A stretch of DNA of 64,000 bases from the NCBI RefSeq assembly GCF_014863585.1, contig NZ_CP062253.1, forward strand, positions 558,001-622,000, given 5' to 3'. The notes beneath the pieces were generated by a model that saw only the letters and a program-made list of their open reading frames with translations, was not told the DNA's origin and ran no database searches. Positions 1-64,000 of the stretch are shown piece after piece. Position 1 is the first letter of the stretch, and each line of letters starts with the position of its first letter. The DNA is from Pseudomonas gozinkensis (GTDB lineage: Bacteria > Pseudomonadota > Gammaproteobacteria > Pseudomonadales > Pseudomonadaceae). The position numbers and the translations under genes are program-made.

Positions 1-357
1 GCGAGGCTGCAAAGGCTGGCTGCTGCGGGTGCGCAGGCGATACGTCTCCCGTGGCCATTGCAGCGGCAACTCCGCCACGCTGTGGATAGTGTGGACGGGA
101 CTCATGGGGCTGAACCAGCCGGTCTGGTATTCGTAGTCGGTGTCAGCTTCCAGATAATCGAGTACCAGCACTTCAGTCATGTCGCGGGTTGAGTCAAGTT
201 TGACGAACTGGCCCGGCTGCCATTGTTTCGAATTCAGTGGCCGGTAACGTATGCCGGCAAATACGGCCGCGTTATGTTGCAGCCCGCCACGAATAAATAT
301 TCGCGCCTGGTTAGTTGTTGTGTGGCCAATAATCGGGCCGACGGTAGGTTTTAGCAT
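1..357 (-). CDS. PhoD-like alkaline phosphatase family protein, 5' part only
   Basis: Only the first 119 codons are inside the window; the gene continues past the left edge. The ATG lies at 357-355 on the minus strand and the frame stays open to base 1. The N-terminus (MLKPTVGPIIGHTTTNQARI) resembles the N-terminal beta-sandwich domain of PhoD-type phosphodiesterases/alkaline phosphatases, which typically read VGPIxGHxT...ARIxxR. That domain precedes the metallophosphatase domain, which is not visible here, so the catalytic residues cannot be checked. The gene is transcribed in the same direction as aceEF but separated from it by the aceF terminator, so it is probably a separate unit. The family call is an inference from a short stretch. 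Confidence 0.6.
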   Translation of the reverse strand, partial: MLKPTVGPIIGHTTTNQARIFIRGGLQHNAAVFAGIRYRPLNSKQWQPGQFVKLDSTRDMTEVLVLDYLEADTDYEYQTGWFSPMSPVHTIHSVAELPLQWPRETYRLRTRSSQPLQPR

Positions 358-535
358 GTTCGAATCCATTCGAATAAGTGTTGGTGAGAATAAAGTTGTC
401 CGGTGTTATTGGTGCAACTTTGATGTGCCAAGGTTAGTTGCGTGTTGCTGAAAAATATCGACAGGAAGTGGACTCGGGTCGTGGTCTATATCAGCGCAAG
501 TTGTGGGAAAAGTGCGGACGACAGTTATTTCAGGC

Positions 536-565
536 AAAAAAAAGCCCCGCCAAACTGACGGGGTT
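536..565 (-). terminator. Rho-independent terminator of aceEF
   Basis: Read on the minus strand, a CCCCG...CGGGG stem (545-549 with 559-563) is followed by a run of eight T. It lies about 70 bp after the aceF stop codon and ends the aceEF transcript. Confidence 0.85.
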
Positions 566-605
566 GAGGTACGAGCGTGTGGCGCTCGAAAACGTGGAGC
601 ACGGT

Positions 606-629
606 CGGCCCTCCGTTGCCGGAGGGCCG
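606..629. repeat. Perfect 10-bp inverted repeat just after aceF
   Basis: CGGCCCTCCG and CGGAGGGCCG flank a 4-base loop, starting 7 bases after the aceF stop. It has no T-run of its own. It may protect the mRNA 3' end or help the terminator at 536-565. Confidence 0.6.
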
Positions 630-635
630 AGCGCT

Positions 636-2600
636 TTACAGCAGGATGGTGCGGATGTCCGCCAGCAGGTCGCTCAGACGCTTGGTGAAGCGTGCAGCAG
701 CGGCGCCGTTGATCACACGGTGATCGTAGGACAGCGACAGTGGCAGCATCAGTTTCGGCTGGAAGGCTTTGCCGTCCCAGACTGGCTGGATGGTTGCCTT
801 GGAAACACCGAGGATCGCCACTTCCGGCGCGTTGACGATCGGCGTGAAGCCGGTGCCGCCAATGTGGCCGAGGCTGGAAATGGTGAAGCAGGCGCCTTGC
901 ATCTCGTCCGACGAGAGCTTCTTGGTCCGGGCTTTTTCAGCCAGGGAAGCGGCCTCGGCGGCCAGTTGCAGCAGGCTCTTCTGGTCGACGTTTTTGATGA
1001 CCGGTACCAGCAGGCCATCCGGGGTGTCGACGGCGAAGCCGATGTTCACGTATTTCTTGCGGATGATCGCCTTGCCGCTTGGAGCCAGCGAGCTGTTGAA
1101 GTCCGGCAGTTCCTTGAGCAGGTGTGCGCAGGACTTGAGCAGCAGCGGCAGGATGGTCAGCTTGACGCCGGCCTTCTCTGCGACAGCTTTCTGTGCGGTG
1201 CGGAACGCTTCCAGTTCGGTGATATCCGCCGAGTCGAATTGCGTTACGTGCGGCACGTTCAGCCAGCTGCGGTGCAGGTTGGCAGCGCCGACCTGCATCA
1301 GGCGGGTCATCGGCACTTCTTCGATTTCGCCGAAACGGCTGAAGTCGACGACCGGAATCGGCGGGATGCCCGCGCCACCGGTTGCGCCAGCAGCAGCGGC
1401 CGGTGCTTCCTTGGCCTTCTGCATCATGGCTTTGACGTAGGTCTGCACGTCTTCTTTCAGGATGCGACCGTGCGGACCGCTGGCGCCGACAGCGCTCAGC
1501 TCGACGCCGAATTCGCGTGCCAGTTGACGCACGGCAGGGCCGGCGTGAACTTTCGCACCTGGCTTGGCTGGAGCAGCAACCGGAGCGGCGGCAGCAGGTG
1601 CAGCGGCAGCTGGAGCAGCAGCGGCCGGCGCCGGAGCGCTCGGAGCAGCAGCGGCAGCTGGAGCCGGGGCAGCAGCCGGAGCGGCGCCTTTGACTTTCAG
1701 CTTGAGGATCAGGTCGCCGGTGCCGACTTCGTCGTCCAGCTTGATGGAAATGCTTTCCACCACGCCCGCGGCAGGCGACGGGATTTCCATGCTTGCCTTG
1801 TCGGATTCCAGAGTGATCAGCGACTGGTCGGCTTCAACGCTGTCGCCAGCCTTGACCAGTACTTCGATGATCTTGGCCTTGCCGGCCGAACCGATGTCCG
1901 GAACGTGGATGTCCTGAACGCTGTCGGCAACCGGAGCTGCAGGTGCGGCAGCCGGAGCCGGCGCAGCGGCAGCGGCTGGAGCAGCAGCCTGGGCCGGAGC
2001 GGCAGCCGCAGGGGCCGCAGCACCCGCCACTTCCAGATCCAGGATCAGGTCGCCGGTGCCGACTTCGTCATTCAACTTGACGCTGATGGCCTTGACCACG
2101 CCAGCGGCAGGCGACGGGATTTCCATGCTCGCCTTGTCGGATTCCAGGGTGATCAGCGACTGATCAGCCTCGACGGTGTCGCCGACCTTGACCTGGATCT
2201 CGATGATCTGGGCCTTGCCCGACGAACCGATGTCCGGCACGTGCACTTGTTGAACCGAAGCGGCAGCTGGAGCGGCGGCAGGCGCAGCCGGTGCAGGCGC
2301 GGCAGCCGGCGCAGCTTCAGCCTTGGCGGCAGGAGCAGCAGCCGGAGCAGGGGCCGCTTGCGCGGCGCCCTCGACTTCCAGTTCCAGCAGTTCGTCGCCT
2401 TCTTTCAGACGGTCGCCCAGCTTCACTTTCAGGCTCTTGATGACCCCGGCCTTCGGGGCTGGCACTTCCATGCTGGCCTTGTCCGATTCCAGGGTCAGGA
2501 TGCTCTGGTCGGCTTCGATACGGTCGCCGACCTTCACAAACAGTTCGATTACTTCACCTTCACCGCTGCCGATGTCAGGTACGCGAATGAGTTCGCTCAC
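636..2600 (-). CDS. aceF: Dihydrolipoamide acetyltransferase, E2 of pyruvate dehydrogenase
   Basis: E2 core of the pyruvate dehydrogenase complex, 654 aa. It carries acetyl groups on lipoyl-lysine and transfers them to CoA in the cytoplasm. Three lipoyl domains are visible, each with the DKASME lipoylation motif (the first Lys is K41). They are joined by long Ala/Pro-rich flexible linkers. A peripheral-subunit (E3/E1) binding domain follows (HAGPAVRQLAREFGVELSAV region), then the C-terminal catalytic domain with SYDHRVINGAAAARF near the end. The Asn in DHRVING replaces the Asp of E. coli but, as remembered, is usual in Pseudomonas/Azotobacter E2p. The start is GTG, preceded by GAGGAG. It lies 11 bp after aceE and is certainly co-transcribed with it. 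Confidence 0.97.
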   Translation of the reverse strand: MSELIRVPDIGSGEGEVIELFVKVGDRIEADQSILTLESDKASMEVPAPKAGVIKSLKVKLGDRLKEGDELLELEVEGAAQAAPAPAAAPAAKAEAAPAAAPAPAAPAAAPAAASVQQVHVPDIGSSGKAQIIEIQVKVGDTVEADQSLITLESDKASMEIPSPAAGVVKAISVKLNDEVGTGDLILDLEVAGAAAPAAAAPAQAAAPAAAAAPAPAAAPAAPVADSVQDIHVPDIGSAGKAKIIEVLVKAGDSVEADQSLITLESDKASMEIPSPAAGVVESISIKLDDEVGTGDLILKLKVKGAAPAAAPAPAAAAAPSAPAPAAAAPAAAAPAAAAPVAAPAKPGAKVHAGPAVRQLAREFGVELSAVGASGPHGRILKEDVQTYVKAMMQKAKEAPAAAAGATGGAGIPPIPVVDFSRFGEIEEVPMTRLMQVGAANLHRSWLNVPHVTQFDSADITELEAFRTAQKAVAEKAGVKLTILPLLLKSCAHLLKELPDFNSSLAPSGKAIIRKKYVNIGFAVDTPDGLLVPVIKNVDQKSLLQLAAEAASLAEKARTKKLSSDEMQGACFTISSLGHIGGTGFTPIVNAPEVAILGVSKATIQPVWDGKAFQPKLMLPLSLSYDHRVINGAAAARFTKRLSDLLADIRTILL

Positions 2601-2611
2601 AAAGTTTCTCC

Positions 2612-5257
2612 TCAGCAGTCCAGTGGGTTGCGTTTTTCCGGGTCGATGCCGAACCTGGTAATGGCCTCGGCCACGACTTTAGGTTCGATATCACCACGGT
2701 CAGCCAGTGCTTCCAGGGCTGCCAACACCACGAAATGACGGTCGACTTCGAAGAAATGACGCAGTTTCTTGCGGCTGTCGCTGCGACCGAAACCGTCGGT
2801 GCCCAGGACTTTGAATTCCTTGGACGGTACCCACTGACGGATCTGCTCGGCGAACAGTTTCATGTAGTCGGTCGATGCGATGACCGGACCCTTACGGCCG
2901 CTCAGGCACTCTTCGACGTAGCTCTGTTTAGGCTTCTGGCCAGGTTTCAGACGGTTGCTGCGCTCTACGGCCAGGCCGTCGCGACGCAGTTCGTTGAAGC
3001 TGGTGACGCTCCACACATCGGCGCCGATGTTGAACTCTTCACGCAGGATCTTCGCCGCTTCACGGACTTCACGCAGGATGGTGCCGGAGCCCATCAGCTG
3101 TACGTGGTGCGCCGCATCGCGGGTGTCTTCTTCCAGCAGGTACATGCCTTTCTTGATGCCTTCTTCGGCACCGGCCGGCATGGCTGGCTGCTGGTAGGAC
3201 TCGTTCATCACGGTGATGTAATAGAAGATGTCCTGTTGCTCTTCGGTCATCTTCTTCATGCCGTCCTGAATGATCACCGCCAGCTCGTAGCCGTAGGTCG
3301 GATCGTAGGTGCGGCAGTTCGGGATGGTGGCAGCCAGCAGGTGGCTGTGACCGTCTTCGTGCTGCAGGCCTTCACCGTTCAGGGTGGTACGGCCGGCGGT
3401 GCCGCCGATCAGGAAGCCACGGGTGCGGCTGTCGCCAGCGGCCCAGGCCAGATCGCCGATACGCTGGAAGCCGAACATCGAGTAGAAGATGTAGAACGGC
3501 AGCATTGGCTGGTTGTGGCTGGAGTACGAAGTACCGGCGGCGATGAAGGAGCTCATGGCGCCTGCTTCGTTGATGCCTTCTTCAAGGATCTGACCTTTCT
3601 GGTCTTCCTTGTAGAACATCACCTGGTCTTTATCGACTGGCTCGTAGAGCTGGCCGACGGACGAGTAGATGCCCAGCTGACGGAACATGCCTTCCATACC
3701 GAAGGTACGGGCTTCGTCCGGGATGATCGGAACGATGCGCGGGCCGATTTCCTTGTCCTTGACCAGTTGCGCGAGGATCCGCACGAAGGCCATGGTGGTG
3801 GAAATTTCACGGTCGCCGGAACCGTCGAGGATTGCCTTGAGGGTGTCCAGATCCGGAGTCGGTACGCTGAAGCTTTGTGCGCGGCGCTGAGGGACGAAAC
3901 CGCCCAGTGCAGAGCGACGCTCGGCCAGGTAACGGGCTTCGGCGCTGTTTGGCTCAGGCTTGAAGAACGGCAGGTTTTCCAGCTCTTCGTCTTTCACCGG
4001 AATGTCGAAGCGGTCGCGGAACAGCTTCAGGCTGTCGACGTCGACTTTCTTGGTGTTGTGTGCGGTGTTCTTCGCTTCGCCCGCACCGGTACCGTAACCC
4101 TTGATGGTCTTGGCCAGGATGACGGTCGGTTGTTCTTTGTGGTTGACCGCTTCGTGGTACGCCGCGTAGACCTTGTACGGGTCGTGGCCGCCACGGTTGA
4201 GTTTCCAGATCTCGTCGTCGGACAGGTCTGCAACCATCGCCTTGAGTTCTGGCGTGTTGAAGAAGTGTTCACGAACGAATGCGCCGTCTTTGGCCTTGTA
4301 GTTCTGATACTCGCCGTCGATGACTTCGTCCATGCGACGTTGCAGGATGCCGTCGACGTCCTTGGCCAGCAGTGGGTCCCAGAAGCGGCCCCAGATGACT
4401 TTGGTCACGTTCCACTGAGCACCGCGGAACACGCCTTCGAGTTCCTGGATGATCTTGCCGTTGCCGCGAACCGGGCCGTCGAGGCGCTGCAGGTTGCAGT
4501 TGATGACGAAGATCAGGTTGTCCAGCTTCTCGCGGCCGGCCAGGGAGATCGCGCCCAGGGATTCCGGCTCGTCGCACTCGCCGTCGCCCAGGAAGCACCA
4601 GACTTTCTGTTTGCCCGGCTGGATGAAGCCGCGGTGTTCCAGGTACTTCATGAAGCGTGCCTGGTAGATCGCCTGGATCGGACCCAGACCCATCGAAACG
4701 GTCGGGAACTGCCAGAAGTCAGGCATCAGCCAAGGGTGCGGGTAGGACGAGAGGCCCTGACCGTCGACTTCCTGGCGGAAGTTGTTCATCTGGTCTTCGG
4801 TGATGCGGCCTTCCATGAATGCACGGGCGTAAACGCCTGGCGAGGTGTGGCCCTGGAAGTAGATCAGGTCGCCGCCGTGTTCGTCGGTCGGGGCCTGGAA
4901 GAAGTAGTTGAAGCCGATGTCGTACAGGGTCGCACTGGAAGCGAAGCTGGAGATGTGACCACCCAGGTCAGAATCTTTCAGGTTCGTACGCATTACCATC
5001 GCCATCGCGTTCCAGCGTACCAGCGAGCGAATGCGGCGTTCCATGAACAGGTCGCCAGGCATGCGTGCTTCGTGGGTAACGGGGATCGTGTTGCGGTAAG
5101 GCGTGGTGATGGCGTAAGGGAGCTGTGAACCGCTGCGGGTTGCCAGTTCACCCATACGGGTCATCAGATAGTGAGCACGGTCTTCGCCTTCTTTGTCGAG
5201 AACCGATTCCAGGGCGTCCAGCCATTCCTGGGTTTCGACGGGATCGAGGTCTTGCAT
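2612..5257 (-). CDS. aceE: Pyruvate dehydrogenase E1 component (homodimeric type)
   Basis: Thiamine-diphosphate-dependent E1 of the pyruvate dehydrogenase complex, 881 aa, the usual length for gamma-proteobacterial AceE. It decarboxylates pyruvate and reductively acetylates the lipoyl domains of AceF. The TPP-binding region is visible as CFLGDGECDEPES...INCNLQRLDGPVRGN, with GDGECDEPES providing the Mg/TPP motif. The C-terminal half holds the transketolase-like domains (YYITVMNESYQQPAMPAGAE). The ATG at 5257 is preceded by GGAGC. It is the first gene of the aceE-aceF operon. The upstream 384 bp contains two inverted operator-like palindromes, consistent with control by a carbon-metabolism regulator. 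Confidence 0.97.
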   Translation of the reverse strand: MQDLDPVETQEWLDALESVLDKEGEDRAHYLMTRMGELATRSGSQLPYAITTPYRNTIPVTHEARMPGDLFMERRIRSLVRWNAMAMVMRTNLKDSDLGGHISSFASSATLYDIGFNYFFQAPTDEHGGDLIYFQGHTSPGVYARAFMEGRITEDQMNNFRQEVDGQGLSSYPHPWLMPDFWQFPTVSMGLGPIQAIYQARFMKYLEHRGFIQPGKQKVWCFLGDGECDEPESLGAISLAGREKLDNLIFVINCNLQRLDGPVRGNGKIIQELEGVFRGAQWNVTKVIWGRFWDPLLAKDVDGILQRRMDEVIDGEYQNYKAKDGAFVREHFFNTPELKAMVADLSDDEIWKLNRGGHDPYKVYAAYHEAVNHKEQPTVILAKTIKGYGTGAGEAKNTAHNTKKVDVDSLKLFRDRFDIPVKDEELENLPFFKPEPNSAEARYLAERRSALGGFVPQRRAQSFSVPTPDLDTLKAILDGSGDREISTTMAFVRILAQLVKDKEIGPRIVPIIPDEARTFGMEGMFRQLGIYSSVGQLYEPVDKDQVMFYKEDQKGQILEEGINEAGAMSSFIAAGTSYSSHNQPMLPFYIFYSMFGFQRIGDLAWAAGDSRTRGFLIGGTAGRTTLNGEGLQHEDGHSHLLAATIPNCRTYDPTYGYELAVIIQDGMKKMTEEQQDIFYYITVMNESYQQPAMPAGAEEGIKKGMYLLEEDTRDAAHHVQLMGSGTILREVREAAKILREEFNIGADVWSVTSFNELRRDGLAVERSNRLKPGQKPKQSYVEECLSGRKGPVIASTDYMKLFAEQIRQWVPSKEFKVLGTDGFGRSDSRKKLRHFFEVDRHFVVLAALEALADRGDIEPKVVAEAITRFGIDPEKRNPLDC

Positions 5258-5368
5258 GGCTTGCTCCAGGGCGGAAAGGCTTCCAGAATCGGTTGCCTGA
5301 GTTTGCGACTGGCCTTGTGGGCAGACGATTTAAAATTCTTGGATTGCCGACAGGTTGTTCCGGCGGCG

Positions 5369-5435
5369 TGTAGTTTTACTACAAATCATCCGGCATTTCA
5401 GCCTTTCGAATGTATAGACGAGTAGTAAAACTACA
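5369..5435. promoter_or_regulatory. Paired palindromic operators upstream of aceE
   Basis: TGTAGTTTTACTACA at 5369-5383 is a perfect TGTAGT-n3-ACTACA palindrome. A second site, GTAGTAAAACTAC at 5422-5434, is the exact reverse complement of the first site's 13-bp core, with 39 bp between the cores. The 6-3-6 architecture resembles the HexR (RpiR-family, KDPG-responsive) operator, TGTAAT-www-ATTACA in other gamma-proteobacteria. Assignment to HexR is inference. The rest of the 384-bp gap (5258-5641) is AT-richer leader and upstream sequence of aceE and glnE, where I see no gene. Confidence 0.6.
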
Positions 5436-5641
5436 GATGAAAGGCTTGTGGCCTCCGGCTGCGTTGTGAGAATAATCGTTAAGGTTGGTCTTTAGCCATC
5501 CGTAAAAGGTGAAAGTTTGATGCTGGCTGCCAAAGAAAAAGAAATTTCAGCTATTTCTCACTTTTGTTCGACAGTCCTTCGCGTAGCGGTTTTTCAATCA
5601 TCACTACAAGCGGCCATTTACACGCCGATCAAGGATAGACC

Positions 5642-8581
5642 ATGACCCTGCCCGCGCTTGCCGAACTGCCCGCCATTCTCCTGCCGTTGGTCAGCCGATC
5701 GGAGCAGTCGTTCCGTGCGGCTGTCGGTCAACTGGAAGACGATCTCGGCTTCTCGTCCTGGACGCCGGAACGCTGGGCGCAGTTCGCCCGCGTCAGTGCC
5801 GCCAGCGATTTCGTCATTGAACAGAGCGTTCGTGACCCTTTGATGTTGTTGTCGCTGGTGCAGTCCGGCGAGCTGGACCGGCCGTTCGCCCCCGGCGAAT
5901 TGTGTGGGCAGATTGCAGAGGCGGTCAGCACCGCGCAGACCGAAGATGAACTCGGGCGAGCACTGCGCCGTCAGCGCACCCGGCATCAGGTGCGGATCAT
6001 CTGGCGCGACCTCAACCGCCAGGCCGACCTGGTGCAGACCTGCCGCGATCTCTCGGACATGGCCGACGCCAGCATCGATCAGGCCTATCAATGGTTGTAC
6101 CGTCGCCATTGCGACCAGTTCGGCACACCGACTGGCCGGCGCAGCGGCGAACCGCAGCAGATGGTCATCCTCGGCATGGGCAAGCTCGGCGCGGTGGAGC
6201 TGAACCTGTCCTCGGACATCGACCTGATCTTCGCCTACCCCGAGGGCGGCGAAACCGTCGGCGTGAAGCGCCCGCTGGATAACCAGGAATTCTTCATCCG
6301 CCTCGGCCAGCGCCTGATCAAGGCTCTCGACCCGATCACCGTCGACGGCTTCGTGTTCCGCGTCGACATGCGCCTGCGCCCGTACGGCTCGTCCGGCGCG
6401 CTGGTGCTGAGCTTCAATGCGCTGGAGCAGTATTACCAGGATCAGGGCCGCGACTGGGAACGCTACGCGATGATCAAGTCGCGGGTGGTGGCCGGCGATC
6501 AGGTGGCCGGCGAGCAGTTGCAGGAAATGCTGCGGCCGTTCGTGTACCGGCGCTATCTGGACTTCTCGGCGATCGAAGCGCTGCGCACCATGAAGCAGCT
6601 GATCCAGCAGGAAGTGCGGCGCAAGGGCATGGCCGACAACATCAAGCTTGGCTCGGGCGGTATCCGCGAAGTCGAGTTCATCGCCCAGGCCTTTCAACTG
6701 ATTCACGGCGGTCGCGACCTGAGTCTGCAACAGCGCCCTCTATTAAAGGTGTTGAGCACGCTTGAAGGGCAGGGCTATCTGCCGCCGGCGGTGATCAGCG
6801 AGCTGCGCGAAGGTTACGAATTCCTGCGTTACACCGAACACGCGATCCAGGCGATTGCCGACCGCCAGACCCAGATGCTGCCGGACAGCGCTCAGGATCA
6901 GGCGCGCATTGCGTTCATGCTGGGTTTCGCCGACTGGGAGGCGTTCCACGAGAAGCTGATGTTCTGGCGCGGCCGAGTAGCCTGGCACTTCGCGCAAGTG
7001 ATCGCCGATCCCGATGAGGACGAAGGCGTCGAGAGTGAAGTGGTGGTCGGTGGCGAATGGCTGCCGCTGTGGGAAGAGGCTCAGGACGAAGAAGCGGCCT
7101 GCCGCCAATTGGAGGAAGGCGGTTTCGCCGACGCGACCAAGGCCTTGAAGGCATTGACGAGCCTGCGTGCCAGCCCGCAGTTGCGGGCGATGCAGCGTCT
7201 GGGGCGCGAGCGTCTCGATGCCTTCATTCCGCGCCTGCTCGCCCAGGCGGTGGAGCATGAAAATCCCGATCTGGTGCTGGAGCGGGTGCTGCCGCTGGTC
7301 GAAGCGGTGGCCCGGCGCTCGGCTTATCTGGTACTGCTGACCGAAAACCCCGGCGCGCTGCGGCGTTTGCTGACGTTGTGTGCCGCCAGCCCGTGGATCG
7401 CCGAGCAGATCACCCGTTTCCCGCTGTTGCTCGATGAATTGCTTAACGAAGGCCGGCTGTTCAAGCCTCCGCTGGCGCCGGAACTGGCCGCCGAATTGCG
7501 CGAGCGCCTGACCCGGATCCCGGAAGACGACCTCGAACAACAGATGGAAGCCCTGCGCCATTTCAAACTGGCGCACCGCTTGCGCGTCGCCGCCTCGGAA
7601 ATCGCCGGTAGCCTGCCATTGATGAAAGTCAGCGATTACCTGACCTGGCTGGCCGAAGCGATTCTGGAGCAAGTGCTGGCTCTGGCCTGGCGCCAGACTG
7701 TGGCCAAGTACGGCACACCGCTGCGCACCGACGGCACGCTGTGCGATCCCGGCTTCATCATTGTCGGTTATGGGAAAGTCGGCGGGATCGAGTTGGGGCA
7801 TGGTTCGGACCTGGACCTGGTGTTCATCCACGATGGTGACCAGCAGGCCGAAACCGATGGCCCGAAACCCATCGATGGCACGCAGTTCTTCACCCGGCTC
7901 GGCCAGCGGATCATCCACTTGCTGACGGCGCAGACCAACTCCGGTCAGTTGTACGAAGTGGACATGCGCTTGCGTCCGTCCGGGGCGTCCGGGCTGTTGG
8001 TCAGTTCGCTCGGCGCGTTTGCGCGCTATCAGGAAAATGAAGCCTGGACCTGGGAACATCAGGCGCTGGTGCGGGCGCGGGTGCTGGTGGGCAGCAAGGA
8101 TGTCGGGCAGGCGTTCGAGAATGTCCGGGCCCAGGTGTTGGGCAAGGCGCGGGACCTCGCGAAACTGCAACAGGAAGTGAGCGAGATGCGCGCCAAGATG
8201 CGCGACAACCTCGGCAGCAAGAGCACCGCCGCCGGCACCGCGGCGAATGCCTTCGAGGCCACGGCGCCGTTCGACCTCAAGCAGGACGCCGGAGGTATCG
8301 TCGATATTGAATTTATGGTGCAATACGCGGCTCTGGCGTGGTCGCAAACCCACCCGCCGTTGCTGCGCTGGACGGACAATATCCGCATTCTGGAAGAGCT
8401 GGAGCAGGAAGGGCTGATGCCTGCCGAAGACGCCAGCCTGTTGCGCGAGGCCTACAAGGCCTATCGTTCCGCCGCCCACCGGCAGGCCTTGCAGAAGGAC
8501 GCCGGGGTGATATCGGGCGATCAGTTCGCGGACGAACGGCGGCAGGTGATGCGGATCTGGCGTGAGCTGGGGCTAAGCTGA
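5642..8581 (+). CDS. glnE: Bifunctional glutamine synthetase adenylyltransferase/deadenylase
   Basis: GlnE covalently controls glutamine synthetase: it adenylylates GS when nitrogen is plentiful and removes AMP when it is scarce, guided by PII. The protein is 979 aa, near the usual length. Two nucleotidyltransferase domains are visible. The N-terminal deadenylase has GMGKLGAVELNLSSDIDLIF at about residues 178-197 and VDMRLRPYGSSG. The C-terminal adenylyltransferase has GYGKVGGIELGHGSDLDLVF at about 709-728 and VDMRLRPSGASG. Both keep the GSDxD-type metal-binding pair. The ATG follows AAGGATAGACC. It stands alone, divergent from aceE and followed by two REPINs. Confidence 0.97.
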   Translation: MTLPALAELPAILLPLVSRSEQSFRAAVGQLEDDLGFSSWTPERWAQFARVSAASDFVIEQSVRDPLMLLSLVQSGELDRPFAPGELCGQIAEAVSTAQTEDELGRALRRQRTRHQVRIIWRDLNRQADLVQTCRDLSDMADASIDQAYQWLYRRHCDQFGTPTGRRSGEPQQMVILGMGKLGAVELNLSSDIDLIFAYPEGGETVGVKRPLDNQEFFIRLGQRLIKALDPITVDGFVFRVDMRLRPYGSSGALVLSFNALEQYYQDQGRDWERYAMIKSRVVAGDQVAGEQLQEMLRPFVYRRYLDFSAIEALRTMKQLIQQEVRRKGMADNIKLGSGGIREVEFIAQAFQLIHGGRDLSLQQRPLLKVLSTLEGQGYLPPAVISELREGYEFLRYTEHAIQAIADRQTQMLPDSAQDQARIAFMLGFADWEAFHEKLMFWRGRVAWHFAQVIADPDEDEGVESEVVVGGEWLPLWEEAQDEEAACRQLEEGGFADATKALKALTSLRASPQLRAMQRLGRERLDAFIPRLLAQAVEHENPDLVLERVLPLVEAVARRSAYLVLLTENPGALRRLLTLCAASPWIAEQITRFPLLLDELLNEGRLFKPPLAPELAAELRERLTRIPEDDLEQQMEALRHFKLAHRLRVAASEIAGSLPLMKVSDYLTWLAEAILEQVLALAWRQTVAKYGTPLRTDGTLCDPGFIIVGYGKVGGIELGHGSDLDLVFIHDGDQQAETDGPKPIDGTQFFTRLGQRIIHLLTAQTNSGQLYEVDMRLRPSGASGLLVSSLGAFARYQENEAWTWEHQALVRARVLVGSKDVGQAFENVRAQVLGKARDLAKLQQEVSEMRAKMRDNLGSKSTAAGTAANAFEATAPFDLKQDAGGIVDIEFMVQYAALAWSQTHPPLLRWTDNIRILEELEQEGLMPAEDASLLREAYKAYRSAAHRQALQKDAGVISGDQFADERRQVMRIWRELGLS

Positions 8582-8592
8582 AACGCTTTAAA

Positions 8593-8681
8593 TGTGGGAG
8601 CGGGCTTGCCCGCGATAGCGGAGTGTCAGGCGATGTCGATGTTGAATGTGCCGGCCCATCGCGAGCAAGCTCGCTCCCACA
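8593..8681. repeat. REPIN (paired Pseudomonas REP sequences), copy 1
   Basis: Left arm TGTGGGAGCGGGCTTGCCCG and right arm GCAAGCTCGCTCCCACA form an inverted pair around a spacer. This is the common extragenic palindrome of fluorescent pseudomonads, spread by a RAYT transposase in trans. Confidence 0.9.
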
Positions 8682-8725
8682 GTAATCTGCGGTGAATGGC
8701 AGATACGTGAACAGATGCAAAACCC

Positions 8726-8805
8726 TGTGGGAGCGGGCTTGCCCGCGATAGCGGAGTGTCAGGCGATGTCGATGTTGAATGTGCCGGCCTTTTCGCGAGC
8801 AAGCA
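8726..8805. repeat. REPIN copy 2, right arm decayed
   Basis: Bases 8726-8788 repeat 8593-8655 essentially base for base, including the spacer. The right arm breaks off after GCGAGCAAGC. This points to a local tandem duplication of the first REPIN followed by loss of one arm. Confidence 0.85.
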
Positions 8806-8872
8806 GTCGGCAGAAATGTTGAAGGTAATGTCCCATCGCAGCTTCCGGTGCTCTCACAGTGATTGTCGAGAC

Positions 8873-8902
8873 GGGGAGGCGTAAAGCCTCCCCGGTTCGT
8901 TT
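8873..8902 (+). terminator. Terminator-like hairpin immediately upstream of waaF
   Basis: GGGGAGGC (8873-8880) pairs perfectly with GCCTCCCC (8886-8893) around a GTAAA loop, followed by a weak U-rich tail (GGTTCGTTT). It ends about 20 bases before the waaF ATG. It may be a leftover terminator of a lost upstream gene, or a leader hairpin affecting waaF. The remainder of the 8582-8913 gap holds the two REPINs and no gene. Confidence 0.6.
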
Positions 8903-8913
8903 ATGGAAACCAC

Positions 8914-9948
8914 ATGAATATTCTGATCGTTGGGCCCAGTTGGGTCGGTGACATGGTGATGGCGCAGACACTGTTTCAGTGTCTCAAGCAGCGCCACCCG
9001 CAGTGCGAAATCGACGTGCTGGCCCCCGAGTGGAGCCGGCCGATCCTCGAACGCATGCCCGAAGTGCGCAAGGCCTTGAGCTTCCCGCTCGGCCACGGCG
9101 CGCTGGAGCTGGCGACCCGTCGGCGGATCGGCAAATCCCTGGCCGGTCAGTACGACCAGGCGATCCTGCTGCCGAACTCGTTGAAGTCGGCACTGGTGCC
9201 GTTCTTCGCCGGCATCCCGAAACGCACCGGCTGGCGCGGCGAATTCCGCTACGGCCTGCTCAATGACGTGCGCACGCTGGATAAAGAACGTTATCCGCTG
9301 ATGATCGAGCGTTTCATGGCGCTGGCTTACGAGCCGAACGCCGACCTGCCGAAACCGTATCCGCGCCCGAGTCTGCAAATCGATCCGGTGACCCGCGAGG
9401 CCGCCTTGGCCAAGTTCGGTCTGACTCTCGACCGTCCGGTGCTGGTGTTGTGCCCCGGCGCCGAATTCGGCGAAGCCAAGCGCTGGCCGTCCGAGCATTA
9501 CGCCAAGGTCGCCGAGGCGCGGATTCGCGAAGGCTGGCAGGTCTGGCTGTTCGGCTCGAAGAACGATCACGCGGTCGGCGAAGACATTCGCGCGCGGCTG
9601 ATTCCGGGCCTGCGCGAAGAGTCCGTGAACCTCAGCGGCGGCACTTCGCTGGCCGAGGCCATCGACCTGATGTCCTGCGCCGACTCGGTTGTCTCCAACG
9701 ATTCCGGCCTGATGCACGTGGCCGCTGCGCTGAATCGCCCGTTGGTGGCGGTCTACGGTTCGACGTCGCCAGGTTTCACCCCGCCGCTGGCCGAACACGT
9801 GGAAATCGTCCGTCTGGGCCTCGATTGCAGCCCGTGTTTCGACCGCACCTGCCGTTTCGGCCATTACAACTGCCTGCGCCAGCTGATGCCGGACGCGGTC
9901 AACGATGCCTTGCAGCGTTTGCAGGGCTCTGTGGTCGAGGTTCATTAA
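8914..9948 (+). CDS. waaF: LPS heptosyltransferase II
   Basis: Family 9 glycosyltransferase, 344 aa, that adds the second L-glycero-D-manno-heptose to the LPS inner core on the cytoplasmic face of the inner membrane. The N-terminus MNILIVGPSWVGDMVMAQ is the classic WaaF start. The C-terminal half has VLCPGAEFGEAKRWP and NDSGLMHVAAALNRPLVAVYG, the ADP-heptose-binding region. The ATG at 8914 was chosen over upstream in-frame starts because it gives this family N-terminus. It is the first gene of the core operon and is followed one base later by waaC. In P. aeruginosa ilvE lies between glnE and waaF; here it is absent. Confidence 0.95.
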   Translation: MNILIVGPSWVGDMVMAQTLFQCLKQRHPQCEIDVLAPEWSRPILERMPEVRKALSFPLGHGALELATRRRIGKSLAGQYDQAILLPNSLKSALVPFFAGIPKRTGWRGEFRYGLLNDVRTLDKERYPLMIERFMALAYEPNADLPKPYPRPSLQIDPVTREAALAKFGLTLDRPVLVLCPGAEFGEAKRWPSEHYAKVAEARIREGWQVWLFGSKNDHAVGEDIRARLIPGLREESVNLSGGTSLAEAIDLMSCADSVVSNDSGLMHVAAALNRPLVAVYGSTSPGFTPPLAEHVEIVRLGLDCSPCFDRTCRFGHYNCLRQLMPDAVNDALQRLQGSVVEVH

Positions 9949-9949
9949 C

Positions 9950-11011
9950 TTGCGGGTATTGCTGATCAAGACTTCATCGCTGGGCGACGTGATTCACGCG
10001 TTGCCGGCGCTGACCGACGCCGCCCGGGCCATTCCCGGGATCAAGTTCGACTGGGTGGTGGAAGAAGGTTTCGCCGAGATCCCGACCTGGCACCCGGCCG
10101 TAGGCAAAGTGATTCCGGTGGCGATTCGCCGCTGGCGCAAAAACATCTGGAAAACCATCACCAGCGGTGAGTGGAAGCGCTTCAAGCAGTCCGTTCGTGC
10201 GAACAAATATGATCTGGTGATCGACGCTCAGGGCCTGCTGAAAAGCGCCTGGCTGACCCGCTACGTCAAAGCCCCGGTGGCCGGTCTCGACAAGGGTTCG
10301 GCCCGCGAGCCGATCGCCGCACGTTTTTATGACCGCAAACTGGCGGTGGCCCGTGGGCAGCACGCCGTCGAGCGTGTGCGCCAGTTGTTCGCGATTGCTT
10401 TGGGTTACGACTTGCCCAAGGGCCTGGGCGATTACGGCCTCAACGTCGAGCGTCTGGTCGAGTTGCCGCGCAAGAATGCCTACGTAGTGTTCCTCCATGG
10501 CACCACCTGGGACACCAAGCACTGGCCGGAAGCCTACTGGCGCGAGCTGACCGAACGGGTCGGCTACCTCGGCGTCGGGATCAGGCTGCCGTGGGGCAAC
10601 CCGCTGGAGAAGGCCCGGGCCGAGCGCATCGCCGCCGGTTTCAACCACGCCGAAGTGCTGCCGAAGCTGAACCTGGCCGGTGTCGGCAAGGTGCTGGCCG
10701 GCGCCCAGGCCTGCGTTGCGGTAGACACCGGTCTCGGCCATCTGGCCGCGGCGCTGGATGTGCCGACGATTTCCCTGTTCGGCCCGACCAATCCGGGCCT
10801 GACCGGCGCGTACGGCAAGCTGCAGATTCACCTCGGCAGCGATTTCCCGTGCGCGCCGTGCCTGCAAAAGAAATGTACGTATCAACCGACCGCGCAGGAT
10901 GCCCGTCAGTTTGACCTGAAACGCGAGTGGCCCCTGTGCTTCACGCGTCTGAATCCCGAGCGTGTTGCCAGCCGACTGAGCACGTTGTTGATGGCTGAGG
11001 AGCTGCGCTGA
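9950..11011 (+). CDS. waaC: LPS heptosyltransferase I
   Basis: Family 9 glycosyltransferase, 353 aa, that adds the first heptose to Kdo2-lipid A. The N-terminus reads (L/M)RVLLIKTSSLGDVIHALPA, and the C-terminal half has DTGLGHLAAALDVPTISLFG. The start is a TTG at 9950, one base after the waaF stop. GAGG at 9937-9940 gives good spacing, and the frame matches the family N-terminus exactly. An upstream in-frame start would add 15 residues overlapping waaF and is less likely. Its TGA shares one base with the waaG ATG, so translation is probably coupled. Confidence 0.95.
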   Translation: MRVLLIKTSSLGDVIHALPALTDAARAIPGIKFDWVVEEGFAEIPTWHPAVGKVIPVAIRRWRKNIWKTITSGEWKRFKQSVRANKYDLVIDAQGLLKSAWLTRYVKAPVAGLDKGSAREPIAARFYDRKLAVARGQHAVERVRQLFAIALGYDLPKGLGDYGLNVERLVELPRKNAYVVFLHGTTWDTKHWPEAYWRELTERVGYLGVGIRLPWGNPLEKARAERIAAGFNHAEVLPKLNLAGVGKVLAGAQACVAVDTGLGHLAAALDVPTISLFGPTNPGLTGAYGKLQIHLGSDFPCAPCLQKKCTYQPTAQDARQFDLKREWPLCFTRLNPERVASRLSTLLMAEELR

Positions 11012-12132
11012 TGCAATTGGCTTTTGTCCTGTACAAATATTTCCCGTTCGGCGGTTTGCAGCGCGATTTCATGCGCATCGCCCTCGAATGCCAGAAGCGC
11101 GGGCACCAGATCCGCGTCTACACCTTGATCTGGGAAGGCGACGTACCGCCCGGTTTCGAAGTGCTGGTGGCGCCGGTCAAGGCGTTCTTCAATCACCGCC
11201 GCAATGAAAAACTCAGCGCGTGGATGGAAGCGGACCTGGCCAAACGCCCGGTGGATCGCCTGATCGGCTTCAACAAGATGCCGGGGCTGGACGTCTACTA
11301 CGCCGCCGATGGCTGCTTCGAAGACAAGGCGCAGAACCTGCGCAATTCGCTGTATCGCCGCTGGGGCCGTTACCGCCATTTCGCCGAGTACGAGCGCGCA
11401 GTGTTCGCCAAAGACGCGAAGACCGAAGTGCTGATGATCTCCGAAGTACAGCAGCCGCTGTTCATCAAGCATTACGACACGCCGCTGGAACGCTTCCACC
11501 TGCTGCCGCCGGGCATTGCCCAGGATCGTCGACGCCCTGCGGATGCCGACGAGATTCGCGCCGGTTTCCGCGCCGAATTCAACCTCAAGGACAACGAACT
11601 GCTGCTGGTGCAGATCGGCTCCGGGTTCAAGACCAAGGGCGTCGATCGCAGCCTGAAAGCGCTGGCCGCCTTGCCCGCCGAGCTGAAGAAACGCACCCGA
11701 CTGTTTGTAATCGGCCAGGATGACCCCAAATTGTTCCAGATGCAGAGTGCGACGCTGGGCCTGGGCGACAACGTGACGTTCCTCAAGGGGCGTAGCGATA
11801 TCCCGCGTTTCCTGCTCGGCGCCGATCTGTTGATCCACCCGGCGTACAACGAAAACACCGGCACGGTGCTGTTGGAAGCGCTGGTCGCCGGGTTGCCGGT
11901 GCTGGTCAGCGCGGTCTGCGGTTATGCCCATTACATCGCCGAGGCCGACGCCGGGCGAGTACTGGACGAGCCGTTCGATCAGGCGCAACTGACGCAATAC
12001 CTGACTGACATGTTGAATGACGACGCTGCACGGGCGGCCTGGAGCCGCAACGGTCTGGCCTTCGCCGAGACGGCCGACCTCTACAGCATGCCGCAGCACG
12101 CGGCCGATGTGATTCTGGCGGAGCACGCTTAA
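11011..12132 (+). CDS. waaG: LPS core glycosyltransferase (glucosyltransferase I family)
   Basis: GT4-family glycosyltransferase, 373 aa, expected to add the first hexose of the outer core to heptose II. Visible features are the N-terminal FPFGGLQRDFMRIALECQKR (glycine-rich acceptor side), DGCFEDKAQNLR in the middle, and the C-terminal donor-binding region HPAYNENTGTVLLEALVAGL with the EN..G..LLEA motif of GT4 retaining enzymes. The ATG overlaps the waaC stop by one base, and the next gene starts directly after its TAA. The exact sugar added in this strain cannot be read from sequence. Confidence 0.92.
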   Translation: MQLAFVLYKYFPFGGLQRDFMRIALECQKRGHQIRVYTLIWEGDVPPGFEVLVAPVKAFFNHRRNEKLSAWMEADLAKRPVDRLIGFNKMPGLDVYYAADGCFEDKAQNLRNSLYRRWGRYRHFAEYERAVFAKDAKTEVLMISEVQQPLFIKHYDTPLERFHLLPPGIAQDRRRPADADEIRAGFRAEFNLKDNELLLVQIGSGFKTKGVDRSLKALAALPAELKKRTRLFVIGQDDPKLFQMQSATLGLGDNVTFLKGRSDIPRFLLGADLLIHPAYNENTGTVLLEALVAGLPVLVSAVCGYAHYIAEADAGRVLDEPFDQAQLTQYLTDMLNDDAARAAWSRNGLAFAETADLYSMPQHAADVILAEHA

Positions 12133-12939
12133 ATGAAGTTGATGCTGGCTGAACCGTTCAAGAGCCTGTGGGCTGGCCGCGATGCGTTCGTGGAAGTCGA
12201 AGGCTTGCAGGGCGAGGTGTACCGCGAGCTGGAAGCCCGCCGGACGTTGCGCACGGAAGTCGACGGCAATGGCTTTTTCGTCAAGATTCATCGGGGTATT
12301 GGCTGGGGCGAGATCTTCAAGAATCTGCTGACCGCCAAGCTGCCTGTACTCGGCGCGGGTCAGGAATGGAAAGCCATTCAGCGCTTGCAGGAAGTCGGTG
12401 TGCCGACCATGACCGCCGTCGCGTACGGCGAGAAGGGCAGCAACCCGGCGGATCAGCATTCGTTCATCGTCACCGAAGAGCTGGCGCCGACCATCAGCCT
12501 TGAAGACTTCAGCATCGACTGGGTCAAGCAACCGCCGCAGCCAAAACTCAAGCGGGCGCTGATCGCCGAGGTCGCGCGCATGACCGGCATGATGCACCGC
12601 GCGGGGGTCAACCACCGCGACTGCTACATCTGCCACTTCCTGTTGCACACCGACAAACCGGTCACCCCGGAAGATTTCAAACTCTCGGTGATCGACCTGC
12701 ACCGCGCCCAGACCCGCCCGGCGATCACCCAGCGCTGGCGCAACAAGGATCTGGCGGCGCTGTACTTTTCCGCGCTGGATATCGGCCTGACCCGTCGCGA
12801 CAAGCTGCGCTTCCTCAAAGGCTACTTCCAGCAACCGCTGCGCCAGATCCTGGCTGAAGAAGCACCGCTGCTGAGCTGGCTCGAAGGCAAGGCCAACAAG
12901 CTCTACGCGCGCAAGCAGCGTTACGGGGATGCGCTCTGA
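12133..12939 (+). CDS. waaP: LPS core heptose(I) kinase
   Basis: WaaP phosphorylates heptose I of the inner core, a step required for outer membrane integrity and essential in P. aeruginosa. The protein is 268 aa. The eukaryotic-kinase-like catalytic loop NHRDCYICHFLL holds Asp163, the residue known as catalytic in P. aeruginosa WaaP. The metal-binding motif VIDLHRA has Asp188. The ATG follows the waaG TAA with no gap. The next gene begins within its stop codon. It is the first of several kinase-fold genes in a row. Confidence 0.95.
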   Translation: MKLMLAEPFKSLWAGRDAFVEVEGLQGEVYRELEARRTLRTEVDGNGFFVKIHRGIGWGEIFKNLLTAKLPVLGAGQEWKAIQRLQEVGVPTMTAVAYGEKGSNPADQHSFIVTEELAPTISLEDFSIDWVKQPPQPKLKRALIAEVARMTGMMHRAGVNHRDCYICHFLLHTDKPVTPEDFKLSVIDLHRAQTRPAITQRWRNKDLAALYFSALDIGLTRRDKLRFLKGYFQQPLRQILAEEAPLLSWLEGKANKLYARKQRYGDAL

Positions 12940-13673
12940 TGGCGGGTTGGAATCTGGAGCCTGAGTACCGTGAACTTGCGCAGTATTTCGGTAGCCTCGA
13001 AGCGGTCTTTGCCCTTCAGGGCGAGCGCCTGACTCGCGATCCCTTGTCCGAAGTCATTCGCGTGGAACTCAACGGCGTCAATTATTACGTCAAGCGCTAC
13101 GTCGGCGCCGGCAAAGGCCTGCGGCGTTATCTGGGCAAGCCCCGGGTGAAGATGGAATGGCAGAACCTCAAGCGCTTCGCCAAGTGGGGCATTCCCACCG
13201 CCGAAGTGGTGGCGTGGGGTCTGGAACGCAATGGCATGGCCTACGATCGCGGAGCGATGATCACCCGTGAACTGCCGCGCACCGAAGACCTGTCGGCACT
13301 GGCCGAGCGCAATGATCCCAAGCTCAAGGATCGCGCCTGGGTCGATGGCGTCAGCCGGCAGCTGGCCGGTTACACGCGTGTCATGCACGACCACCGCTTC
13401 ACCCATAACGATCTGAAGTGGCGCAACCTGCTGATCGACGATCAGGCGCAGCTGTTTCTGATCGACTGCCCGAACGGCGATTTCTGGCGCGGCTTCTGGC
13501 TCAAGTACCGGATCACCAAGGATCTGGCCTGTCTCGACAAAGTGGCCAAGTATCATCTGTCGAACACGCAGCGCCTGCGCTTCTACCTGCAATACCGTGG
13601 ACGTGATCGGCTGAATGCCGCCGACAAGCAACGGATTCGCCACGTGGTGAGATTTTTCGAGGGACGCGAATGA
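12939..13673 (+). CDS. LPS core kinase, InaA/WaaP-like
   Basis: Kinase-fold protein of 244 aa, the counterpart of the kinase gene after waaP in P. aeruginosa (PA5008 by position). The catalytic loop FTHNDLKWRNLLI has Asp158 and Asn163, and LIDCPNGD gives the metal-binding Asp176, so the protein looks catalytically complete. A glycine-rich, Lys-containing N-lobe is suggested by NYYVKRYVGAGKGL. It overlaps waaP by one base and the next gene by four bases, so it is translated as part of the core operon. It likely phosphorylates an inner-core heptose; the position is unknown. Confidence 0.85.
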   Translation: MAGWNLEPEYRELAQYFGSLEAVFALQGERLTRDPLSEVIRVELNGVNYYVKRYVGAGKGLRRYLGKPRVKMEWQNLKRFAKWGIPTAEVVAWGLERNGMAYDRGAMITRELPRTEDLSALAERNDPKLKDRAWVDGVSRQLAGYTRVMHDHRFTHNDLKWRNLLIDDQAQLFLIDCPNGDFWRGFWLKYRITKDLACLDKVAKYHLSNTQRLRFYLQYRGRDRLNAADKQRIRHVVRFFEGRE

Positions 13674-14422
13674 CTGATTTTCTGGCCGCTGAAGACCGTG
13701 CGCTGCTGGAGCGCCACGGCCTCGGCACGTTCGATGCGCTGTGGTCCAAGCAGCTCGACGCCGTGGATGAGCCCAACACCGATGGTGGTGGCTGGAGCAG
13801 CGTTTTTCGTCTGGAGCTGGAAGGGCATGGCTATTACCTCAAGCGCCAGTGCAACTACCTGACCCGCACCTTGCACGCGCCCTTCGGCGAGCCGACCTTC
13901 GCCCGGGAATTTCGCAACATCAGTCGTTACAACAAGCTCGGCATTCCGGCGTTGCAGGCGGCGTTCTTCGGTGAGCGCAAGGTCAACGGCGAAGTCCGTG
14001 CGATCCTGCTGACCCGCGCGCTGGACGGTTGGGACGATCTCGATTCGCTGTTGCAGCGCTGGTCGGACCTCGATGCCGCGCAGCAATCGGCAATTCTCAA
14101 GGCTTGCGGGTTGCTGGCGCGCCATCTGCACGGTGTACGTCAGGTGCACGGCTGCTTCTATCCAAAGCACATCTTCCTGCGCGCCGAAGGCGATGGCTAT
14201 CAGGCGCAGTTGATCGACCTGGAAAAGACCCGTCCGCTGTTGTTCGGTTTGCGTGACCGGGTCAAGGACCTGGAACCGCTGCTGCGCCGCGCGCCGGAGT
14301 GGAGCGACGCGCAATTGCGTGAGTTGTTGGCAGCGTATCTCGATCAATCGACGAACAGTTCGCTGGTCGATAGCTGGGTCACGCGGCTGACTGCACGGCG
14401 CAGTCGCAAGGAGACCCGCTGA
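13670..14422 (+). CDS. InaA-family LPS kinase-like protein
   Basis: Kinase-fold protein of 250 aa (PA5007 counterpart by position). The N-lobe region GHGYYLKRQCNYLTRTL carries the likely ATP lysine. The catalytic-loop position reads VHGCFYPKHIFL, with Cys162 where WaaP has its catalytic Asp. LIDLEKTRP supplies Asp183. As remembered, the HGCxYPKH form is common in the InaA family, so this is a family trait rather than a local mutation, but it means the catalytic mechanism is not obvious. It overlaps its neighbours by 4 bases and 1 base. Confidence 0.8.
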   Translation: MTDFLAAEDRALLERHGLGTFDALWSKQLDAVDEPNTDGGGWSSVFRLELEGHGYYLKRQCNYLTRTLHAPFGEPTFAREFRNISRYNKLGIPALQAAFFGERKVNGEVRAILLTRALDGWDDLDSLLQRWSDLDAAQQSAILKACGLLARHLHGVRQVHGCFYPKHIFLRAEGDGYQAQLIDLEKTRPLLFGLRDRVKDLEPLLRRAPEWSDAQLRELLAAYLDQSTNSSLVDSWVTRLTARRSRKETR

Positions 14423-15873
14423 TGCAATTGTCCGACCTGAAAAGCGCCGGGCGCACGCCGAGTCTACCGCTGACGGTTTCGCTGGCCGATGCGGCCGGAA
14501 CGGCAGATCTGCAATTGCTCAGTCTGTTGCGGGTGTTGCCGGGGCAGCGGTACGTCGGTGCCGGTGTGTGGCGCGGGCGTCCGGTGCTGGCCAAACTGTT
14601 GGTCGGTAGCAAGGCTGCGCGGCATTTTCAGCGTGAACTGGAAGGTGTGAAACTGCTCGCTGCTCAGGGCATGACCACGCCGTTGCTGCTGGCCGATGGC
14701 CTGAAGGACGGCGAGGGTGGCTGGCTGCTGTTCGAGTTCCTCGAAGGCGCCGAAAGCCTCGGCGATGCCTGGAACAAGGTCGAATCCTTGCCGGTGCTGG
14801 CCGACGAGCAGTCGGCGGTGCTGGCCGAAGCGCTTGGCGCCATTGGCCAGTTACACGGCAAAGGCTTGTGGCAGGAAGACCTGCACCTGGACAACCTGTT
14901 GCGCCACGGTGGTCAGCTGTATCTGATCGATGGCGCGGGCATCTGTGCGGAAAACGCCGGCCAACCGTTGTCCCGGCAGAAAGTGCTGGAAAACCTCGGG
15001 GTGTTCTTCGCCCAATTGCCCAAGTCGCTCGAGCCGTTCACCGAAGAACTACTGGTGTATTACCTGCTGAGCAACAGCGAGCACGCGCTGCCGCTGGAAG
15101 CCTTGCAGAAGCAGATCGACAAGGTGCGCGCCTGGCGGTTGAAGGATTTCCTGATCAAGGTCGGTCGTGAATGCACGTTGTTCAGTGTGCGACGCGGAGC
15201 CTTTGGCCTGCGTTCGATCCGTCGTGAAGAAGAACCCGCGATGCTGCCGGTGCTGGAGCAGGCCGACGCCTTGCTCGATCAGGGCCATCTGTACAAGACC
15301 GGCGGCGCGGCCAGTGTCGGCAAGGTCGAGGTTGCCGGACGTGCACTGGTGATCAAGCGCTACAACATCAAGAATTTTGCCCATTGGCTCAAGCGCTTCT
15401 GGCGTCCAAGCCGCGCCTGGCATTCCTGGCGCGAAGGCAATCGCCTGGCGTTCCTCGGCATCGCCACGCCCAAACCGCTGGCGGTGCTGGAAACCCGTTT
15501 TCTCTGGCTGCGCAGCAAGGCCTATCTGATCACCGAGCACCTGGCCGGGCCGGACATCATCGAGCGCTTTGCGCCGTATGTTGAAAGCGGTGCGGCGCCG
15601 GAAAGCGAGTTGCAGGCGCTGGATCAGCTGTTTGCACGGTTGATCGCCGAACGTATCAGCCATGGCGACTTCAAGGGGCACAACCTGTTCTGGCAGGAAG
15701 ACCGCTGGGCGCTGATCGATCTGGATTCGATGTGCCAGCACGGCTCGGTGGGCAGCTTCGCCCCGGCCTATGCCCGGGATCGAGCGCGGTTCATGCGTAA
15801 CTGGCCTGAAAGCAGTGCGTTGTATCAGGTGATTGATCAGCGGTTGCCCAAGGATGTCTCGGGCACTGCGTGA
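14422..15873 (+). CDS. Tandem double-kinase-domain LPS core protein
   Basis: Protein of 483 aa with two kinase-like catalytic loops in one chain. The first is WQEDLHLDNLL (Asp153) with LIDGAG (Asp170). The second is SHGDFKGHNLF (Asp416) with LIDLDSM (Asp433). Each half also has an N-lobe-like segment (WRGRPVLAKLLVGSKAARHF; GRALVIKRYNIKNF). It corresponds by position to PA5006 of P. aeruginosa and closes the waaF operon. It probably modifies the LPS core. Whether both halves are active, and on which sugars, is not known from sequence. Confidence 0.8.
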   Translation: MQLSDLKSAGRTPSLPLTVSLADAAGTADLQLLSLLRVLPGQRYVGAGVWRGRPVLAKLLVGSKAARHFQRELEGVKLLAAQGMTTPLLLADGLKDGEGGWLLFEFLEGAESLGDAWNKVESLPVLADEQSAVLAEALGAIGQLHGKGLWQEDLHLDNLLRHGGQLYLIDGAGICAENAGQPLSRQKVLENLGVFFAQLPKSLEPFTEELLVYYLLSNSEHALPLEALQKQIDKVRAWRLKDFLIKVGRECTLFSVRRGAFGLRSIRREEEPAMLPVLEQADALLDQGHLYKTGGAASVGKVEVAGRALVIKRYNIKNFAHWLKRFWRPSRAWHSWREGNRLAFLGIATPKPLAVLETRFLWLRSKAYLITEHLAGPDIIERFAPYVESGAAPESELQALDQLFARLIAERISHGDFKGHNLFWQEDRWALIDLDSMCQHGSVGSFAPAYARDRARFMRNWPESSALYQVIDQRLPKDVSGTA

Positions 15874-16032
15874 TTGTTTTCACCAGCGCGTAAGACATTT
15901 CTGCAGTTGAATCCGGGTAAGGCATGTGGCGACAAATCCTTGTGACTTGTCCTACGGCCTTCCCCGACCCCATGAACTGCCCGCCGGAAAGCCCCGATGC
16001 TAGTTTGCCCCGACGTTCCCGGAGGGCAAATC

Positions 16033-16368
16033 TTGACCATCAAAGCGGCTATCACCATCGGCGCATTTTCCCTGGCATTGTCCGGCTGCGGCACCGCCGT
16101 CTCCGTGTTGCAGGATGACGAAGCCGCCACGCGCGGCCTGCGCAAACAGAAGACCTATTGTCAGTCGATTCCGCGCGTCTACAGCGGGCTCGCCCATGAT
16201 TTCTGCCTGCTGCACGCGCCGCCCGATCCTACCGGCATTCTGGTGCCGGTCGTCCTGCTCGACCTGACCCTGTCCGGCGTCTTCGATACGGCGTTCCTGC
16301 CGTATACGATCTATCGCCAGGCGGTGGACGGGAATATCAGTGTTTATTGGCGATCAAGCCGGGGGTAG
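16033..16368 (+). CDS. Small YceK/YidQ-type lipoprotein
   Basis: Predicted outer-envelope lipoprotein of 111 aa. The N-terminus has a signal peptide ending in the lipobox LALSGC (Cys19), followed by CGTAVSVLQDDEAA. The C-terminal half (LVPVVLLDLTLSGVFDTAFL...YTIYRQ) is like the DUF1375 YceK/YidQ family, whose function is unknown. A TTG at 16033 was taken as start because GGAGGG at 16021-16026 is well placed; the upstream ATG frame has no such site. The gene lies 160 bp after the kinase operon. Confidence 0.75.
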   Translation: MTIKAAITIGAFSLALSGCGTAVSVLQDDEAATRGLRKQKTYCQSIPRVYSGLAHDFCLLHAPPDPTGILVPVVLLDLTLSGVFDTAFLPYTIYRQAVDGNISVYWRSSRG

Positions 16369-16373
16369 ATACC

Positions 16374-17126
16374 TTGCCCCCAACCAGCGAATACAGCGAT
16401 GTCATCGTTTATGTCGATGAGAGCGGAGATCACGGGATGCAGACACTGGATCCCAACTATCCAGTCTTCGTGCTCGCGTTTTGTGTCTTTCATAAGAGGC
16501 ATTACTGCGAGAAAGTCATTCCTGCTCTACAGAAATTCAAGTTTGCACACATGGGACACGATTTGATCGGTCTGCATGAGCTCGAAATTCGTAAAGAAAA
16601 GGGAGCGTTTTCTGGCCTTTTCATGTCCAGAGAACACAAGAATGCTTTTCTTGAGGAGCTGACTTGCATCATTGAAGGCAGCAACTTCGTTCTGATCAGT
16701 TGCGTCGTAGACAAGGCTTCCCTTCGCGAGAAACAAGGCACGGGACACAATCCTTATCACCTCGCTCTCGGCTTTTGTCTGGAAACGCTCTATGAGTTTT
16801 TGCAAGAGAAGAATCAACAAGGGGCACTGACGCACGTGATTTTCGAGCGCCGAGGAAAGCGCGAGGATAACGAGCTTGAGTTGGAGTTTCGCAGGATGTG
16901 TGGTGGGGCGAATCGATGGGGTATTCAACTGCCGTTTGACATAGTTTTTGCAACCAAACAGGTGAATTCCACCGGCCTGCAGCTAGCCGATCTTGTTGCG
17001 AGGCCCATTGGCATGAGCGTGTTGAGGGCGGGGCAGGGAAACCGTGCTTTTGACGTGCTCAAGCGCAAGTTCTATTGCAGCGGGGGCGGAGCAAAGTTGG
17101 AGAGGGTTTCGAGAATTGGGGTTTGA
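16374..17126 (+). CDS. DUF3800 domain protein (putative RNase H-fold), probable insertion
   Basis: Protein of about 250 aa with the DUF3800 signature: VIVYVDESGDHG at the N-terminus and the C-terminal QLADLVARPI, which supply the acidic residues of a predicted RNase H-like fold. Such genes are common in mobile and defence-associated regions but their function is unproven. The start is uncertain: TTG 16374 follows a GGGGG stretch at good spacing, and TTG 16347 would overlap the lipoprotein by 22 bases. Codon use is visibly AT-richer than in the LPS genes on either side. As remembered, the gene is absent from the P. aeruginosa cluster, which suggests horizontal acquisition. Confidence 0.75.
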   Translation: MPPTSEYSDVIVYVDESGDHGMQTLDPNYPVFVLAFCVFHKRHYCEKVIPALQKFKFAHMGHDLIGLHELEIRKEKGAFSGLFMSREHKNAFLEELTCIIEGSNFVLISCVVDKASLREKQGTGHNPYHLALGFCLETLYEFLQEKNQQGALTHVIFERRGKREDNELELEFRRMCGGANRWGIQLPFDIVFATKQVNSTGLQLADLVARPIGMSVLRAGQGNRAFDVLKRKFYCSGGGAKLERVSRIGV

Positions 17127-17142
17127 AGATTTTCCCATCCCC

Positions 17143-17221
17143 AAAAAGCGAAAAGCCCCGGTGATCTCACCGAGGCATCAACGCCGACCGGGATCTCCCA
17201 GTCCATTTGCAGGGGAGTCTA
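17143..17221 (-). ncRNA. Putative small RNA with own promoter and terminator
   Basis: On the minus strand a sigma-70 promoter TTGACG (17244-17239), 17-bp spacer, TAGACT (17221-17216) is followed by about 65 bases. These end in a 9-bp stem (17176-17168 with 17163-17155) and the U-rich tract UUUUCGCUUUUU. A first hairpin GACUGGG-AGAU-CCCGGUC lies at 17203-17186. Both stems contain one G-U pair on the minus strand that would be a C-A mismatch on the plus strand. Both have the loop AGAU. This argues for a minus-strand RNA. There is no minus-strand gene downstream for it to lead. I cannot match it to a named RNA. Confidence 0.65.
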
Positions 17222-17291
17222 AGTTGAAGCTTCTGTTGCGTCAACGCACCGGCCGGCCAGTTCCGCTAGAGGTTTGTCGGCGCTTTTAAGC

Positions 17292-17297
17292 TATAAT
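17292..17297 (+). promoter_or_regulatory. Likely -10 box of the carbamoyltransferase operon
   Basis: A perfect TATAAT lies 93 bases before the GTG start. I see no good -35 at the right distance, so the promoter may need an activator, or transcription may begin elsewhere. Confidence 0.4.
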
Positions 17298-17389
17298 CCC
17301 GCCCTTTAGCTGTCTCTCGCCCGGTGCGAGGGCACATCATTTTTCAAGGCGCATCGCGCCTGAATGCAGACTAAAGAGGCTAGACCCCT

Positions 17390-19147
17390 GTGGCATTGAC
17401 GATTCTTGGCCTGTCCGGCGCCCTTAGCCATGATCCTTCAGCAGCCTTGTACATCGACGGCAAGCTGGTCGCGGCGGCTGAGGAAGAGCGCTTCGTACGC
17501 GATAAACATGCAAAGAACCGCATGCCCTACGAATCGGCGAAGTTCTGCCTGGAGCAGGCAGGCATCAAGCCGTCCGACGTTGACGTGGTCGCGATTCCGT
17601 TCGCCCCGATCAGCATTTTCGGCAAGGCCCGCTGGCAGTACGCCAAGCGTTACTGGTACGCCCCGGACCGCGCACTCGACGCGATCCTGATGGGCAACCG
17701 TCGCTACAAGCGCTATCGCAACAAGATCGTCTGGTGCCTGGAGCAACTGGGCTTCGATCCGAAGAAAATCAAGATCGAGCCGGTTGAACACCACCTGGCC
17801 CACGCTTCCAGCGCTTATCACTGCTCGGGTTTCAAAGAGAAAACCGCGATCCTCGGCATCGACGGCAAGGGCGAATACGCCACGACCTTCTTCGGTTACG
17901 GCGAAAACGGCAAGATCCACAAGATCAAGGAATTTTTCGACCCTGACTCCCTCGGTGGCCTGTACGGCGCGATCACCGAGTTCCTCGGTTTCGACATGCT
18001 GGACGGCGAGTTCAAGGTCATGGGCATGGCGCCGTACGGCGACGCCAGCAAATACGATTTCTCGCGTCTGGCCTCGTTCGAGAACGGCGAGCTGGTGATC
18101 AACACCGACTACGCCAACGTCATCGGCCTGCGTCGCTATAAAGAGAAGGGCAAGGGTTACTACTTCTCGCCGAAGCTGATCGAGTGGCTGGGTCCGAAGC
18201 GCGAAGGCGATATCGCCGACGAGCCGTACATCCACTACGCCGCCAGCATTCAGGCACTGTTCGAAAAAATCGCGCTGCAGATGATCGACTACTACCTGGG
18301 CGACGTGCTCAAGGAAACCGGCAAGCTGGCCTACGCCGGCGGCTGTGCGTTGAACGTCAAGCTCAACCAGAAAATCATCGCCCGTGACGACGTCAAGGAG
18401 CTGTTCGTACAGCCTGCCTCCGGCGATGCCGGCACCGCAGTCGGCGCAGCGGCCTATGTGTCGAACGCCCGTGGCGTGCCGGTCGAGAAGATGGAACACG
18501 TCTACCTCGGCCCGTCGTACAGCAACGAAGACGTGATCGCCGCGTGCGCCCGTCACGAGAACAAACCGACCTGGCGCAAGCTCGACAACATGCCGGAGCA
18601 GATCGCCAAAATCATGGTCGATGGCAACCCGGTGGCCTGGTTCCAGGGCCGCATGGAATTCGGTCCGCGCGCACTGGGCGGTCGTTCGATCATCGGCTGC
18701 CCGAGCGTGGCTGGTGTGGCTGACCGCATCAACCACCAGATCAAGTTCCGCGAGCGCTGGAGGCCTTTCTGCCCGTCGATGCTCGACACCGTTGCGCCAC
18801 AGATGATCAAGATCGATCACCCGGCGCCGTTCATGACCTTCACCTTCGAAGTGGCGGAAGAGTGGAAGACCCGCGTGCCGGAAGTCGTCCACGAAGACGG
18901 TACTTCCCGGGCCCAGGTGCTCAAGCGCGAATACAACCCGCGCTACTACGACATGATGAAGGCGCTGGAAGTGCTGACCGGCAACGGCGTGTCCCTGAAC
19001 ACCTCGCTCAACCGCCGTGGTGAACCGATGATCTGCTCGCCGACCGATGCCCTGAACATGTTCTTCGGCTCGGATCTGCAGTACCTGATCATGGAAGACA
19101 TCCTGGTGGTCAAAGAAGGCGCAAACGCTTATGACACGCTCGGCTGA
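17390..19147 (+). CDS. wapO: LPS core carbamoyltransferase
   Basis: Carbamoyltransferase of the NodU/CmcH/TobZ family, 585 aa. In P. aeruginosa the counterpart (PA5005) is thought to add the carbamoyl group on heptose II of the inner core, using carbamoyl phosphate and ATP. Visible motifs include the N-terminal LGLSGALSHDPSAAL, the ASGN/HSP70-like His motif EHHLAHASSAYH, and the C-terminal YrdC-like carbamoyltransferase region QGRMEFGPRALGGRSIIG. The start is GTG 17390 after AAAGAGG. It is the first gene of a tightly overlapping LPS operon; its end overlaps the next gene by 17 bases. Confidence 0.88.
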   Translation: MALTILGLSGALSHDPSAALYIDGKLVAAAEEERFVRDKHAKNRMPYESAKFCLEQAGIKPSDVDVVAIPFAPISIFGKARWQYAKRYWYAPDRALDAILMGNRRYKRYRNKIVWCLEQLGFDPKKIKIEPVEHHLAHASSAYHCSGFKEKTAILGIDGKGEYATTFFGYGENGKIHKIKEFFDPDSLGGLYGAITEFLGFDMLDGEFKVMGMAPYGDASKYDFSRLASFENGELVINTDYANVIGLRRYKEKGKGYYFSPKLIEWLGPKREGDIADEPYIHYAASIQALFEKIALQMIDYYLGDVLKETGKLAYAGGCALNVKLNQKIIARDDVKELFVQPASGDAGTAVGAAAYVSNARGVPVEKMEHVYLGPSYSNEDVIAACARHENKPTWRKLDNMPEQIAKIMVDGNPVAWFQGRMEFGPRALGGRSIIGCPSVAGVADRINHQIKFRERWRPFCPSMLDTVAPQMIKIDHPAPFMTFTFEVAEEWKTRVPEVVHEDGTSRAQVLKREYNPRYYDMMKALEVLTGNGVSLNTSLNRRGEPMICSPTDALNMFFGSDLQYLIMEDILVVKEGANAYDTLG

Positions 19148-20261
19148 ACGCCATGTGCTGCAGTTCTGCCACGGCTATGACGGGCCGTTCCTGGACTGCG
19201 CGCGGCAGTACGCCAGCCTGTTCGCGGGCACCGGTTATCGGGTCACCACGGTCTTTCTGACCGGGGCTGCCGATAGCGAGGTGGCCGCGGCCTGCGCCTC
19301 CGATGAAGTGTTGTTCATGGAATACAGCTCCAAGGCCATTCGTGGCCTGAAGCTGGGTGCCATCGGCGATCTGCGCAAGATTGCCGCTTCACGCAATTTC
19401 AGTTTCTGCATCGCCCATCGCTTCAAGCCGATCTACATCGCCTTGCTCGGCACTTCGCTGCCGGTGATTGGCGTGCACCACGCGTTTGGCGATTACAAGC
19501 GCGGTTCGCGCAAACTCTTTGCGCACATTTTTCGCAAGCGCCTGAGCCTGCTCGGCGTGTCCGATGCGGTGCGCGACGACATGCGCCGTTGCCTGCCGAA
19601 ATGGCCGGCGGCCCGTATCCAGACCCTCTACAACCGCATCGATGTATCGGCGTTGCAGATGAGTCAGGTGTCCGCCCGTGAAGCCCGCGAGACCCTCGGC
19701 CTGTCGGCGGATGCATTTATTGTCGGCAACGTCGGGCGTCTGCACCCGGACAAGGATCAGGCCACGCTGTTGCACGGTTTTGCCGCGGCATTGCCCGGTC
19801 TGCCAGCCAACAGCCAACTGGTGATTCTCGGCAAGGGGCGGCTTGAGGATGAACTCAAGGCGCAGGCTCGTGAGCTGGGCGTCGGTGATCGCGTGCTGTT
19901 TCTCGGCCAGGTGCCGGACGCGCGCAATTACTTCCGGGCGTTCGATGTGTTTGCCTTGAGCTCCGATCATGAACCGTTCGGCATGGTGCTGCTGGAGGCC
20001 ATGGCCGCCGGTGTGCCGTTGCTGGCCACGGCGTGCGGCGGGGCGAAGGAAGTGGTTGAAGGCGTGGGCATCCTGTTCCCGCTGGGCGACGCCGAGCATC
20101 TGGCCCAGGGCCTGAAACATCTGGCCGGCATGGACGAGCAGCAGCGTCGTCAATGCGCGGAGATGATGTTCGATCGCCTGCGTGAGCGCTTCTCCGACCG
20201 CGCCGTACGCGACACCTTCTGGCATTTGCCGCAAGTTACCGATCTGGCACCGAGGGGCTGA
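19131..20261 (+). CDS. wapH: LPS core glycosyltransferase, GT4 family
   Basis: GT4-type glycosyltransferase of 376 aa, matching by position and type the WapH outer-core glucosyltransferase gene of P. aeruginosa (PA5004). The N-lobe has HRFKPIYIALLGTSLPVIG and the C-lobe carries NVGRLHPDKDQATLLHGF and SSDHEPFGMVLLEAMAAGVP (the E-x7-E nucleotide-sugar motif). It overlaps the carbamoyltransferase by 17 bases and the next gene by one. It acts on the cytoplasmic side of the inner membrane. The sugar and linkage are inferred by analogy only. Confidence 0.8.
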   Translation: MTRSAERHVLQFCHGYDGPFLDCARQYASLFAGTGYRVTTVFLTGAADSEVAAACASDEVLFMEYSSKAIRGLKLGAIGDLRKIAASRNFSFCIAHRFKPIYIALLGTSLPVIGVHHAFGDYKRGSRKLFAHIFRKRLSLLGVSDAVRDDMRRCLPKWPAARIQTLYNRIDVSALQMSQVSAREARETLGLSADAFIVGNVGRLHPDKDQATLLHGFAAALPGLPANSQLVILGKGRLEDELKAQARELGVGDRVLFLGQVPDARNYFRAFDVFALSSDHEPFGMVLLEAMAAGVPLLATACGGAKEVVEGVGILFPLGDAEHLAQGLKHLAGMDEQQRRQCAEMMFDRLRERFSDRAVRDTFWHLPQVTDLAPRG

Positions 20262-21157
20262 TGCTCAACCGATTTCAAGGCTGGCGCGAACGTGGCTGGT
20301 CGCCCGTTGACGCCTCAACTTATGCACAGGCCTGGCAACGTTTCGGCGGCAGCGTCGCGACTCATCCCATGGTCGTCGAGCGTCTGGCGGATCTGGCCGG
20401 CATCCCGGTGCGCTATCTGGCCTGGGAGCAGCAGGGCGAAGTCAAAGCCGCAATCCCGACCTGGGGCCGCGACCTGGCCTTGTCCAAGGACGTGCTCAAG
20501 CGCAACGGCAAGAAAGGCCTGTTCGATCTTGGCAACGCCGAGCTGATCCTGCCGGCCGCCGCCGATGCTCAGGCTCCGCTGCGCCATCGTGGGCGCTACC
20601 TGTCGGCGCTCAACGAAAACCGCTTCAGCGGCCTCAAGTTGCAGACCGAGCAACTGGCCATGGCCCGTACCCCCGAAGAACTGTCGAAGAAGTTTCGCTA
20701 CAACCAGCGCCGCGAACTGCGCCTGCTGGAAGAGGCGGGCGGCGTGGTGCGGCCGGTCAGCGACTTCTCGAGTAGCGAGCTGGCAGCGATCTACTGCGAC
20801 CTGTTCCAGCGCCGCTGGGGTTTCCCGGCCACTGGCGCGGCACGCATGGCTGACGTCATTGAGCTGTTGCGCGAGCTGTTGATCGGTTCGGTGATCTTCC
20901 TCAACGACGCGCCGATTGCCATTCAACTGGTGTATCGCGTCGAAGCCCAGGAGTGGATCAGCGTCGAGTACATCAACGGCGGCGTCGATCCCGAAACCCG
21001 CGAATTCAGCCCCGGCAGCGTTCTGAGTTTTCTCAATACGCAGAGTGCCTGGGAACATGCGCGGGCACTGAACAAGCCGCTGCGCTTTTCCTTCGGTCGT
21101 GCCGACCGTGAATACAAGGATCGCTGGTGCAATCCTGTGCCGGTCTTCACCGTATGA
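20261..21157 (+). CDS. Mig-14-like/FemAB-type acetyltransferase-fold protein
   Basis: Protein of 298 aa, matching by position PA5003, a Mig-14 homologue. Mig-14 proteins support resistance to antimicrobial peptides, probably by modifying the envelope; the enzymatic activity is not established. The C-terminal part (KKFRYNQRRELRLLEEAGG ... VYRVEAQEWISVEYINGGVD ... LRFSFGRADREYKDRW) looks like a GNAT/FemAB fold. No signal peptide or membrane segment is evident. It overlaps the genes on both sides by 1-4 bases and sits inside the LPS core operon, which suggests it modifies a core intermediate. Confidence 0.75.
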   Translation: MLNRFQGWRERGWSPVDASTYAQAWQRFGGSVATHPMVVERLADLAGIPVRYLAWEQQGEVKAAIPTWGRDLALSKDVLKRNGKKGLFDLGNAELILPAAADAQAPLRHRGRYLSALNENRFSGLKLQTEQLAMARTPEELSKKFRYNQRRELRLLEEAGGVVRPVSDFSSSELAAIYCDLFQRRWGFPATGAARMADVIELLRELLIGSVIFLNDAPIAIQLVYRVEAQEWISVEYINGGVDPETREFSPGSVLSFLNTQSAWEHARALNKPLRFSFGRADREYKDRWCNPVPVFTV

Positions 21158-22611
21158 GTCAGCCCATGAGCCGCAAACAGCAACTGCTCAAGCGTCACCG
21201 GCGCAATAAACGCATCGGCCTGTTGATCGCACTGTTCGTGTTGATCGCCCTCGGCGTGCTGGTGGCCTGGTGGTTGCCGCTGGTGCTGGCGGTAGTCGGC
21301 TGGATTGCCCACGAAGCGTGGTTCGCCGATCACCTGTTCTATTCGCCGAAGGACGATTACCAATACAGCTTTCCGCCATTCACCCCGCAGCCCAAGGTGC
21401 ATTTGAACGGTGAACATTTGCGCCTCGACGAGGGTGTGATGCTGGTGGACGACGCCACGCTGATCCTCGCGGTGAAGGTCAAAAGCAGCTTTCTGGGACG
21501 CTTCTTCGATCCTCGGGTCGAGCTGGCCGGTGGCACCGATCCCGATGTGCAGACGTTCGAGCGCGGCGTCAATGGCCTGCGCTATCTGAACCTCAGCGGC
21601 CAGGCACAGGCCCTGTCGCAAGGTCTGTTGCGTCTGCGCGGACGCTTTTGCCGGGTCTCCGGCGAGCCGGTGCTGTGGGCGCTGGAGCAACCGGATTACC
21701 GCCAGCAGCGGGTGATGGTCATCGCCCCCCACGCCGACGATGCCGAACTGGCCGCCTACGGACTGTACAGCCAGGCCAGTGAAACCTGGATCGTGACCCT
21801 GACCGCCGGCGAGATCGAAGCCGAACACTATCAGCAGATGGGCCTGAACAAGGTCGAGGCGGCACGGCTCAAGGGCCGCTTGCGTGCCTGGGACAGTCTT
21901 GCCGTACCGCGCTGGGCCGGCGTGCCGCAGGAACATTGCGTGCAGCTCGGGTATTTCTGCCTGCAACTGGCGGCGATGCAGGCTGCACCGAATCAGTCCA
22001 TTGGCTCGCGCGAAGCCGATCTGAGCGACACGCGTCTGTTCCGTCAGTTGAATCCGTTTGCCCTGCCCGGCGATGCCGACGGCGCGCCGACCTGGAACAA
22101 TCTGCTGGCCGACCTGCGTGAAGTGCTGTCCCGTGCGCGCCCGGATGTGATCGTGCTGCCGCATCCCACACTCGATCCGCATCCCGATCACATCTGCGCC
22201 CAGGAAGCCGTTCTGGAAGCCTTGCGCGGCCTCGATTGGCATCCGACGCTGCTCGGCTATGCCAACCACTTGCACGACAACGACCGTTGGCCGATGGGCG
22301 ACAGCGGGCAGGGCATCGCCTTGCCGCCGACGTTCGACGCGGCACTCGCGATGCAGCCGCTGTGCCTGCCGCTGTCGATCGAAGTGCAACGGGACAAGGC
22401 CATGGCGCTGGGCATGATGCATGACCTGCAGCCACCGGCGCCGGTCAAGCGTCGCCTGCGCCGGTTGTTTCAGCGGCTGCTGGCCGGCCGGCGTCCGTCG
22501 GTCTACGGCGAGAACGAATTTTTCCGCAAAGCAATCAGGCGCCAGGAGTTGTTCTGGGTACTGAAGCAGAGCGAAACAGGGGCGACGGGATCGCACCGGG
22601 GAGAGGTATGA
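21154..22611 (+). CDS. dnpA: PIG-L-type de-N-acetylase
   Basis: Protein of 485 aa with an N-terminal transmembrane segment (about residues 21-50) and a PIG-L/LmbE deacetylase domain. The metal-binding motif is VMVIAPHADDAELAAYG (near residue 190), with a second element LPHPTLDPHPDHICAQE (near 336). The P. aeruginosa counterpart (PA5002) is DnpA, linked to fluoroquinolone persistence and thought to deacetylate an LPS core sugar. The ATG at 21154 overlaps the previous stop (ATGA). It gives an N-terminus of positively charged residues before the membrane helix. Confidence 0.85.
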   Translation: MSQPMSRKQQLLKRHRRNKRIGLLIALFVLIALGVLVAWWLPLVLAVVGWIAHEAWFADHLFYSPKDDYQYSFPPFTPQPKVHLNGEHLRLDEGVMLVDDATLILAVKVKSSFLGRFFDPRVELAGGTDPDVQTFERGVNGLRYLNLSGQAQALSQGLLRLRGRFCRVSGEPVLWALEQPDYRQQRVMVIAPHADDAELAAYGLYSQASETWIVTLTAGEIEAEHYQQMGLNKVEAARLKGRLRAWDSLAVPRWAGVPQEHCVQLGYFCLQLAAMQAAPNQSIGSREADLSDTRLFRQLNPFALPGDADGAPTWNNLLADLREVLSRARPDVIVLPHPTLDPHPDHICAQEAVLEALRGLDWHPTLLGYANHLHDNDRWPMGDSGQGIALPPTFDAALAMQPLCLPLSIEVQRDKAMALGMMHDLQPPAPVKRRLRRLFQRLLAGRRPSVYGENEFFRKAIRRQELFWVLKQSETGATGSHRGEV

Positions 22612-23762
22612 GTCAACGCGCAAAGGTTCTGCAGCTGCAGCCCGACTACAACGTCAAATCCCATGATTTCGCCGACCTCGCCGAGCAAATCGTCAAGGCG
22701 CTGCCGACCGATCGCTACGAGGTGACAGCAGCCTTCCTGCGCGGCAAGCCAGGGCCGGGCGAGGCCGTCAGCCGTGCCGACCGTTCAGTGTATTTCGAGT
22801 TTTCCGACAAGTCGCTCAAGGGCATGCGCCTGCGGGCGATGTGGCAGCTGTACAAGTTCTGCCGCCGGGAAAAATTCGACGTGGTGATCTGCAACCGCTT
22901 CAAACCGGTGAACATGATGCTGACGCTCAACCGCTGGTTGAAAGTGCCGCTGTGCATCGGCATTTCCCACGGTTTCGGCGAGTACGACCGCTTCTACCGT
23001 CGTCGCCAGACTCAACGCCTGATTGATCGGCACTGGCGTTTCGTTGGTGTGTCGCCGGCGGTCAAGCAGTACCTTCTGGACTGCGATTGCGGTTTCACTG
23101 ACCAGAACACGTACGCGATCACCAACGCCATCGATATCGAACAGGCCGAAGGTTTGCAGCACAGCCGCGAACGTGCGCGCGAGTTGCTGGGTATCGACCC
23201 GAAGGTGCGTCTGATCGGTGCGCTGGGGCGACTGGTGTCGGTCAAGGGTCACACTTACCTGTTGCAGGCTTTCGCCCAGCTCAAAGACAAATACCCGAAC
23301 ACCCAACTGGCAATCATCGGTGCCGGACGCCTTCAGGCACCGCTGGCCGCCGAAATCGAGCAGTTGGGCCTCAGCGGTCGAGCGCACCTGCTGGGCTTCA
23401 AGGAAAACGCCCTGCAATACGTGCGCGCGTTCGATATCTGGACCATGCCGTCGCTGGCCGAAGGCCTGGGCCTGGCCTTGCTGGAGGGCATGAGCGGGCA
23501 TCTGCCGGTGATCGCCTCGAACGTGCCGGCCATGCTGCCGCTGATCGAAGGTGCCGGTGGCTTGTCGATCACGCCCAAGGACGTGCCAAGCCTGGTCGCG
23601 GCGCTGGACACCTACCTCGCGCTGTCGGATGACGAGCTCAAGGCCAAGGGCGAGCAGGCCTACCGCTATTTGCAGGAACAGCACGACATCGAGGTCTTCC
23701 GCCAGGAATACCTGAACCTGATCGACTCCGGCCTGGAGCAGGCCCGCAAGGAACAGCCGTGA
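22608..23762 (+). CDS. ssg: Ssg-like glycosyltransferase, GT4 family
   Basis: GT4 glycosyltransferase of 384 aa, corresponding to Ssg (PA5001), which affects LPS/exopolysaccharide, motility and phage sensitivity in Pseudomonas. Visible are CNRFKPVNMMLTLNRWLKVP, GISHGFGEYDRFYRR, GALGRLVSVKGHTYLLQAF, and the C-terminal MPSLAEGLGLALLEGMSGHL (E-x7-E). It is similar in overall layout to the GT4 gene at 19131, suggesting the two are ancient paralogues. It overlaps both neighbours by 4 bases. The sugar transferred is unknown. Confidence 0.82.
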   Translation: MSQRAKVLQLQPDYNVKSHDFADLAEQIVKALPTDRYEVTAAFLRGKPGPGEAVSRADRSVYFEFSDKSLKGMRLRAMWQLYKFCRREKFDVVICNRFKPVNMMLTLNRWLKVPLCIGISHGFGEYDRFYRRRQTQRLIDRHWRFVGVSPAVKQYLLDCDCGFTDQNTYAITNAIDIEQAEGLQHSRERARELLGIDPKVRLIGALGRLVSVKGHTYLLQAFAQLKDKYPNTQLAIIGAGRLQAPLAAEIEQLGLSGRAHLLGFKENALQYVRAFDIWTMPSLAEGLGLALLEGMSGHLPVIASNVPAMLPLIEGAGGLSITPKDVPSLVAALDTYLALSDDELKAKGEQAYRYLQEQHDIEVFRQEYLNLIDSGLEQARKEQP

Positions 23763-24697
23763 GCGAAGAAAGAGCCATGAGCGAAGAAAGAGTCATGAGC
23801 GAGTCCGCAGCCGTGAGCGGTGAGCAACCTCTCGTCACCGTCATCATCGCGTCCTATAACCACGGGCCGTACATCGAGGAAAGCATTCTCAGCGTCATCA
23901 ACCAGAGCTACCGGAACATCGAGCTGCTGGTGGTCGACGACGGCTCGAAGGACGACAGCGTCGAGCGCATCAAGGCCTTGCAGGAAAAACACGGCTTCGA
24001 CTTCCGGGTGCAGCAGAACCAGGGCCTGACCAATACGCTCAACGGTGCAATCGCACGGGCCAAGGGCAGCCTGATTGTGCCGTTCGGTTCCGACGACATC
24101 ATGTACCCGGACCGGATCGCCACCCAGGTCGCCTACATGGACGGCAAGCCTGAAGTGGGCATCTGCGCCGGCAACATCGAACTGATGGATGCCGACGGCA
24201 ACCTCTACCCGGAAAAACGTCAGCGTCGGGACGTGCCGTTCCGCCGCCTGGACTTCGATGACATGTTTCTGGAGCGCAAACCATATCCGCCGGCGCCGAC
24301 CCTGATGATCCGCCGGGAAGCACTGGACAAGGTGGGGGGGTTCGATCCGACGATTCGTCTCGAGGATCTCTACATCGAGCTGAAAGTGACCCGCGCCGGC
24401 TACTTTATCGATGGCCTGAACGTAGTGATGGCGCGCTATCGCAAGCACGCCACCAACTCCTACAAGAACCACCGCTTCATGATCGAAAACATTCTGCGTA
24501 CCTACGCGCTGTTCAGTGATCATCCGCTGTACGACGAAGTGCGTTACAAGTCGCTCAACTCGATGTTTCTGAAGACCGCCAACCGCGATCGCAAACTGGC
24601 CCGTGAACTGCTGGCGCAGATTCCCTTCAAGGCCTGGAACAAGAAAACCTGGCGCGGGCTGGGCCGGTTACTGTTTTCGCCACTGGAAAAAGACTGA
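23759..24697 (+). CDS. wapR: GT2 glycosyltransferase, WapR-like rhamnosyltransferase
   Basis: Family 2 glycosyltransferase of up to 312 aa. The GT-A fold is visible as PLVTVIIASYNHGPYIEES, VVDDGSKDDSV and GSDDIMYPDR (DxD-type). In P. aeruginosa WapR (PA5000) adds the L-rhamnose that accepts O-antigen. The N-terminus is odd: two 18-bp tandem units give MSEERA/MSEERV, with possible in-frame starts at GTG 23759, ATG 23777, ATG 23795 and GTG 23813. The conserved domain begins around residue 23. The GTG at 23759 overlaps the previous stop and is taken here. It is the last gene of the operon. Confidence 0.82.
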   Translation: MSEERAMSEERVMSESAAVSGEQPLVTVIIASYNHGPYIEESILSVINQSYRNIELLVVDDGSKDDSVERIKALQEKHGFDFRVQQNQGLTNTLNGAIARAKGSLIVPFGSDDIMYPDRIATQVAYMDGKPEVGICAGNIELMDADGNLYPEKRQRRDVPFRRLDFDDMFLERKPYPPAPTLMIRREALDKVGGFDPTIRLEDLYIELKVTRAGYFIDGLNVVMARYRKHATNSYKNHRFMIENILRTYALFSDHPLYDEVRYKSLNSMFLKTANRDRKLARELLAQIPFKAWNKKTWRGLGRLLFSPLEKD

Positions 24698-24704
24698 GGT
24701 CGTT

Positions 24705-24732
24705 GTCGCTCGCACTCAGCGAGCGACTTTTT
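24705..24732 (+). terminator. Terminator of the wapO-wapR operon
   Basis: GTCGCTCG (24705-24712) pairs with CGAGCGAC (24720-24727) and is followed by five T. It overlaps the last codons of the convergent acyltransferase gene. Confidence 0.8.
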
Positions 24733-25936
24733 CCGCCAGTTGCTTGCTGCCTTTCTGACGCTGGCGAATCCACTGCACCACTTTCTTGCCCGCGTTCATG
24801 CCTGGCTGCTCGATGTAAAGGAATGTCGCGCTGCTGATCAGTATCAACAGGCAGGTGCAGGCAGCCAGCAACGGCAGGTAAACCCAGGTCTCACGGGCAT
24901 CGAGATGCAGCACCGGCGGCAGACGCTGGACCATCAGCCAGAGCACGAAACCATGGAGCAGATAGGTGCTGTAGCTGATTTCACCCAGCCAGCGAATGCT
25001 GCGTGGTTTCAAGGCGCCGAACAACGTGTTGCCCGAAGCCACGATCACGAAAAACAGTGACAACAGAAACAGCGGCGCGATCTTGAAGGCCCGGTTGAAC
25101 ACGGTGAAGGCCAGTGCCAGAGCCACCAGGGCGATCACGCTGGCCAGCGTCGTGCGGCTCCAGGCCACCAGTTGCGGGCGGCGAACCCAGTAAGCAGCGG
25201 TGATACCGCCGAGAAAACTGGCCAGGAAATGCTTCTTGAGCGAATGCTCCCAACCGACCAGCTGGTAAAGCGTGTAGATCCCGATCAGGCACAGGACCAC
25301 CTGTCGCCAATTGCCGCGATAGACGAATATCAGCGCCGCCAGTGGCAGCGCCAGATAGAAAAACACTTCATAGGCCAGCGTCCAGGTGACGTTGGAGATC
25401 AGCATGCCGGTTTGCGGATACTGGTTGACGTCGGGACGGTCGAACGTCAGCCATAGCAAGCCCTGCTTGAACAGCTGTGACAGCGGCACCTTCAGTTGCC
25501 AGTCCTGCAGGTAGAAAACGGTGACGAACACCGCCAGCATCAATGGCAGATACAGCGGATACAACCTGAACACCCGCGAAATGCCGAAGGCCAGCCAGTC
25601 GTGCTGACGGCCCTGGGCCAGCAGGCGGCTCCAGAACAGGAAACCGGTAATCATGAAGAACAAGGCCACGCTCCCCTGTCCCAGCATCGAGTAGAAGTTG
25701 CTCGGCGGAAACTCGATCACTCCCGTGCGCAGGAAAATCCAGGTGATGATCGAGTGATGCACGAATACACCGAATGCCAGATAGCCACGCAGGCCGTCGA
25801 TACTTGCATAGCGGCTTTCACCCGAGTGCTGCAGGTGGCGTGCGATTTTCGGCACGGCTCGCAGCAGCAGCGCGGCGGATACGATGGCCAGCAGATAGGC
25901 GGCCGGCGCAATGAACGGACTGGTCTCAATCATCAA
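24716..25936 (-). CDS. Acyltransferase 3 family membrane protein (OafA-like)
   Basis: Integral membrane O-acyltransferase, 406 aa, with about ten hydrophobic segments. Near the N-terminus the family pattern SIDGLRGYLAFGVFVHHSII includes the conserved Arg and the paired His. GSVALFFMITGFLFWSRLL follows. Such enzymes O-acetylate (or acylate) sugars of O-antigen, core or exopolysaccharide in the periplasm. It lies downstream of, and overlaps by four bases, the ligase-kinase gene at 25933, so the two are co-expressed. That suggests it decorates LPS. I do not recall it at this site in P. aeruginosa, so it may be lineage-specific. Confidence 0.85.
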   Translation of the reverse strand: MMIETSPFIAPAAYLLAIVSAALLLRAVPKIARHLQHSGESRYASIDGLRGYLAFGVFVHHSIITWIFLRTGVIEFPPSNFYSMLGQGSVALFFMITGFLFWSRLLAQGRQHDWLAFGISRVFRLYPLYLPLMLAVFVTVFYLQDWQLKVPLSQLFKQGLLWLTFDRPDVNQYPQTGMLISNVTWTLAYEVFFYLALPLAALIFVYRGNWRQVVLCLIGIYTLYQLVGWEHSLKKHFLASFLGGITAAYWVRRPQLVAWSRTTLASVIALVALALAFTVFNRAFKIAPLFLLSLFFVIVASGNTLFGALKPRSIRWLGEISYSTYLLHGFVLWLMVQRLPPVLHLDARETWVYLPLLAACTCLLILISSATFLYIEQPGMNAGKKVVQWIRQRQKGSKQLAEKVAR

Positions 25937-27795
25937 TGAACCCGAGCCGGCGTGTTGCCGGCCAGCACTTGCCTGTGCAGATTGTCTACGGCGGATTTCG
26001 ACGCCGTTACGGCGTACCCCTGGAGCAGCGCCTCGAGGTGGTCCTCGAAAAGCCAGCGTTTGTCGACGGTGTAGCGTTGCATGTGGCGCAGATTGCGCTG
26101 ACGCAGTGACAGACTGAGTGGCGAAGGGTAGATCCGCAGGTCGGCCAGATCGATCAGCCCGAACTCGCCATCCTCCAGCACCAGTACGTTACCCAGATGC
26201 AGCGAGCGGAAATACACACCTTGCTCATGCAGGCTGGCCATGAATTTGCCGAAACGCTCCACCAGCGCATGCCGCACGGCCGGCGCGGTGATTCCCTGCA
26301 GAACCTGGCGCAGGGTATGGCCCGGCAGCGGCGTGTAATGCACGGCGCTGCTGCCGTCGTCGAGGCGATACAGGTTCAGCACCTGGGGCGTGGGAATGCC
26401 CATCCCGCGCAATTGCTCGCTGTTGACGGCAAACCGTTCGGAATACGGGTTGAAACTGCCCGAGGTGTACCAGCGGCGGCGGCGAAACAGCTTGAGAAAG
26501 CTGCCATCGGAAAGGCGCAGGACCTTCGGTCCGAGTCCGTCTTCCTCGATGACCTGGGCGTCGTTGCCGAGCTGTTGCAGGGCGGATGACGAAAGCTTCT
26601 GTACCGGCATCGTCAAAAGACGTCGGGCACGTTGATTGATGCTCAGGGCCGCAATCAGCGCCAAAGGAATCCAGAGCAGGAACCAGTGCTCCTTGGGGCG
26701 AGAAATGATCCCGCCACCCTCGGTCAGCCCGGCACCGATGCCGAACACCAGCCAGGTCGAAGCGATGATCAGCAGCGGTTGCACGCGCTGGCGCCAGCTG
26801 CTCAGCAGCCCCCAGGCCTGAAAAAACAACCAGGGCAGCATGCCGAGGATGCCGACGTAATAAAGAACGCCCAGCGCAAAGCTGTGCGGTTCCTGGAAGT
26901 TGTAACCGACGCCCGGGTCTATCGCCAGAACCGCGTTGTAGCCGTGGCCGATCCATGGATGTTCAGCGATTTTTTCCAGGGCCTGCTGCCAGATTTCGAA
27001 ACGGTAGGAGTCACCGCGCTCGATGATCATCTTCGAGAACAGCACCGCCACGGTTGCGCCGCCGATCACCAGCGTGCCCAACAGCACCAGCGAGCGACGG
27101 TTCCAGCAAATCAGGCTCAGCCACAATGCTGCCATGGTCAGCGCTACCAGCGGGGTGCGGGAACCGGTTCCGATCACGGCCATGAACATGATCAGCATTG
27201 CAGGGATGCTGAGCCAGTACAGCCGGCGATTCTTGCAGGTCATGCTCAGACTGAGCCAGTAGGCGCAGAAAAATCCGAACAGGTGGGAGCTGAGCAGCGG
27301 GTTGTCGAACGCGCCGCCGCCGATCAGGCGCGCGCCGGGTTCAAAATGGAGCACGAACGGGACCAGGAAACAGGTCGTTGCGACCAGGGCCACCAGCGCG
27401 GCGCCGAACAGCAACGGTGAAAGGATGTCGCTGCGGTAGCGAACCAGCAGGAAACATCCGGCGAACAGCATCAGGGTATGCAGCGGTGGCTTGAACATGC
27501 CGCTTATCGGCTCGTCCTGCGGCCCCCAGCAAAGGCTGAGCAGTGCCCAGGCGGCGAACAGCAGCAGGGCGATGAACACCGGTTCACGCAGCATTTCCCT
27601 GATTTCCCGCGGGCGCAGGCACAGGGCGATCAGTGTCGGAATGCTGAACAGCCCGTAAAACAGCTTGTGATGAATACTGCGACCCGGCAGGAAGAACAGC
27701 GCGCACAAGAGCAGGAAGTAGCCGACGGGAAGTATCCACAGGCTGATGAAATCGAAAATTCGATTGGACGTACTGCTAAAGCCGCGAAGTTGCAT
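25933..27795 (-). CDS. waaL: O-antigen ligase fused to a C-terminal kinase-like domain
   Basis: One frame of 620 aa. Residues about 1-390 form a multi-spanning membrane protein of the Wzy_C/WaaL family. YNFQEPHSFALGVLYYVGI places His304 where the essential His303 of P. aeruginosa WaaL lies. Residues about 410-600 form an InaA/Kdo-kinase-like domain (FLKLFRRRRWYTSGSFNPYS; GLIDLADLR, Asp549). In P. aeruginosa these are two genes (PA4999 and PA4998). The kinase catalytic loop reads YFRSLHLGNV, with Ser531 in the usual Asp place, while Asn536 is kept. The ligase joins O-antigen to lipid A-core in the periplasm; the role of the kinase half is unknown. Confidence 0.85.
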   Translation of the reverse strand: MQLRGFSSTSNRIFDFISLWILPVGYFLLLCALFFLPGRSIHHKLFYGLFSIPTLIALCLRPREIREMLREPVFIALLLFAAWALLSLCWGPQDEPISGMFKPPLHTLMLFAGCFLLVRYRSDILSPLLFGAALVALVATTCFLVPFVLHFEPGARLIGGGAFDNPLLSSHLFGFFCAYWLSLSMTCKNRRLYWLSIPAMLIMFMAVIGTGSRTPLVALTMAALWLSLICWNRRSLVLLGTLVIGGATVAVLFSKMIIERGDSYRFEIWQQALEKIAEHPWIGHGYNAVLAIDPGVGYNFQEPHSFALGVLYYVGILGMLPWLFFQAWGLLSSWRQRVQPLLIIASTWLVFGIGAGLTEGGGIISRPKEHWFLLWIPLALIAALSINQRARRLLTMPVQKLSSSALQQLGNDAQVIEEDGLGPKVLRLSDGSFLKLFRRRRWYTSGSFNPYSERFAVNSEQLRGMGIPTPQVLNLYRLDDGSSAVHYTPLPGHTLRQVLQGITAPAVRHALVERFGKFMASLHEQGVYFRSLHLGNVLVLEDGEFGLIDLADLRIYPSPLSLSLRQRNLRHMQRYTVDKRWLFEDHLEALLQGYAVTASKSAVDNLHRQVLAGNTPARVH

Positions 27796-27949
27796 GCTGA
27801 AAGATTCAATCCTGAGGTTGATCGGCCATTTCGATGATGGCTATTTGACGCTGAAAAAGACGCCTAACAATAACAGCCTTTGGCCGATTGCCAGAACCCT
27901 GAAGAAGCTGTGCTAAAGTCAGCGTCCTTTTTATCGACTTTCGCGTGAT

Positions 27950-29752
27950 ATGACCGACTCCAGTCCCGCCGCAAGCCCTTCGAGCTTGAAAATCTACTTC
28001 CGCCTGCTCGGCTATGTCCGGCCGTACATCAGTCTGTTCCTGATCAGCATCGTCGGTTTTCTGATTTTTGCCTCGACCCAGCCGATGCTCGGCTACATCC
28101 TCAAGTACTTTGTCGACGGTCTGTCCAATCCCGAGGCAGTGCTGTTTCCCACCGTGCCTTACCTGCGTGACCTGCAGCTGTTGCAGGCCGTACCGCTGCT
28201 GATCATCCTGATCGCCGCGTGGCAGGGGCTCGGATCTTATCTGGGCAACTATTTCCTGGCCAAGGTTTCCCTGGGCCTGGTGCATGATCTGCGGGTGCAG
28301 CTCTTCAACAACCTGCTGGTCCTGCCCAACCGTTACTTCGACAAGCATAACTCCGGGCACCTGATTTCGCGTATCACCTTCAACGTCACCATGGTCACGG
28401 GGGCGGCAACAGATGCGATCAAGGTCGTAATCCGTGAAGGCATGACGGTGATCTTCCTGTTCGCCTCCCTGCTGTTCATGAACTGGAAGCTGACGCTGGT
28501 GATGGTTGCGATCCTGCCGTTGATCGCCGTGATGGTGCGCACCGCCAGCAAGAAATTCCGCAAGCAGAGCAAGAAAATCCAGCTGGCCATGGGCGACGTG
28601 ACCCACGTGGCGTCGGAAACCATTCAGGGCTATCGCGTGGTGCGCAGCTTCGGCGGCGAAGCCTACGAGGAGAAACGCTTCCTCGACGCCAGCCAGAGCA
28701 ACACCGACAAGCAGCTGCGAATGACCCGCACTGGTGCGATCTATACGCCGATGCTGCAACTGGTGATCTACAGCGCCATGGCGGTGCTGATGTTCCTGGT
28801 GCTGTTCCTTCGTGGTGACGCGTCGGCCGGTGACATGGTCGCCTATATCACGCTGGCCGGCCTGCTGCCCAAGCCGATCCGTCAGTTGTCCGAAGTCAGT
28901 TCTACCATCCAGAAAGGTGTGGCCGGTGCCGAAAGCATTTTCGAGCAGCTGGACGTCGAACCGGAAGTCGATACCGGCACGGTCGAGCGCGACTCGGTCA
29001 GCGGTCGCCTCGATGTGCGCAACCTGAGTTTCACCTATCCGGGCACCGAGCGTCAGGTGCTCGACAACATCAGTTTCTCGGCCGAGCCGGGACAGATGGT
29101 GGCGCTGGTGGGGCGTTCGGGCAGCGGCAAGTCGACCCTGGCCAACCTGATTCCGCGCTTCTATCACCACGACAAGGGTGAAATCCTCATCGACGGCGTG
29201 GAAGTGGAGCAATACAAACTGCTCAACCTGCGCCGCCATATCGCCCAGGTCACCCAGCACGTCACGCTGTTCAGCGATACCGTGGCCAACAACATCGCTT
29301 ATGGCGATCTGGCCGGCGCGCCGCGCGAAGACATCGAGAAAGCCGCGCGTGACGCCTACGCCATGGACTTCATTTCGCAGCTGCCTGAAGGCCTGGACAC
29401 TCAGGTCGGCGAAAACGGCGTGCTGCTTTCCGGCGGCCAGCGCCAGCGTCTGGCGATTGCGCGCGCCCTGCTCAAGAACGCGCCGTTGCTGATTCTCGAC
29501 GAAGCTACCTCGGCTCTGGACACCGAATCCGAGCGGCACATTCAAGCCGCGCTGGATCAAGTGATGAAGGGCCGCACCACGCTGGTGATCGCTCACCGTT
29601 TGTCGACAATCGAGAAGGCCGACCTGATTCTGGTGATGGATCAGGGCCGGATCGTCGAGCGCGGCACCCACGACGAGCTGCTGGCACAGAACGGCTACTA
29701 CGCGCGTCTCAATGCCATGGGCCTCGACGCCCCGGCCGAAGACATCGCCTGA
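27950..29752 (+). CDS. msbA: Lipid A export ATP-binding/permease MsbA
   Basis: ABC half-transporter of 600 aa that flips lipid A-core across the inner membrane as a homodimer. The N-terminal half has six transmembrane segments (RLLGYVRPYISLFLISIVG...). The C-terminal ATPase has Walker A GRSGSGKST, signature LSGGQRQRLAIARAL, Walker B LLILDEATSALD and the switch His in VIAHRLST. The ATG at 27950 has only a weak ribosome-binding site. It is divergent from waaL and is followed, after a REPIN, by the sulfotransferase and hldE. Confidence 0.96.
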   Translation: MTDSSPAASPSSLKIYFRLLGYVRPYISLFLISIVGFLIFASTQPMLGYILKYFVDGLSNPEAVLFPTVPYLRDLQLLQAVPLLIILIAAWQGLGSYLGNYFLAKVSLGLVHDLRVQLFNNLLVLPNRYFDKHNSGHLISRITFNVTMVTGAATDAIKVVIREGMTVIFLFASLLFMNWKLTLVMVAILPLIAVMVRTASKKFRKQSKKIQLAMGDVTHVASETIQGYRVVRSFGGEAYEEKRFLDASQSNTDKQLRMTRTGAIYTPMLQLVIYSAMAVLMFLVLFLRGDASAGDMVAYITLAGLLPKPIRQLSEVSSTIQKGVAGAESIFEQLDVEPEVDTGTVERDSVSGRLDVRNLSFTYPGTERQVLDNISFSAEPGQMVALVGRSGSGKSTLANLIPRFYHHDKGEILIDGVEVEQYKLLNLRRHIAQVTQHVTLFSDTVANNIAYGDLAGAPREDIEKAARDAYAMDFISQLPEGLDTQVGENGVLLSGGQRQRLAIARALLKNAPLLILDEATSALDTESERHIQAALDQVMKGRTTLVIAHRLSTIEKADLILVMDQGRIVERGTHDELLAQNGYYARLNAMGLDAPAEDIA

Positions 29753-29767
29753 TCAAGAAGTACACCC

Positions 29768-29857
29768 TGTGGGAGCGAGCCTGCCCGCGATGACGGTGCG
29801 ACAGTCAACATCAATGTTGAATGTGCATACGCCATCGCGAGCAGGCTCGCTCCCACA
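29768..29857. repeat. REPIN between msbA and the sulfotransferase gene
   Basis: TGTGGGAGCGAGCCTGCCCG on the left and CGAGCAGGCTCGCTCCCACA on the right form an inverted REP pair around an AT-richer spacer. Confidence 0.9.
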
Positions 29858-29986
29858 TTCATTTGTATCCAGACCTTTACCCTTCCTGACCAAACCGGCA
29901 TAAAACCCGGCATCGCGCTTGTTAAGGTTCCTGAACGAACTCTGACTGCAAATCGAAGGGGCCATCCTCTTCGCGCGGGTGCTGGC

Positions 29987-30691
29987 ATGCTGCAACGTTA
30001 TCTCTGGAAATTGCTGCCCAAGCCGCAGCGGGCCTTTCTGCTGGGGCGTCTGTCGGTGGTCGACCGGCAGGTGGTGAACAAGTCGATGTCGGCCAACCTG
30101 CGTTTTCCCGAAGCTTTCGCACAGCGCTCGTGCCTGTTCATCCATGTGCCCAAATGCGCCGGCAGCAGCGTGTGCGCGGCGATGTTCGACGGCTGGCGTC
30201 CCGGCCATTTGCCGTTGTACTGGTATGAAGAGCAATTCCCTGCGCAGTTCGCCGCCGCGTACAAATTCGCTTTTGTGCGTGATCCGCTGGAGCGCGCCTA
30301 CTCGGCCTACGCCTTCCTGCGCGGCAACGAGCTGAGCAGTCGTGACCATGCAGCGCAGCAACTGGTCCGACAGTACCGCGATTTTGACGATTTCGTCGGA
30401 CGCTGGCTGCATGCCGACAATATCCCGCGGCAACTGCACTTTGCTGCGCAAACCGACTTTCTTACCGATTCGCTGGGCCATCTGGCGCTGGATTTCATCG
30501 GATATCAGGAGCACCTGGAGCGGGATTTCCGTCTGGTGTGCGAACACCTGGGGCTGAAGAACCCGTTGCCGCACGTCAACCACTCCCGGCAACGACGTCC
30601 GCTGCCGGCGCGAGAGTTTTGCACGCTGCGCACGCAGCGTCTGGTGCGACGGGTCTATGAGCGTGACTACGAGATGCTCGCCTATGAATGA
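29987..30691 (+). CDS. Sulfotransferase family protein
   Basis: Protein of 234 aa of the Sulfotransfer_2 type, which moves sulfate from PAPS to carbohydrate. The 5'-phosphosulfate-binding loop is FIHVPKCAGSSV (residues 51-62). The 3'-phosphate-binding motif is FVRDPLERAYSAY (96-108). No signal peptide or membrane anchor is clear, which fits a cytoplasmic enzyme acting on an intermediate. It sits between msbA and hldE, which are adjacent in P. aeruginosa. The ATG at 29987 has only a weak Shine-Dalgarno. Context suggests sulfation of an LPS core or other surface glycan, which is inference. Confidence 0.8.
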   Translation: MLQRYLWKLLPKPQRAFLLGRLSVVDRQVVNKSMSANLRFPEAFAQRSCLFIHVPKCAGSSVCAAMFDGWRPGHLPLYWYEEQFPAQFAAAYKFAFVRDPLERAYSAYAFLRGNELSSRDHAAQQLVRQYRDFDDFVGRWLHADNIPRQLHFAAQTDFLTDSLGHLALDFIGYQEHLERDFRLVCEHLGLKNPLPHVNHSRQRRPLPAREFCTLRTQRLVRRVYERDYEMLAYE

Positions 30692-30815
30692 GGCATCGTT
30701 GTTCAAAACATGAGCAAAAAATCCTGTTGTTTCATCCTGTTGCAGCCGCCGCACAAGCCTTCGCCAACCCTGTGTTAATATCGCGCCCCTGTTCATTTTG
30801 TATGTGGGTTGCTCC

Positions 30816-32240
30816 ATGAAGTTGTCCATGCCGCGATTCGATCAAGCCCCTGTCTTGGTGGTCGGCGATGTCATGCTCGACCGTTACTGGCATGGTGGTA
30901 CCTCACGGATTTCCCCTGAGGCGCCGGTTCCTGTCGTTAAAGTCGAGCAAATCGAAGACCGCCCGGGCGGTGCCGCCAACGTTGCCTTGAACATTGCCGC
31001 GCTGGGTGCGCCGGCGTCGCTGGTCGGTGTGACCGGTGACGACGAAGCCGCCGACAGCCTGAGCAACAGCCTCAAGGGGGCGGGCGTACGGGCTCTGTTC
31101 CAGCGCATCGCGCACCAGCCGACCATCGTCAAGCTGCGGGTCATGAGCCGGCACCAGCAATTGCTGCGTATCGACTTCGAAGAACCGTTCGCCACCGACG
31201 CACTGGCCCTCGGCGCGCAGGTCGACGACCTGCTCGAAGGCATCAAGGTGCTGGTGCTGTCCGACTACGGCAAAGGCGCCCTGAAAAACCATCAGGCGCT
31301 GATCCAGGCCGCGCGTGCCAAAGGCATTCCGGTGCTGGCCGACCCGAAGGGCAAGGATTTCTCGATCTACCGTGGCGCGAGCCTGATTACCCCGAATCTC
31401 AGCGAGTTCGAAGCCATCGTCGGCGGTTGCGCCGATGAGCACGAGTTGGTGACCAAGGGCGCGGCGCTGATGCACGACCTCGATCTCGGCGCACTGCTGG
31501 TGACCCGTGGCGAACACGGCATGACCCTGTTGCGTCCGGATCATCCGGCGCTGCATTTGCCTGCGCGGGCCCGTGAAGTGTTCGACGTGACCGGTGCCGG
31601 CGACACAGTGATTTCCACCCTGGCGGCCGCGATTGCCGCTGGCGAAGAACTGCCGCACGCGGTGGCGCTGGCCAACCTGGCGGCGGGCATCGTGGTCGGC
31701 AAGCTCGGTACGGCGGCGATCAGCGCCCCGGAACTGCGTCGCGCCATTCAGCGCGAGGAAGGTTCCGAGCGTGGCGTGCTGGGTCTGGAGCAACTGCTGC
31801 TGGCAGTCGCCGATGCCCGTGCGCACAACGAGCGGATCGTGTTCACCAACGGCTGCTTCGACATCCTGCATGCCGGCCACGTGACCTACCTCGAGCAGGC
31901 GCGAGCGCAAGGTGATCGTCTGATCGTCGCGATCAACGACGATGCTTCGGTCAGCCGCCTGAAAGGGCCGGGCCGGCCGATCAACAGCGTCGACCGGCGC
32001 ATGGCGGTTCTCGCCGGTCTCGGCGCGGTGGACTGGGTGATCAGCTTTGCTGAAGGCACTCCGGAAAACCTGCTGCGCGAGGTCAAGCCGGACGTGCTGG
32101 TGAAGGGCGGCGACTATGGCATCGACCAGGTTGTCGGCGCCGACATTGTTAAAGCCTACGGCGGCACCGTCAAAGTGCTGGGGCTGGTGGAAAACAGCTC
32201 GACCACGGCGATTGTGGAAAAGATCCGCAAGTCCGAGTGA
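30816..32240 (+). CDS. hldE: Bifunctional heptose 7-phosphate kinase/heptose 1-phosphate adenylyltransferase
   Basis: HldE (RfaE), 474 aa, makes ADP-heptose for WaaC and WaaF. The N-terminal ribokinase-type domain (about residues 1-320) has VVGDVMLDRYW, GGAANVALN and the catalytic DVTGAGDTVIS. The C-terminal nucleotidylyltransferase domain begins near VFTNGCFDILHAGHVTYLEQ with the HxGH motif. The ATG at 30816 (MKLSMPRFDQAPVLV) was preferred over an in-frame TTG 18 bp upstream because it matches the family N-terminus. It ends at a strong hairpin shared with the convergent neighbour. Confidence 0.97.
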   Translation: MKLSMPRFDQAPVLVVGDVMLDRYWHGGTSRISPEAPVPVVKVEQIEDRPGGAANVALNIAALGAPASLVGVTGDDEAADSLSNSLKGAGVRALFQRIAHQPTIVKLRVMSRHQQLLRIDFEEPFATDALALGAQVDDLLEGIKVLVLSDYGKGALKNHQALIQAARAKGIPVLADPKGKDFSIYRGASLITPNLSEFEAIVGGCADEHELVTKGAALMHDLDLGALLVTRGEHGMTLLRPDHPALHLPARAREVFDVTGAGDTVISTLAAAIAAGEELPHAVALANLAAGIVVGKLGTAAISAPELRRAIQREEGSERGVLGLEQLLLAVADARAHNERIVFTNGCFDILHAGHVTYLEQARAQGDRLIVAINDDASVSRLKGPGRPINSVDRRMAVLAGLGAVDWVISFAEGTPENLLREVKPDVLVKGGDYGIDQVVGADIVKAYGGTVKVLGLVENSSTTAIVEKIRKSE

Positions 32241-32249
32241 TGCAAACAT

Positions 32250-32300
32250 AAAGACCGCGCCTGCGATGACTCTCCGGAGTCACTCGCAGGCGCGGTCTTT
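32250..32300. terminator. Long bidirectional terminator hairpin
   Basis: AAAGACCGCGCCTGCGA (32250-32266) pairs with TCGCAGGCGCGGTCTTT (32284-32300), with an inner TGACTC/GAGTCA stem. The terminal A and T runs let it end transcription from hldE and from the convergent gene at 32307. Confidence 0.92.
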
Positions 32301-32306
32301 TGCCGT

Positions 32307-33272
32307 TCAGGAATTCACTTTCTTGCGCGGCACGATCTTCTTCAGCAGTTGCTTGGCCTTGCCGCGCAACCGCGCCAGCCCTGTGTCCTTGGGCGGCGTC
32401 AAACCCTGCTGGCGCAACCAGTCCTTCCAGCGAATCCGCTCATCGCGCACCAGCCAGCCGTCCTGCCGGGCGAAGCTTTCCGCCAGGTACAGACCGCGAG
32501 TGCCCGCCGGGTACAACTGACCTTTCTTCAGCGTGTACAGCTCGGGCAGCGGCTCGCCGTCCTGCAACGGCATCAAGTACAGATCGGGGCGCTTGCGGTC
32601 GAGCCGGGCGACCAGTTGATCGCCTTCCAGTCGTTCATCGACATGGAACAGGCTCAGGTTCTTGGCTTCCTTGGGCACGTCCAGTCGCAGGTCGTAGATC
32701 AACTGCAGGGACGCAGTCGGCAAATGCACGTAAGCCCTCGGCCGTTCGAGCAATTGCAGATTGGCGCAGCGCACCGGCCGCGCCGAACCGGACAACGGTG
32801 TCAGGCGAAAGGGCAGGGCCTCGCGATAATGCAGCGCCGACGCATACGGCGCCGGCAGCCAGGTGTCGTTGAAGCGCCCGCCGAGCCAGCCTTCCGGGGT
32901 TTCCAGCAGGCATTCCTCGGCGATCTCCTGGATCGCCGTGTGCAGCGGAATGTTCAGCTCATGGGCCGGCACGTAGCCGGAAATCAGCTTGAGCACCACA
33001 TCGCCGCGGTCCTGCCGGCGCTGGCGCACCAGCACCCAGTAATCGCGATTCTGCCAGTGCAGGGTCAGGCGCACCGAAACACCAAGGTTGGCCAGCTCCA
33101 GCGCAAAGCGTTCGGCGTCGGCCACACTGACCGGTTTGCGCCGCTGCAAGGTCTGGGCGAAATTCAGCGGCATGCCGACGCTCTGGTAGGTCAGGCCTTC
33201 CGGCGTGGCTTCGACGAACAGCGGCAGCGTCTTGAAGTTGCTCGGGTTCTTTCTGATGAGCGTACGCGGCAT
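32307..33272 (-). CDS. Conserved hypothetical protein with degenerate Nudix-like motif
   Basis: Protein of 321 aa with no signal peptide or membrane segment, corresponding by position to PA4993. Residues 99-123 read G-x5-E-x9-QEIAEECLL, close to the Nudix box G-x5-E-x7-REuxEExGu but two residues longer, with Gln for Arg and Leu for Gly. The C-terminus is very basic (RLRGKAKQLLKKIVPRKK). The function is not known. It may be a Nudix-fold protein that no longer hydrolyses nucleotides. It lies 31 bp downstream of the aldo/keto reductase gene, and the three minus-strand genes here probably form an operon. Confidence 0.7.
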   Translation of the reverse strand: MPRTLIRKNPSNFKTLPLFVEATPEGLTYQSVGMPLNFAQTLQRRKPVSVADAERFALELANLGVSVRLTLHWQNRDYWVLVRQRRQDRGDVVLKLISGYVPAHELNIPLHTAIQEIAEECLLETPEGWLGGRFNDTWLPAPYASALHYREALPFRLTPLSGSARPVRCANLQLLERPRAYVHLPTASLQLIYDLRLDVPKEAKNLSLFHVDERLEGDQLVARLDRKRPDLYLMPLQDGEPLPELYTLKKGQLYPAGTRGLYLAESFARQDGWLVRDERIRWKDWLRQQGLTPPKDTGLARLRGKAKQLLKKIVPRKKVNS

Positions 33273-33303
33273 GTCGGCTCCTGCTTAAGGCCGCGAGGCG
33301 GCG

Positions 33304-34116
33304 TCAGTGACCACGAAGGACCTGGGCAACGGTCGCAACGTTATGGGCGAGGTGCAGCGGATTGATTGTCCCGACGATGGCGCTGGCCACGCCGGGCTGG
33401 GCGAACAGCAACTCGAAGCTGGCGCGCACCGGGTCAACGCCGGGACTCAGGCACACATGACCGCTGGCCAGGGCCTTCTTCACCAGAATGGCTTTGCCGT
33501 GGGCAGCAGCATAGTCAATGACCGCCTTCTCGTTTTGTTCGTTCAGATTGTAGGTGACCATCGCGCAGTCGCCTTGCTCCAGTGCCTTGAGGCCACCGTC
33601 GACGGTTTTGCCGGAAAAGCCGAAGCCGCGAATCTTGCCTTCGGCCTTCAGCGCCGCGAGGGTTGCATAGACCTCGCTGTCGTTGAGGATTGCCAGATCG
33701 TTACCGTCGGAGTGCACCAGCACCAGGTCGATAAAATCCGTTTCCAGACGTTGCAGGCTGCGCTCCACCGACATCCGGGTGTGAGCGGCGCTGAAGTCGT
33801 GGGTCGACTGGCCGTCGACAAATTCTTCGCCGACCTTGCTGACAATCACCCAGTCCTGACGCTGACCGCGCAGCAGCGGGCCGAGGCGTTCTTCGCTGCG
33901 GCCATAGGCCGGGGCGGTGTCGATCAGGTTGATGCCCAGCTCCCGCGCCTGCTTGAGCAGCATGCGCGCGGCGTCGTCGTCGGGGATCTGGAAGCCGTTG
34001 GGGTATTTCACGCCCTGGTCGCGGCCTAGCTTGACGGTGCCCAGGCCCAGCGGCGAAACCAGCAGGCCGGTGCTGCCCAGCGGACGGTGCAAATCGTGCA
34101 GGGTCGGCAGGCTCAT
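33304..34116 (-). CDS. Aldo/keto reductase
   Basis: NADPH-dependent aldo/keto reductase of 270 aa (PA4992 by position). The TIM-barrel catalytic tetrad is visible: Asp and Tyr in DTAPAYGRSEERLG, Lys in VSKVGEE and His in VLVHSDGND. The N-terminus LGSTGLLVSPLGLGTVKLGR is typical of the family. It overlaps the upstream FAD oxidoreductase gene by 4 bases. The substrate is unknown. Confidence 0.88.
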   Translation of the reverse strand: MSLPTLHDLHRPLGSTGLLVSPLGLGTVKLGRDQGVKYPNGFQIPDDDAARMLLKQARELGINLIDTAPAYGRSEERLGPLLRGQRQDWVIVSKVGEEFVDGQSTHDFSAAHTRMSVERSLQRLETDFIDLVLVHSDGNDLAILNDSEVYATLAALKAEGKIRGFGFSGKTVDGGLKALEQGDCAMVTYNLNEQNEKAVIDYAAAHGKAILVKKALASGHVCLSPGVDPVRASFELLFAQPGVASAIVGTINPLHLAHNVATVAQVLRGH

Positions 34117-35288
34117 GGCAGCAATTGCTCCCAGGCCGGAACACCCATCGGTGGTTTTGGCAGTTCGGGCAACGGGGCTGCGTGGCTTGGCTGGATGCCG
34201 TCGCGTTCGAGGGACGCGATCACGCGGTCAGCGAAGTCCGGCGCCAGGGCCAGTTTGGTTGGCCAGCCGACCAACAGGCGACCTTCTTCGGCGAGGAAGG
34301 CGTTGTCCGGGCGGGTCAGACCGCTTTGCAAAGGCTCGGCACGGTCAACGCGCAGGGTTGCCCATTGCGTGGTGCTGAGATCGATCCACGGCAACAACTG
34401 TGCGATTTCCTTTTGCGCAGTGACGATCTGCTCGGCCGGTTCGCGGGCAACGCCTTCGCTTTCGGCAATGTCACCCCCCATGTACCAGACCCACTGACCA
34501 TTCGCTGCCGGATGGGTCGTCACGGTAATCCGTGGCTTGGTGCCGCCACCGAGGCAGTGCGCGTACAGCGGCTTAAGGCCCGGCCCCTTGGCGATGATCA
34601 TGTGCAGTGGCCGGCGTTGCATGGCCGGATGAGTCAGGCCCAAGGCAGTCAGCAGATCGGCAGTGCCGGCACCGGCGCTGAGGACGATGCGCTGGGCGCG
34701 GATCTCGCGGCCGTCGACCTTCAGGCCGACCAGCACGCCGCTTTCCAGCAATGGCTCGATGGTCTGGCCAGCGAGCAGACCGTCACCCGACAGGTCGGCC
34801 AGGCGCTGGATCAGGCTCGGCACATCGATCACCAGTTCGGCGAGGCGGTAGACCTTGCCCTTGAAGCGCTTGTCTTGCAGGGCCGGTGGCAGTTGATCGC
34901 CCTTGACCTGATCGACCCGACCACGCACCGCTTTGCTGGCGAAGAAACTGGTGAGGTTGCCGGCCAGGGTGCCCGGCGACCAAAGATAATGGGCTTCGGA
35001 CAGCAGGCGCACGCCGGTCAGGTCCAGTTCGCCGTTGCCGGCCAGGGCTTCACGCCAGCGGCGCGGCATGTCGGCGATGGCTTCCGAGGCGCCGGTCAGC
35101 GCACCGTGCAGCGCGTACTTGGCGCCGCCGTGGATGATGCCCTGGGACTTCACACTCTGCCCGCCGCCGAGGCTGGCGCTTTCCACCAGCACGGTCGAGA
35201 AACCCTGGCGACGCAGGCGCGCGTTCAGCCAGAGGCCGGCGACACCCGCGCCGACAATCAGCACGTCGGTGGAAATTGGAGATGGCAT
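34113..35288 (-). CDS. FAD-dependent oxidoreductase, DAO family
   Basis: D-amino-acid-oxidase-type flavoprotein of 391 aa (PA4991 by position). The FAD-binding Rossmann motif is at the very N-terminus: DVLIVGAGVAGLWLNARLRR (GxGxxG), followed by the acidic end of strand 2 in VLVESAS. It is the first gene of the minus-strand trio with the aldo/keto reductase and the Nudix-like protein. The substrate cannot be told from sequence. Confidence 0.85.
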   Translation of the reverse strand: MPSPISTDVLIVGAGVAGLWLNARLRRQGFSTVLVESASLGGGQSVKSQGIIHGGAKYALHGALTGASEAIADMPRRWREALAGNGELDLTGVRLLSEAHYLWSPGTLAGNLTSFFASKAVRGRVDQVKGDQLPPALQDKRFKGKVYRLAELVIDVPSLIQRLADLSGDGLLAGQTIEPLLESGVLVGLKVDGREIRAQRIVLSAGAGTADLLTALGLTHPAMQRRPLHMIIAKGPGLKPLYAHCLGGGTKPRITVTTHPAANGQWVWYMGGDIAESEGVAREPAEQIVTAQKEIAQLLPWIDLSTTQWATLRVDRAEPLQSGLTRPDNAFLAEEGRLLVGWPTKLALAPDFADRVIASLERDGIQPSHAAPLPELPKPPMGVPAWEQLLP

Positions 35289-35381
35289 GCAACGACCTCA
35301 GTGTTCAAGACGAGGGCGCAGTATACAGACTCGGGGAAAAGGGGATTTGTCGATGATCAACAGGGCTGACGCAAATCCAAA

Positions 35382-35405
35382 TGTGGGAGCAAGCTCGCTC
35401 CCACA
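35382..35405. repeat. Single REP-type palindrome
   Basis: TGTGGGAGC and GCTCCCACA flank AAGCTC: one compact REP hairpin between the FAD oxidoreductase and the SMR gene. Confidence 0.85.
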
Positions 35406-35422
35406 GGAATAGTGGTTGACGT

Positions 35423-35755
35423 TCAGTGGCCAGCGGTTTTCGAGAACAACTGGATGACGACCACGCCGAGCACGATCAGCGCCATCCCGAGCATCGCCGG
35501 GATATCCAGCTTCTGCCCATAGATGAACAGTGCCGCGACACTGACCATCACGATGCCCATGCCGGCCCACACCGCGTAGGCCACACCCACCGGCACGCTG
35601 CGTACCACCAGGGTCAGCATCCAGAATGCAATGCCGTAGCCGACGATGACCAGCAACAGCGGCAAAGGCGTGCTGAAGCCTTTGACGGCTTTCATCGAAA
35701 CGGTCGCGATCACTTCGGCACAGATGGCGATTGCCAGGTAGACGTAAGCGTTCAT
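35423..35755 (-). CDS. emrE: Small multidrug resistance (SMR) efflux protein, EmrE-like
   Basis: Protein of 110 aa with four transmembrane helices, the standard SMR size. The essential Glu14 is present (AICAEVIATVSMKA), and the GVAYAVWAGMGIV motif of loop/helix 3 is intact. It works as an antiparallel dimer exchanging protons for cationic drugs. It is divergent from a LysR regulator, from which it is separated by a dyad; P. aeruginosa has the same pair (PA4990/PA4989). The regulator may control it. Confidence 0.92.
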   Translation of the reverse strand: MNAYVYLAIAICAEVIATVSMKAVKGFSTPLPLLLVIVGYGIAFWMLTLVVRSVPVGVAYAVWAGMGIVMVSVAALFIYGQKLDIPAMLGMALIVLGVVVIQLFSKTAGH

Positions 35756-35801
35756 GTTCGAATCCTCGTGTATAGCGTTGCTTTCTGAGGCGGCATTCTA
35801 G

Positions 35802-35826
35802 TGACTCCCCAGATGGGGTAAAGTCA
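35802..35826. promoter_or_regulatory. Dyad between emrE and the LysR regulator gene
   Basis: TGACT...AGTCA surrounds a CCCC-AGAT-GGGG inner palindrome in the 102-bp divergent promoter region. It is a candidate LysR operator. Supported by symmetry only. Confidence 0.4.
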
Positions 35827-35857
35827 TTACCTATCTGTATACAAGATGGGTTGGCGG

Positions 35858-36760
35858 ATGAGCATGCAGTGGAATCTGGAGCAGTTGCGGGTGTTCGTCG
35901 CGGTGGCCGAACAGCGTTCGTTTTCCGCCGTGGCGCGTCAGCAACGCAAGGCGCAGTCGGCGATCAGCAGCGCGATTGCCATGCTCGAGGACGATCTCGG
36001 TGTCAGTCTGTTCGAGCGTAGCAGTGGTCGCCAGCCGAGTCTTACCGAAACGGGTGAAGCCTTGCTTGAAGAGGCGCGGGAAGTGTTGCGCCAGTGCGAG
36101 CGCCTGAATGGTCGGGCCATGGCCATGATGCGTGGGCAGGAAGCGCAGCTGCGAGTGGCCCAGGACGAGGCGATGCCTTATCAGGCGCTGGTGGAAAGCT
36201 TCGGCGCGCTGGCCGAGCAATTTCCCAGTCTTGAGGTGCAACTGACCAGCGCCGCCCAAGGTGAGGTTTCGCGCAAGCTGGTGGAGCGCCGGGCCGATCT
36301 CGGGTTGCTGTTCTATCACGATGAAATCCCCGAAGCGCTGGAGCGCCGGGTGCTGGGCAGTGTGGAAATGGTCACGGTCTGCGGCGTCAATCATCCGCTG
36401 GCGGCGCAATCCCGGGTCAACTGCCAGCAGCTTGCCCAGCATCGGCAATTGCTGATGTCGACCCAGACCAGCGTCTACCCCGGCAGCGAACCGGCCAGCC
36501 CACAGGTCTGGCGTGCCGACAGTTTCTACGTGATGGCCGAATGGCTGGTGCGCGACCTCGGCTGGGCCTGGCTGCCGCGCCACGTGGTGCAGTATTCGGC
36601 GTACCAGGGCCTGATGGTGGAACTCGACAGCGAATGGACGCCGCCGGCACTGGTGGTGGAACTGGTCTGGCGTCGCGACGAACCCCTCGGGCCGGCCGCC
36701 CGCTGGCTGGCGGAGCGATTTGCCATACACCTGCGGGCGATCGGCGGCAAAAGCCGATAA
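35858..36760 (+). CDS. LysR-family transcriptional regulator
   Basis: Regulator of 300 aa with an N-terminal winged helix-turn-helix (LEQLRVFVAVAEQRSFSAVA ... QSAISSAIAMLEDDLGVSLFER) and a C-terminal effector-binding domain. Three in-frame ATGs (35846, 35858, 35864) are possible and none has a strong Shine-Dalgarno; 35858 is a compromise. It is divergent from emrE, and the usual LysR logic suggests it controls that neighbour. The effector is unknown. It ends 11 bp before waaA. Confidence 0.88.
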   Translation: MSMQWNLEQLRVFVAVAEQRSFSAVARQQRKAQSAISSAIAMLEDDLGVSLFERSSGRQPSLTETGEALLEEAREVLRQCERLNGRAMAMMRGQEAQLRVAQDEAMPYQALVESFGALAEQFPSLEVQLTSAAQGEVSRKLVERRADLGLLFYHDEIPEALERRVLGSVEMVTVCGVNHPLAAQSRVNCQQLAQHRQLLMSTQTSVYPGSEPASPQVWRADSFYVMAEWLVRDLGWAWLPRHVVQYSAYQGLMVELDSEWTPPALVVELVWRRDEPLGPAARWLAERFAIHLRAIGGKSR

Positions 36761-36771
36761 ACTCCGCCGCC

Positions 36772-38052
36772 ATGAATAGAACTCTCTACACCGCGCTGTT
36801 TTACCTGGGGCTGCCATTGGTGGCGATTCGGCTGTGGTTGCGCTCGCGCAAGGCGCCGGCGTATGCCAAACGGATTGGCGAACGTTTCTCCTATGGCATG
36901 CCGACCCTGCAGCCGGGCGGCATCTGGGTTCACGCGGTGTCGGTGGGCGAAAGCATCGCCGCCGCGCCGATGATTCGTGCACTGCTGCAACGTTATCCGC
37001 AGCTGCCGATCACCGTGACCTGCATGACGCCGACCGGTTCAGAGCGTATCCACGCGATGTTCGCCAACGAGCCACGGATCCAGCACTGTTACTTGCCCTA
37101 CGATTTGCCCTGCGCGGCGGCGCGTTTTCTGGATCGCGTGCAGCCGAAGCTGGCAGTGATCATGGAAACCGAACTGTGGCCCAACCACATTCACCAATGC
37201 GCCAAGCGCGGGATTCCGGTAGCGCTGGCCAACGGACGCCTTTCCGAGCGCTCGGCCAAGGGCTATGGCCGCTTCAGCAAGCTGACCGCGCCGATGCTGG
37301 CCGAAATGAGCCTGTTCGCCGTGCAGACCGAAGCCGAAGCCCAGCGCTTCCGCGATCTCGGCGCGCGCCCGGAGACAGTCGAGGTCACCGGCTCGATCAA
37401 GTTCGACCTGACCATCGACCCGCAGCTGCTGCAACGCGCCGCTGAACTGCGCGGCCAGTGGCAGGCGCTGGAGCGGCCGGTGTGGATCGCCGCCAGCACC
37501 CATGAAGGCGAAGACGAGGTCGTGCTGAACGCCCACCGTCGTTTGCTGGCCAACCATCCGGATGCGCTGCTGATTCTGGTGCCGCGTCACCCGGAGCGTT
37601 TCACCTCAGTATTCGAGCTTTGCCAACGCGAAGGTTTCTCCACGGTACGCCGTTCCACTGGCGTGAGCGTCGATGCGCAGACTTCGGTGCTGCTCGGCGA
37701 CACCATGGGCGAATTGCTGTTTCTATATGCATTAGCCGACAGCGCGTTCGTCGGCGGCAGTCTGGTGCCCAACGGCGGCCATAACCTGCTGGAGCCGGCA
37801 GCGCTGGCGAAACCGGTGATCAGCGGCCCGCACCTGTTCAACTTCCTCGACATCGCCGCGCAACTGCGCAGTGCCGGGGCGTTGGCCGAGGTGGATGACG
37901 CCGAAGGTCTGGCAACAGAAGTGCAGCGGCTGTTCGAACTGCCGCGCGATGCGCAGCGCATGGCCGAGGCCGGGCTGAGCGTGATGCGCCGCAATCAGGG
38001 CGCGTTGCAGCGCTTGCTCGATGGACTGGGCAGGTTGATCGACCGCCCATAA
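36772..38052 (+). CDS. waaA: Kdo transferase (lipid IVA 3-deoxy-D-manno-octulosonic acid transferase)
   Basis: WaaA/KdtA, 426 aa, adds Kdo from CMP-Kdo to lipid IVA, an essential step before WaaC. It is membrane-associated through an N-terminal helix (LYTALFYLGLPLVAIRLWL). Typical motifs are WVHAVSVGESIAAAPMIRAL, METELWPN, WIAASTHEGEDEVVL and GGSLVPNGGHNLLEPAAL, the last binding the nucleotide sugar. The ATG at 36772 gives the family N-terminus; longer readings into the LysR gene are not credible. Confidence 0.96.
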   Translation: MNRTLYTALFYLGLPLVAIRLWLRSRKAPAYAKRIGERFSYGMPTLQPGGIWVHAVSVGESIAAAPMIRALLQRYPQLPITVTCMTPTGSERIHAMFANEPRIQHCYLPYDLPCAAARFLDRVQPKLAVIMETELWPNHIHQCAKRGIPVALANGRLSERSAKGYGRFSKLTAPMLAEMSLFAVQTEAEAQRFRDLGARPETVEVTGSIKFDLTIDPQLLQRAAELRGQWQALERPVWIAASTHEGEDEVVLNAHRRLLANHPDALLILVPRHPERFTSVFELCQREGFSTVRRSTGVSVDAQTSVLLGDTMGELLFLYALADSAFVGGSLVPNGGHNLLEPAALAKPVISGPHLFNFLDIAAQLRSAGALAEVDDAEGLATEVQRLFELPRDAQRMAEAGLSVMRRNQGALQRLLDGLGRLIDRP

Positions 38053-38083
38053 AAAAACGCAGCCTCAGGGCTGCGTTTTTGTT
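38051..38083. terminator. Bidirectional terminator between waaA and the TolC-family gene
   Basis: ACGCAGCC-TCAG-GGCTGCGT with A-run on the left and T-run on the right. It starts within the waaA stop codon and serves both convergent genes. Confidence 0.92.
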
Positions 38084-39516
38084 TAAGGCCGGGCCTTGAG
38101 CTGGGCTTCCGCAGCTTTGGCCAGATCCGGCGGCAGGAAGTCCTTGTCCGGGTTGTAGTCGGCTTTCAGATAACGCGTCAGATCCTGCAGATCACCCGGA
38201 TTCAACGTCCCCGCCGCCTGCTTCAGGCGCAGGTTGTCGAGGATGTAGTCGTAGCGGGTGTTGTTGTAGTTGCGTACCGAGGTGTAGAGCTGGCGCTGGG
38301 CGTCGAGCACGTCGACGATGTTGCGCGTCCCCACCTGATAACCGATTTCCGTGGCTTCCACCGCGCTCTGGTTGGAAATGATCGACTGGCGACGCGCCTG
38401 CACTTGCTCGACGTCGGTGTTCACCGCGCGGTGCAGGTTGCGAGTGTTTTCGACTACTTGCCGGCGCAGGCCTTCACGCTGCTGCTCGGTCTGGTCCAGG
38501 CGTGAGTACGACTCACGCACTTGCGAACTGGTCAGCCCGCCGCTGTAGATCGGGATGTTCAGTTGCAGGCCCACAGTGCTCTGCTCGACGTTGCCACTGT
38601 ACGGCGTACCGAACGCATTCGGGTTGGCGAAGCCGAGGGCGTCGTTGTCGCCTTTTTCGTATTTGGCCACGGCGTCGAGGGTCGGCAGGTGGCCGGCCTT
38701 GCGCTGTTTCAAGGTCTGTTCGGCGGAGCTGACGGCGTAGTTGCTGGCCAGCAGATTGAGGTTCTGTTTGGCGGCGGTGTCGACCCAGGCTTTGGCGTCG
38801 TTTGGCGCCGGCGGCAGGATCGGCAACGTGTGGACGATGCCCTGGATCGAGTTGTATTGACGGTTGGTCAGAGTGATCAGCGCTTCGAACGCATCATCGA
38901 CCTGACGCTGGGCGACGATCCGGTTGGCGCGCGCGGTGTCGTAACTGGCTTGTGATTGCAGCACGTCGGTCTTGTCCGACAGGCCCACGTCGAAGCGCTC
39001 GTTGGACTGGTCGAGCTGGCGCTTGAATGCGGCTTCCTCGGCCTTGGTCGAGGCCAGGTTGTCCTGGCTGCGCAACACGTTGAAGTAGCTTTCGGCAGTT
39101 TGCAGGATCAGGTTCTGCTCGGTAGCCGAGAGTTGCAGCGCGGCCTGCTCGTTGACGTCCTTGGCGGCCTGGTACTGGAACCAGCGATCGGCGCGGAACA
39201 GTGGTTGCGCCAGTGTCGCCTGATAGGAATGCGCGCTGCGGTTGGCGATGGCCGAGGGCTGGTCGATCGAGGTGCGCACGTTGGCGGTTTCTGCGCCGCC
39301 GGACAGATTCGGCAGCAGCCCGGCGCGGGCCTGGGGCACGACTTCTTTCTGCGCGCCGTACTGGGCGCGGGCGGCGGCCAGGTCGGCGTTGTTGTCGACT
39401 GCTTCCTGATAAACGCTGACCAGGTCAGTCTTGGTCGATAAAGGCGCTTCTGCTGCCCAGACCGTTGCGGTGGACGCACAAGACACGGCGACAGCCAGTG
39501 AGAGTTTGCGCAGCAT
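38083..39516 (-). CDS. TolC-family outer membrane efflux protein
   Basis: Outer membrane channel of 477 aa, corresponding by position to OpmH (PA4974), the closest TolC relative in P. aeruginosa, used by type I secretion and efflux systems. A signal peptide is visible (LRKLSLAVAVSCASTATVWA). The two internal repeats of coiled-coil helices are seen in VYQEAVDNNADLAAARAQYG and the later VVENTRNLHRAVNTDVEQVQ. The ATG at 39516 follows AGGGAT and gives the signal peptide; a longer upstream reading is rejected. No transporter partner is encoded next to it. Confidence 0.93.
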   Translation of the reverse strand: MLRKLSLAVAVSCASTATVWAAEAPLSTKTDLVSVYQEAVDNNADLAAARAQYGAQKEVVPQARAGLLPNLSGGAETANVRTSIDQPSAIANRSAHSYQATLAQPLFRADRWFQYQAAKDVNEQAALQLSATEQNLILQTAESYFNVLRSQDNLASTKAEEAAFKRQLDQSNERFDVGLSDKTDVLQSQASYDTARANRIVAQRQVDDAFEALITLTNRQYNSIQGIVHTLPILPPAPNDAKAWVDTAAKQNLNLLASNYAVSSAEQTLKQRKAGHLPTLDAVAKYEKGDNDALGFANPNAFGTPYSGNVEQSTVGLQLNIPIYSGGLTSSQVRESYSRLDQTEQQREGLRRQVVENTRNLHRAVNTDVEQVQARRQSIISNQSAVEATEIGYQVGTRNIVDVLDAQRQLYTSVRNYNNTRYDYILDNLRLKQAAGTLNPGDLQDLTRYLKADYNPDKDFLPPDLAKAAEAQLKARP

Positions 39517-39678
39517 GAGGCGATCCCTAGCATGAATATTATGGAAATAATCCGGGCGCCAAAGGTAAGGCGCGGCCCATGCAGCGTCAAGGCGCAGCAT
39601 GGCGTAGCGAGTGTAGTTGCGCAGGCGGCAGGCAACAATCTGCCAATTGCGCCATTCATCATGGTGTTTGCAGCGGTG

Positions 39679-39708
39679 TTGGCGTTCTTTGCCGGTTGTG
39701 TCTAGACT
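39679..39708 (+). promoter_or_regulatory. Candidate promoter of the thiC transcript
   Basis: TTGGCG (39679-39684), 18-bp spacer, TAGACT (39703-39708), just ahead of the TPP riboswitch. The -35 box is moderate. The rest of the 39517-39718 stretch holds no gene. Confidence 0.45.
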
Positions 39709-39718
39709 GGCCGGGTTC

Positions 39719-41854
<2,136 letters not shown>

Positions 41855-41862
41855 TCCCGCAC

Positions 41863-41981
41863 TGATCGTTCCCACGCTCTGCGTGGGAATGCCTCTAGGG
41901 ACGCTCCGCGTCCAGTGACGCGGAGCGTCACGGGCTGCATTCCCACGCGGACGGTTCGACGCCTCGACGTGGGAACGATCA
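41863..41981. repeat. 119-bp palindromic element between thiC and cytX
   Basis: It is bounded by perfect 14-bp terminal inverted repeats TGATCGTTCCCACG and CGTGGGAACGATCA. Inside are a CCCACGC-TCT-GCGTGGG hairpin and a perfect GACGCTCCGCGTC/GACGCGGAGCGTC stem. It resembles dispersed non-coding palindromic repeats of fluorescent pseudomonads. It has no coding capacity. Confidence 0.8.
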
Positions 41982-42025
41982 CAACGGGTCAGCACAACAA
42001 CAAATGTCCCTCTGAGATAACACCC

Positions 42026-43318
42026 TTGAGCATTCAACCCGGTACTTATTCCCCCGACCTCGCCGTGCCCGCCGATAAGCGTGTATTCGGCGGTCGCGAT
42101 CTGTTTTCCCTGTGGTTTTCCCTCGGCATCGGCCTGATGGTTTTGCAGACCGGTGCGCTGCTGGCCCCGGGGCTGGGCCTGTCGGGATCGCTGCTGGCGA
42201 TCTTCCTCGGCACCCTGGTCGGCGTCCTGTTGCTGGCTGCCGTTGGCGTGATCGGCAGCGACACCGGCCTGTCGTCGATGGCTGCGCTGAAACTCAGCCT
42301 CGGCAGCAAAGGCGCGAGCCTGCCGGCGCTGCTCAACCTGCTGCAATTGATCGGTTGGGGCTCGTTCGAAATCATCGTCATGCGTGACGCCGCCAGCCTG
42401 CTCGGCACCCGTGCGTTCAGCGAAGGTTCGCTGTGGGCCAGTCCGATGTTGTGGACGCTGTGCTTCGGCGCATTGGCGACATTACTCGCGGTCAGCGGTC
42501 CGTTGACGTTTGTGCGCAAGATCCTGCGCAAATGGGGCATCTGGCTGATTCTGGCCGCGTGCATCTGGCTGACCTGGAATCTGTTCGCCAAGGCTGACCT
42601 CGCCGCCTTGTGGGCGCAGGCCGGGGATGGGTCGATGCCGCTCGCTGTGGGTTTCGACATCGCCATTGCGATGCCGCTGTCGTGGCTGCCGCTGATCGCC
42701 GACTACTCGCGTTTCGGCAAGAAGGCGAAGAACGTGTTTGGCGGCACGGCGATCGGTTTCTTCATCGGCAACTTCTGGCTGATGAGTCTGGGCGTGGCCT
42801 ACACACTGGCGTTCGCGCCGAGCGGTGAAGTCAACGCGCTGCTGCTGGCACTGGCTGGCGCAGGTCTGGGCATTCCGCTGTTGCTGATTCTGCTGGATGA
42901 GTCGGAAAACGCTTTCGCCGACATTCACTCGGCAGCGGTTTCCAGCGGGATTCTGTTGCGTCTGAAAGTCGAGCATCTGGCGTTGGCCATCGGCGTGATC
43001 TGCACCCTGATCGCCCTGCTCGCGCCACTGGCGCAGTACCAGAACTTCCTGCTGCTGATCGGTTCGGTGTTTGCGCCGCTGTTCGGCGTGGTGTTGGTGG
43101 ATCACTTCATCCTGCGCAAGCGCAGTGCCCAGGTGGCGTCGGCCGCGTTGCGCTGGCCGGCACTATTGGCCTGGCTGGGTGGCATCAGCACCTATCACTT
43201 GCTGGCCAATCTGTATCCGGATGTCGGCGCGACCCTGCCGGCGCTGGTGCTGGCAGGGCTGCTGCAACTCGTGCTCGGTCGGGCTTTCAGTTACGGCCGG
43301 GAAACAGCTCGGGCTTGA
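42026..43318 (+). CDS. cytX: Putative hydroxymethylpyrimidine transporter CytX
   Basis: NCS1-family permease of about 430 aa with around twelve hydrophobic segments. CytX genes often lie under TPP riboswitches and are thought to import HMP for thiamine salvage, which fits its place after thiC. Visible are FGGRDLFSLWFSLGIGLMVL, AVGFDIAIAMPLSWLPLIAD and DYSRFGKKAKNVFGG, the last a typical NCS1 signature. The start is taken as TTG 42026 (SIQPGTYSPDLAVPADK follows); the Shine-Dalgarno is weak. Its 3' end overlaps the convergent lipoprotein gene by 32 bp. Confidence 0.85.
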   Translation: MSIQPGTYSPDLAVPADKRVFGGRDLFSLWFSLGIGLMVLQTGALLAPGLGLSGSLLAIFLGTLVGVLLLAAVGVIGSDTGLSSMAALKLSLGSKGASLPALLNLLQLIGWGSFEIIVMRDAASLLGTRAFSEGSLWASPMLWTLCFGALATLLAVSGPLTFVRKILRKWGIWLILAACIWLTWNLFAKADLAALWAQAGDGSMPLAVGFDIAIAMPLSWLPLIADYSRFGKKAKNVFGGTAIGFFIGNFWLMSLGVAYTLAFAPSGEVNALLLALAGAGLGIPLLLILLDESENAFADIHSAAVSSGILLRLKVEHLALAIGVICTLIALLAPLAQYQNFLLLIGSVFAPLFGVVLVDHFILRKRSAQVASAALRWPALLAWLGGISTYHLLANLYPDVGATLPALVLAGLLQLVLGRAFSYGRETARA

Positions 43319-44033
43319 GAATGCCGTTCAGGCGCGGGTAAGGGATCTTCAGTTCGACGTGGCCCAGCGCATAAGGCGCGATGGTGGTCACGTCGTACTT
43401 GAGGATCACGCCGCCGTAGGTCAGCGCCACGTTCGGGGTTTTGACGAACGGCCAGCTCTTCACGAATTCCGGTTCCTGATCGAGCTTGGTGCTGATCAGC
43501 CAGCTGTTGTGCGCCACTTGCGCCGCTTTCCAGAACGCCTCTTCCTGACCCGGCAGCAACATGTCCGCCAGGGTCAGCACCTTGTGCTGCTGACGCGAAT
43601 AGTTGATGAAACCGCGTCCCGGCGTGCCGTGGGCGCCGCCGGTGTCCAGGTAGCTCGACGTTTCAATGATCACCAGACCGTCATGCTGCTCGCGTACTTT
43701 CGCCTGCAAATAGCTGCTGTTGCGCGGGCCGGCGTTGGCCAGGAACTGCTCGCGATACGCTGCCAGCGTCGGCGCCACCGGGGCGTTCGGTGCAGTGCGG
43801 GTCATTTGCAGCAGGCGTTTTTCGATGATGCCGTCCAGCGCCGGTTCTGCCGGGAAGCGCAGGGTGTCGATGTTCACCAGTGGACAGTCCGGGTTGGAGC
43901 AACCGGGTTTCAGCGTTTCCGAGGCGTCGCGGGTGGTTTCCAGCGGCGTGCGGTAGTTGGGCTGGAACAGGCTGGCGCAGGCACCCAGGGTCAGGGCGAT
44001 GGCGGCCACGGAGGCAATTTTGAAAAGCGACAT
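43287..44033 (-). CDS. RsiV/DUF3298-type lipoprotein
   Basis: Predicted lipoprotein of 248 aa with signal peptide and lipobox LTLGAC (Cys19), then a DUF4163/DUF3298-like domain (SSYLDTGGAHGTPGRGFINY, VLTLADMLLPGQEEAFWKAA). The TGGAHG motif is typical of this family, which includes the lysozyme-sensing anti-sigma factor RsiV, but no sigma factor gene is nearby, so that role is not implied. The ATG at 44033 follows AAAGGACG. It corresponds by position to PA4972. The 3' end overlaps cytX on the other strand. Confidence 0.82.
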   Translation of the reverse strand: MSLFKIASVAAIALTLGACASLFQPNYRTPLETTRDASETLKPGCSNPDCPLVNIDTLRFPAEPALDGIIEKRLLQMTRTAPNAPVAPTLAAYREQFLANAGPRNSSYLQAKVREQHDGLVIIETSSYLDTGGAHGTPGRGFINYSRQQHKVLTLADMLLPGQEEAFWKAAQVAHNSWLISTKLDQEPEFVKSWPFVKTPNVALTYGGVILKYDVTTIAPYALGHVELKIPYPRLNGILKPELFPGRN

Positions 44034-44060
44034 GGGCGTCCTTTCTGAAGCAGGGGAAGG

Positions 44061-44095
44061 CAAAAAGTTACCGCTTCGACTCTCAACGAAGCGGT
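44061..44095 (-). promoter_or_regulatory. Leader hairpin with T-run upstream of the DUF3298 lipoprotein
   Basis: ACCGCTTCG (44070-44078) and CGAAGCGGT (44087-44095) form a perfect 9-bp stem. On the minus strand it is followed by AAC and five T, ending 28 bases before the start codon. It could be an attenuator or a terminator for an upstream minus-strand transcript. Confidence 0.45.
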
Positions 44096-44254
44096 CAGTT
44101 CGCCACTAAGCTAATTAGAGTGGGTTTCGCCTCCACCGTCCATCCCGCTGACAGTAAAGGGGCTGCATCAAACGTCACGGGCGCGTTAGGATGGCGCGAA
44201 GTCGAGGTGGCAGGTAAGGCGCCTCGTATTGGATTTGCAGTAAAGAGGATGCTC

Positions 44255-44872
44255 ATGACCGATTTTGCCAAAGCCATTCCGACCGCCGTCGATATCGTGC
44301 GACGCGAGCAGTGCTACAAGGGCTTCTACAAGCTCGACCGTCTGCACTTGCGCCACGAACTGTTCGCCGGTGGCATGAGCCGCGAAATCAATCGTGAAGT
44401 GTTCGTGCGCCACGATGCGGTGTGCATGCTGCCCTACGATCCGCAGCGCGATGAAGTGGTGCTGATCGAGCAGTTTCGCGTCGGCGCACTGGGCAAGGCG
44501 GACAACCCGTGGCTGGTGGAACTGGTCGCCGGTCTGATCGACAAGGATGAACAGCCGGAAGAAGTTGCTCACCGCGAGGCACAGGAGGAAGCTGGGCTGG
44601 ACATCAAGGCCCTGTGGCCGATGACCAAATACTTTCCATCGCCGGGCGGCAGCAACGAATTCGTGCATTTGTATCTGGGGCGTTGCAGCACCGAAGGCGT
44701 GGGCGGCCTGCATGGGCTGGAGGAAGAAGCTGAAGATATTCGCGTCACGGTCTGGGCTTTTGAAGATGCCCTGCAGGCCGTACGTGACGGACGGATTGCC
44801 AATGCGGCGAGCATCATCGCCTTGCAGTGGCTGGCGCTCAATCGCGCCGAAGTGAGGGGGCTATGGTCGTAA
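44255..44872 (+). CDS. nudF: ADP-ribose pyrophosphatase (Nudix)
   Basis: Nudix hydrolase of 205 aa that splits ADP-ribose to AMP and ribose 5-phosphate. The complete Nudix box is GLIDKDE(x7)REAQEEAGL in the middle of the protein, preceded by VLIEQFRVGALGKADNPWLV. The ATG at 44255 follows AGAGGA. Its 3' end overlaps the next gene by 10 bases, in a conserved nudF-yqiB-cpdA-yqiA-parE arrangement also known from E. coli. Confidence 0.95.
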   Translation: MTDFAKAIPTAVDIVRREQCYKGFYKLDRLHLRHELFAGGMSREINREVFVRHDAVCMLPYDPQRDEVVLIEQFRVGALGKADNPWLVELVAGLIDKDEQPEEVAHREAQEEAGLDIKALWPMTKYFPSPGGSNEFVHLYLGRCSTEGVGGLHGLEEEAEDIRVTVWAFEDALQAVRDGRIANAASIIALQWLALNRAEVRGLWS

Positions 44873-45315
44873 ACAAGCTGCGCGATCGCTACCGCGTCGA
44901 CCTCGTGGGCCTGCAAGCCGCCTGCGAGGCCAACTACGCGCGCCTGATGCGACTGTTGCCGGACATGCGCAGCGACCCCGAGGCGCGGCGCATCGCCGTG
45001 ACCCAGGGCGACCAGATGCTCGGCGTGCTGACTCTGGAAGTGTTGCAGGCCTGTCCATACACCACGACCCTGCAGGTGCGCCAGGAACACAGCCTGCCGT
45101 GGCTGCCGGTGCCGCAACTGGAAGTGCAGGTCTATCACGACGCGCGTATGGCCGAGGTGATCAGCGCCGAACATGCGCGACGTTTTCGCGGCGTCTATCC
45201 TTACCCGAATGCGGCCATGCATCAGCCCGACGAGAAGGCCCAGCTCAATCTGTTCCTGGGCGAATGGCTGAGTCATTGCCTGGCGTGCGGACACGAATAC
45301 GCGGCGGTCCGATAA
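44863..45315 (+). CDS. yqiB: DUF1249 (YqiB) family protein
   Basis: Small soluble protein of 150 aa of unknown function, always found next to nudF and cpdA in gamma-proteobacteria. Conserved parts include YRVDLVGLQAACEANYARLM and the C-terminal FRGVYPYPNAAMHQPDEKAQ. The ATG at 44863 is inside the end of nudF and follows GTGAGGGGG, so translation is probably coupled. The protein ends with a pair of Cys (SHCLACGHEY). Confidence 0.88.
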   Translation: MVVNKLRDRYRVDLVGLQAACEANYARLMRLLPDMRSDPEARRIAVTQGDQMLGVLTLEVLQACPYTTTLQVRQEHSLPWLPVPQLEVQVYHDARMAEVISAEHARRFRGVYPYPNAAMHQPDEKAQLNLFLGEWLSHCLACGHEYAAVR

Positions 45316-45420
45316 CCGCCGCAAGTTGTGAACTGCGTCCGGTTCGCCGGTTTCTCTTTGCGCTGTCCCCCCGCATAATTGCCGCACCTTTCCAGTCCCG
45401 CGATCCCGGGGGAGAACGCC

Positions 45421-46236
45421 TTGCCGAGCGTATCGACTTTGACCACCGCCGACGCGGCGTTGCTGGTGCAACTCTCTGACAGTCATCTGTTCGCCGAGGC
45501 GGATGGAACGCTGCTGGGCATGAATACCCGCGAGAGCCTGCAAAAAGTCATCGAGCTGGTGCTCGAACAGCAACCCCGGATCGATCTGATCGTTGCCAGC
45601 GGCGACCTTTCCCAGGACGGTACGCTGGAGTCCTACCAGCAATTCCGCCAGATGACGGCGCAGATCGATGCACCGGCCCGCTGGATCCCCGGCAACCACG
45701 ACGAGCCGCAGATCATGGCTCAGGCGACTGTGAAGAGTGCTTTGCTGGAGTCAGTTGTCGATGTCGGCAACTGGCGCGTGACCCTGCTCGATTCGGCGGT
45801 GCCCGGATCGGTGCCGGGGTATTTGCAGGATGACCAGTTGCAACTGCTCGCCCGCTCCCTGAGCGAAGCGCCGGATCGCCATCATCTGGTGTGCTTCCAC
45901 CACCATCCGGTGTCGATCGGTTGCGCCTGGATGGAGCCGATCGGCTTGCGCAATCCGGAAGCGTTTTTCGAAGTGCTCGACCGTTTTCCGCAGGCGCGTG
46001 CGGTGCTGTGGGGGCATGTCCATCAGGAGATCGACCGCGAGCGCAACGGCGTAAGGCTGATGGCCTCGCCGTCGACCTGCATCCAGTTCGAACCGGGCAG
46101 CGAAGACTTCAAGGTCGGCGAGCAGGCACCGGGGTATCGATGGTTGCGGCTGTTGCCGGACGGGCGGATCGAGACGGGCGTGGAGCGTGTCACCGGTTTC
46201 CGGTTCACTGTTGATTACGGCTCCAACGGTTATTGA
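45421..46236 (+). CDS. cpdA: 3',5'-cyclic AMP phosphodiesterase
   Basis: Metallophosphoesterase of 271 aa that degrades cAMP and limits Vfr/CRP-type signalling. All metal ligands are visible: LSDSHLF (Asp20, His22), GDLSQDG, GNHDEP, CFHHHP and GHVHQE. The start is a TTG at 45421 after a GGGGGAG site at good spacing; it gives the usual N-terminus (M)PSVSTLTTADAALLVQLSDS. It lies about 100 bp after the DUF1249 gene. Confidence 0.93.
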   Translation: MPSVSTLTTADAALLVQLSDSHLFAEADGTLLGMNTRESLQKVIELVLEQQPRIDLIVASGDLSQDGTLESYQQFRQMTAQIDAPARWIPGNHDEPQIMAQATVKSALLESVVDVGNWRVTLLDSAVPGSVPGYLQDDQLQLLARSLSEAPDRHHLVCFHHHPVSIGCAWMEPIGLRNPEAFFEVLDRFPQARAVLWGHVHQEIDRERNGVRLMASPSTCIQFEPGSEDFKVGEQAPGYRWLRLLPDGRIETGVERVTGFRFTVDYGSNGY

Positions 46237-46333
46237 TTAAAAGGGCACAACGCTGATTTGCTCGGGTGCTGGCCCAACACCCCTCGACTCCCTGTAAACT
46301 CCGCTATCTTCAGCCGACGCCCAGGGAGCTCAA

Positions 46334-46942
46334 ATGTCCGGTTCGATTCTCTATATCCATGGTTTCAACAGCGCGCCGGCCTCGAAAAAGGCCTGTCAGT
46401 TGGTTGAGGTGATGGAGCGGCTGGGTTTGAGCGACCAACTGCGTGTGCCGGCGCTGCATCACCACCCGCGCGAGGCCATCGGTCAGCTGGAGCAGGCAAT
46501 CGCCGAACTCGGCCGGCCATTGCTGGTGGGAAGCTCGCTCGGCGGCTACTATGCGACTCACCTGGCCGAGCGCCATGGCCTGAAAGCCCTGCTGGTCAAC
46601 CCGGCCGTCAGTCCACACCGGATGTTCGACGGATACCTGGGCACCCAGAAAAACCTGTACACCGACGAAACCTGGGAGCTGACCCACGACCACGTGACGG
46701 CCCTGGCCGAGCTGGAAGTGCCGGCACCGCAGGATCCGCAGCGTTATCAGGTATGGTTGCAGACCGGGGATGAAACGCTGGATTATCGCCTTGCCCAGCA
46801 GTATTACCGGGCCTGTGCCTTGCGCATTCAGGCCGGCGGCGACCACAGTTTTCAGGGATTTGTTACACAATTGCCAGCATTGCTCAGCTTTGCCGGGATT
46901 GGCGCCGATACCTATCAGGCAATCGATTTCACCGCACTGTGA
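46334..46942 (+). CDS. yqiA: YqiA-family alpha/beta hydrolase
   Basis: Esterase of 202 aa of the YqiA family. The nucleophile elbow is VGSSLGGYYATHLAE and the N-terminus SILYIHGFNSAPASKKACQL holds the oxyanion-hole HGFNS. The C-terminal GGDHSFQGF supplies the catalytic His. The biological substrate is unknown. It ends 42 bp before parE, as in other gamma-proteobacteria. Confidence 0.92.
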   Translation: MSGSILYIHGFNSAPASKKACQLVEVMERLGLSDQLRVPALHHHPREAIGQLEQAIAELGRPLLVGSSLGGYYATHLAERHGLKALLVNPAVSPHRMFDGYLGTQKNLYTDETWELTHDHVTALAELEVPAPQDPQRYQVWLQTGDETLDYRLAQQYYRACALRIQAGGDHSFQGFVTQLPALLSFAGIGADTYQAIDFTAL

Positions 46943-46972
46943 AGTCTTGCCCCATTTTCATTGAATCACTGA

Positions 46973-48891
<1,919 letters not shown>

Positions 48892-48892
<1 letters not shown>

Positions 48893-49881
48893 TGCGGTTT
48901 GGCTGGGCCTTGGCGGGTGCGTTGCTGCTGGGTTCGATGACGGTGTCGGCAGAGCCTGTGCAGGAGCTGCGCGTGCTCGCCGAACACCCTGTCGAAGGCA
49001 TGCGTGGCGGCAACCTGTCAGGGCTGGCCTTGTGCGGCAATGACCTGTGGACCGTATCGGATCGCGACGATGACCAGATCTACCGTCTCGATATCCGCGA
49101 CCGGGTCTGGCAGGCCACGGCCGTGCGCATTGATCCGCCAAAAGTGCCGGACAGCGGCTTGCCGTGGGGCATCAGCTCGCGCACCTGGGCGGCGTCTTTC
49201 GTTCGTGGCGGCGATCTGGATTTCGAAGGCATCAGCTGCGATAACGCCGGCAACCGCTACATCGTCAGCGAAGCCCACGCGGCCGTGCTGCAAGTGCCGC
49301 CGCAGGGGCCGTCGTCGTGGCTGAAAATCTCGCCGATGATGGTTCGCGAAGCGCGGGCCAGTGGGATGTTGCTGCAATTCAACGCGATATTCGAAGGCCT
49401 GGCGATCAACCCGGCGGGCGATCAGATGTGGCTGGCTGCCGAGCGGCAAAGCCGTGGCTTGTTGATGATCAAGCGCCAGCAGACAGTGTGGGATTGCGAT
49501 GGTCGCTGCGTGTTGCTCAGCGAAGGCGGCATGGAGATGCAACCGCCGCAGTTCCCGAAAGCCCGTCCGGTCAATCGGGATTTTTCCGACGTGTCCCTGT
49601 TCGACGGCAAACTGTTTACCCTTGAACGCAACGCCTACCAGATCTGTCGACGCGATGCGCAGACGGCCAAGGTCGAGATCTGCTGGTCGTATGCGGCCGA
49701 GCTGTTGCAGGCCAATCGGCGTTATTCGCAGAACTTCGGGCTGGAAGAAGCGCTAGTGGTCGATGCACAGGGTGCCTGGATCGGCGTCGACAACAATTTC
49801 GGCCCTCGCGCCGACGGCGAGGTTCGCCCGATCATCTGGCGCTTCGCCGCGCCTGAGGGTGGCTGGAGCGTCAAGCCTTAG
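48892..49881 (+). CDS. Secreted esterase-like/phytase-like domain protein, copy 1
   Basis: Periplasmic or secreted protein of 329 aa with a signal peptide (FGWALAGALLLGSMTVSA) and a beta-propeller-like esterase-like phytase domain. Conserved blocks: EHPVEGMRGGNLSGLA, WTVSDRDDDQIYRLD, DLDFEGISCDNAGNRYIVSE, WLAAERQSRG and WIGVDNNFGPRADGE. It corresponds by position to PA4966. Function unknown. It overlaps parE by one base. A diverged paralogue follows at 50207. Confidence 0.82.
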
Positions 49882-50206
49882 ACTTCCATTTTCTCGTGTT
49901 ACTGATTGTTCGCTATCCGCAGCAGAATCGGAGAACCCTGTAATACTTGGGTCAGGAAAGATTGTCCCGTCATTGAAGGACTCGCCCGAGCGTTTCCGCC
50001 GGACAGGCTTGTGATGGGCACGCTGATGATTAAAAGTGCTCAATGAATTACAGCTTTGCTGCACTGGCTACTGGTTGAAGTCCTTAGCCTCAAGTGCACG
50101 CAATGACGCTCTGAAGCAATGCTGTCGAGACAGTAGTGAGGTCGTTGAATTCCGACATGTCGTGCAAGGCTCGGGGAAACTTGAAACGCCGACTGCGGGA
50201 GATTCA
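49882..50206. other. 325-bp gap between the two paralogous esterase-like genes
   Basis: No gene or RNA is visible. The stretch is AT-richer than the flanking genes and may contain the promoter of copy 2, but no convincing -35/-10 pair was found. It breaks the close gene packing seen across the rest of the parE-parC cluster. Confidence 0.5.
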
Positions 50207-51214
50207 ATGATGAAACTCAATTATGTTGTTGCGGGTATTTTGTTCGCCTGTAGTTCACTGGTACTGGCTGCCGATCCTGAGTTACATATGCTTTCGGAGC
50301 ACCCAGTGGATGGAATGCGTGGTGGTAACCTATCCGGCCTGGCCAGGTGCGGTGGGCAGTTGTGGACGATTTCGGATCGAGATGACGATCGACTCTACAA
50401 GCTCGATACGCGAGCCACGGTGTGGAAGGCCGCTGCTGTTTTGATTAATGTTCCATCCGTACCTGACGATGCTGGACGGACTCTGGGCATGAAGGCCCAA
50501 AGCTTTTTCAGGTCGCTTGCGGGTAATGGTGCGTTGGACTTTGAAGGCATCACCTGCGACTCTGCCGGGAATCTGTACGTTCTCAGTGAAACGTATTCAG
50601 CCATTCTCAAGGTCTCGACGAGCGGAGTCTTGGCTTGGCTGACCGTCTCGCCGAAGGTGCTGACGAAGGCGAGGGAAGCCGGATTGTTGGCACACGCCAA
50701 TGCGCTGTTTGAAGGATTGGTGATTACTGGCATTGCCAGTACTCAAATCTGGCTGGCTGCAGAGCGGCAAAAAAGAGGGTTGGTAAAAATCGAGCGGCGT
50801 ATTACACCAATTTATTACACATGGTATTGCGCTGTCGGTTGTGTGGTGATGACCGAGGGAGGGTTGGCGCCGCAACCGCCCCAGTTCCCAGGCTCAAAAT
50901 TAGTCGAGAAGGACTTTTCGGATATTGCTCTATTCAATAACAAGTTGTTTCTGCTGGATCGCAATGCTTTCAAAATCTGTCGCCATGAAATGTTGACGGG
51001 CAAGCAGGAGCGTTGCTGGTCATTCGCTGCGGATGCACTGGTTCCGAGCCGTCAATACAATGCCGAACACGGAATGGCCGAAGCGTTGCTGGTCGATGCG
51101 CAAGGCGCGTGGATCGGCGTCGACAACAATTCCACAACCCGTGCCGATGGCGAGTCTCGTCCAATTGTGTGGCGTTTTGCTGCTCCTGCGGGCGGCTGGG
51201 ATGAGAGCCCTTGA
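50207..51214 (+). CDS. Secreted esterase-like/phytase-like domain protein, copy 2
   Basis: Paralogue of the preceding gene, 335 aa, with its own signal peptide (MKLNYVVAGILFACSSLVLA). It keeps the same blocks in the same order: EHPVDGMRGGNLSGLA, WTISDRDDDRLYKLD, ALDFEGITCDSAGNLYVLSE, WLAAERQKRG and WIGVDNNSTTRADGE. Its codon use is clearly AT-richer than that of copy 1. Together with only moderate similarity this points to acquisition from another source or an old duplication, not a recent tandem copy. The ATG at 50207 follows GGGAGA. Its stop overlaps the TTG start of the next gene. Confidence 0.82.
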   Translation: MMKLNYVVAGILFACSSLVLAADPELHMLSEHPVDGMRGGNLSGLARCGGQLWTISDRDDDRLYKLDTRATVWKAAAVLINVPSVPDDAGRTLGMKAQSFFRSLAGNGALDFEGITCDSAGNLYVLSETYSAILKVSTSGVLAWLTVSPKVLTKAREAGLLAHANALFEGLVITGIASTQIWLAAERQKRGLVKIERRITPIYYTWYCAVGCVVMTEGGLAPQPPQFPGSKLVEKDFSDIALFNNKLFLLDRNAFKICRHEMLTGKQERCWSFAADALVPSRQYNAEHGMAEALLVDAQGAWIGVDNNSTTRADGESRPIVWRFAAPAGGWDESP

Positions 51215-51735
51215 GTCAGCAACCACCAGGCAAGCGCGCCGGCCGGGTGCTGATGATTCTGGCCTGGTGCGCGGCGCTGTTTCTGGCCACGCGGTTTTTC
51301 GGCCAGTGGGAAGAGCGCCAGCGCAATCCCAATGTGGAAGTGGCTTCGCAGCAGGGTAACGGCTTTATAGAAGTGAAATTGATCGGCAACGCCCAGGGAC
51401 ATTTTGTCGCCAGCGGACTGATCAACGGTCGGCCGGTGGAGTTCATGCTCGACACCGGCGCGACCGACGTGGCAATCCCGGCCGAGGTGGCGAAGAACCT
51501 CAGGCTGGAAGAAGGTTTCGGTGTGACCCTGAGCACGGCCAATGGCCTGAGCCAGGGCTATCGCACCCGTATCGACCGCCTGCAACTGGGCGACATCGTG
51601 CTGCGGGACGTCCGCGCACTGGTGGCGCCCGGACTGCATGGCGATCAGGTGCTGCTCGGCATGAGCGCCCTGAACAAACTTGAATTTACTCAGCGCGGCG
51701 GCACCATGCTGCTGCGCCAGACAACGAACCGATGA
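51211..51735 (+). CDS. Membrane-anchored retropepsin-like aspartic protease (TIGR02281 type)
   Basis: Protein of 174 aa with one N-terminal membrane helix ([18 protein letters not shown]) and a retropepsin-like clan AA domain in the periplasm: [19 protein letters not shown] has the catalytic DTGA, and [15 protein letters not shown] the second conserved block. Such proteins dimerise to form an active site; the substrate is unknown. The start is a TTG at 51211 inside the previous stop (TTGA), so it is likely translationally coupled to the paralogue upstream. Corresponds by position to PA4965. Confidence 0.83.
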
Positions 51736-51742
51736 GGCCCGC

Positions 51743-54007
51743 ATGAGCGACAACCTTGCAGACAGCTTAGATGGCGTAGAACGCCGGTCGCTGGCTGACT
51801 TCACCGAAAATGCCTACCTCAACTACTCCATGTACGTGATCATGGACCGTGCCCTGCCGCATATCGGCGACGGTCTGAAACCGGTACAGCGGCGTATCGT
51901 CTACGCCATGAGCGAGCTGGGGCTGGATGCCGATTCCAAGCACAAGAAGTCGGCGCGCACCGTCGGTGACGTGCTCGGCAAGTTCCACCCGCACGGCGAT
52001 TCGGCGTGCTACGAAGCGATGGTGCTGATGGCCCAGCCGTTCAGCTATCGCTACACGCTGGTGGACGGCCAGGGTAACTGGGGTGCGCCGGACGATCCCA
52101 AGTCCTTCGCCGCCATGCGTTACACCGAAGCGCGGCTGTCGCGTTACTCCGAAGTACTGCTCAGCGAACTGGGCCAGGGCACCGCAGACTGGGGCCCGAA
52201 CTTCGACGGCACCCTGCAGGAACCGCTGGTGTTGCCGGCACGTTTGCCGAACATCCTGCTCAACGGCACCACCGGTATCGCCGTGGGCATGGCCACCGAC
52301 GTGCCGCCGCACAACCTGCGCGAAGTCGCCACCGCCTGCGTGCGCCTGCTCGATGAGCCGAAAGCTACGGTCGAACAGCTCTGCGAGCACATTCAGGGCC
52401 CGGACTATCCGACCGAAGCGGAAATCATCACCCCGCGCGCCGACCTGCTGAAAATGTACGAAACCGGCAAGGGCTCGGTGCGCATGCGCGCCGTTTACCA
52501 CGTCGAGGACGGCGACATCATCGTGACCGCGCTGCCGCACCAGGTCTCCGGGGCCAAGGTGCTGGAGCAGATCGCCGCGCTGATGCAGGCCAAACCGTCG
52601 AAAGCGCCGCAGATCGCCGATCTTCGCGACGAGTCCGACCACGAAAACCCGTGCCGCATCGTGATCATTCCGGTCAACAGTCGTGTCGATCACGAAGCGC
52701 TGATGCAGCACCTGTTCGCCAGCACCGAGCTGGAGTCGACCTATCGGGTCAACGTCAACATCATCGGTCTGGACGGCAAGCCGCAACTGAAAAACCTCCG
52801 TGCGTTGCTGGTGGAGTGGCTGGAATTCCGTGTGCTGACCGTGCGTCGCCGCTTGCAATTCCGTCTCGACAAGGTCGAACGTCGCCTGCACCTGTTGGAC
52901 GGTTTGCTGATTGCCTACCTCAACCTGGATGAAGTGATCCACATCATCCGCACCGAGGAACACCCGAAGGCCAAGCTGATCGAGCGTTTTGCCCTCAGCG
53001 AAATCCAGGCCGACTACATCCTCGACACCCGTCTGCGTCAGTTGGCGCGACTGGAAGAGATGAAGCTGCGCGACGAGCAGGACGAGCTGCTCAAGGAACA
53101 GGCCAAGCTGCAAGCCCTGCTGGGCAGCGAAGCCAAGCTGAAGAAGCTGGTGCGCACCGAACTGCTGAAAGATGCCGAAACCTACGGCGACGACCGTCGG
53201 TCGCCAATCGTCGAGCGCGCCGAAGCCAAGGCGCTGACCGAACACGATCTGCTGCCGAACGAAAAAGTCACTGTCGTGCTGTCGGAAAAAGGCTGGATCC
53301 GTTCGGCCAAGGGCCACGAGATCGACGCCACCGGCCTGTCGTACAAGGCCGGGGACGGCTTCAAGACCTCGGCGGCGGGGCGTTCGAACCAGTCGGCCGT
53401 GGTCATCGACTCCACGGGCCGCAGTTATTCGCTGGCCACCCACACCCTACCATCGGCACGGGGCCAGGGCGAGCCGTTGACCGGCCGTCTGACGCCGCCG
53501 CCGGGCGCAACGTTCGAATGTGTGTTGATGCCTGAGGAAGATTCGCTGTACGTCATCGCCTCCGACGCCGGCTACGGTTTTGTGGTGAAAGGCGAAGACC
53601 TGCAAGCCAAGAACAAGGCCGGCAAGGCCCTGTTGAGCCTGCCGAACAACGCCAAGGTGATCGCGCCGCGCCCGGTCGCCGACCGCGAGCATAACTGGCT
53701 GGCTTCGGTGACGACCGAAGGTCGCCTGTTGATCTTCAAGATCAGCGACCTGCCACAATTAGGGAAGGGCAAAGGCAACAAGATCATCGGCATTTCCGGT
53801 GAGCGTGTGGCCAGTCGCGAAGAATATGTCACGGACATCGCCGTTCTTCCGGAAGGCGCCACCTTGGTGCTGCAGGCCGGAAAACGCACCTTGTCGCTGA
53901 AAGCCGACGACCTCGAACACTACAAAGGTGAACGTGGTCGCCGTGGTAACAAACTGCCACGTGGCTTCCAGCGGGTGGATGCGCTGCTCGTCGAAAACCT
54001 CAATTAA
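51743..54007 (+). CDS. parC: Topoisomerase IV subunit A
   Basis: DNA-cleaving subunit of topoisomerase IV, 754 aa. The catalytic Tyr127 is in [11 protein letters not shown]. The quinolone-resistance region [12 protein letters not shown] keeps Ser87 and Glu91, so no classic fluoroquinolone-resistance change is present here. The C-terminal beta-pinwheel domain is seen in [18 protein letters not shown] and later repeats. The ATG at 51743 follows GATGAGG, 7 bp after the protease gene. Confidence 0.97.
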
Positions 54008-54021
54008 CCGTCCTAGACGCT

Positions 54022-54049
54022 CCGATCTACGATTTAACCCGTAGATCGG
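54022..54049 (+). terminator. Hairpin after parC
   Basis: CCGATCTACG and CGTAGATCGG form a 10-bp perfect stem 14 bases after the parC stop. The following GCGCTTTGGCG lacks a clean T-run, so termination may be partial. Confidence 0.5.
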
Positions 54050-54181
54050 CGCTTTGGCGCTGGAGTCGGAACGCATATTCACGGATGATATGGCCTTTCC
54101 AAGCGCCGGCGTGGCCGAGCGTTCTTCATATTTATTGAGTATTTTCACTGTGGTCAGCCTTGTGGCGGCCACCTGGACGGG

Positions 54182-54895
54182 ATGATGACTTCTCTGCGCC
54201 CCCTTATTTTCCTGCTCGCCGGCGTTCTTGGCCTGGCGGGTTGCAGCGTTCACCAGCCGGTGTCGCTGTATCAGCTGGACAGCGGAAGTCCGGCTCAGCC
54301 TGCGCAAAGCTCAGGCATGGCAGTTTTGCTTGGCCCTGTAATCGTTGCCGATTACCTGCAACGTGAAACCCTGTTGCAGCGTCAACCGGACGGCAGCCTG
54401 CAAGCCTCGGTCGATGGCCGCTGGGCTGGCAGCCTTTCTTCGGATATCGATCAGTTGCTGTTGCGTCAGGTCGCCGGGCATCTGGACAGTCAGCGCGTCG
54501 TGCTGGCGCCGGCCACCGTGGGCTTCACCCCGGACGTGCAGGTGCTGTTGACCATTACGCGTCTGGACTCGGGTCAGTCGCAACCGGCGATCCTCGACGC
54601 GCAATGGCGTCTGATCGACCGCCGTGGCCAGGTGCGCGACAACCGCATCGTCCATCTGCAAGAGCAGCATGCCGGCACCACCGCCGCACAGGTGCAGGCG
54701 CAAGGCGTGTTGTTGCAGCGTCTGGCCGAGCAGTTGTCGGTAGCGCTCAAGCCGTTGGCCAACCAGCCACCGGTTGCCGAGGCACCGCGCAAACCGGCAG
54801 CAAAACCGGCAGCGCCGGCGGCGGAAGCCGAGAAGCAGCCGAAGATACCGATGGCTTCGCCGATTCGTACCGATATGGAAGTGTTCCGCTTCTAG
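54182..54895 (+). CDS. pqiC: PqiC-type ABC transport auxiliary lipoprotein
   Basis: Lipoprotein of 237 aa of the DUF330/PqiC family with lipobox LGLAGC (Cys21 from the first Met). Conserved elements: SLYQLDSG, VLLGPVIVADYLQRETLLQR and ISSD-like LSSDIDQLLLRQVAGHL. PqiC forms a ring in the outer membrane that works with the MCE proteins PqiA/PqiB in lipid transport, but neither is encoded here, so this is an orphan copy. The C-terminus has an Ala/Pro/Lys-rich tail (about residues 195-220) that is longer than usual. Two adjacent ATGs (54182, 54185) are possible. Confidence 0.82.
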   Translation: MMTSLRPLIFLLAGVLGLAGCSVHQPVSLYQLDSGSPAQPAQSSGMAVLLGPVIVADYLQRETLLQRQPDGSLQASVDGRWAGSLSSDIDQLLLRQVAGHLDSQRVVLAPATVGFTPDVQVLLTITRLDSGQSQPAILDAQWRLIDRRGQVRDNRIVHLQEQHAGTTAAQVQAQGVLLQRLAEQLSVALKPLANQPPVAEAPRKPAAKPAAPAAEAEKQPKIPMASPIRTDMEVFRF

Positions 54896-54916
54896 GTCTG
54901 GATCGAGTCAGGACAG

Positions 54917-54942
54917 AGCCCGCCTTGTGCGGGCTTTGTTGT
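54917..54942 (+). terminator. Terminator after pqiC
   Basis: AGCCCGC-CTTGT-GCGGGCT followed by TTGTTGTG, about 20 bases after the stop codon. Confidence 0.8.
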
Positions 54943-54969
54943 GTCTGGGGTTCTGAGTCAAAGATCAAA

Positions 54970-55198
54970 AGCCCTCTCACCCCAACCCTCCCGAGACGTC
55001 GGACCGCCCGTAGGGAGAGGGAGCCGACCGAGGTGTCTGGCGCTATCCATCGACCTGAAAGATCTTGGCGATTATGGATTTGGCGCAGTTTGGTCTTTCG
55101 ATTATGGATTCGGCACAGCACGTTCAGGTCGGTGTAGATCCCGAGCATTCCCCAATCGGTCCCCACTCCCGATGGGAGAGGGCTAGGGTGAGGGGGCT
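54970..55198. mobile_element. 229-bp MITE-like element with terminal inverted repeats
   Basis: The left end 54970-54992 (AGCCCTCTCACCCCAACCCT...) and right end 55174-55198 (...GCTAGGGTGAGGGGGCT) are imperfect inverted repeats of about 23-25 bases. Inside are smaller inverted segments (CGACCTGAA / TTCAGGTCG). It has no open frame of its own and resembles dispersed intergenic elements of Pseudomonas. It fills most of the 390-bp gap 54896-55285. Confidence 0.7.
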
Positions 55199-55234
55199 CT
55201 CAAGGCCAGGCGCAATCTCGAAACCACCACGCAC

Positions 55235-55272
55235 AAAAAAGCCCGCAGACAATCACTCATCTGCGGGCTTCT
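55235..55272. terminator. Bidirectional terminator at the 3' end of the AhpA-like gene
   Basis: A-run then GCCCGCAG (55241-55248) pairing with CTGCGGGC (55261-55268) and TTCTT. On the minus strand it lies 14 bases past the stop of the gene at 55286. Confidence 0.85.
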
Positions 55273-55285
55273 TCACATCAGGGCC

Positions 55286-56794
55286 TCAGGCCCGACGCTC
55301 ATGCATCCGCGCCATTTGCCGCTCGAGCATCGACGGATAAGGCTCCATCAACCGCTCCACACAGCAGGCACCTTCAGGGCTGGCAATCGGCCGGATTCGC
55401 GCACGTTGACGGATCAACGCGTCGTCACCGATCTTGCGCTCCACCAGCAGCAGGTTGCGGCTGTGTTGCGACAGGGCCAGGGCGTCCTGGGCGGAGTCGG
55501 TCAGCAACAAGTCAATCTGGCTCAGGCCGAACAGTTCGTCGCCGAGGGTCAGGCCCAGCTGCAATTGCAGGGTGATGCCGCTGTCGGCGACTTCGATCTG
55601 CAACTGGTGGCCCAGCGCTCGCAGCAGCTCGCCGCAGCAGATGGCGTTGGTCAGGTAATCGTCACCGCTGTCTTCGGTGTGGAACAGCATCAAGGTGCTG
55701 CCGTCGTTCAGGGTTTCGATTTCGCCCTGATACAACGAGGCAGCCTGCTCCAGGCAGTCGCGATAGCGATCCTGCAACTCTTCCAGACGTGCGCGCGGCA
55801 AACGGCGCAGTTGTTCCTGCGAGCCCAGTTGCACCGCCAGCACCGCCGTGTGTTGCGGCACGCTTGGGGTCGGTCGACGCACAGCCGGTTGTGCGGTTTC
55901 GTTCAGCGACTCGTCACGCAGGTCGGCGAACGGATCTTCGTCATCGTCGTCTTCAACGGTGCTGACCACATGGCGTGGCGCAGGTTTCTGCGCAGCCAGC
56001 GGGCGGCTTTCGTCGAAACTCGGATCACGCAGGTTGCGTACTTCGAATTCCGGCTCGTCGTCCTCGAACTCGGGTTCCGGCTCGGGCTCCGGTTCGGCCG
56101 GCTCCGGGGCATAGTTGGCGTGCAACTGACGGGCAAGGTCGCCGATCTCGTCCTGACGCTCGATACCCGGCGTGTATTCGTCGATCCGGCGCAGCCACAC
56201 GCGCAATTGCAGCAGCGGCGTGGAGATGTGTCGGCCAAGGCGCAGACTCAGGGCCAGGGACAGCGCCAGCAGGATCGCACTCAGAATGCCCATGCTTTGC
56301 AGGCTGATGGTCATCGGCTGCTGGAACTGATCCATGTCCAGACTGATGCGCAGTTGCCCGGCGGTCACGTCCTGGAAGGTGATCTTGCTCTCGTACATGC
56401 CCTCGGCTTCGCCCAGCAGGCCGTGCTTGGGCCGCTGACCGGACTCGGCGAGGATGCGGTTGTCCACGCTGTAGATGGCGGCGTGGGCCACCAGCTTGTT
56501 CTTGGTCAGGTTGTTGAGCAGCACGTTGAGGCTGAGGATGTCGTTGGACACCAGCAGTTCGGTGGCGGAGGTGGCGGTCTGCGTGGTCAGGCTTTCGCCC
56601 AGCGCATCGGCCTGCTCGTGCATGGCCTGCTTGAACTGCAGCCCCATCACGCAGGCATAGATCACCAGGGCCAGGGCGACCAGGATCACGTTATGGCTGG
56701 CAATGCGCAATGCAATCGGTACACGGCGGTGGCGCAGTGCACGGAAGATCAGCAGAAAGAAGTTATCGGTTTTAACTGGCGTGGGCCGGTTCAC
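55286..56794 (-). CDS. AhpA/YtjB-like membrane protein with HAMP and cyclase-like region
   Basis: Inner-membrane protein of 502 aa encoded divergently from serB, the position also occupied by YtjB (SMP) in E. coli. An N-terminal helix (HNVILVALALVIYACVMGLQ), a periplasmic sensor-like region and a second helix (GILSAILLALSLALSLRLG) lead into a HAMP-like segment (HISTPLLQLRVWLRRIDEYT). A very acidic linker follows (EPEPEPEPEFEDDEPEFEV). The last 180 residues look like a nucleotide-cyclase-type fold (TAVLAVQLGSQEQLRRL; LNDGSTLMLFHTEDSGDDY). It is not shown to be catalytic. Role unknown; probably envelope-related signalling. Confidence 0.75.
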   Translation of the reverse strand: MNRPTPVKTDNFFLLIFRALRHRRVPIALRIASHNVILVALALVIYACVMGLQFKQAMHEQADALGESLTTQTATSATELLVSNDILSLNVLLNNLTKNKLVAHAAIYSVDNRILAESGQRPKHGLLGEAEGMYESKITFQDVTAGQLRISLDMDQFQQPMTISLQSMGILSAILLALSLALSLRLGRHISTPLLQLRVWLRRIDEYTPGIERQDEIGDLARQLHANYAPEPAEPEPEPEPEFEDDEPEFEVRNLRDPSFDESRPLAAQKPAPRHVVSTVEDDDDEDPFADLRDESLNETAQPAVRRPTPSVPQHTAVLAVQLGSQEQLRRLPRARLEELQDRYRDCLEQAASLYQGEIETLNDGSTLMLFHTEDSGDDYLTNAICCGELLRALGHQLQIEVADSGITLQLQLGLTLGDELFGLSQIDLLLTDSAQDALALSQHSRNLLLVERKIGDDALIRQRARIRPIASPEGACCVERLMEPYPSMLERQMARMHERRA

Positions 56795-56928
56795 TGAGCT
56801 CGGCTCTTTTGTCCGTGAAGTTGACGCGCAGTATAGCGACAGGCCCTAGACCGGCAAAGCGCTGGCGGTGCCCGATGGTCACTGAAAGTGGGTAGAATGC
56901 GGTTTTTTTCCAGTTGCGGGGGTGCGCG

Positions 56929-58143
56929 TTGCGCGAAATCGTCCTGATTAACATCACGGGAGTCGACCGTCCGGGTCTGACGGCGGCCATTACCGGTGTT
57001 CTGGCCCAGGGTGGTGTGAATATCCTCGACATCGGTCAGGCGGTAATCCACGACATGCTGTCGTTCGGCATCCTCGTGGAAATCCCCGATTCCGAGCAAG
57101 GCAAGTCGGTGCTCAAGGACATCCTGTTCAAGGGCTATGAGCTCGACCAGCAGGTGCGCTTCACCCCGGTATCCGAAGAGGATTACCAGCAATGGGTGGG
57201 CAATCAGGGCAAGAAACGCCACATCGTTACCCTGCTGACCCGCAAGGTCACCGCCGGCCAGTTGCAGGCCGTGAGCTCGATCACCGCCAAATACGGTCTG
57301 AACATCGACCATATCGACCGTCTGTCGGGTCGCATGCCGCTGGACACCCCGGCTGACAAGGGCAAGGGCTGCATCGAGTTCTCCGTGCGCGGCGAAGCTG
57401 CCGATCCGCAGGCCCTGCGCGCCGAATTCCTCAGCGTGGCCCAGGAGCTGAACGTCGACATCGCCTTCCAGGAAGATTCGCTGTTCCGTCGCAACCGTCG
57501 TCTGGCGGTGTTCGACATGGACTCGACGCTGATCGAAGCCGAAGTCATCGACGAGCTGGCCAAAGCCGCCGGCGTCGGCGACCAGGTTTCGGAAATCACC
57601 GAGCGGGCAATGGCCGGCGAGCTGGACTTCCGCGCCAGCTTCAAGGAGCGTCTGGCGCTGCTTAAAGGCCTGGATGTGAGCGTGCTCGATTCGATCGGCG
57701 CCTCGCTGCGCCTGACCGAAGGCGCGGAAACCCTGTTCGCCGAACTCAAGCGTCTGGGCTACAAGACCGCAATCCTGTCCGGCGGCTTCACCTACTTCGC
57801 CAAGCAATTGCAGGCCAAGCTCGGCATCGACTACGTGTTCGCCAACGAACTGGAAGTGGTCGACGGCAAGTGCACCGGCGTGGCGATCGAGCCGATCGTC
57901 GATGCCCAGCGCAAGGCGGATCTGCTGAAACAGCTGGCTGAAAAAGAAGGTTTGCGTCTGGAGCAGACCATCGCTGTGGGCGACGGCGCCAACGACCTGC
58001 CGATGCTGGCAATCGCCGGTCTGGGCGTGGCGTTCCGCGCCAAGCCGCTGGTCAAGCAGTCGGCGAAGCAGGCGATCTCGACCCTCGGTCTGGATGGCGT
58101 GCTGTACCTGCTGGGCTTCCGGGATCGCGACGGGCAGCTCTGA
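56929..58143 (+). CDS. serB: Phosphoserine phosphatase
   Basis: HAD-family phosphatase, 404 aa, catalysing the last step of serine synthesis. Two N-terminal ACT domains (starting REIVLINITGVDRPGLTAAI) are followed by the phosphatase with VFDMDSTLIEAEVIDEL (nucleophile Asp in DMDST), the motif ILSGGFTYFAKQL and AVGDGANDLPML. The start is TTG 56929 after GGGGGTG, matching the usual MREIVLINITG; another in-frame TTG 15 bp upstream is less likely. A TAGAAT -10-like box lies at 56893-56898. Convergent with the gene at 58183. Confidence 0.95.
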   Translation: MREIVLINITGVDRPGLTAAITGVLAQGGVNILDIGQAVIHDMLSFGILVEIPDSEQGKSVLKDILFKGYELDQQVRFTPVSEEDYQQWVGNQGKKRHIVTLLTRKVTAGQLQAVSSITAKYGLNIDHIDRLSGRMPLDTPADKGKGCIEFSVRGEAADPQALRAEFLSVAQELNVDIAFQEDSLFRRNRRLAVFDMDSTLIEAEVIDELAKAAGVGDQVSEITERAMAGELDFRASFKERLALLKGLDVSVLDSIGASLRLTEGAETLFAELKRLGYKTAILSGGFTYFAKQLQAKLGIDYVFANELEVVDGKCTGVAIEPIVDAQRKADLLKQLAEKEGLRLEQTIAVGDGANDLPMLAIAGLGVAFRAKPLVKQSAKQAISTLGLDGVLYLLGFRDRDGQL

Positions 58144-58152
58144 CCCAGGCAC

Positions 58153-58179
58153 AGGATCGCGGCCCTCGGCTGCGGTCCT
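58153..58179. terminator. Hairpin between serB and the convergent PilZ-like gene
   Basis: AGGATCGCGGCC and GGCTGCGGTCCT fold into a 12-bp stem with two wobble pairs around CTC. It has no T-run, so efficiency is uncertain. Confidence 0.4.
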
Positions 58180-58182
58180 GGC

Positions 58183-59937
58183 TCAAAGGGATTTCCACAA
58201 CGAGTCGAAATCCTCCTCGCTCCCGCCATTCCTGGCGGCCTCCAGCGAGCGATAGGCAAACTGATTGAAACTGTGAGTGCTGGCCACCCGCCGATCCAGC
58301 CCGGCGCGGTGCTCTTCGCCCAGGGTGTTGATCAGCACTTTATTGCCTTCCTGAAACGGCAGCCGTGGCGCCAATAGCGTCGCAGGCAAGTCGATAGCGC
58401 TGATTTCCGGCAACAACAAACCTCGCAAGTAATGGCTGTGATCGTCCCGCGTGCGCACCAGTTGCAAGCCGCAGGGCTGGGCATGGGGCGCCACCAGTTC
58501 GATGCCCATTTGCGTTCCGGCACCGCGCACCTGACGGATCCAGCGCACCACGGCAATGCTCCAGCCTTGATTCGTAGTGTCCTGAATCCCGACCATTTCC
58601 CCGGTCTGCAATTCGGCGGGCACTTCTTTCGGCCACGCCAGGCAATAACCACCGGGGCTGTGGTTGATGACGGGCAACGCATAAGTCGGGTAATGCGGCG
58701 GGCTGTCGGCGTCGCCCTCGTCGTCGGACAGTGGTTCGTAGCGAATTTCTTCGTAAGGCAAAAACTCGTCGGACTTGCTCTGTGGGGCCGCGTCGAATGC
58801 CTGGCTCCAGCTGTCCTTTTCGCCTTGGGCCACCGCACGGCTGAAGTTCGCGGCGCGTGAGCCGGGATGCTTGAGCAATTCGCTGAAGGTGCGTTCGCCA
58901 CCCAGATAGAAGTGCAGGGCGCTCATGCCGACGCACACGGTCAGGTTGCCCTGGCCGATAGTGCGCTGGAAGCTGCGTTCGGCGGCTTCGCCCCAAGTGG
59001 CGTGCAGATGTTGCAGAGTGTCGAGCGTCAGGCCGGCCGGCACTGGCAGCGGAGTCGAAGCCTGCTCATGCAGCAGATGAGCCTCGATGGCATTCACCAG
59101 CGGTTGTGGATCGAATCCCAGCAAGCCTGGCTGCTGTTCGCTGCGAAACTTGCTGCGATAACGCGGACCAGCGTCGATCTCCGCAGAAACGGCAAACAGC
59201 CCTTCGCCCGAGGCGCCGGGATGCAGTTTCAGCCAGGCACTCCACGGCTCAAGCACCTGCGCGAGTTGGGCGATCGGGTTCTGGCGCAACTGATTGCAGC
59301 GGGCGCTACCCAGCAGAAGGACGGCGAGGTAGGTCTGCTCGACGCTCAACTCGCCGGTCAGGCTGGCAAGGTCGTCGCGCACCCGACGGTGTTGCAGTTG
59401 CAGGTCGCAGGCGCAGCGAAACAATTGATGCAGTTCAAACCACAGCTGTTCCGGCGCGGCGCTGTACAACTGCGTAGCGCGAACCAGTTGCCCTTTCAGC
59501 GCATGGGCCGCCCGTTGCAGCGCTTCGCTCACCAGAGCTGCGCGATCCCGAGAGTATTTGGGCGCTATCCGCACAATGATCTGTTTGTAACCGATGGCCA
59601 GCTGACTTTGCAGGGCCTGGCACAGGTTGCTGATCTTGCGTGAACGCTCATCGAGCATGATCGCCTGATGCAGAAAATGCCGCTCCAGATGCTGGCAGAC
59701 GAAGTACACCTCAGGTCGCAGCAGTTCCAGCAAGTGCAGGCGGTTGTCGCTGGGGGTCAGCAGTTGATTGAGTTCGCCGAGGCCTTGATACAGCAGGCGC
59801 GCGGTTTCGCCGATGTTGGCCTTGGGCAGGTCGGCAATCCAGCGCTTGAGGTCCCGCGGGGTGGCTTCACAGAAAGACAGGCGCAACTGCGTGGGCGTCG
59901 GGGCGCTCAGTTTTGGTTGGGATCGAGGCTCACTCAT
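58183..59937 (-). CDS. Conserved protein with C-terminal PilZ-like motif
   Basis: Soluble protein of 584 aa corresponding by position to PA4958. Residues about 1-330 are helical without a recognised domain. The C-terminal part has VINHSPGGYCLAWP, fitting the [DN]xSxxG box of PilZ domains that bind c-di-GMP; a clear RxxxR upstream is not visible, so ligand binding is doubtful. The ATG at 59937 (MSEPRSQPKLSAPTP) was chosen over a start 39 bp upstream. In P. aeruginosa fimX lies between serB and this gene; it is absent here. Confidence 0.65.
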   Translation of the reverse strand: MSEPRSQPKLSAPTPTQLRLSFCEATPRDLKRWIADLPKANIGETARLLYQGLGELNQLLTPSDNRLHLLELLRPEVYFVCQHLERHFLHQAIMLDERSRKISNLCQALQSQLAIGYKQIIVRIAPKYSRDRAALVSEALQRAAHALKGQLVRATQLYSAAPEQLWFELHQLFRCACDLQLQHRRVRDDLASLTGELSVEQTYLAVLLLGSARCNQLRQNPIAQLAQVLEPWSAWLKLHPGASGEGLFAVSAEIDAGPRYRSKFRSEQQPGLLGFDPQPLVNAIEAHLLHEQASTPLPVPAGLTLDTLQHLHATWGEAAERSFQRTIGQGNLTVCVGMSALHFYLGGERTFSELLKHPGSRAANFSRAVAQGEKDSWSQAFDAAPQSKSDEFLPYEEIRYEPLSDDEGDADSPPHYPTYALPVINHSPGGYCLAWPKEVPAELQTGEMVGIQDTTNQGWSIAVVRWIRQVRGAGTQMGIELVAPHAQPCGLQLVRTRDDHSHYLRGLLLPEISAIDLPATLLAPRLPFQEGNKVLINTLGEEHRAGLDRRVASTHSFNQFAYRSLEAARNGGSEEDFDSLWKSL

Positions 59938-60158
59938 GCCGTGACCAGCTCCGGCGGCGAATAGGACAATGCCCAAAACTCTAGCAGTTGTGGTCTGTTT
60001 CGCAGGCGATTGTCAGGCTTTTTTACCGTTGGTCTGCTGGCCTGATGCCATTTCCGCAGGCGCTACTACGCTCTCAGGCGTGCGATCGGAAACGCACGGT
60101 TGCACGGCTTGCCGCAACGTCGGGCAGGTCTCTGAAAAACTTCAAGGAGATGAGGTTC

Positions 60159-60560
60159 ATGTCTAAATACGCAGTGGCAAATCAATGGGGCGGTAGTTCG
60201 GCACCTTGGCATCCGGGTGGAACCTGGGTGCTGGGCGCGCGGGACAACCAGAACGTCGTCGCCATCGACATCAAGTCTGGCGATGGTGGCAAAACCTTTA
60301 CCGGCACCATGACCTATGCCGGCGAAGGCCCTATTGGCTTCAAGGCTCAGCGCACTGGCCAGAACCAGTACAACGTCGAAAACCAGTGGGGTGGCAACGA
60401 TGCCCCCTGGCATCCAGGTGGCAAGTGGGTGATCGGCGGGCGGGATAACCAGAACGTTATTGCATTGAGTGTCACGTCCAATGACGGAGGGAAAAACCTC
60501 AGCGGCACCAATACCTACGCCAACGAAGGGCCGATCGGCTTCCGTGGGCAGATAGAGTAA
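60159..60560 (+). CDS. OAA-family mannan-binding lectin
   Basis: Small protein of 133 aa made of two near-identical repeats (about 1-67 and 68-133), each with NQWGG..APWHPGG, a RDNQNV block and EGPIGF (residues 56-61 and 123-128). This is the pattern of the Oscillatoria agardhii agglutinin family, which includes the P. fluorescens agglutinin and binds high-mannose glycans, each repeat contributing a site. No signal peptide is present, as in other members. The ATG at 60159 is well placed after AAGGAGA. It stands alone, divergent from the PilZ-like gene. I recall no counterpart at this site in P. aeruginosa. Confidence 0.92.
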   Translation: MSKYAVANQWGGSSAPWHPGGTWVLGARDNQNVVAIDIKSGDGGKTFTGTMTYAGEGPIGFKAQRTGQNQYNVENQWGGNDAPWHPGGKWVIGGRDNQNVIALSVTSNDGGKNLSGTNTYANEGPIGFRGQIE

Positions 60561-60579
60561 CGGCGCCAACCAGGTCGTG

Positions 60580-60611
60580 TCCGCCCCTTCGCAGACGTGC
60601 GAAAGGGCGGA
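60580..60611. terminator. Hairpin between the lectin and psd genes
   Basis: TCCGCCCCTTCGCA and TGCGAAAGGGCGGA pair around GACG, with one mismatch. It has no T-run on either side; it is a possible shared 3' end for convergent genes. Confidence 0.5.
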
Positions 60612-60620
60612 TCAACAGGT

Positions 60621-61481
60621 TCAGGCGTTCGACAGTGCCAGGGCCTGGCCCATCTGTACCGGCGAGCCGGCTTTGAGTTCTTCAACCCATTTCACCTGAT
60701 CCGGCCCGAACAGCACGATCGCGGTCGAACCCAGCTTGAAGCGCCCCAGTTCCGCACCTTTTTCCAGATGAATCGGCGCGCGGGCGGCTTCGTCGTAGCG
60801 GAAGGTTTTCAGCTCGCGCTTCGGCGGCGTGACCAGACCTGCCCACACGGTTTCGATCGATGCCACGATCATCGCGCCCACCAGCACCACGGCCATCGGC
60901 CCGCGCTCGGTGTCGAAAATGCACGCCACGCGCTCGTTGCGGGCGAACAGTTCCGGAACGTTTTCCGCGGTGGTCTGGTTGACCGAGAAGATCCGGCCCG
61001 GGATGTAGACCATTTCGCGCAGGGTGCCGGCCAGCGGCATGTGTACGCGGTGGTAGTCCTTCGGCGACAGGTAAACAGTCGCGAATTCACCGCCCATGAA
61101 CGGCGCTGCATTGGCCGCGTCGCCGCCCAGCAGTTCCAGCACGCTGAAGCTGTGGCCCTTGGCCTGGAAGATACGACCGTGTTCGATCGGGCCGAGTTGG
61201 CTGATCGCACCGTCGGCCGGGCTGAGGATCGCGCCCGGGGTCTGGTCCAGCGGGCGTGCGCCGTCTTTCAGGGCACGGGTGAAGAAGGCGTTGAAGTGCT
61301 CGTAAGCGGTCACGTCTTCAACCAGTGCCTGCGACATGTCCACTTGGTAACGCTTGGCGAACCAGGTGGTGAAGGCATTCTTGAACCAGCGCACGCGGCA
61401 CTCGGCGACGCAGCCGGCCAGGCGCGACAGCAGGTGATGAGGCAGCAGGTACTGGCTGATGATAAACAAACGCTCTTTCAT
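60621..61481 (-). CDS. psd: Phosphatidylserine decarboxylase proenzyme
   Basis: Membrane-associated enzyme of 286 aa making phosphatidylethanolamine. The self-cleavage site [11 protein letters not shown] contains LGST, where Ser becomes the pyruvoyl group. The catalytic-triad regions [11 protein letters not shown] and [10 protein letters not shown] are visible. It is the last gene of a minus-strand run HDOD-rhdA-psd, 18 bp after rhdA. Confidence 0.96.
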
Positions 61482-61499
61482 GACTGTCCTTAAAAATCC

Positions 61500-62315
61500 T
61501 TAAAGCTCGACGGGGGTGTCGGGGTGGTTGCCCCATTCGCCCCAGGAACCGGCGTAGCCCTTGACCCGCGGATAACCGAGGGCCTTGGCCACCAGATAAG
61601 TGAAACCGGACCGGTGATGGGTCTGGCAGTGGGTAATGATTTCTTTGTCCTGGGTGATCCCGAGGTTTTCGAGGATCTGCGGCATGTCGGTACGGATGCG
61701 CAACTGACGCGCCTGATCCATGCCCGCCGTCCATTCGAAATTGACCGCGCCGGGGATGTGTCCACCCTTGGCCGCCAGGACTTTCTCGCCGGAATACTCC
61801 AGCGGCCCGCGAGCATCCCAGATCGCCAGGTCCGCAGCGCCGAGACGGCTTTGCAGGTATTCACGGGTGGCGGTCGGCTCCTCGTGCAGCGTGAGGGCAA
61901 CCGGGCCGCCCACCGCTGGAGGAATCTGGATCGACATCGGCGAACCTTCCGCCAGCCACGCCGGCAGACCGCCGTCGAGGTAATGGTATTTGTCGTGACC
62001 GATCACATCGAGCAGCCAGATGAAGCGCCCGGCCCAGCCGCCGCCTTCGTCGTCATAGACCACGTAGACCGCGTCCTTGCGATGGCCGAGCTCGCCGAAC
62101 AGTTCTTCGAGTTTTTCTTTGCTCGGCAACAGGCCCGGAGCCGGCGCCTGACCCAGCTGGGTGCGTTTCGGATCAACAAAACGTGCGCCGGGAATGTGTC
62201 CCTCGGCGTAGCGGGCGGCACTGGTCAGATCCACCAGAATCAGATCGCGGGATTCGAGGCGCGGCAGCAGGTCGCTCGGCTCGATCACCAGGGCCAGGCC
62301 AGAGAAATCAGACAT
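61500..62315 (-). CDS. rhdA: Thiosulfate sulfurtransferase (rhodanese), RhdA type
   Basis: Two-domain rhodanese of 271 aa that transfers sulfur from thiosulfate to acceptors. The active-site loop HCQTHHRSGFT has the catalytic Cys and is the RhdA signature known from Azotobacter and P. aeruginosa. The N-terminal inactive domain is seen in LILVDLTSAARYAEGHIPGA. The ATG at 62315 (MSDFSGLALVIEP) is preferred to an ATG 18 bp upstream. It lies 39 bp after the HDOD gene and 18 bp before psd. Confidence 0.94.
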   Translation of the reverse strand: MSDFSGLALVIEPSDLLPRLESRDLILVDLTSAARYAEGHIPGARFVDPKRTQLGQAPAPGLLPSKEKLEELFGELGHRKDAVYVVYDDEGGGWAGRFIWLLDVIGHDKYHYLDGGLPAWLAEGSPMSIQIPPAVGGPVALTLHEEPTATREYLQSRLGAADLAIWDARGPLEYSGEKVLAAKGGHIPGAVNFEWTAGMDQARQLRIRTDMPQILENLGITQDKEIITHCQTHHRSGFTYLVAKALGYPRVKGYAGSWGEWGNHPDTPVEL

Positions 62316-62354
62316 GTGAGGTCTCCAGAGCACAAAGGGGAAGGATTGTAGCTG

Positions 62355-63893
62355 TCATTGGCCGCGCTGGCTAAAACTGTGCAGGGCTTTCTCGATGCAC
62401 TGCGCGGTTTTGCCGAAGGCCTGCACGGTGATGTCGGCGAATGGCCCGCCACCCTGATCGGCGACCACGATCATGATCACCCGGCCGTTGTTCACCAGCG
62501 AACGCAGGAACAGGTGTTCGCCACGGAACAGCGTGCGCAACGAGGGCGGCAGCAGGGCAGAAAACTGGGCGTTGTTGTCCGGGGTGATCCGTACCTGCGC
62601 CTGCTGTGCGAGCAAGCGTTGCAGCACCGAACTCTGGCTGACGACGAAATTGAGCGCAGCGGCTTCCTTCGGCAATCCCGAGGTTTGATGGACGCGCAGA
62701 TTGGCGTGGCTGCGGTCGGCCATCAGGATCATCACCCGACGCATGCCGCTGGCGATCAGCGCGTCGCGGGCGGCGACGGTCAGGCTCATGGCATTGGTGA
62801 AGCGGCTTGGCACGGCCAGCAGCTCGGCGCATTGCTGGCGCCACTGGGTCAGATCTTCAGCGGACGGCGCCGCAGCCGGCAGCATTCCGGCGGGCAGGCG
62901 ACGGGTGCCCCACGGCCACAGCAGCGAAACCGCCGGGTGCCAGAGGTCGGGCATGAAATGATGGCGAGCGCTGACGGCGGCCTGTTGGTGCAGCTGCTGT
63001 TGCACTTCGTCCATCGAGATTTGCAGGTAGAGGCTGGTCAGGTATTGCCAGCGCTCGCTGTGCGGACTGTCCCAGGCCTGTTGCGCCGACAGTGCCAGGC
63101 CGTTGGCCAACAGCACGGTGTTGGCCGGCTGATTAAGCCAGCGGCGCAGGGTCGGGTCATCGTCGAGGCGGTTTTGCTGGCGCAGCGGATGATCGACGTC
63201 GCGGGCAATGCGCAGGACCTTGACCAGTTCGCGTTGTTCGGTCAGCAGCAGCCGATAACCTTGCTGGACCCAGATCGGCAAACGCCAGGCTTCCACCAGC
63301 GCTTCACCGATTTTCAGCAGGCGCACGCCGAACAGCTGCTTTTCCACGACGCGCGCCGATTCGCCCTTGTGGATAACCCGCACCTCCCATTCTTCAAGCA
63401 GTTTGGGAAAGGTCAGCGCCAACGGCCACAGTGGCGACAGAAACAGCAGGCTGCCCCAATGAATGTCTTGCCACAGTCGCGCCAGGCGGCTGGCGAAAAA
63501 GCCGTTGGCCTGTTGCGTCGCGTGCTGGCTGATCATCTGCAACTGGCGCAGGGCCTGGGGGATCTGTGCCGCAGGTTCGGCAGGCAGGCGCGCCAGCAAC
63601 TCTTCGGTGCGGGCGAGGCCGAGGCGATTGATCGCCACTTCGAGGTTTTCCGCCGGCGCAGTCATGTTGCCGTGGGTGTGGCGGTTGGCCTCGCGGATGA
63701 TGCTCAGGGCCAGCGCCGGGCTGTCCTGCATCAGGTCGGCGATGTCGCGCAGCGAGCTGCGGTCATCGCGAATCGCCCGGCAGACCCGGTCATGGGCATC
63801 TTGCGGCACCGGCAGGCGAACGCTGTCGAGCAGCTTCACCCAGCCATCGAGCGTGGTCGGTTTTGCGTGTGGGACGTTCGTTTCATTAGCCAT
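62355..63893 (-). CDS. HDOD domain protein
   Basis: Protein of 512 aa with an N-terminal HDOD domain (LRDIADLMQDSPALALSIIR, then the helical bundle), often found in signalling proteins without hydrolase activity. The C-terminal third (RRVMILMADRSHANLRVHQT ... RGEHLFLRSLVNNGRVIMIV) resembles a GAF-type sensory domain. It corresponds by position to PA4955, next to motAB in P. aeruginosa, which suggests but does not prove a link to motility signalling. It is the first gene of the minus-strand run with rhdA and psd. Confidence 0.8.
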   Translation of the reverse strand: MANETNVPHAKPTTLDGWVKLLDSVRLPVPQDAHDRVCRAIRDDRSSLRDIADLMQDSPALALSIIREANRHTHGNMTAPAENLEVAINRLGLARTEELLARLPAEPAAQIPQALRQLQMISQHATQQANGFFASRLARLWQDIHWGSLLFLSPLWPLALTFPKLLEEWEVRVIHKGESARVVEKQLFGVRLLKIGEALVEAWRLPIWVQQGYRLLLTEQRELVKVLRIARDVDHPLRQQNRLDDDPTLRRWLNQPANTVLLANGLALSAQQAWDSPHSERWQYLTSLYLQISMDEVQQQLHQQAAVSARHHFMPDLWHPAVSLLWPWGTRRLPAGMLPAAAPSAEDLTQWRQQCAELLAVPSRFTNAMSLTVAARDALIASGMRRVMILMADRSHANLRVHQTSGLPKEAAALNFVVSQSSVLQRLLAQQAQVRITPDNNAQFSALLPPSLRTLFRGEHLFLRSLVNNGRVIMIVVADQGGGPFADITVQAFGKTAQCIEKALHSFSQRGQ

Positions 63894-63964
63894 GTCTGGA
63901 CGGGATCTTCATCTGCTGTAGACGCGCCCGGCACGGGCTAAATTGGCTTTTCGCCTGAACTGGC

Positions 63965-63991
63965 TATAGTCTGGCGCAGTTTTGCCGATAA
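63965..63991 (+). promoter_or_regulatory. Sigma-28 (FliA) promoter reading out of the window
   Basis: TATAGTCT, 11 bases, GCCGATAA: the -10 is a perfect FliA box and the -35 matches TAAAGTTT at 6 of 8 positions. It faces right, divergent from the HDOD gene, where P. aeruginosa has motAB, so it most likely drives motA just beyond base 64000. Confidence 0.75.
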
Positions 63992-64000
63992 GTAGAAGAA

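Follow-up and report, generated by a model that had tools for sequence, protein, structure and literature searches.

The predicted small RNA encoded beside a DUF3800 gene, on the minus strand of the window (the whole stretch of 64,000 nucleotides of Pseudomonas gozinkensis DNA analysed here), is, judging from comparison with its relatives, real, and phage look-alikes of its core hairpin suggest an unrecognised RNA-based immune system together with viral decoys. By the same comparison of sequences, the RNA is paired with DUF3800, is structured, has spread horizontally, outlasts the gene, has copies in phages and comes in a second type that matches one clade of DUF3800 proteins. With regard to function, we consider it an evenly balanced proposition that the RNA restrains a nuclease within an anti-phage cassette and that the phage hairpins act as decoys.

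The RNA consists of a promoter, three helices and a terminator, all on the minus strand. It appears to start near 17208-17210 and to end near 17143, with a length of ~66 nt. The features of the locus are as follows:

16347..17126, plus strand: DUF3800 gene (PF12686, 70.7 bits against a cut-off of 21), convergent with the RNA
17140..17208, minus strand: small RNA, covariance-model match of 88.4 bits (the window copy is itself among the rows of the model)
17239..17244, minus strand: -35 element TTGACG (TTGACA or TTGNNN in many relatives)
17216..17221, minus strand: -10 element TAGACT, separated by a 17-nt spacer from the -35 element, with a conserved AAATGG 7 nt further on
17186..17203, minus strand: helix 1, GACUGGG-AGAU-CCCGGUC, the module that recurs in phages
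17182..17184, minus strand: GCG, the 5' strand of helix 2 (partner strand at 17148-17150)
17155..17176, minus strand: helix 3, GCCUCGGUG-AGAU-CACCGGGGC, which doubles as the terminator stem
17143..17150, minus strand: CGC, the 3' strand of helix 2, and the U-tract (UUUCGCU is invariant in alignment A1)

The TTGACG-17 nt-TAGACT promoter and the minus-strand hairpin with its U-tract, both pointed out in the preliminary description, are present in the sequence, and the short GCG/CGC helix can be added to the two hairpins recognised there. The AGAU loops of these two hairpins are likewise seen in the window copy, but the shared loop is coincidental, as the hairpin loops differ among relatives. In many relatives, helix 3 is antisense to the final codons of the DUF3800 frame. 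No minus-strand gene follows the RNA, in agreement with the original view that it is not a leader, and a leader or attenuator was rejected on this ground. A multicopy repeat or MITE was rejected as well, given that the RNA is present in a single copy in its own genome.

Taken by themselves, the scans for promoters and terminators do not rise beyond chance: a 2.5-kb region contains 1 promoter-like site, against 0.9 in shuffled sequences, and 3 terminator-like sites, against 3.0. We nevertheless consider the small RNA certain because it is conserved: in 47 of 53 distinct relatives, a sigma70-like promoter ends 6-9 nt upstream of the conserved start (mean 6.0, maximum 13 after shuffling), and the RNA is found at every one of the 80 DUF3800 loci described below. 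This conservation also supports the earlier reading of the RNA as an unannotated small RNA that stands alone on the minus strand, equipped with a promoter and a terminator of its own.

The minus-strand fold has a z-score of -3.2 (2 of 200 shuffles were equally good) and a folding energy of -34.9 kcal/mol, against -26.7 kcal/mol and a z-score of -1.7 for the plus strand. A covariance model (R1) was built from the 53 distinct RNA copies; these rows were picked by regular expression, so that helix 1 appears more invariant in them than it truly is. Among these regex-picked rows, a U-G pair is kept in 53 of 53 in one hairpin and in 51 of 53 in the other, and in a wider alignment U-G is found at the helix-1 pair in 57 of 60 RNAs and at the helix-3 pair in 47 of 60. 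The conserved U-G pair in each hairpin favours the minus strand, in line with the strand-specific fold initially proposed on the strength of one such pair per hairpin. The wider alignment has 61 distinct rows, obtained from 63 matches in 66 sources (L213, L240 and L316 fall below its threshold), and was fitted to the model, hence is biased towards the modelled structure; subject to this bias, 99.3% of its cells are paired, and 66 cells have changes on both sides, whereas shuffling gives 10.7 (sd 2.6) and slid controls never exceed 14. Covariation had been named at the outset as a mark of a genuine RNA, and such both-side changes occur at 16 of the 21 pairs among the 61 distinct RNAs. On this model-fitted alignment, the window RNA thus has the covariation-backed structure that characterises DUF3800-associated structured RNAs.

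The RNA can be aligned over its full length in alignments A1 and A4, with no variable guide segment seen. In nine comparisons with L012, the small RNA is 88-97% identical, against 65-71% for the DUF3800 gene DNA; its first 32 nt, which lie outside the DUF3800 frame, are 78-97% identical, and the remainder partly overlaps that reading frame, which qualifies the comparison.

A DNA search of 57 genomes matched 14 of them, including that of the window; several of these matches cover the hairpin part only, and three of the matching genomes belong to different families within the order (G038, G040 and G053). With the window DUF3800 protein as the query against genome contigs, 135 loci were found, 80 of which were kept, spanning Pseudomonas, Burkholderiales, Gallionella, Sphingomonadales and others. 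The RNA is present at all 80 (68 by regular expression and 12 by R1) and is always convergent, overlapping the 3' end of the DUF3800 gene or lying just past it. The adjacency to the gene that defines DUF3800-associated structured RNAs accordingly holds at 80 of 80 loci.

Strong R1 copies (at least 53 bits) are present in 27 of 249 Pseudomonas genomes, 18 further genomes with only 27-29.5-bit matches having been set aside, as a matter of judgement, as chance. DUF3800 is found in 19 of the 249 at E 1e-10, with the RNA beside the gene in 19 of 19; none of the 249 has DUF3800 without the RNA, and in 8 the RNA stands alone, with no DUF3800 match at this threshold. The RNA adjoins a carbamoyltransferase gene in 18 of the 27 Pseudomonas copies, in line with the notion, put forward in the preliminary description, of a trans-acting or antisense small RNA in envelope or LPS control. 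However, because the LPS junction accounts for 18 of 27 copies, it is one site of several, and in unrelated taxa (Burkholderiales, Gallionella, Sphingomonadales), on rhizobial plasmids and in phages the RNA follows DUF3800, not LPS genes. An envelope small RNA is unsupported by this distribution and was rejected; we give it almost no credence.

Among the 8 genomes that have the RNA only, 5 copies adjoin the carbamoyltransferase gene. The stems are preserved in these 8 of the 249 genomes and a TTGAC-type -35 element was seen by eye in 6 of the 8, so that the RNA is conserved in strains lacking DUF3800, as had been expected of a true RNA. The copies at L113, L115/L116, L117 and L118 retain, as judged by eye, differing scraps of the DUF3800 3' end, and these differences suggest repeated loss of the gene, with the RNA staying behind. 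Furthermore, the DUF3800 match is split in 3 of the 19 Pseudomonas genomes (G118, G227 and G231) and contains a stop in 2 others (G068 and G161), all with the RNA kept; the stop in G068 may be the natural end of the protein. That the RNA outlives the protein may merely reflect its small mutational target.

In a sample of the phylum (398 genomes), the RNA (E up to 1e-4) was found in 13 genomes, in 9 of these beside DUF3800, whereas DUF3800 proteins of some kind are widespread, being encoded in 80; the RNA therefore belongs to a part of a bigger family. Unrelated convergent terminator-like hairpins were seen by eye downstream of other-branch DUF3800 genes (L173, L179 and L195). It may be that DUF3800 genes more generally come with a convergent RNA.

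Judging from where its copies are located, the cassette of RNA and DUF3800 spreads horizontally. Among plasmid records, DUF3800 relatives are found on 45 and the small RNA on 30, including 22 of Sinorhizobium, and on rhizobial plasmids the RNA adjoins DUF3800. The Pseudomonas aeruginosa phage JBD68 has both DUF3800 (gp43) and the RNA (49.5 bits), in the Paracoccus phage Pkon1 DUF3800 is accompanied by a weak model match (15 bits) and, downstream, by the exact helix-1 pattern, and one further phage record, from Latilactobacillus, matches DUF3800 at 26% identity. There was no match in E. coli genomes. The mobility of the unit, and the occurrence of RNase-H folds in transposases, could point instead to a transposable-element end that folds as a hairpin at the DNA level and is not a transcript; with a promoter conserved in 47 of 53 relatives, strand-specific U-G pairs and a single copy in its own genome, the chance of this is very slight. 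At two loci (L198 and L208), a member of this RNA family (48.4 and 44.8 bits) occurs with no DUF3800 detected in the fetched stretch and adjoins a 429-aa open reading frame that is integrase-like by eye.

The DUF3800 protein is predicted to fold like RNase H. For an AlphaFold2 model of the relative L013 (pLDDT 85.6, pTM 0.81), the top structural match in the PDB is RNase HII (E 3.7e-4, TM 0.40/0.50), with RNase HI and PIWI proteins ranking lower and not significant; a search of the PDB by DUF3800 sequence gave no match. Residues D44, E45, E187, E193, D194 and D235 (L013 numbering) are invariant and are candidate catalytic residues. By eye, the window copy, compared with its relatives, is frame-shifted near the C-terminus and is without the conserved GLKxFP end. 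An RNase-H fold with catalytic rearrangement is reported for DUF3800, and putative ncRNAs are found together with it (PMC10910872); some CRISPR systems are accompanied by DUF3800 (PMC10910872, PMC12669027). The literature passages mentioning DUF3800 that were searched, most subscription papers and preprints lying outside the search, contain no mechanism for DUF3800, nor this RNA or a phage mimic of it. Some observations run against our interpretation: PADLOC gave no match, and a DUF3800 gene (subfamily not given) is listed among the strain-specific essential genes of Legionella (PMC7811196), which, at least in Legionella, disfavours DUF3800 as the harmful partner.

Structured RNAs linked to DUF3800 are already a known kind, the names of which are said to come from Weinberg 2017; the window RNA reaches the gathering score of no Rfam 15 family. 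The families DUF3800-I (RF02969), DUF3800-VI (RF02915) and DUF3800-IX (RF02968) likewise are structured ncRNAs near a DUF3800 gene, but none reaches its gathering threshold in the window, at the 13 loci from the DNA search or at 10 DUF3800 loci. DUF3800-VI and -IX, seen at two other loci, precede the DUF3800 gene on its own strand (-IX by ~1.2 kb), whereas the window RNA is convergent and downstream. A weak resemblance to RAGATH-16 (RF03047; 23.5 bits) stays below the gathering score of 65.6 and has no counterpart at the loci of 10 other members (E up to 2). Elsewhere in the window, a TPP riboswitch is found at 39713-39818 on the plus strand (84.9 bits).

Two other classes of systems offer analogies. 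In TnpB/IscB systems, the gene for an RNase-H/RuvC-like protein has a structured RNA, the omega RNA, at its 3' end, and the window cassette resembles this in the location of its RNA and in the predicted RNase-H-like fold of DUF3800, a putative nuclease. Unlike an omega RNA, however, the window RNA is located on the opposite strand and is constant to both ends, i.e., it is alignable end to end and is not divided into a variable guide and a constant scaffold. Type III antitoxins are tandem-repeat RNAs encoded upstream of the toxin and co-transcribed with it, and the toxin has a ToxN-like nuclease fold. The window RNA is single and convergent, not a co-transcribed tandem repeat, and the top PDB match of DUF3800 is RNase HII, not a ToxN-like fold. 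By analogy, the type III system ToxIN (PMC3475682) shares with the cassette the proposed logic of a nuclease held by a structured RNA and of phage RNA mimics, whereas the window system has an RNase-H-like protein and a single, repeat-free, convergent RNA with its own promoter, and inhibition is here a proposal. IS607 TnpB is reported to come with an RNA derived from RAGATH-18 (PMC11061315).

We propose a two-gene mobile cassette in which an RNase-H-fold DUF3800 protein would operate together with a convergent ~66-nt RNA transcribed from a sigma70-type promoter. The protein would recognise helix 1, stacked on the GCG/CGC helix, as its binding site in the RNA, and the RNA, similarly to an antitoxin, would hold the nuclease inactive. 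Phage infection, e.g., through the shut-off of host transcription, would lower the amount of the RNA and free the nuclease, and phages with the same hairpin in their own transcripts would keep the nuclease inhibited, the hairpins serving as decoys. The decoy step has a precedent in pseudo-ToxI, a phage mimic of an RNA antitoxin (PMC3475682).

Viral contigs contain at least 120 loci with the helix-1 pattern (type 1, with 3-6 loop bases), compared with 6 when the pattern is reversed; in bacterial genomes it is found in 5 of 274, including its own genome, with 1 for the reversed control. Among the matches listed, DUF3800 adjoins 28 of the 120 viral loci, and the fetched stretches at the other 92 contain no DUF3800. 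The latter observation bears on the idea that the RNA regulates DUF3800 mRNA in cis by pairing with its 3' end. In many relatives, the 3' half of the RNA indeed runs antisense to the final part of the DUF3800 frame, but helix 1, which lies past the stop codon, is among the most conserved parts, the folding is preserved by compensatory change and the phage modules mostly stand apart from the gene; we leave cis-antisense regulation a slight chance.

After removal of near-copies and too-short flanks, the 92 listed loci without DUF3800 yield 44 distinct flanks. Among the matches listed, 20 of the 44 form a flanking stem of at least 6 pairs, whereas 1000 flank shuffles give 5.2 such flanks on average (maximum 13), and the mean stem score is 7.86, against 4.75 (sd 0.25) when shuffled; the other 24 have no 6-pair stem. 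A frequent phage geometry is stem-UUU-GGAYUGGG-loop-CCCGGUCG-stem, with UUU at the junction of module and stem in 16 and AAU in 10 of the 44 flanks (again among the matches listed). The cellular RNA, the 5' end of which begins shortly before GGAYUGGG, has the same parts split, with the GCG-CGC pairing and then UUU at the 3' end. Since these parts are split in the cellular RNA and joined in the phages, the phage hairpin appears to copy the core of the RNA in permuted and uninterrupted form. When 8 chosen phage examples were folded, the expected hairpin was obtained, with z below -3 in 5 and -2.0 in one; two of the 8 (L370 and L250) have no excess stability. Among the 121 type-1 matches listed (the 120 viral ones and the window copy), the loop has 4 bases in 75, 5 in 33, 6 in 7 and 3 in 6. 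These varying lengths do not fit a single reading frame, and a protein-coding motif was rejected on this basis; some type-1 matches do look like codon matches (e.g., L229, L269-L271, L285 and L307).

Head or virion genes lie near 7 of 17 scanned type-1 loci (L199, L210, L239, L253, L278, L281 and L316), with L323 as an eighth, weak case; the other neighbours are an exonuclease, a regulator or no known family. These genes, the presence of one module in both the RNA and phage transcripts, and the predicted RNase-H-like fold of DUF3800 would also suit a sensor, in which DUF3800 would be loaded or primed by the small RNA as its cofactor and would recognise the hairpin in phage transcripts as a trigger or substrate. 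A trigger should be selected away, yet different phages retain the module sequence in differing stems, and distantly related phages dispense with it, which makes a sensor unlikely in our view. The type-1 module is absent from all 12 stretches of named phages (3.6-3.9 kb around distantly related capsid or scaffold genes, with up to 2 mismatches allowed), and a universal phage element was rejected; this absence fits an optional decoy and gives it no positive support.

A tRNA gene lies within 300 nt of the module at 5 of 48 viral loci (L283, L249, L254, L203 and L353), against a mean of 1.3 (maximum 4) in 1000 draws of random places; these sites are possibly an accessory hot spot. In a group of related viral contigs (L228, L232, L244, L255, L323 and similar ones), the module stands just 5' of a gene starting with MGVYRGI, and its stem has GGC at the junction, not UUU.

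The second RNA type, which includes that of JBD68, reads GGGUUGCG-loop-CGCGGCCG. The 12 type-2 DUF3800 proteins form one clade (support 98/95; 1 change against 10.7 when shuffled), in a tree that includes near-copies and in which many of the 12 rows had been found through the type-2 pattern. Type 1 requires 3 changes on this tree, 2 of the 45 rows of which conform to neither type. In viral contigs, the type-2 pattern occurs at 36 loci, against 12 for the reversed pattern, with DUF3800 at 12 of the 36; several of the remaining loci are likely coding or chance, and four groups (L352, L353, L354 and L368) are hairpin-like by eye. The type-2 flank test is not significant (a 6-pair stem in 2 of 9 flanks, where the null gives 1.2 and at most 4), and the neighbours at the 4 scanned loci are exonuclease, helicase and integrase genes. 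The type-2 hairpin is found, with one mismatch each, in the P. aeruginosa phages PP9W2, phi1 and PACT201, which are 3 of 82 records resembling L365, itself chosen for the module. P. aeruginosa is thus host to both the type-2 cassette of JBD68 and these three phages.

In PP9W2, the type-2 module is located between the nin region and tRNA/holin genes, and elsewhere some modules lie within terminator-like stems. Phage put RNA is an antitermination element that works in cis on RNA polymerase. The module might bind another phage or host factor (e.g., RNA polymerase, in antitermination), for which the cassette RNA would compete. We regard this as quite improbable: type 2 marks a single DUF3800 clade, which is unexpected for a general host factor, and the module is as rare in bacterial genomes as noted above.

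Returning to the decoy interpretation, we put forward, tentatively and with some doubt, a broader claim, namely, that this is a new form of RNA-protein immunity in which an RNA controls an RNase-H-like nuclease, and that phages repeatedly acquired its ~22-nt protein-binding module as an unbroken hairpin matched to the nuclease type of the host. If true, phages would carry sequence-typed RNA decoys, and the phage-bacteria arms race would gain an RNA-mimicry front. The minimal RNA partner, its apparent recognition module in two types and the natural phage copies of this module make the function of the large orphan DUF3800 family directly testable. Similar flanks surround a type-1 module in L278 (3485-3555) and a type-2 module in L354 (5865-5935), as if one module had been exchanged for the other within a single phage element.
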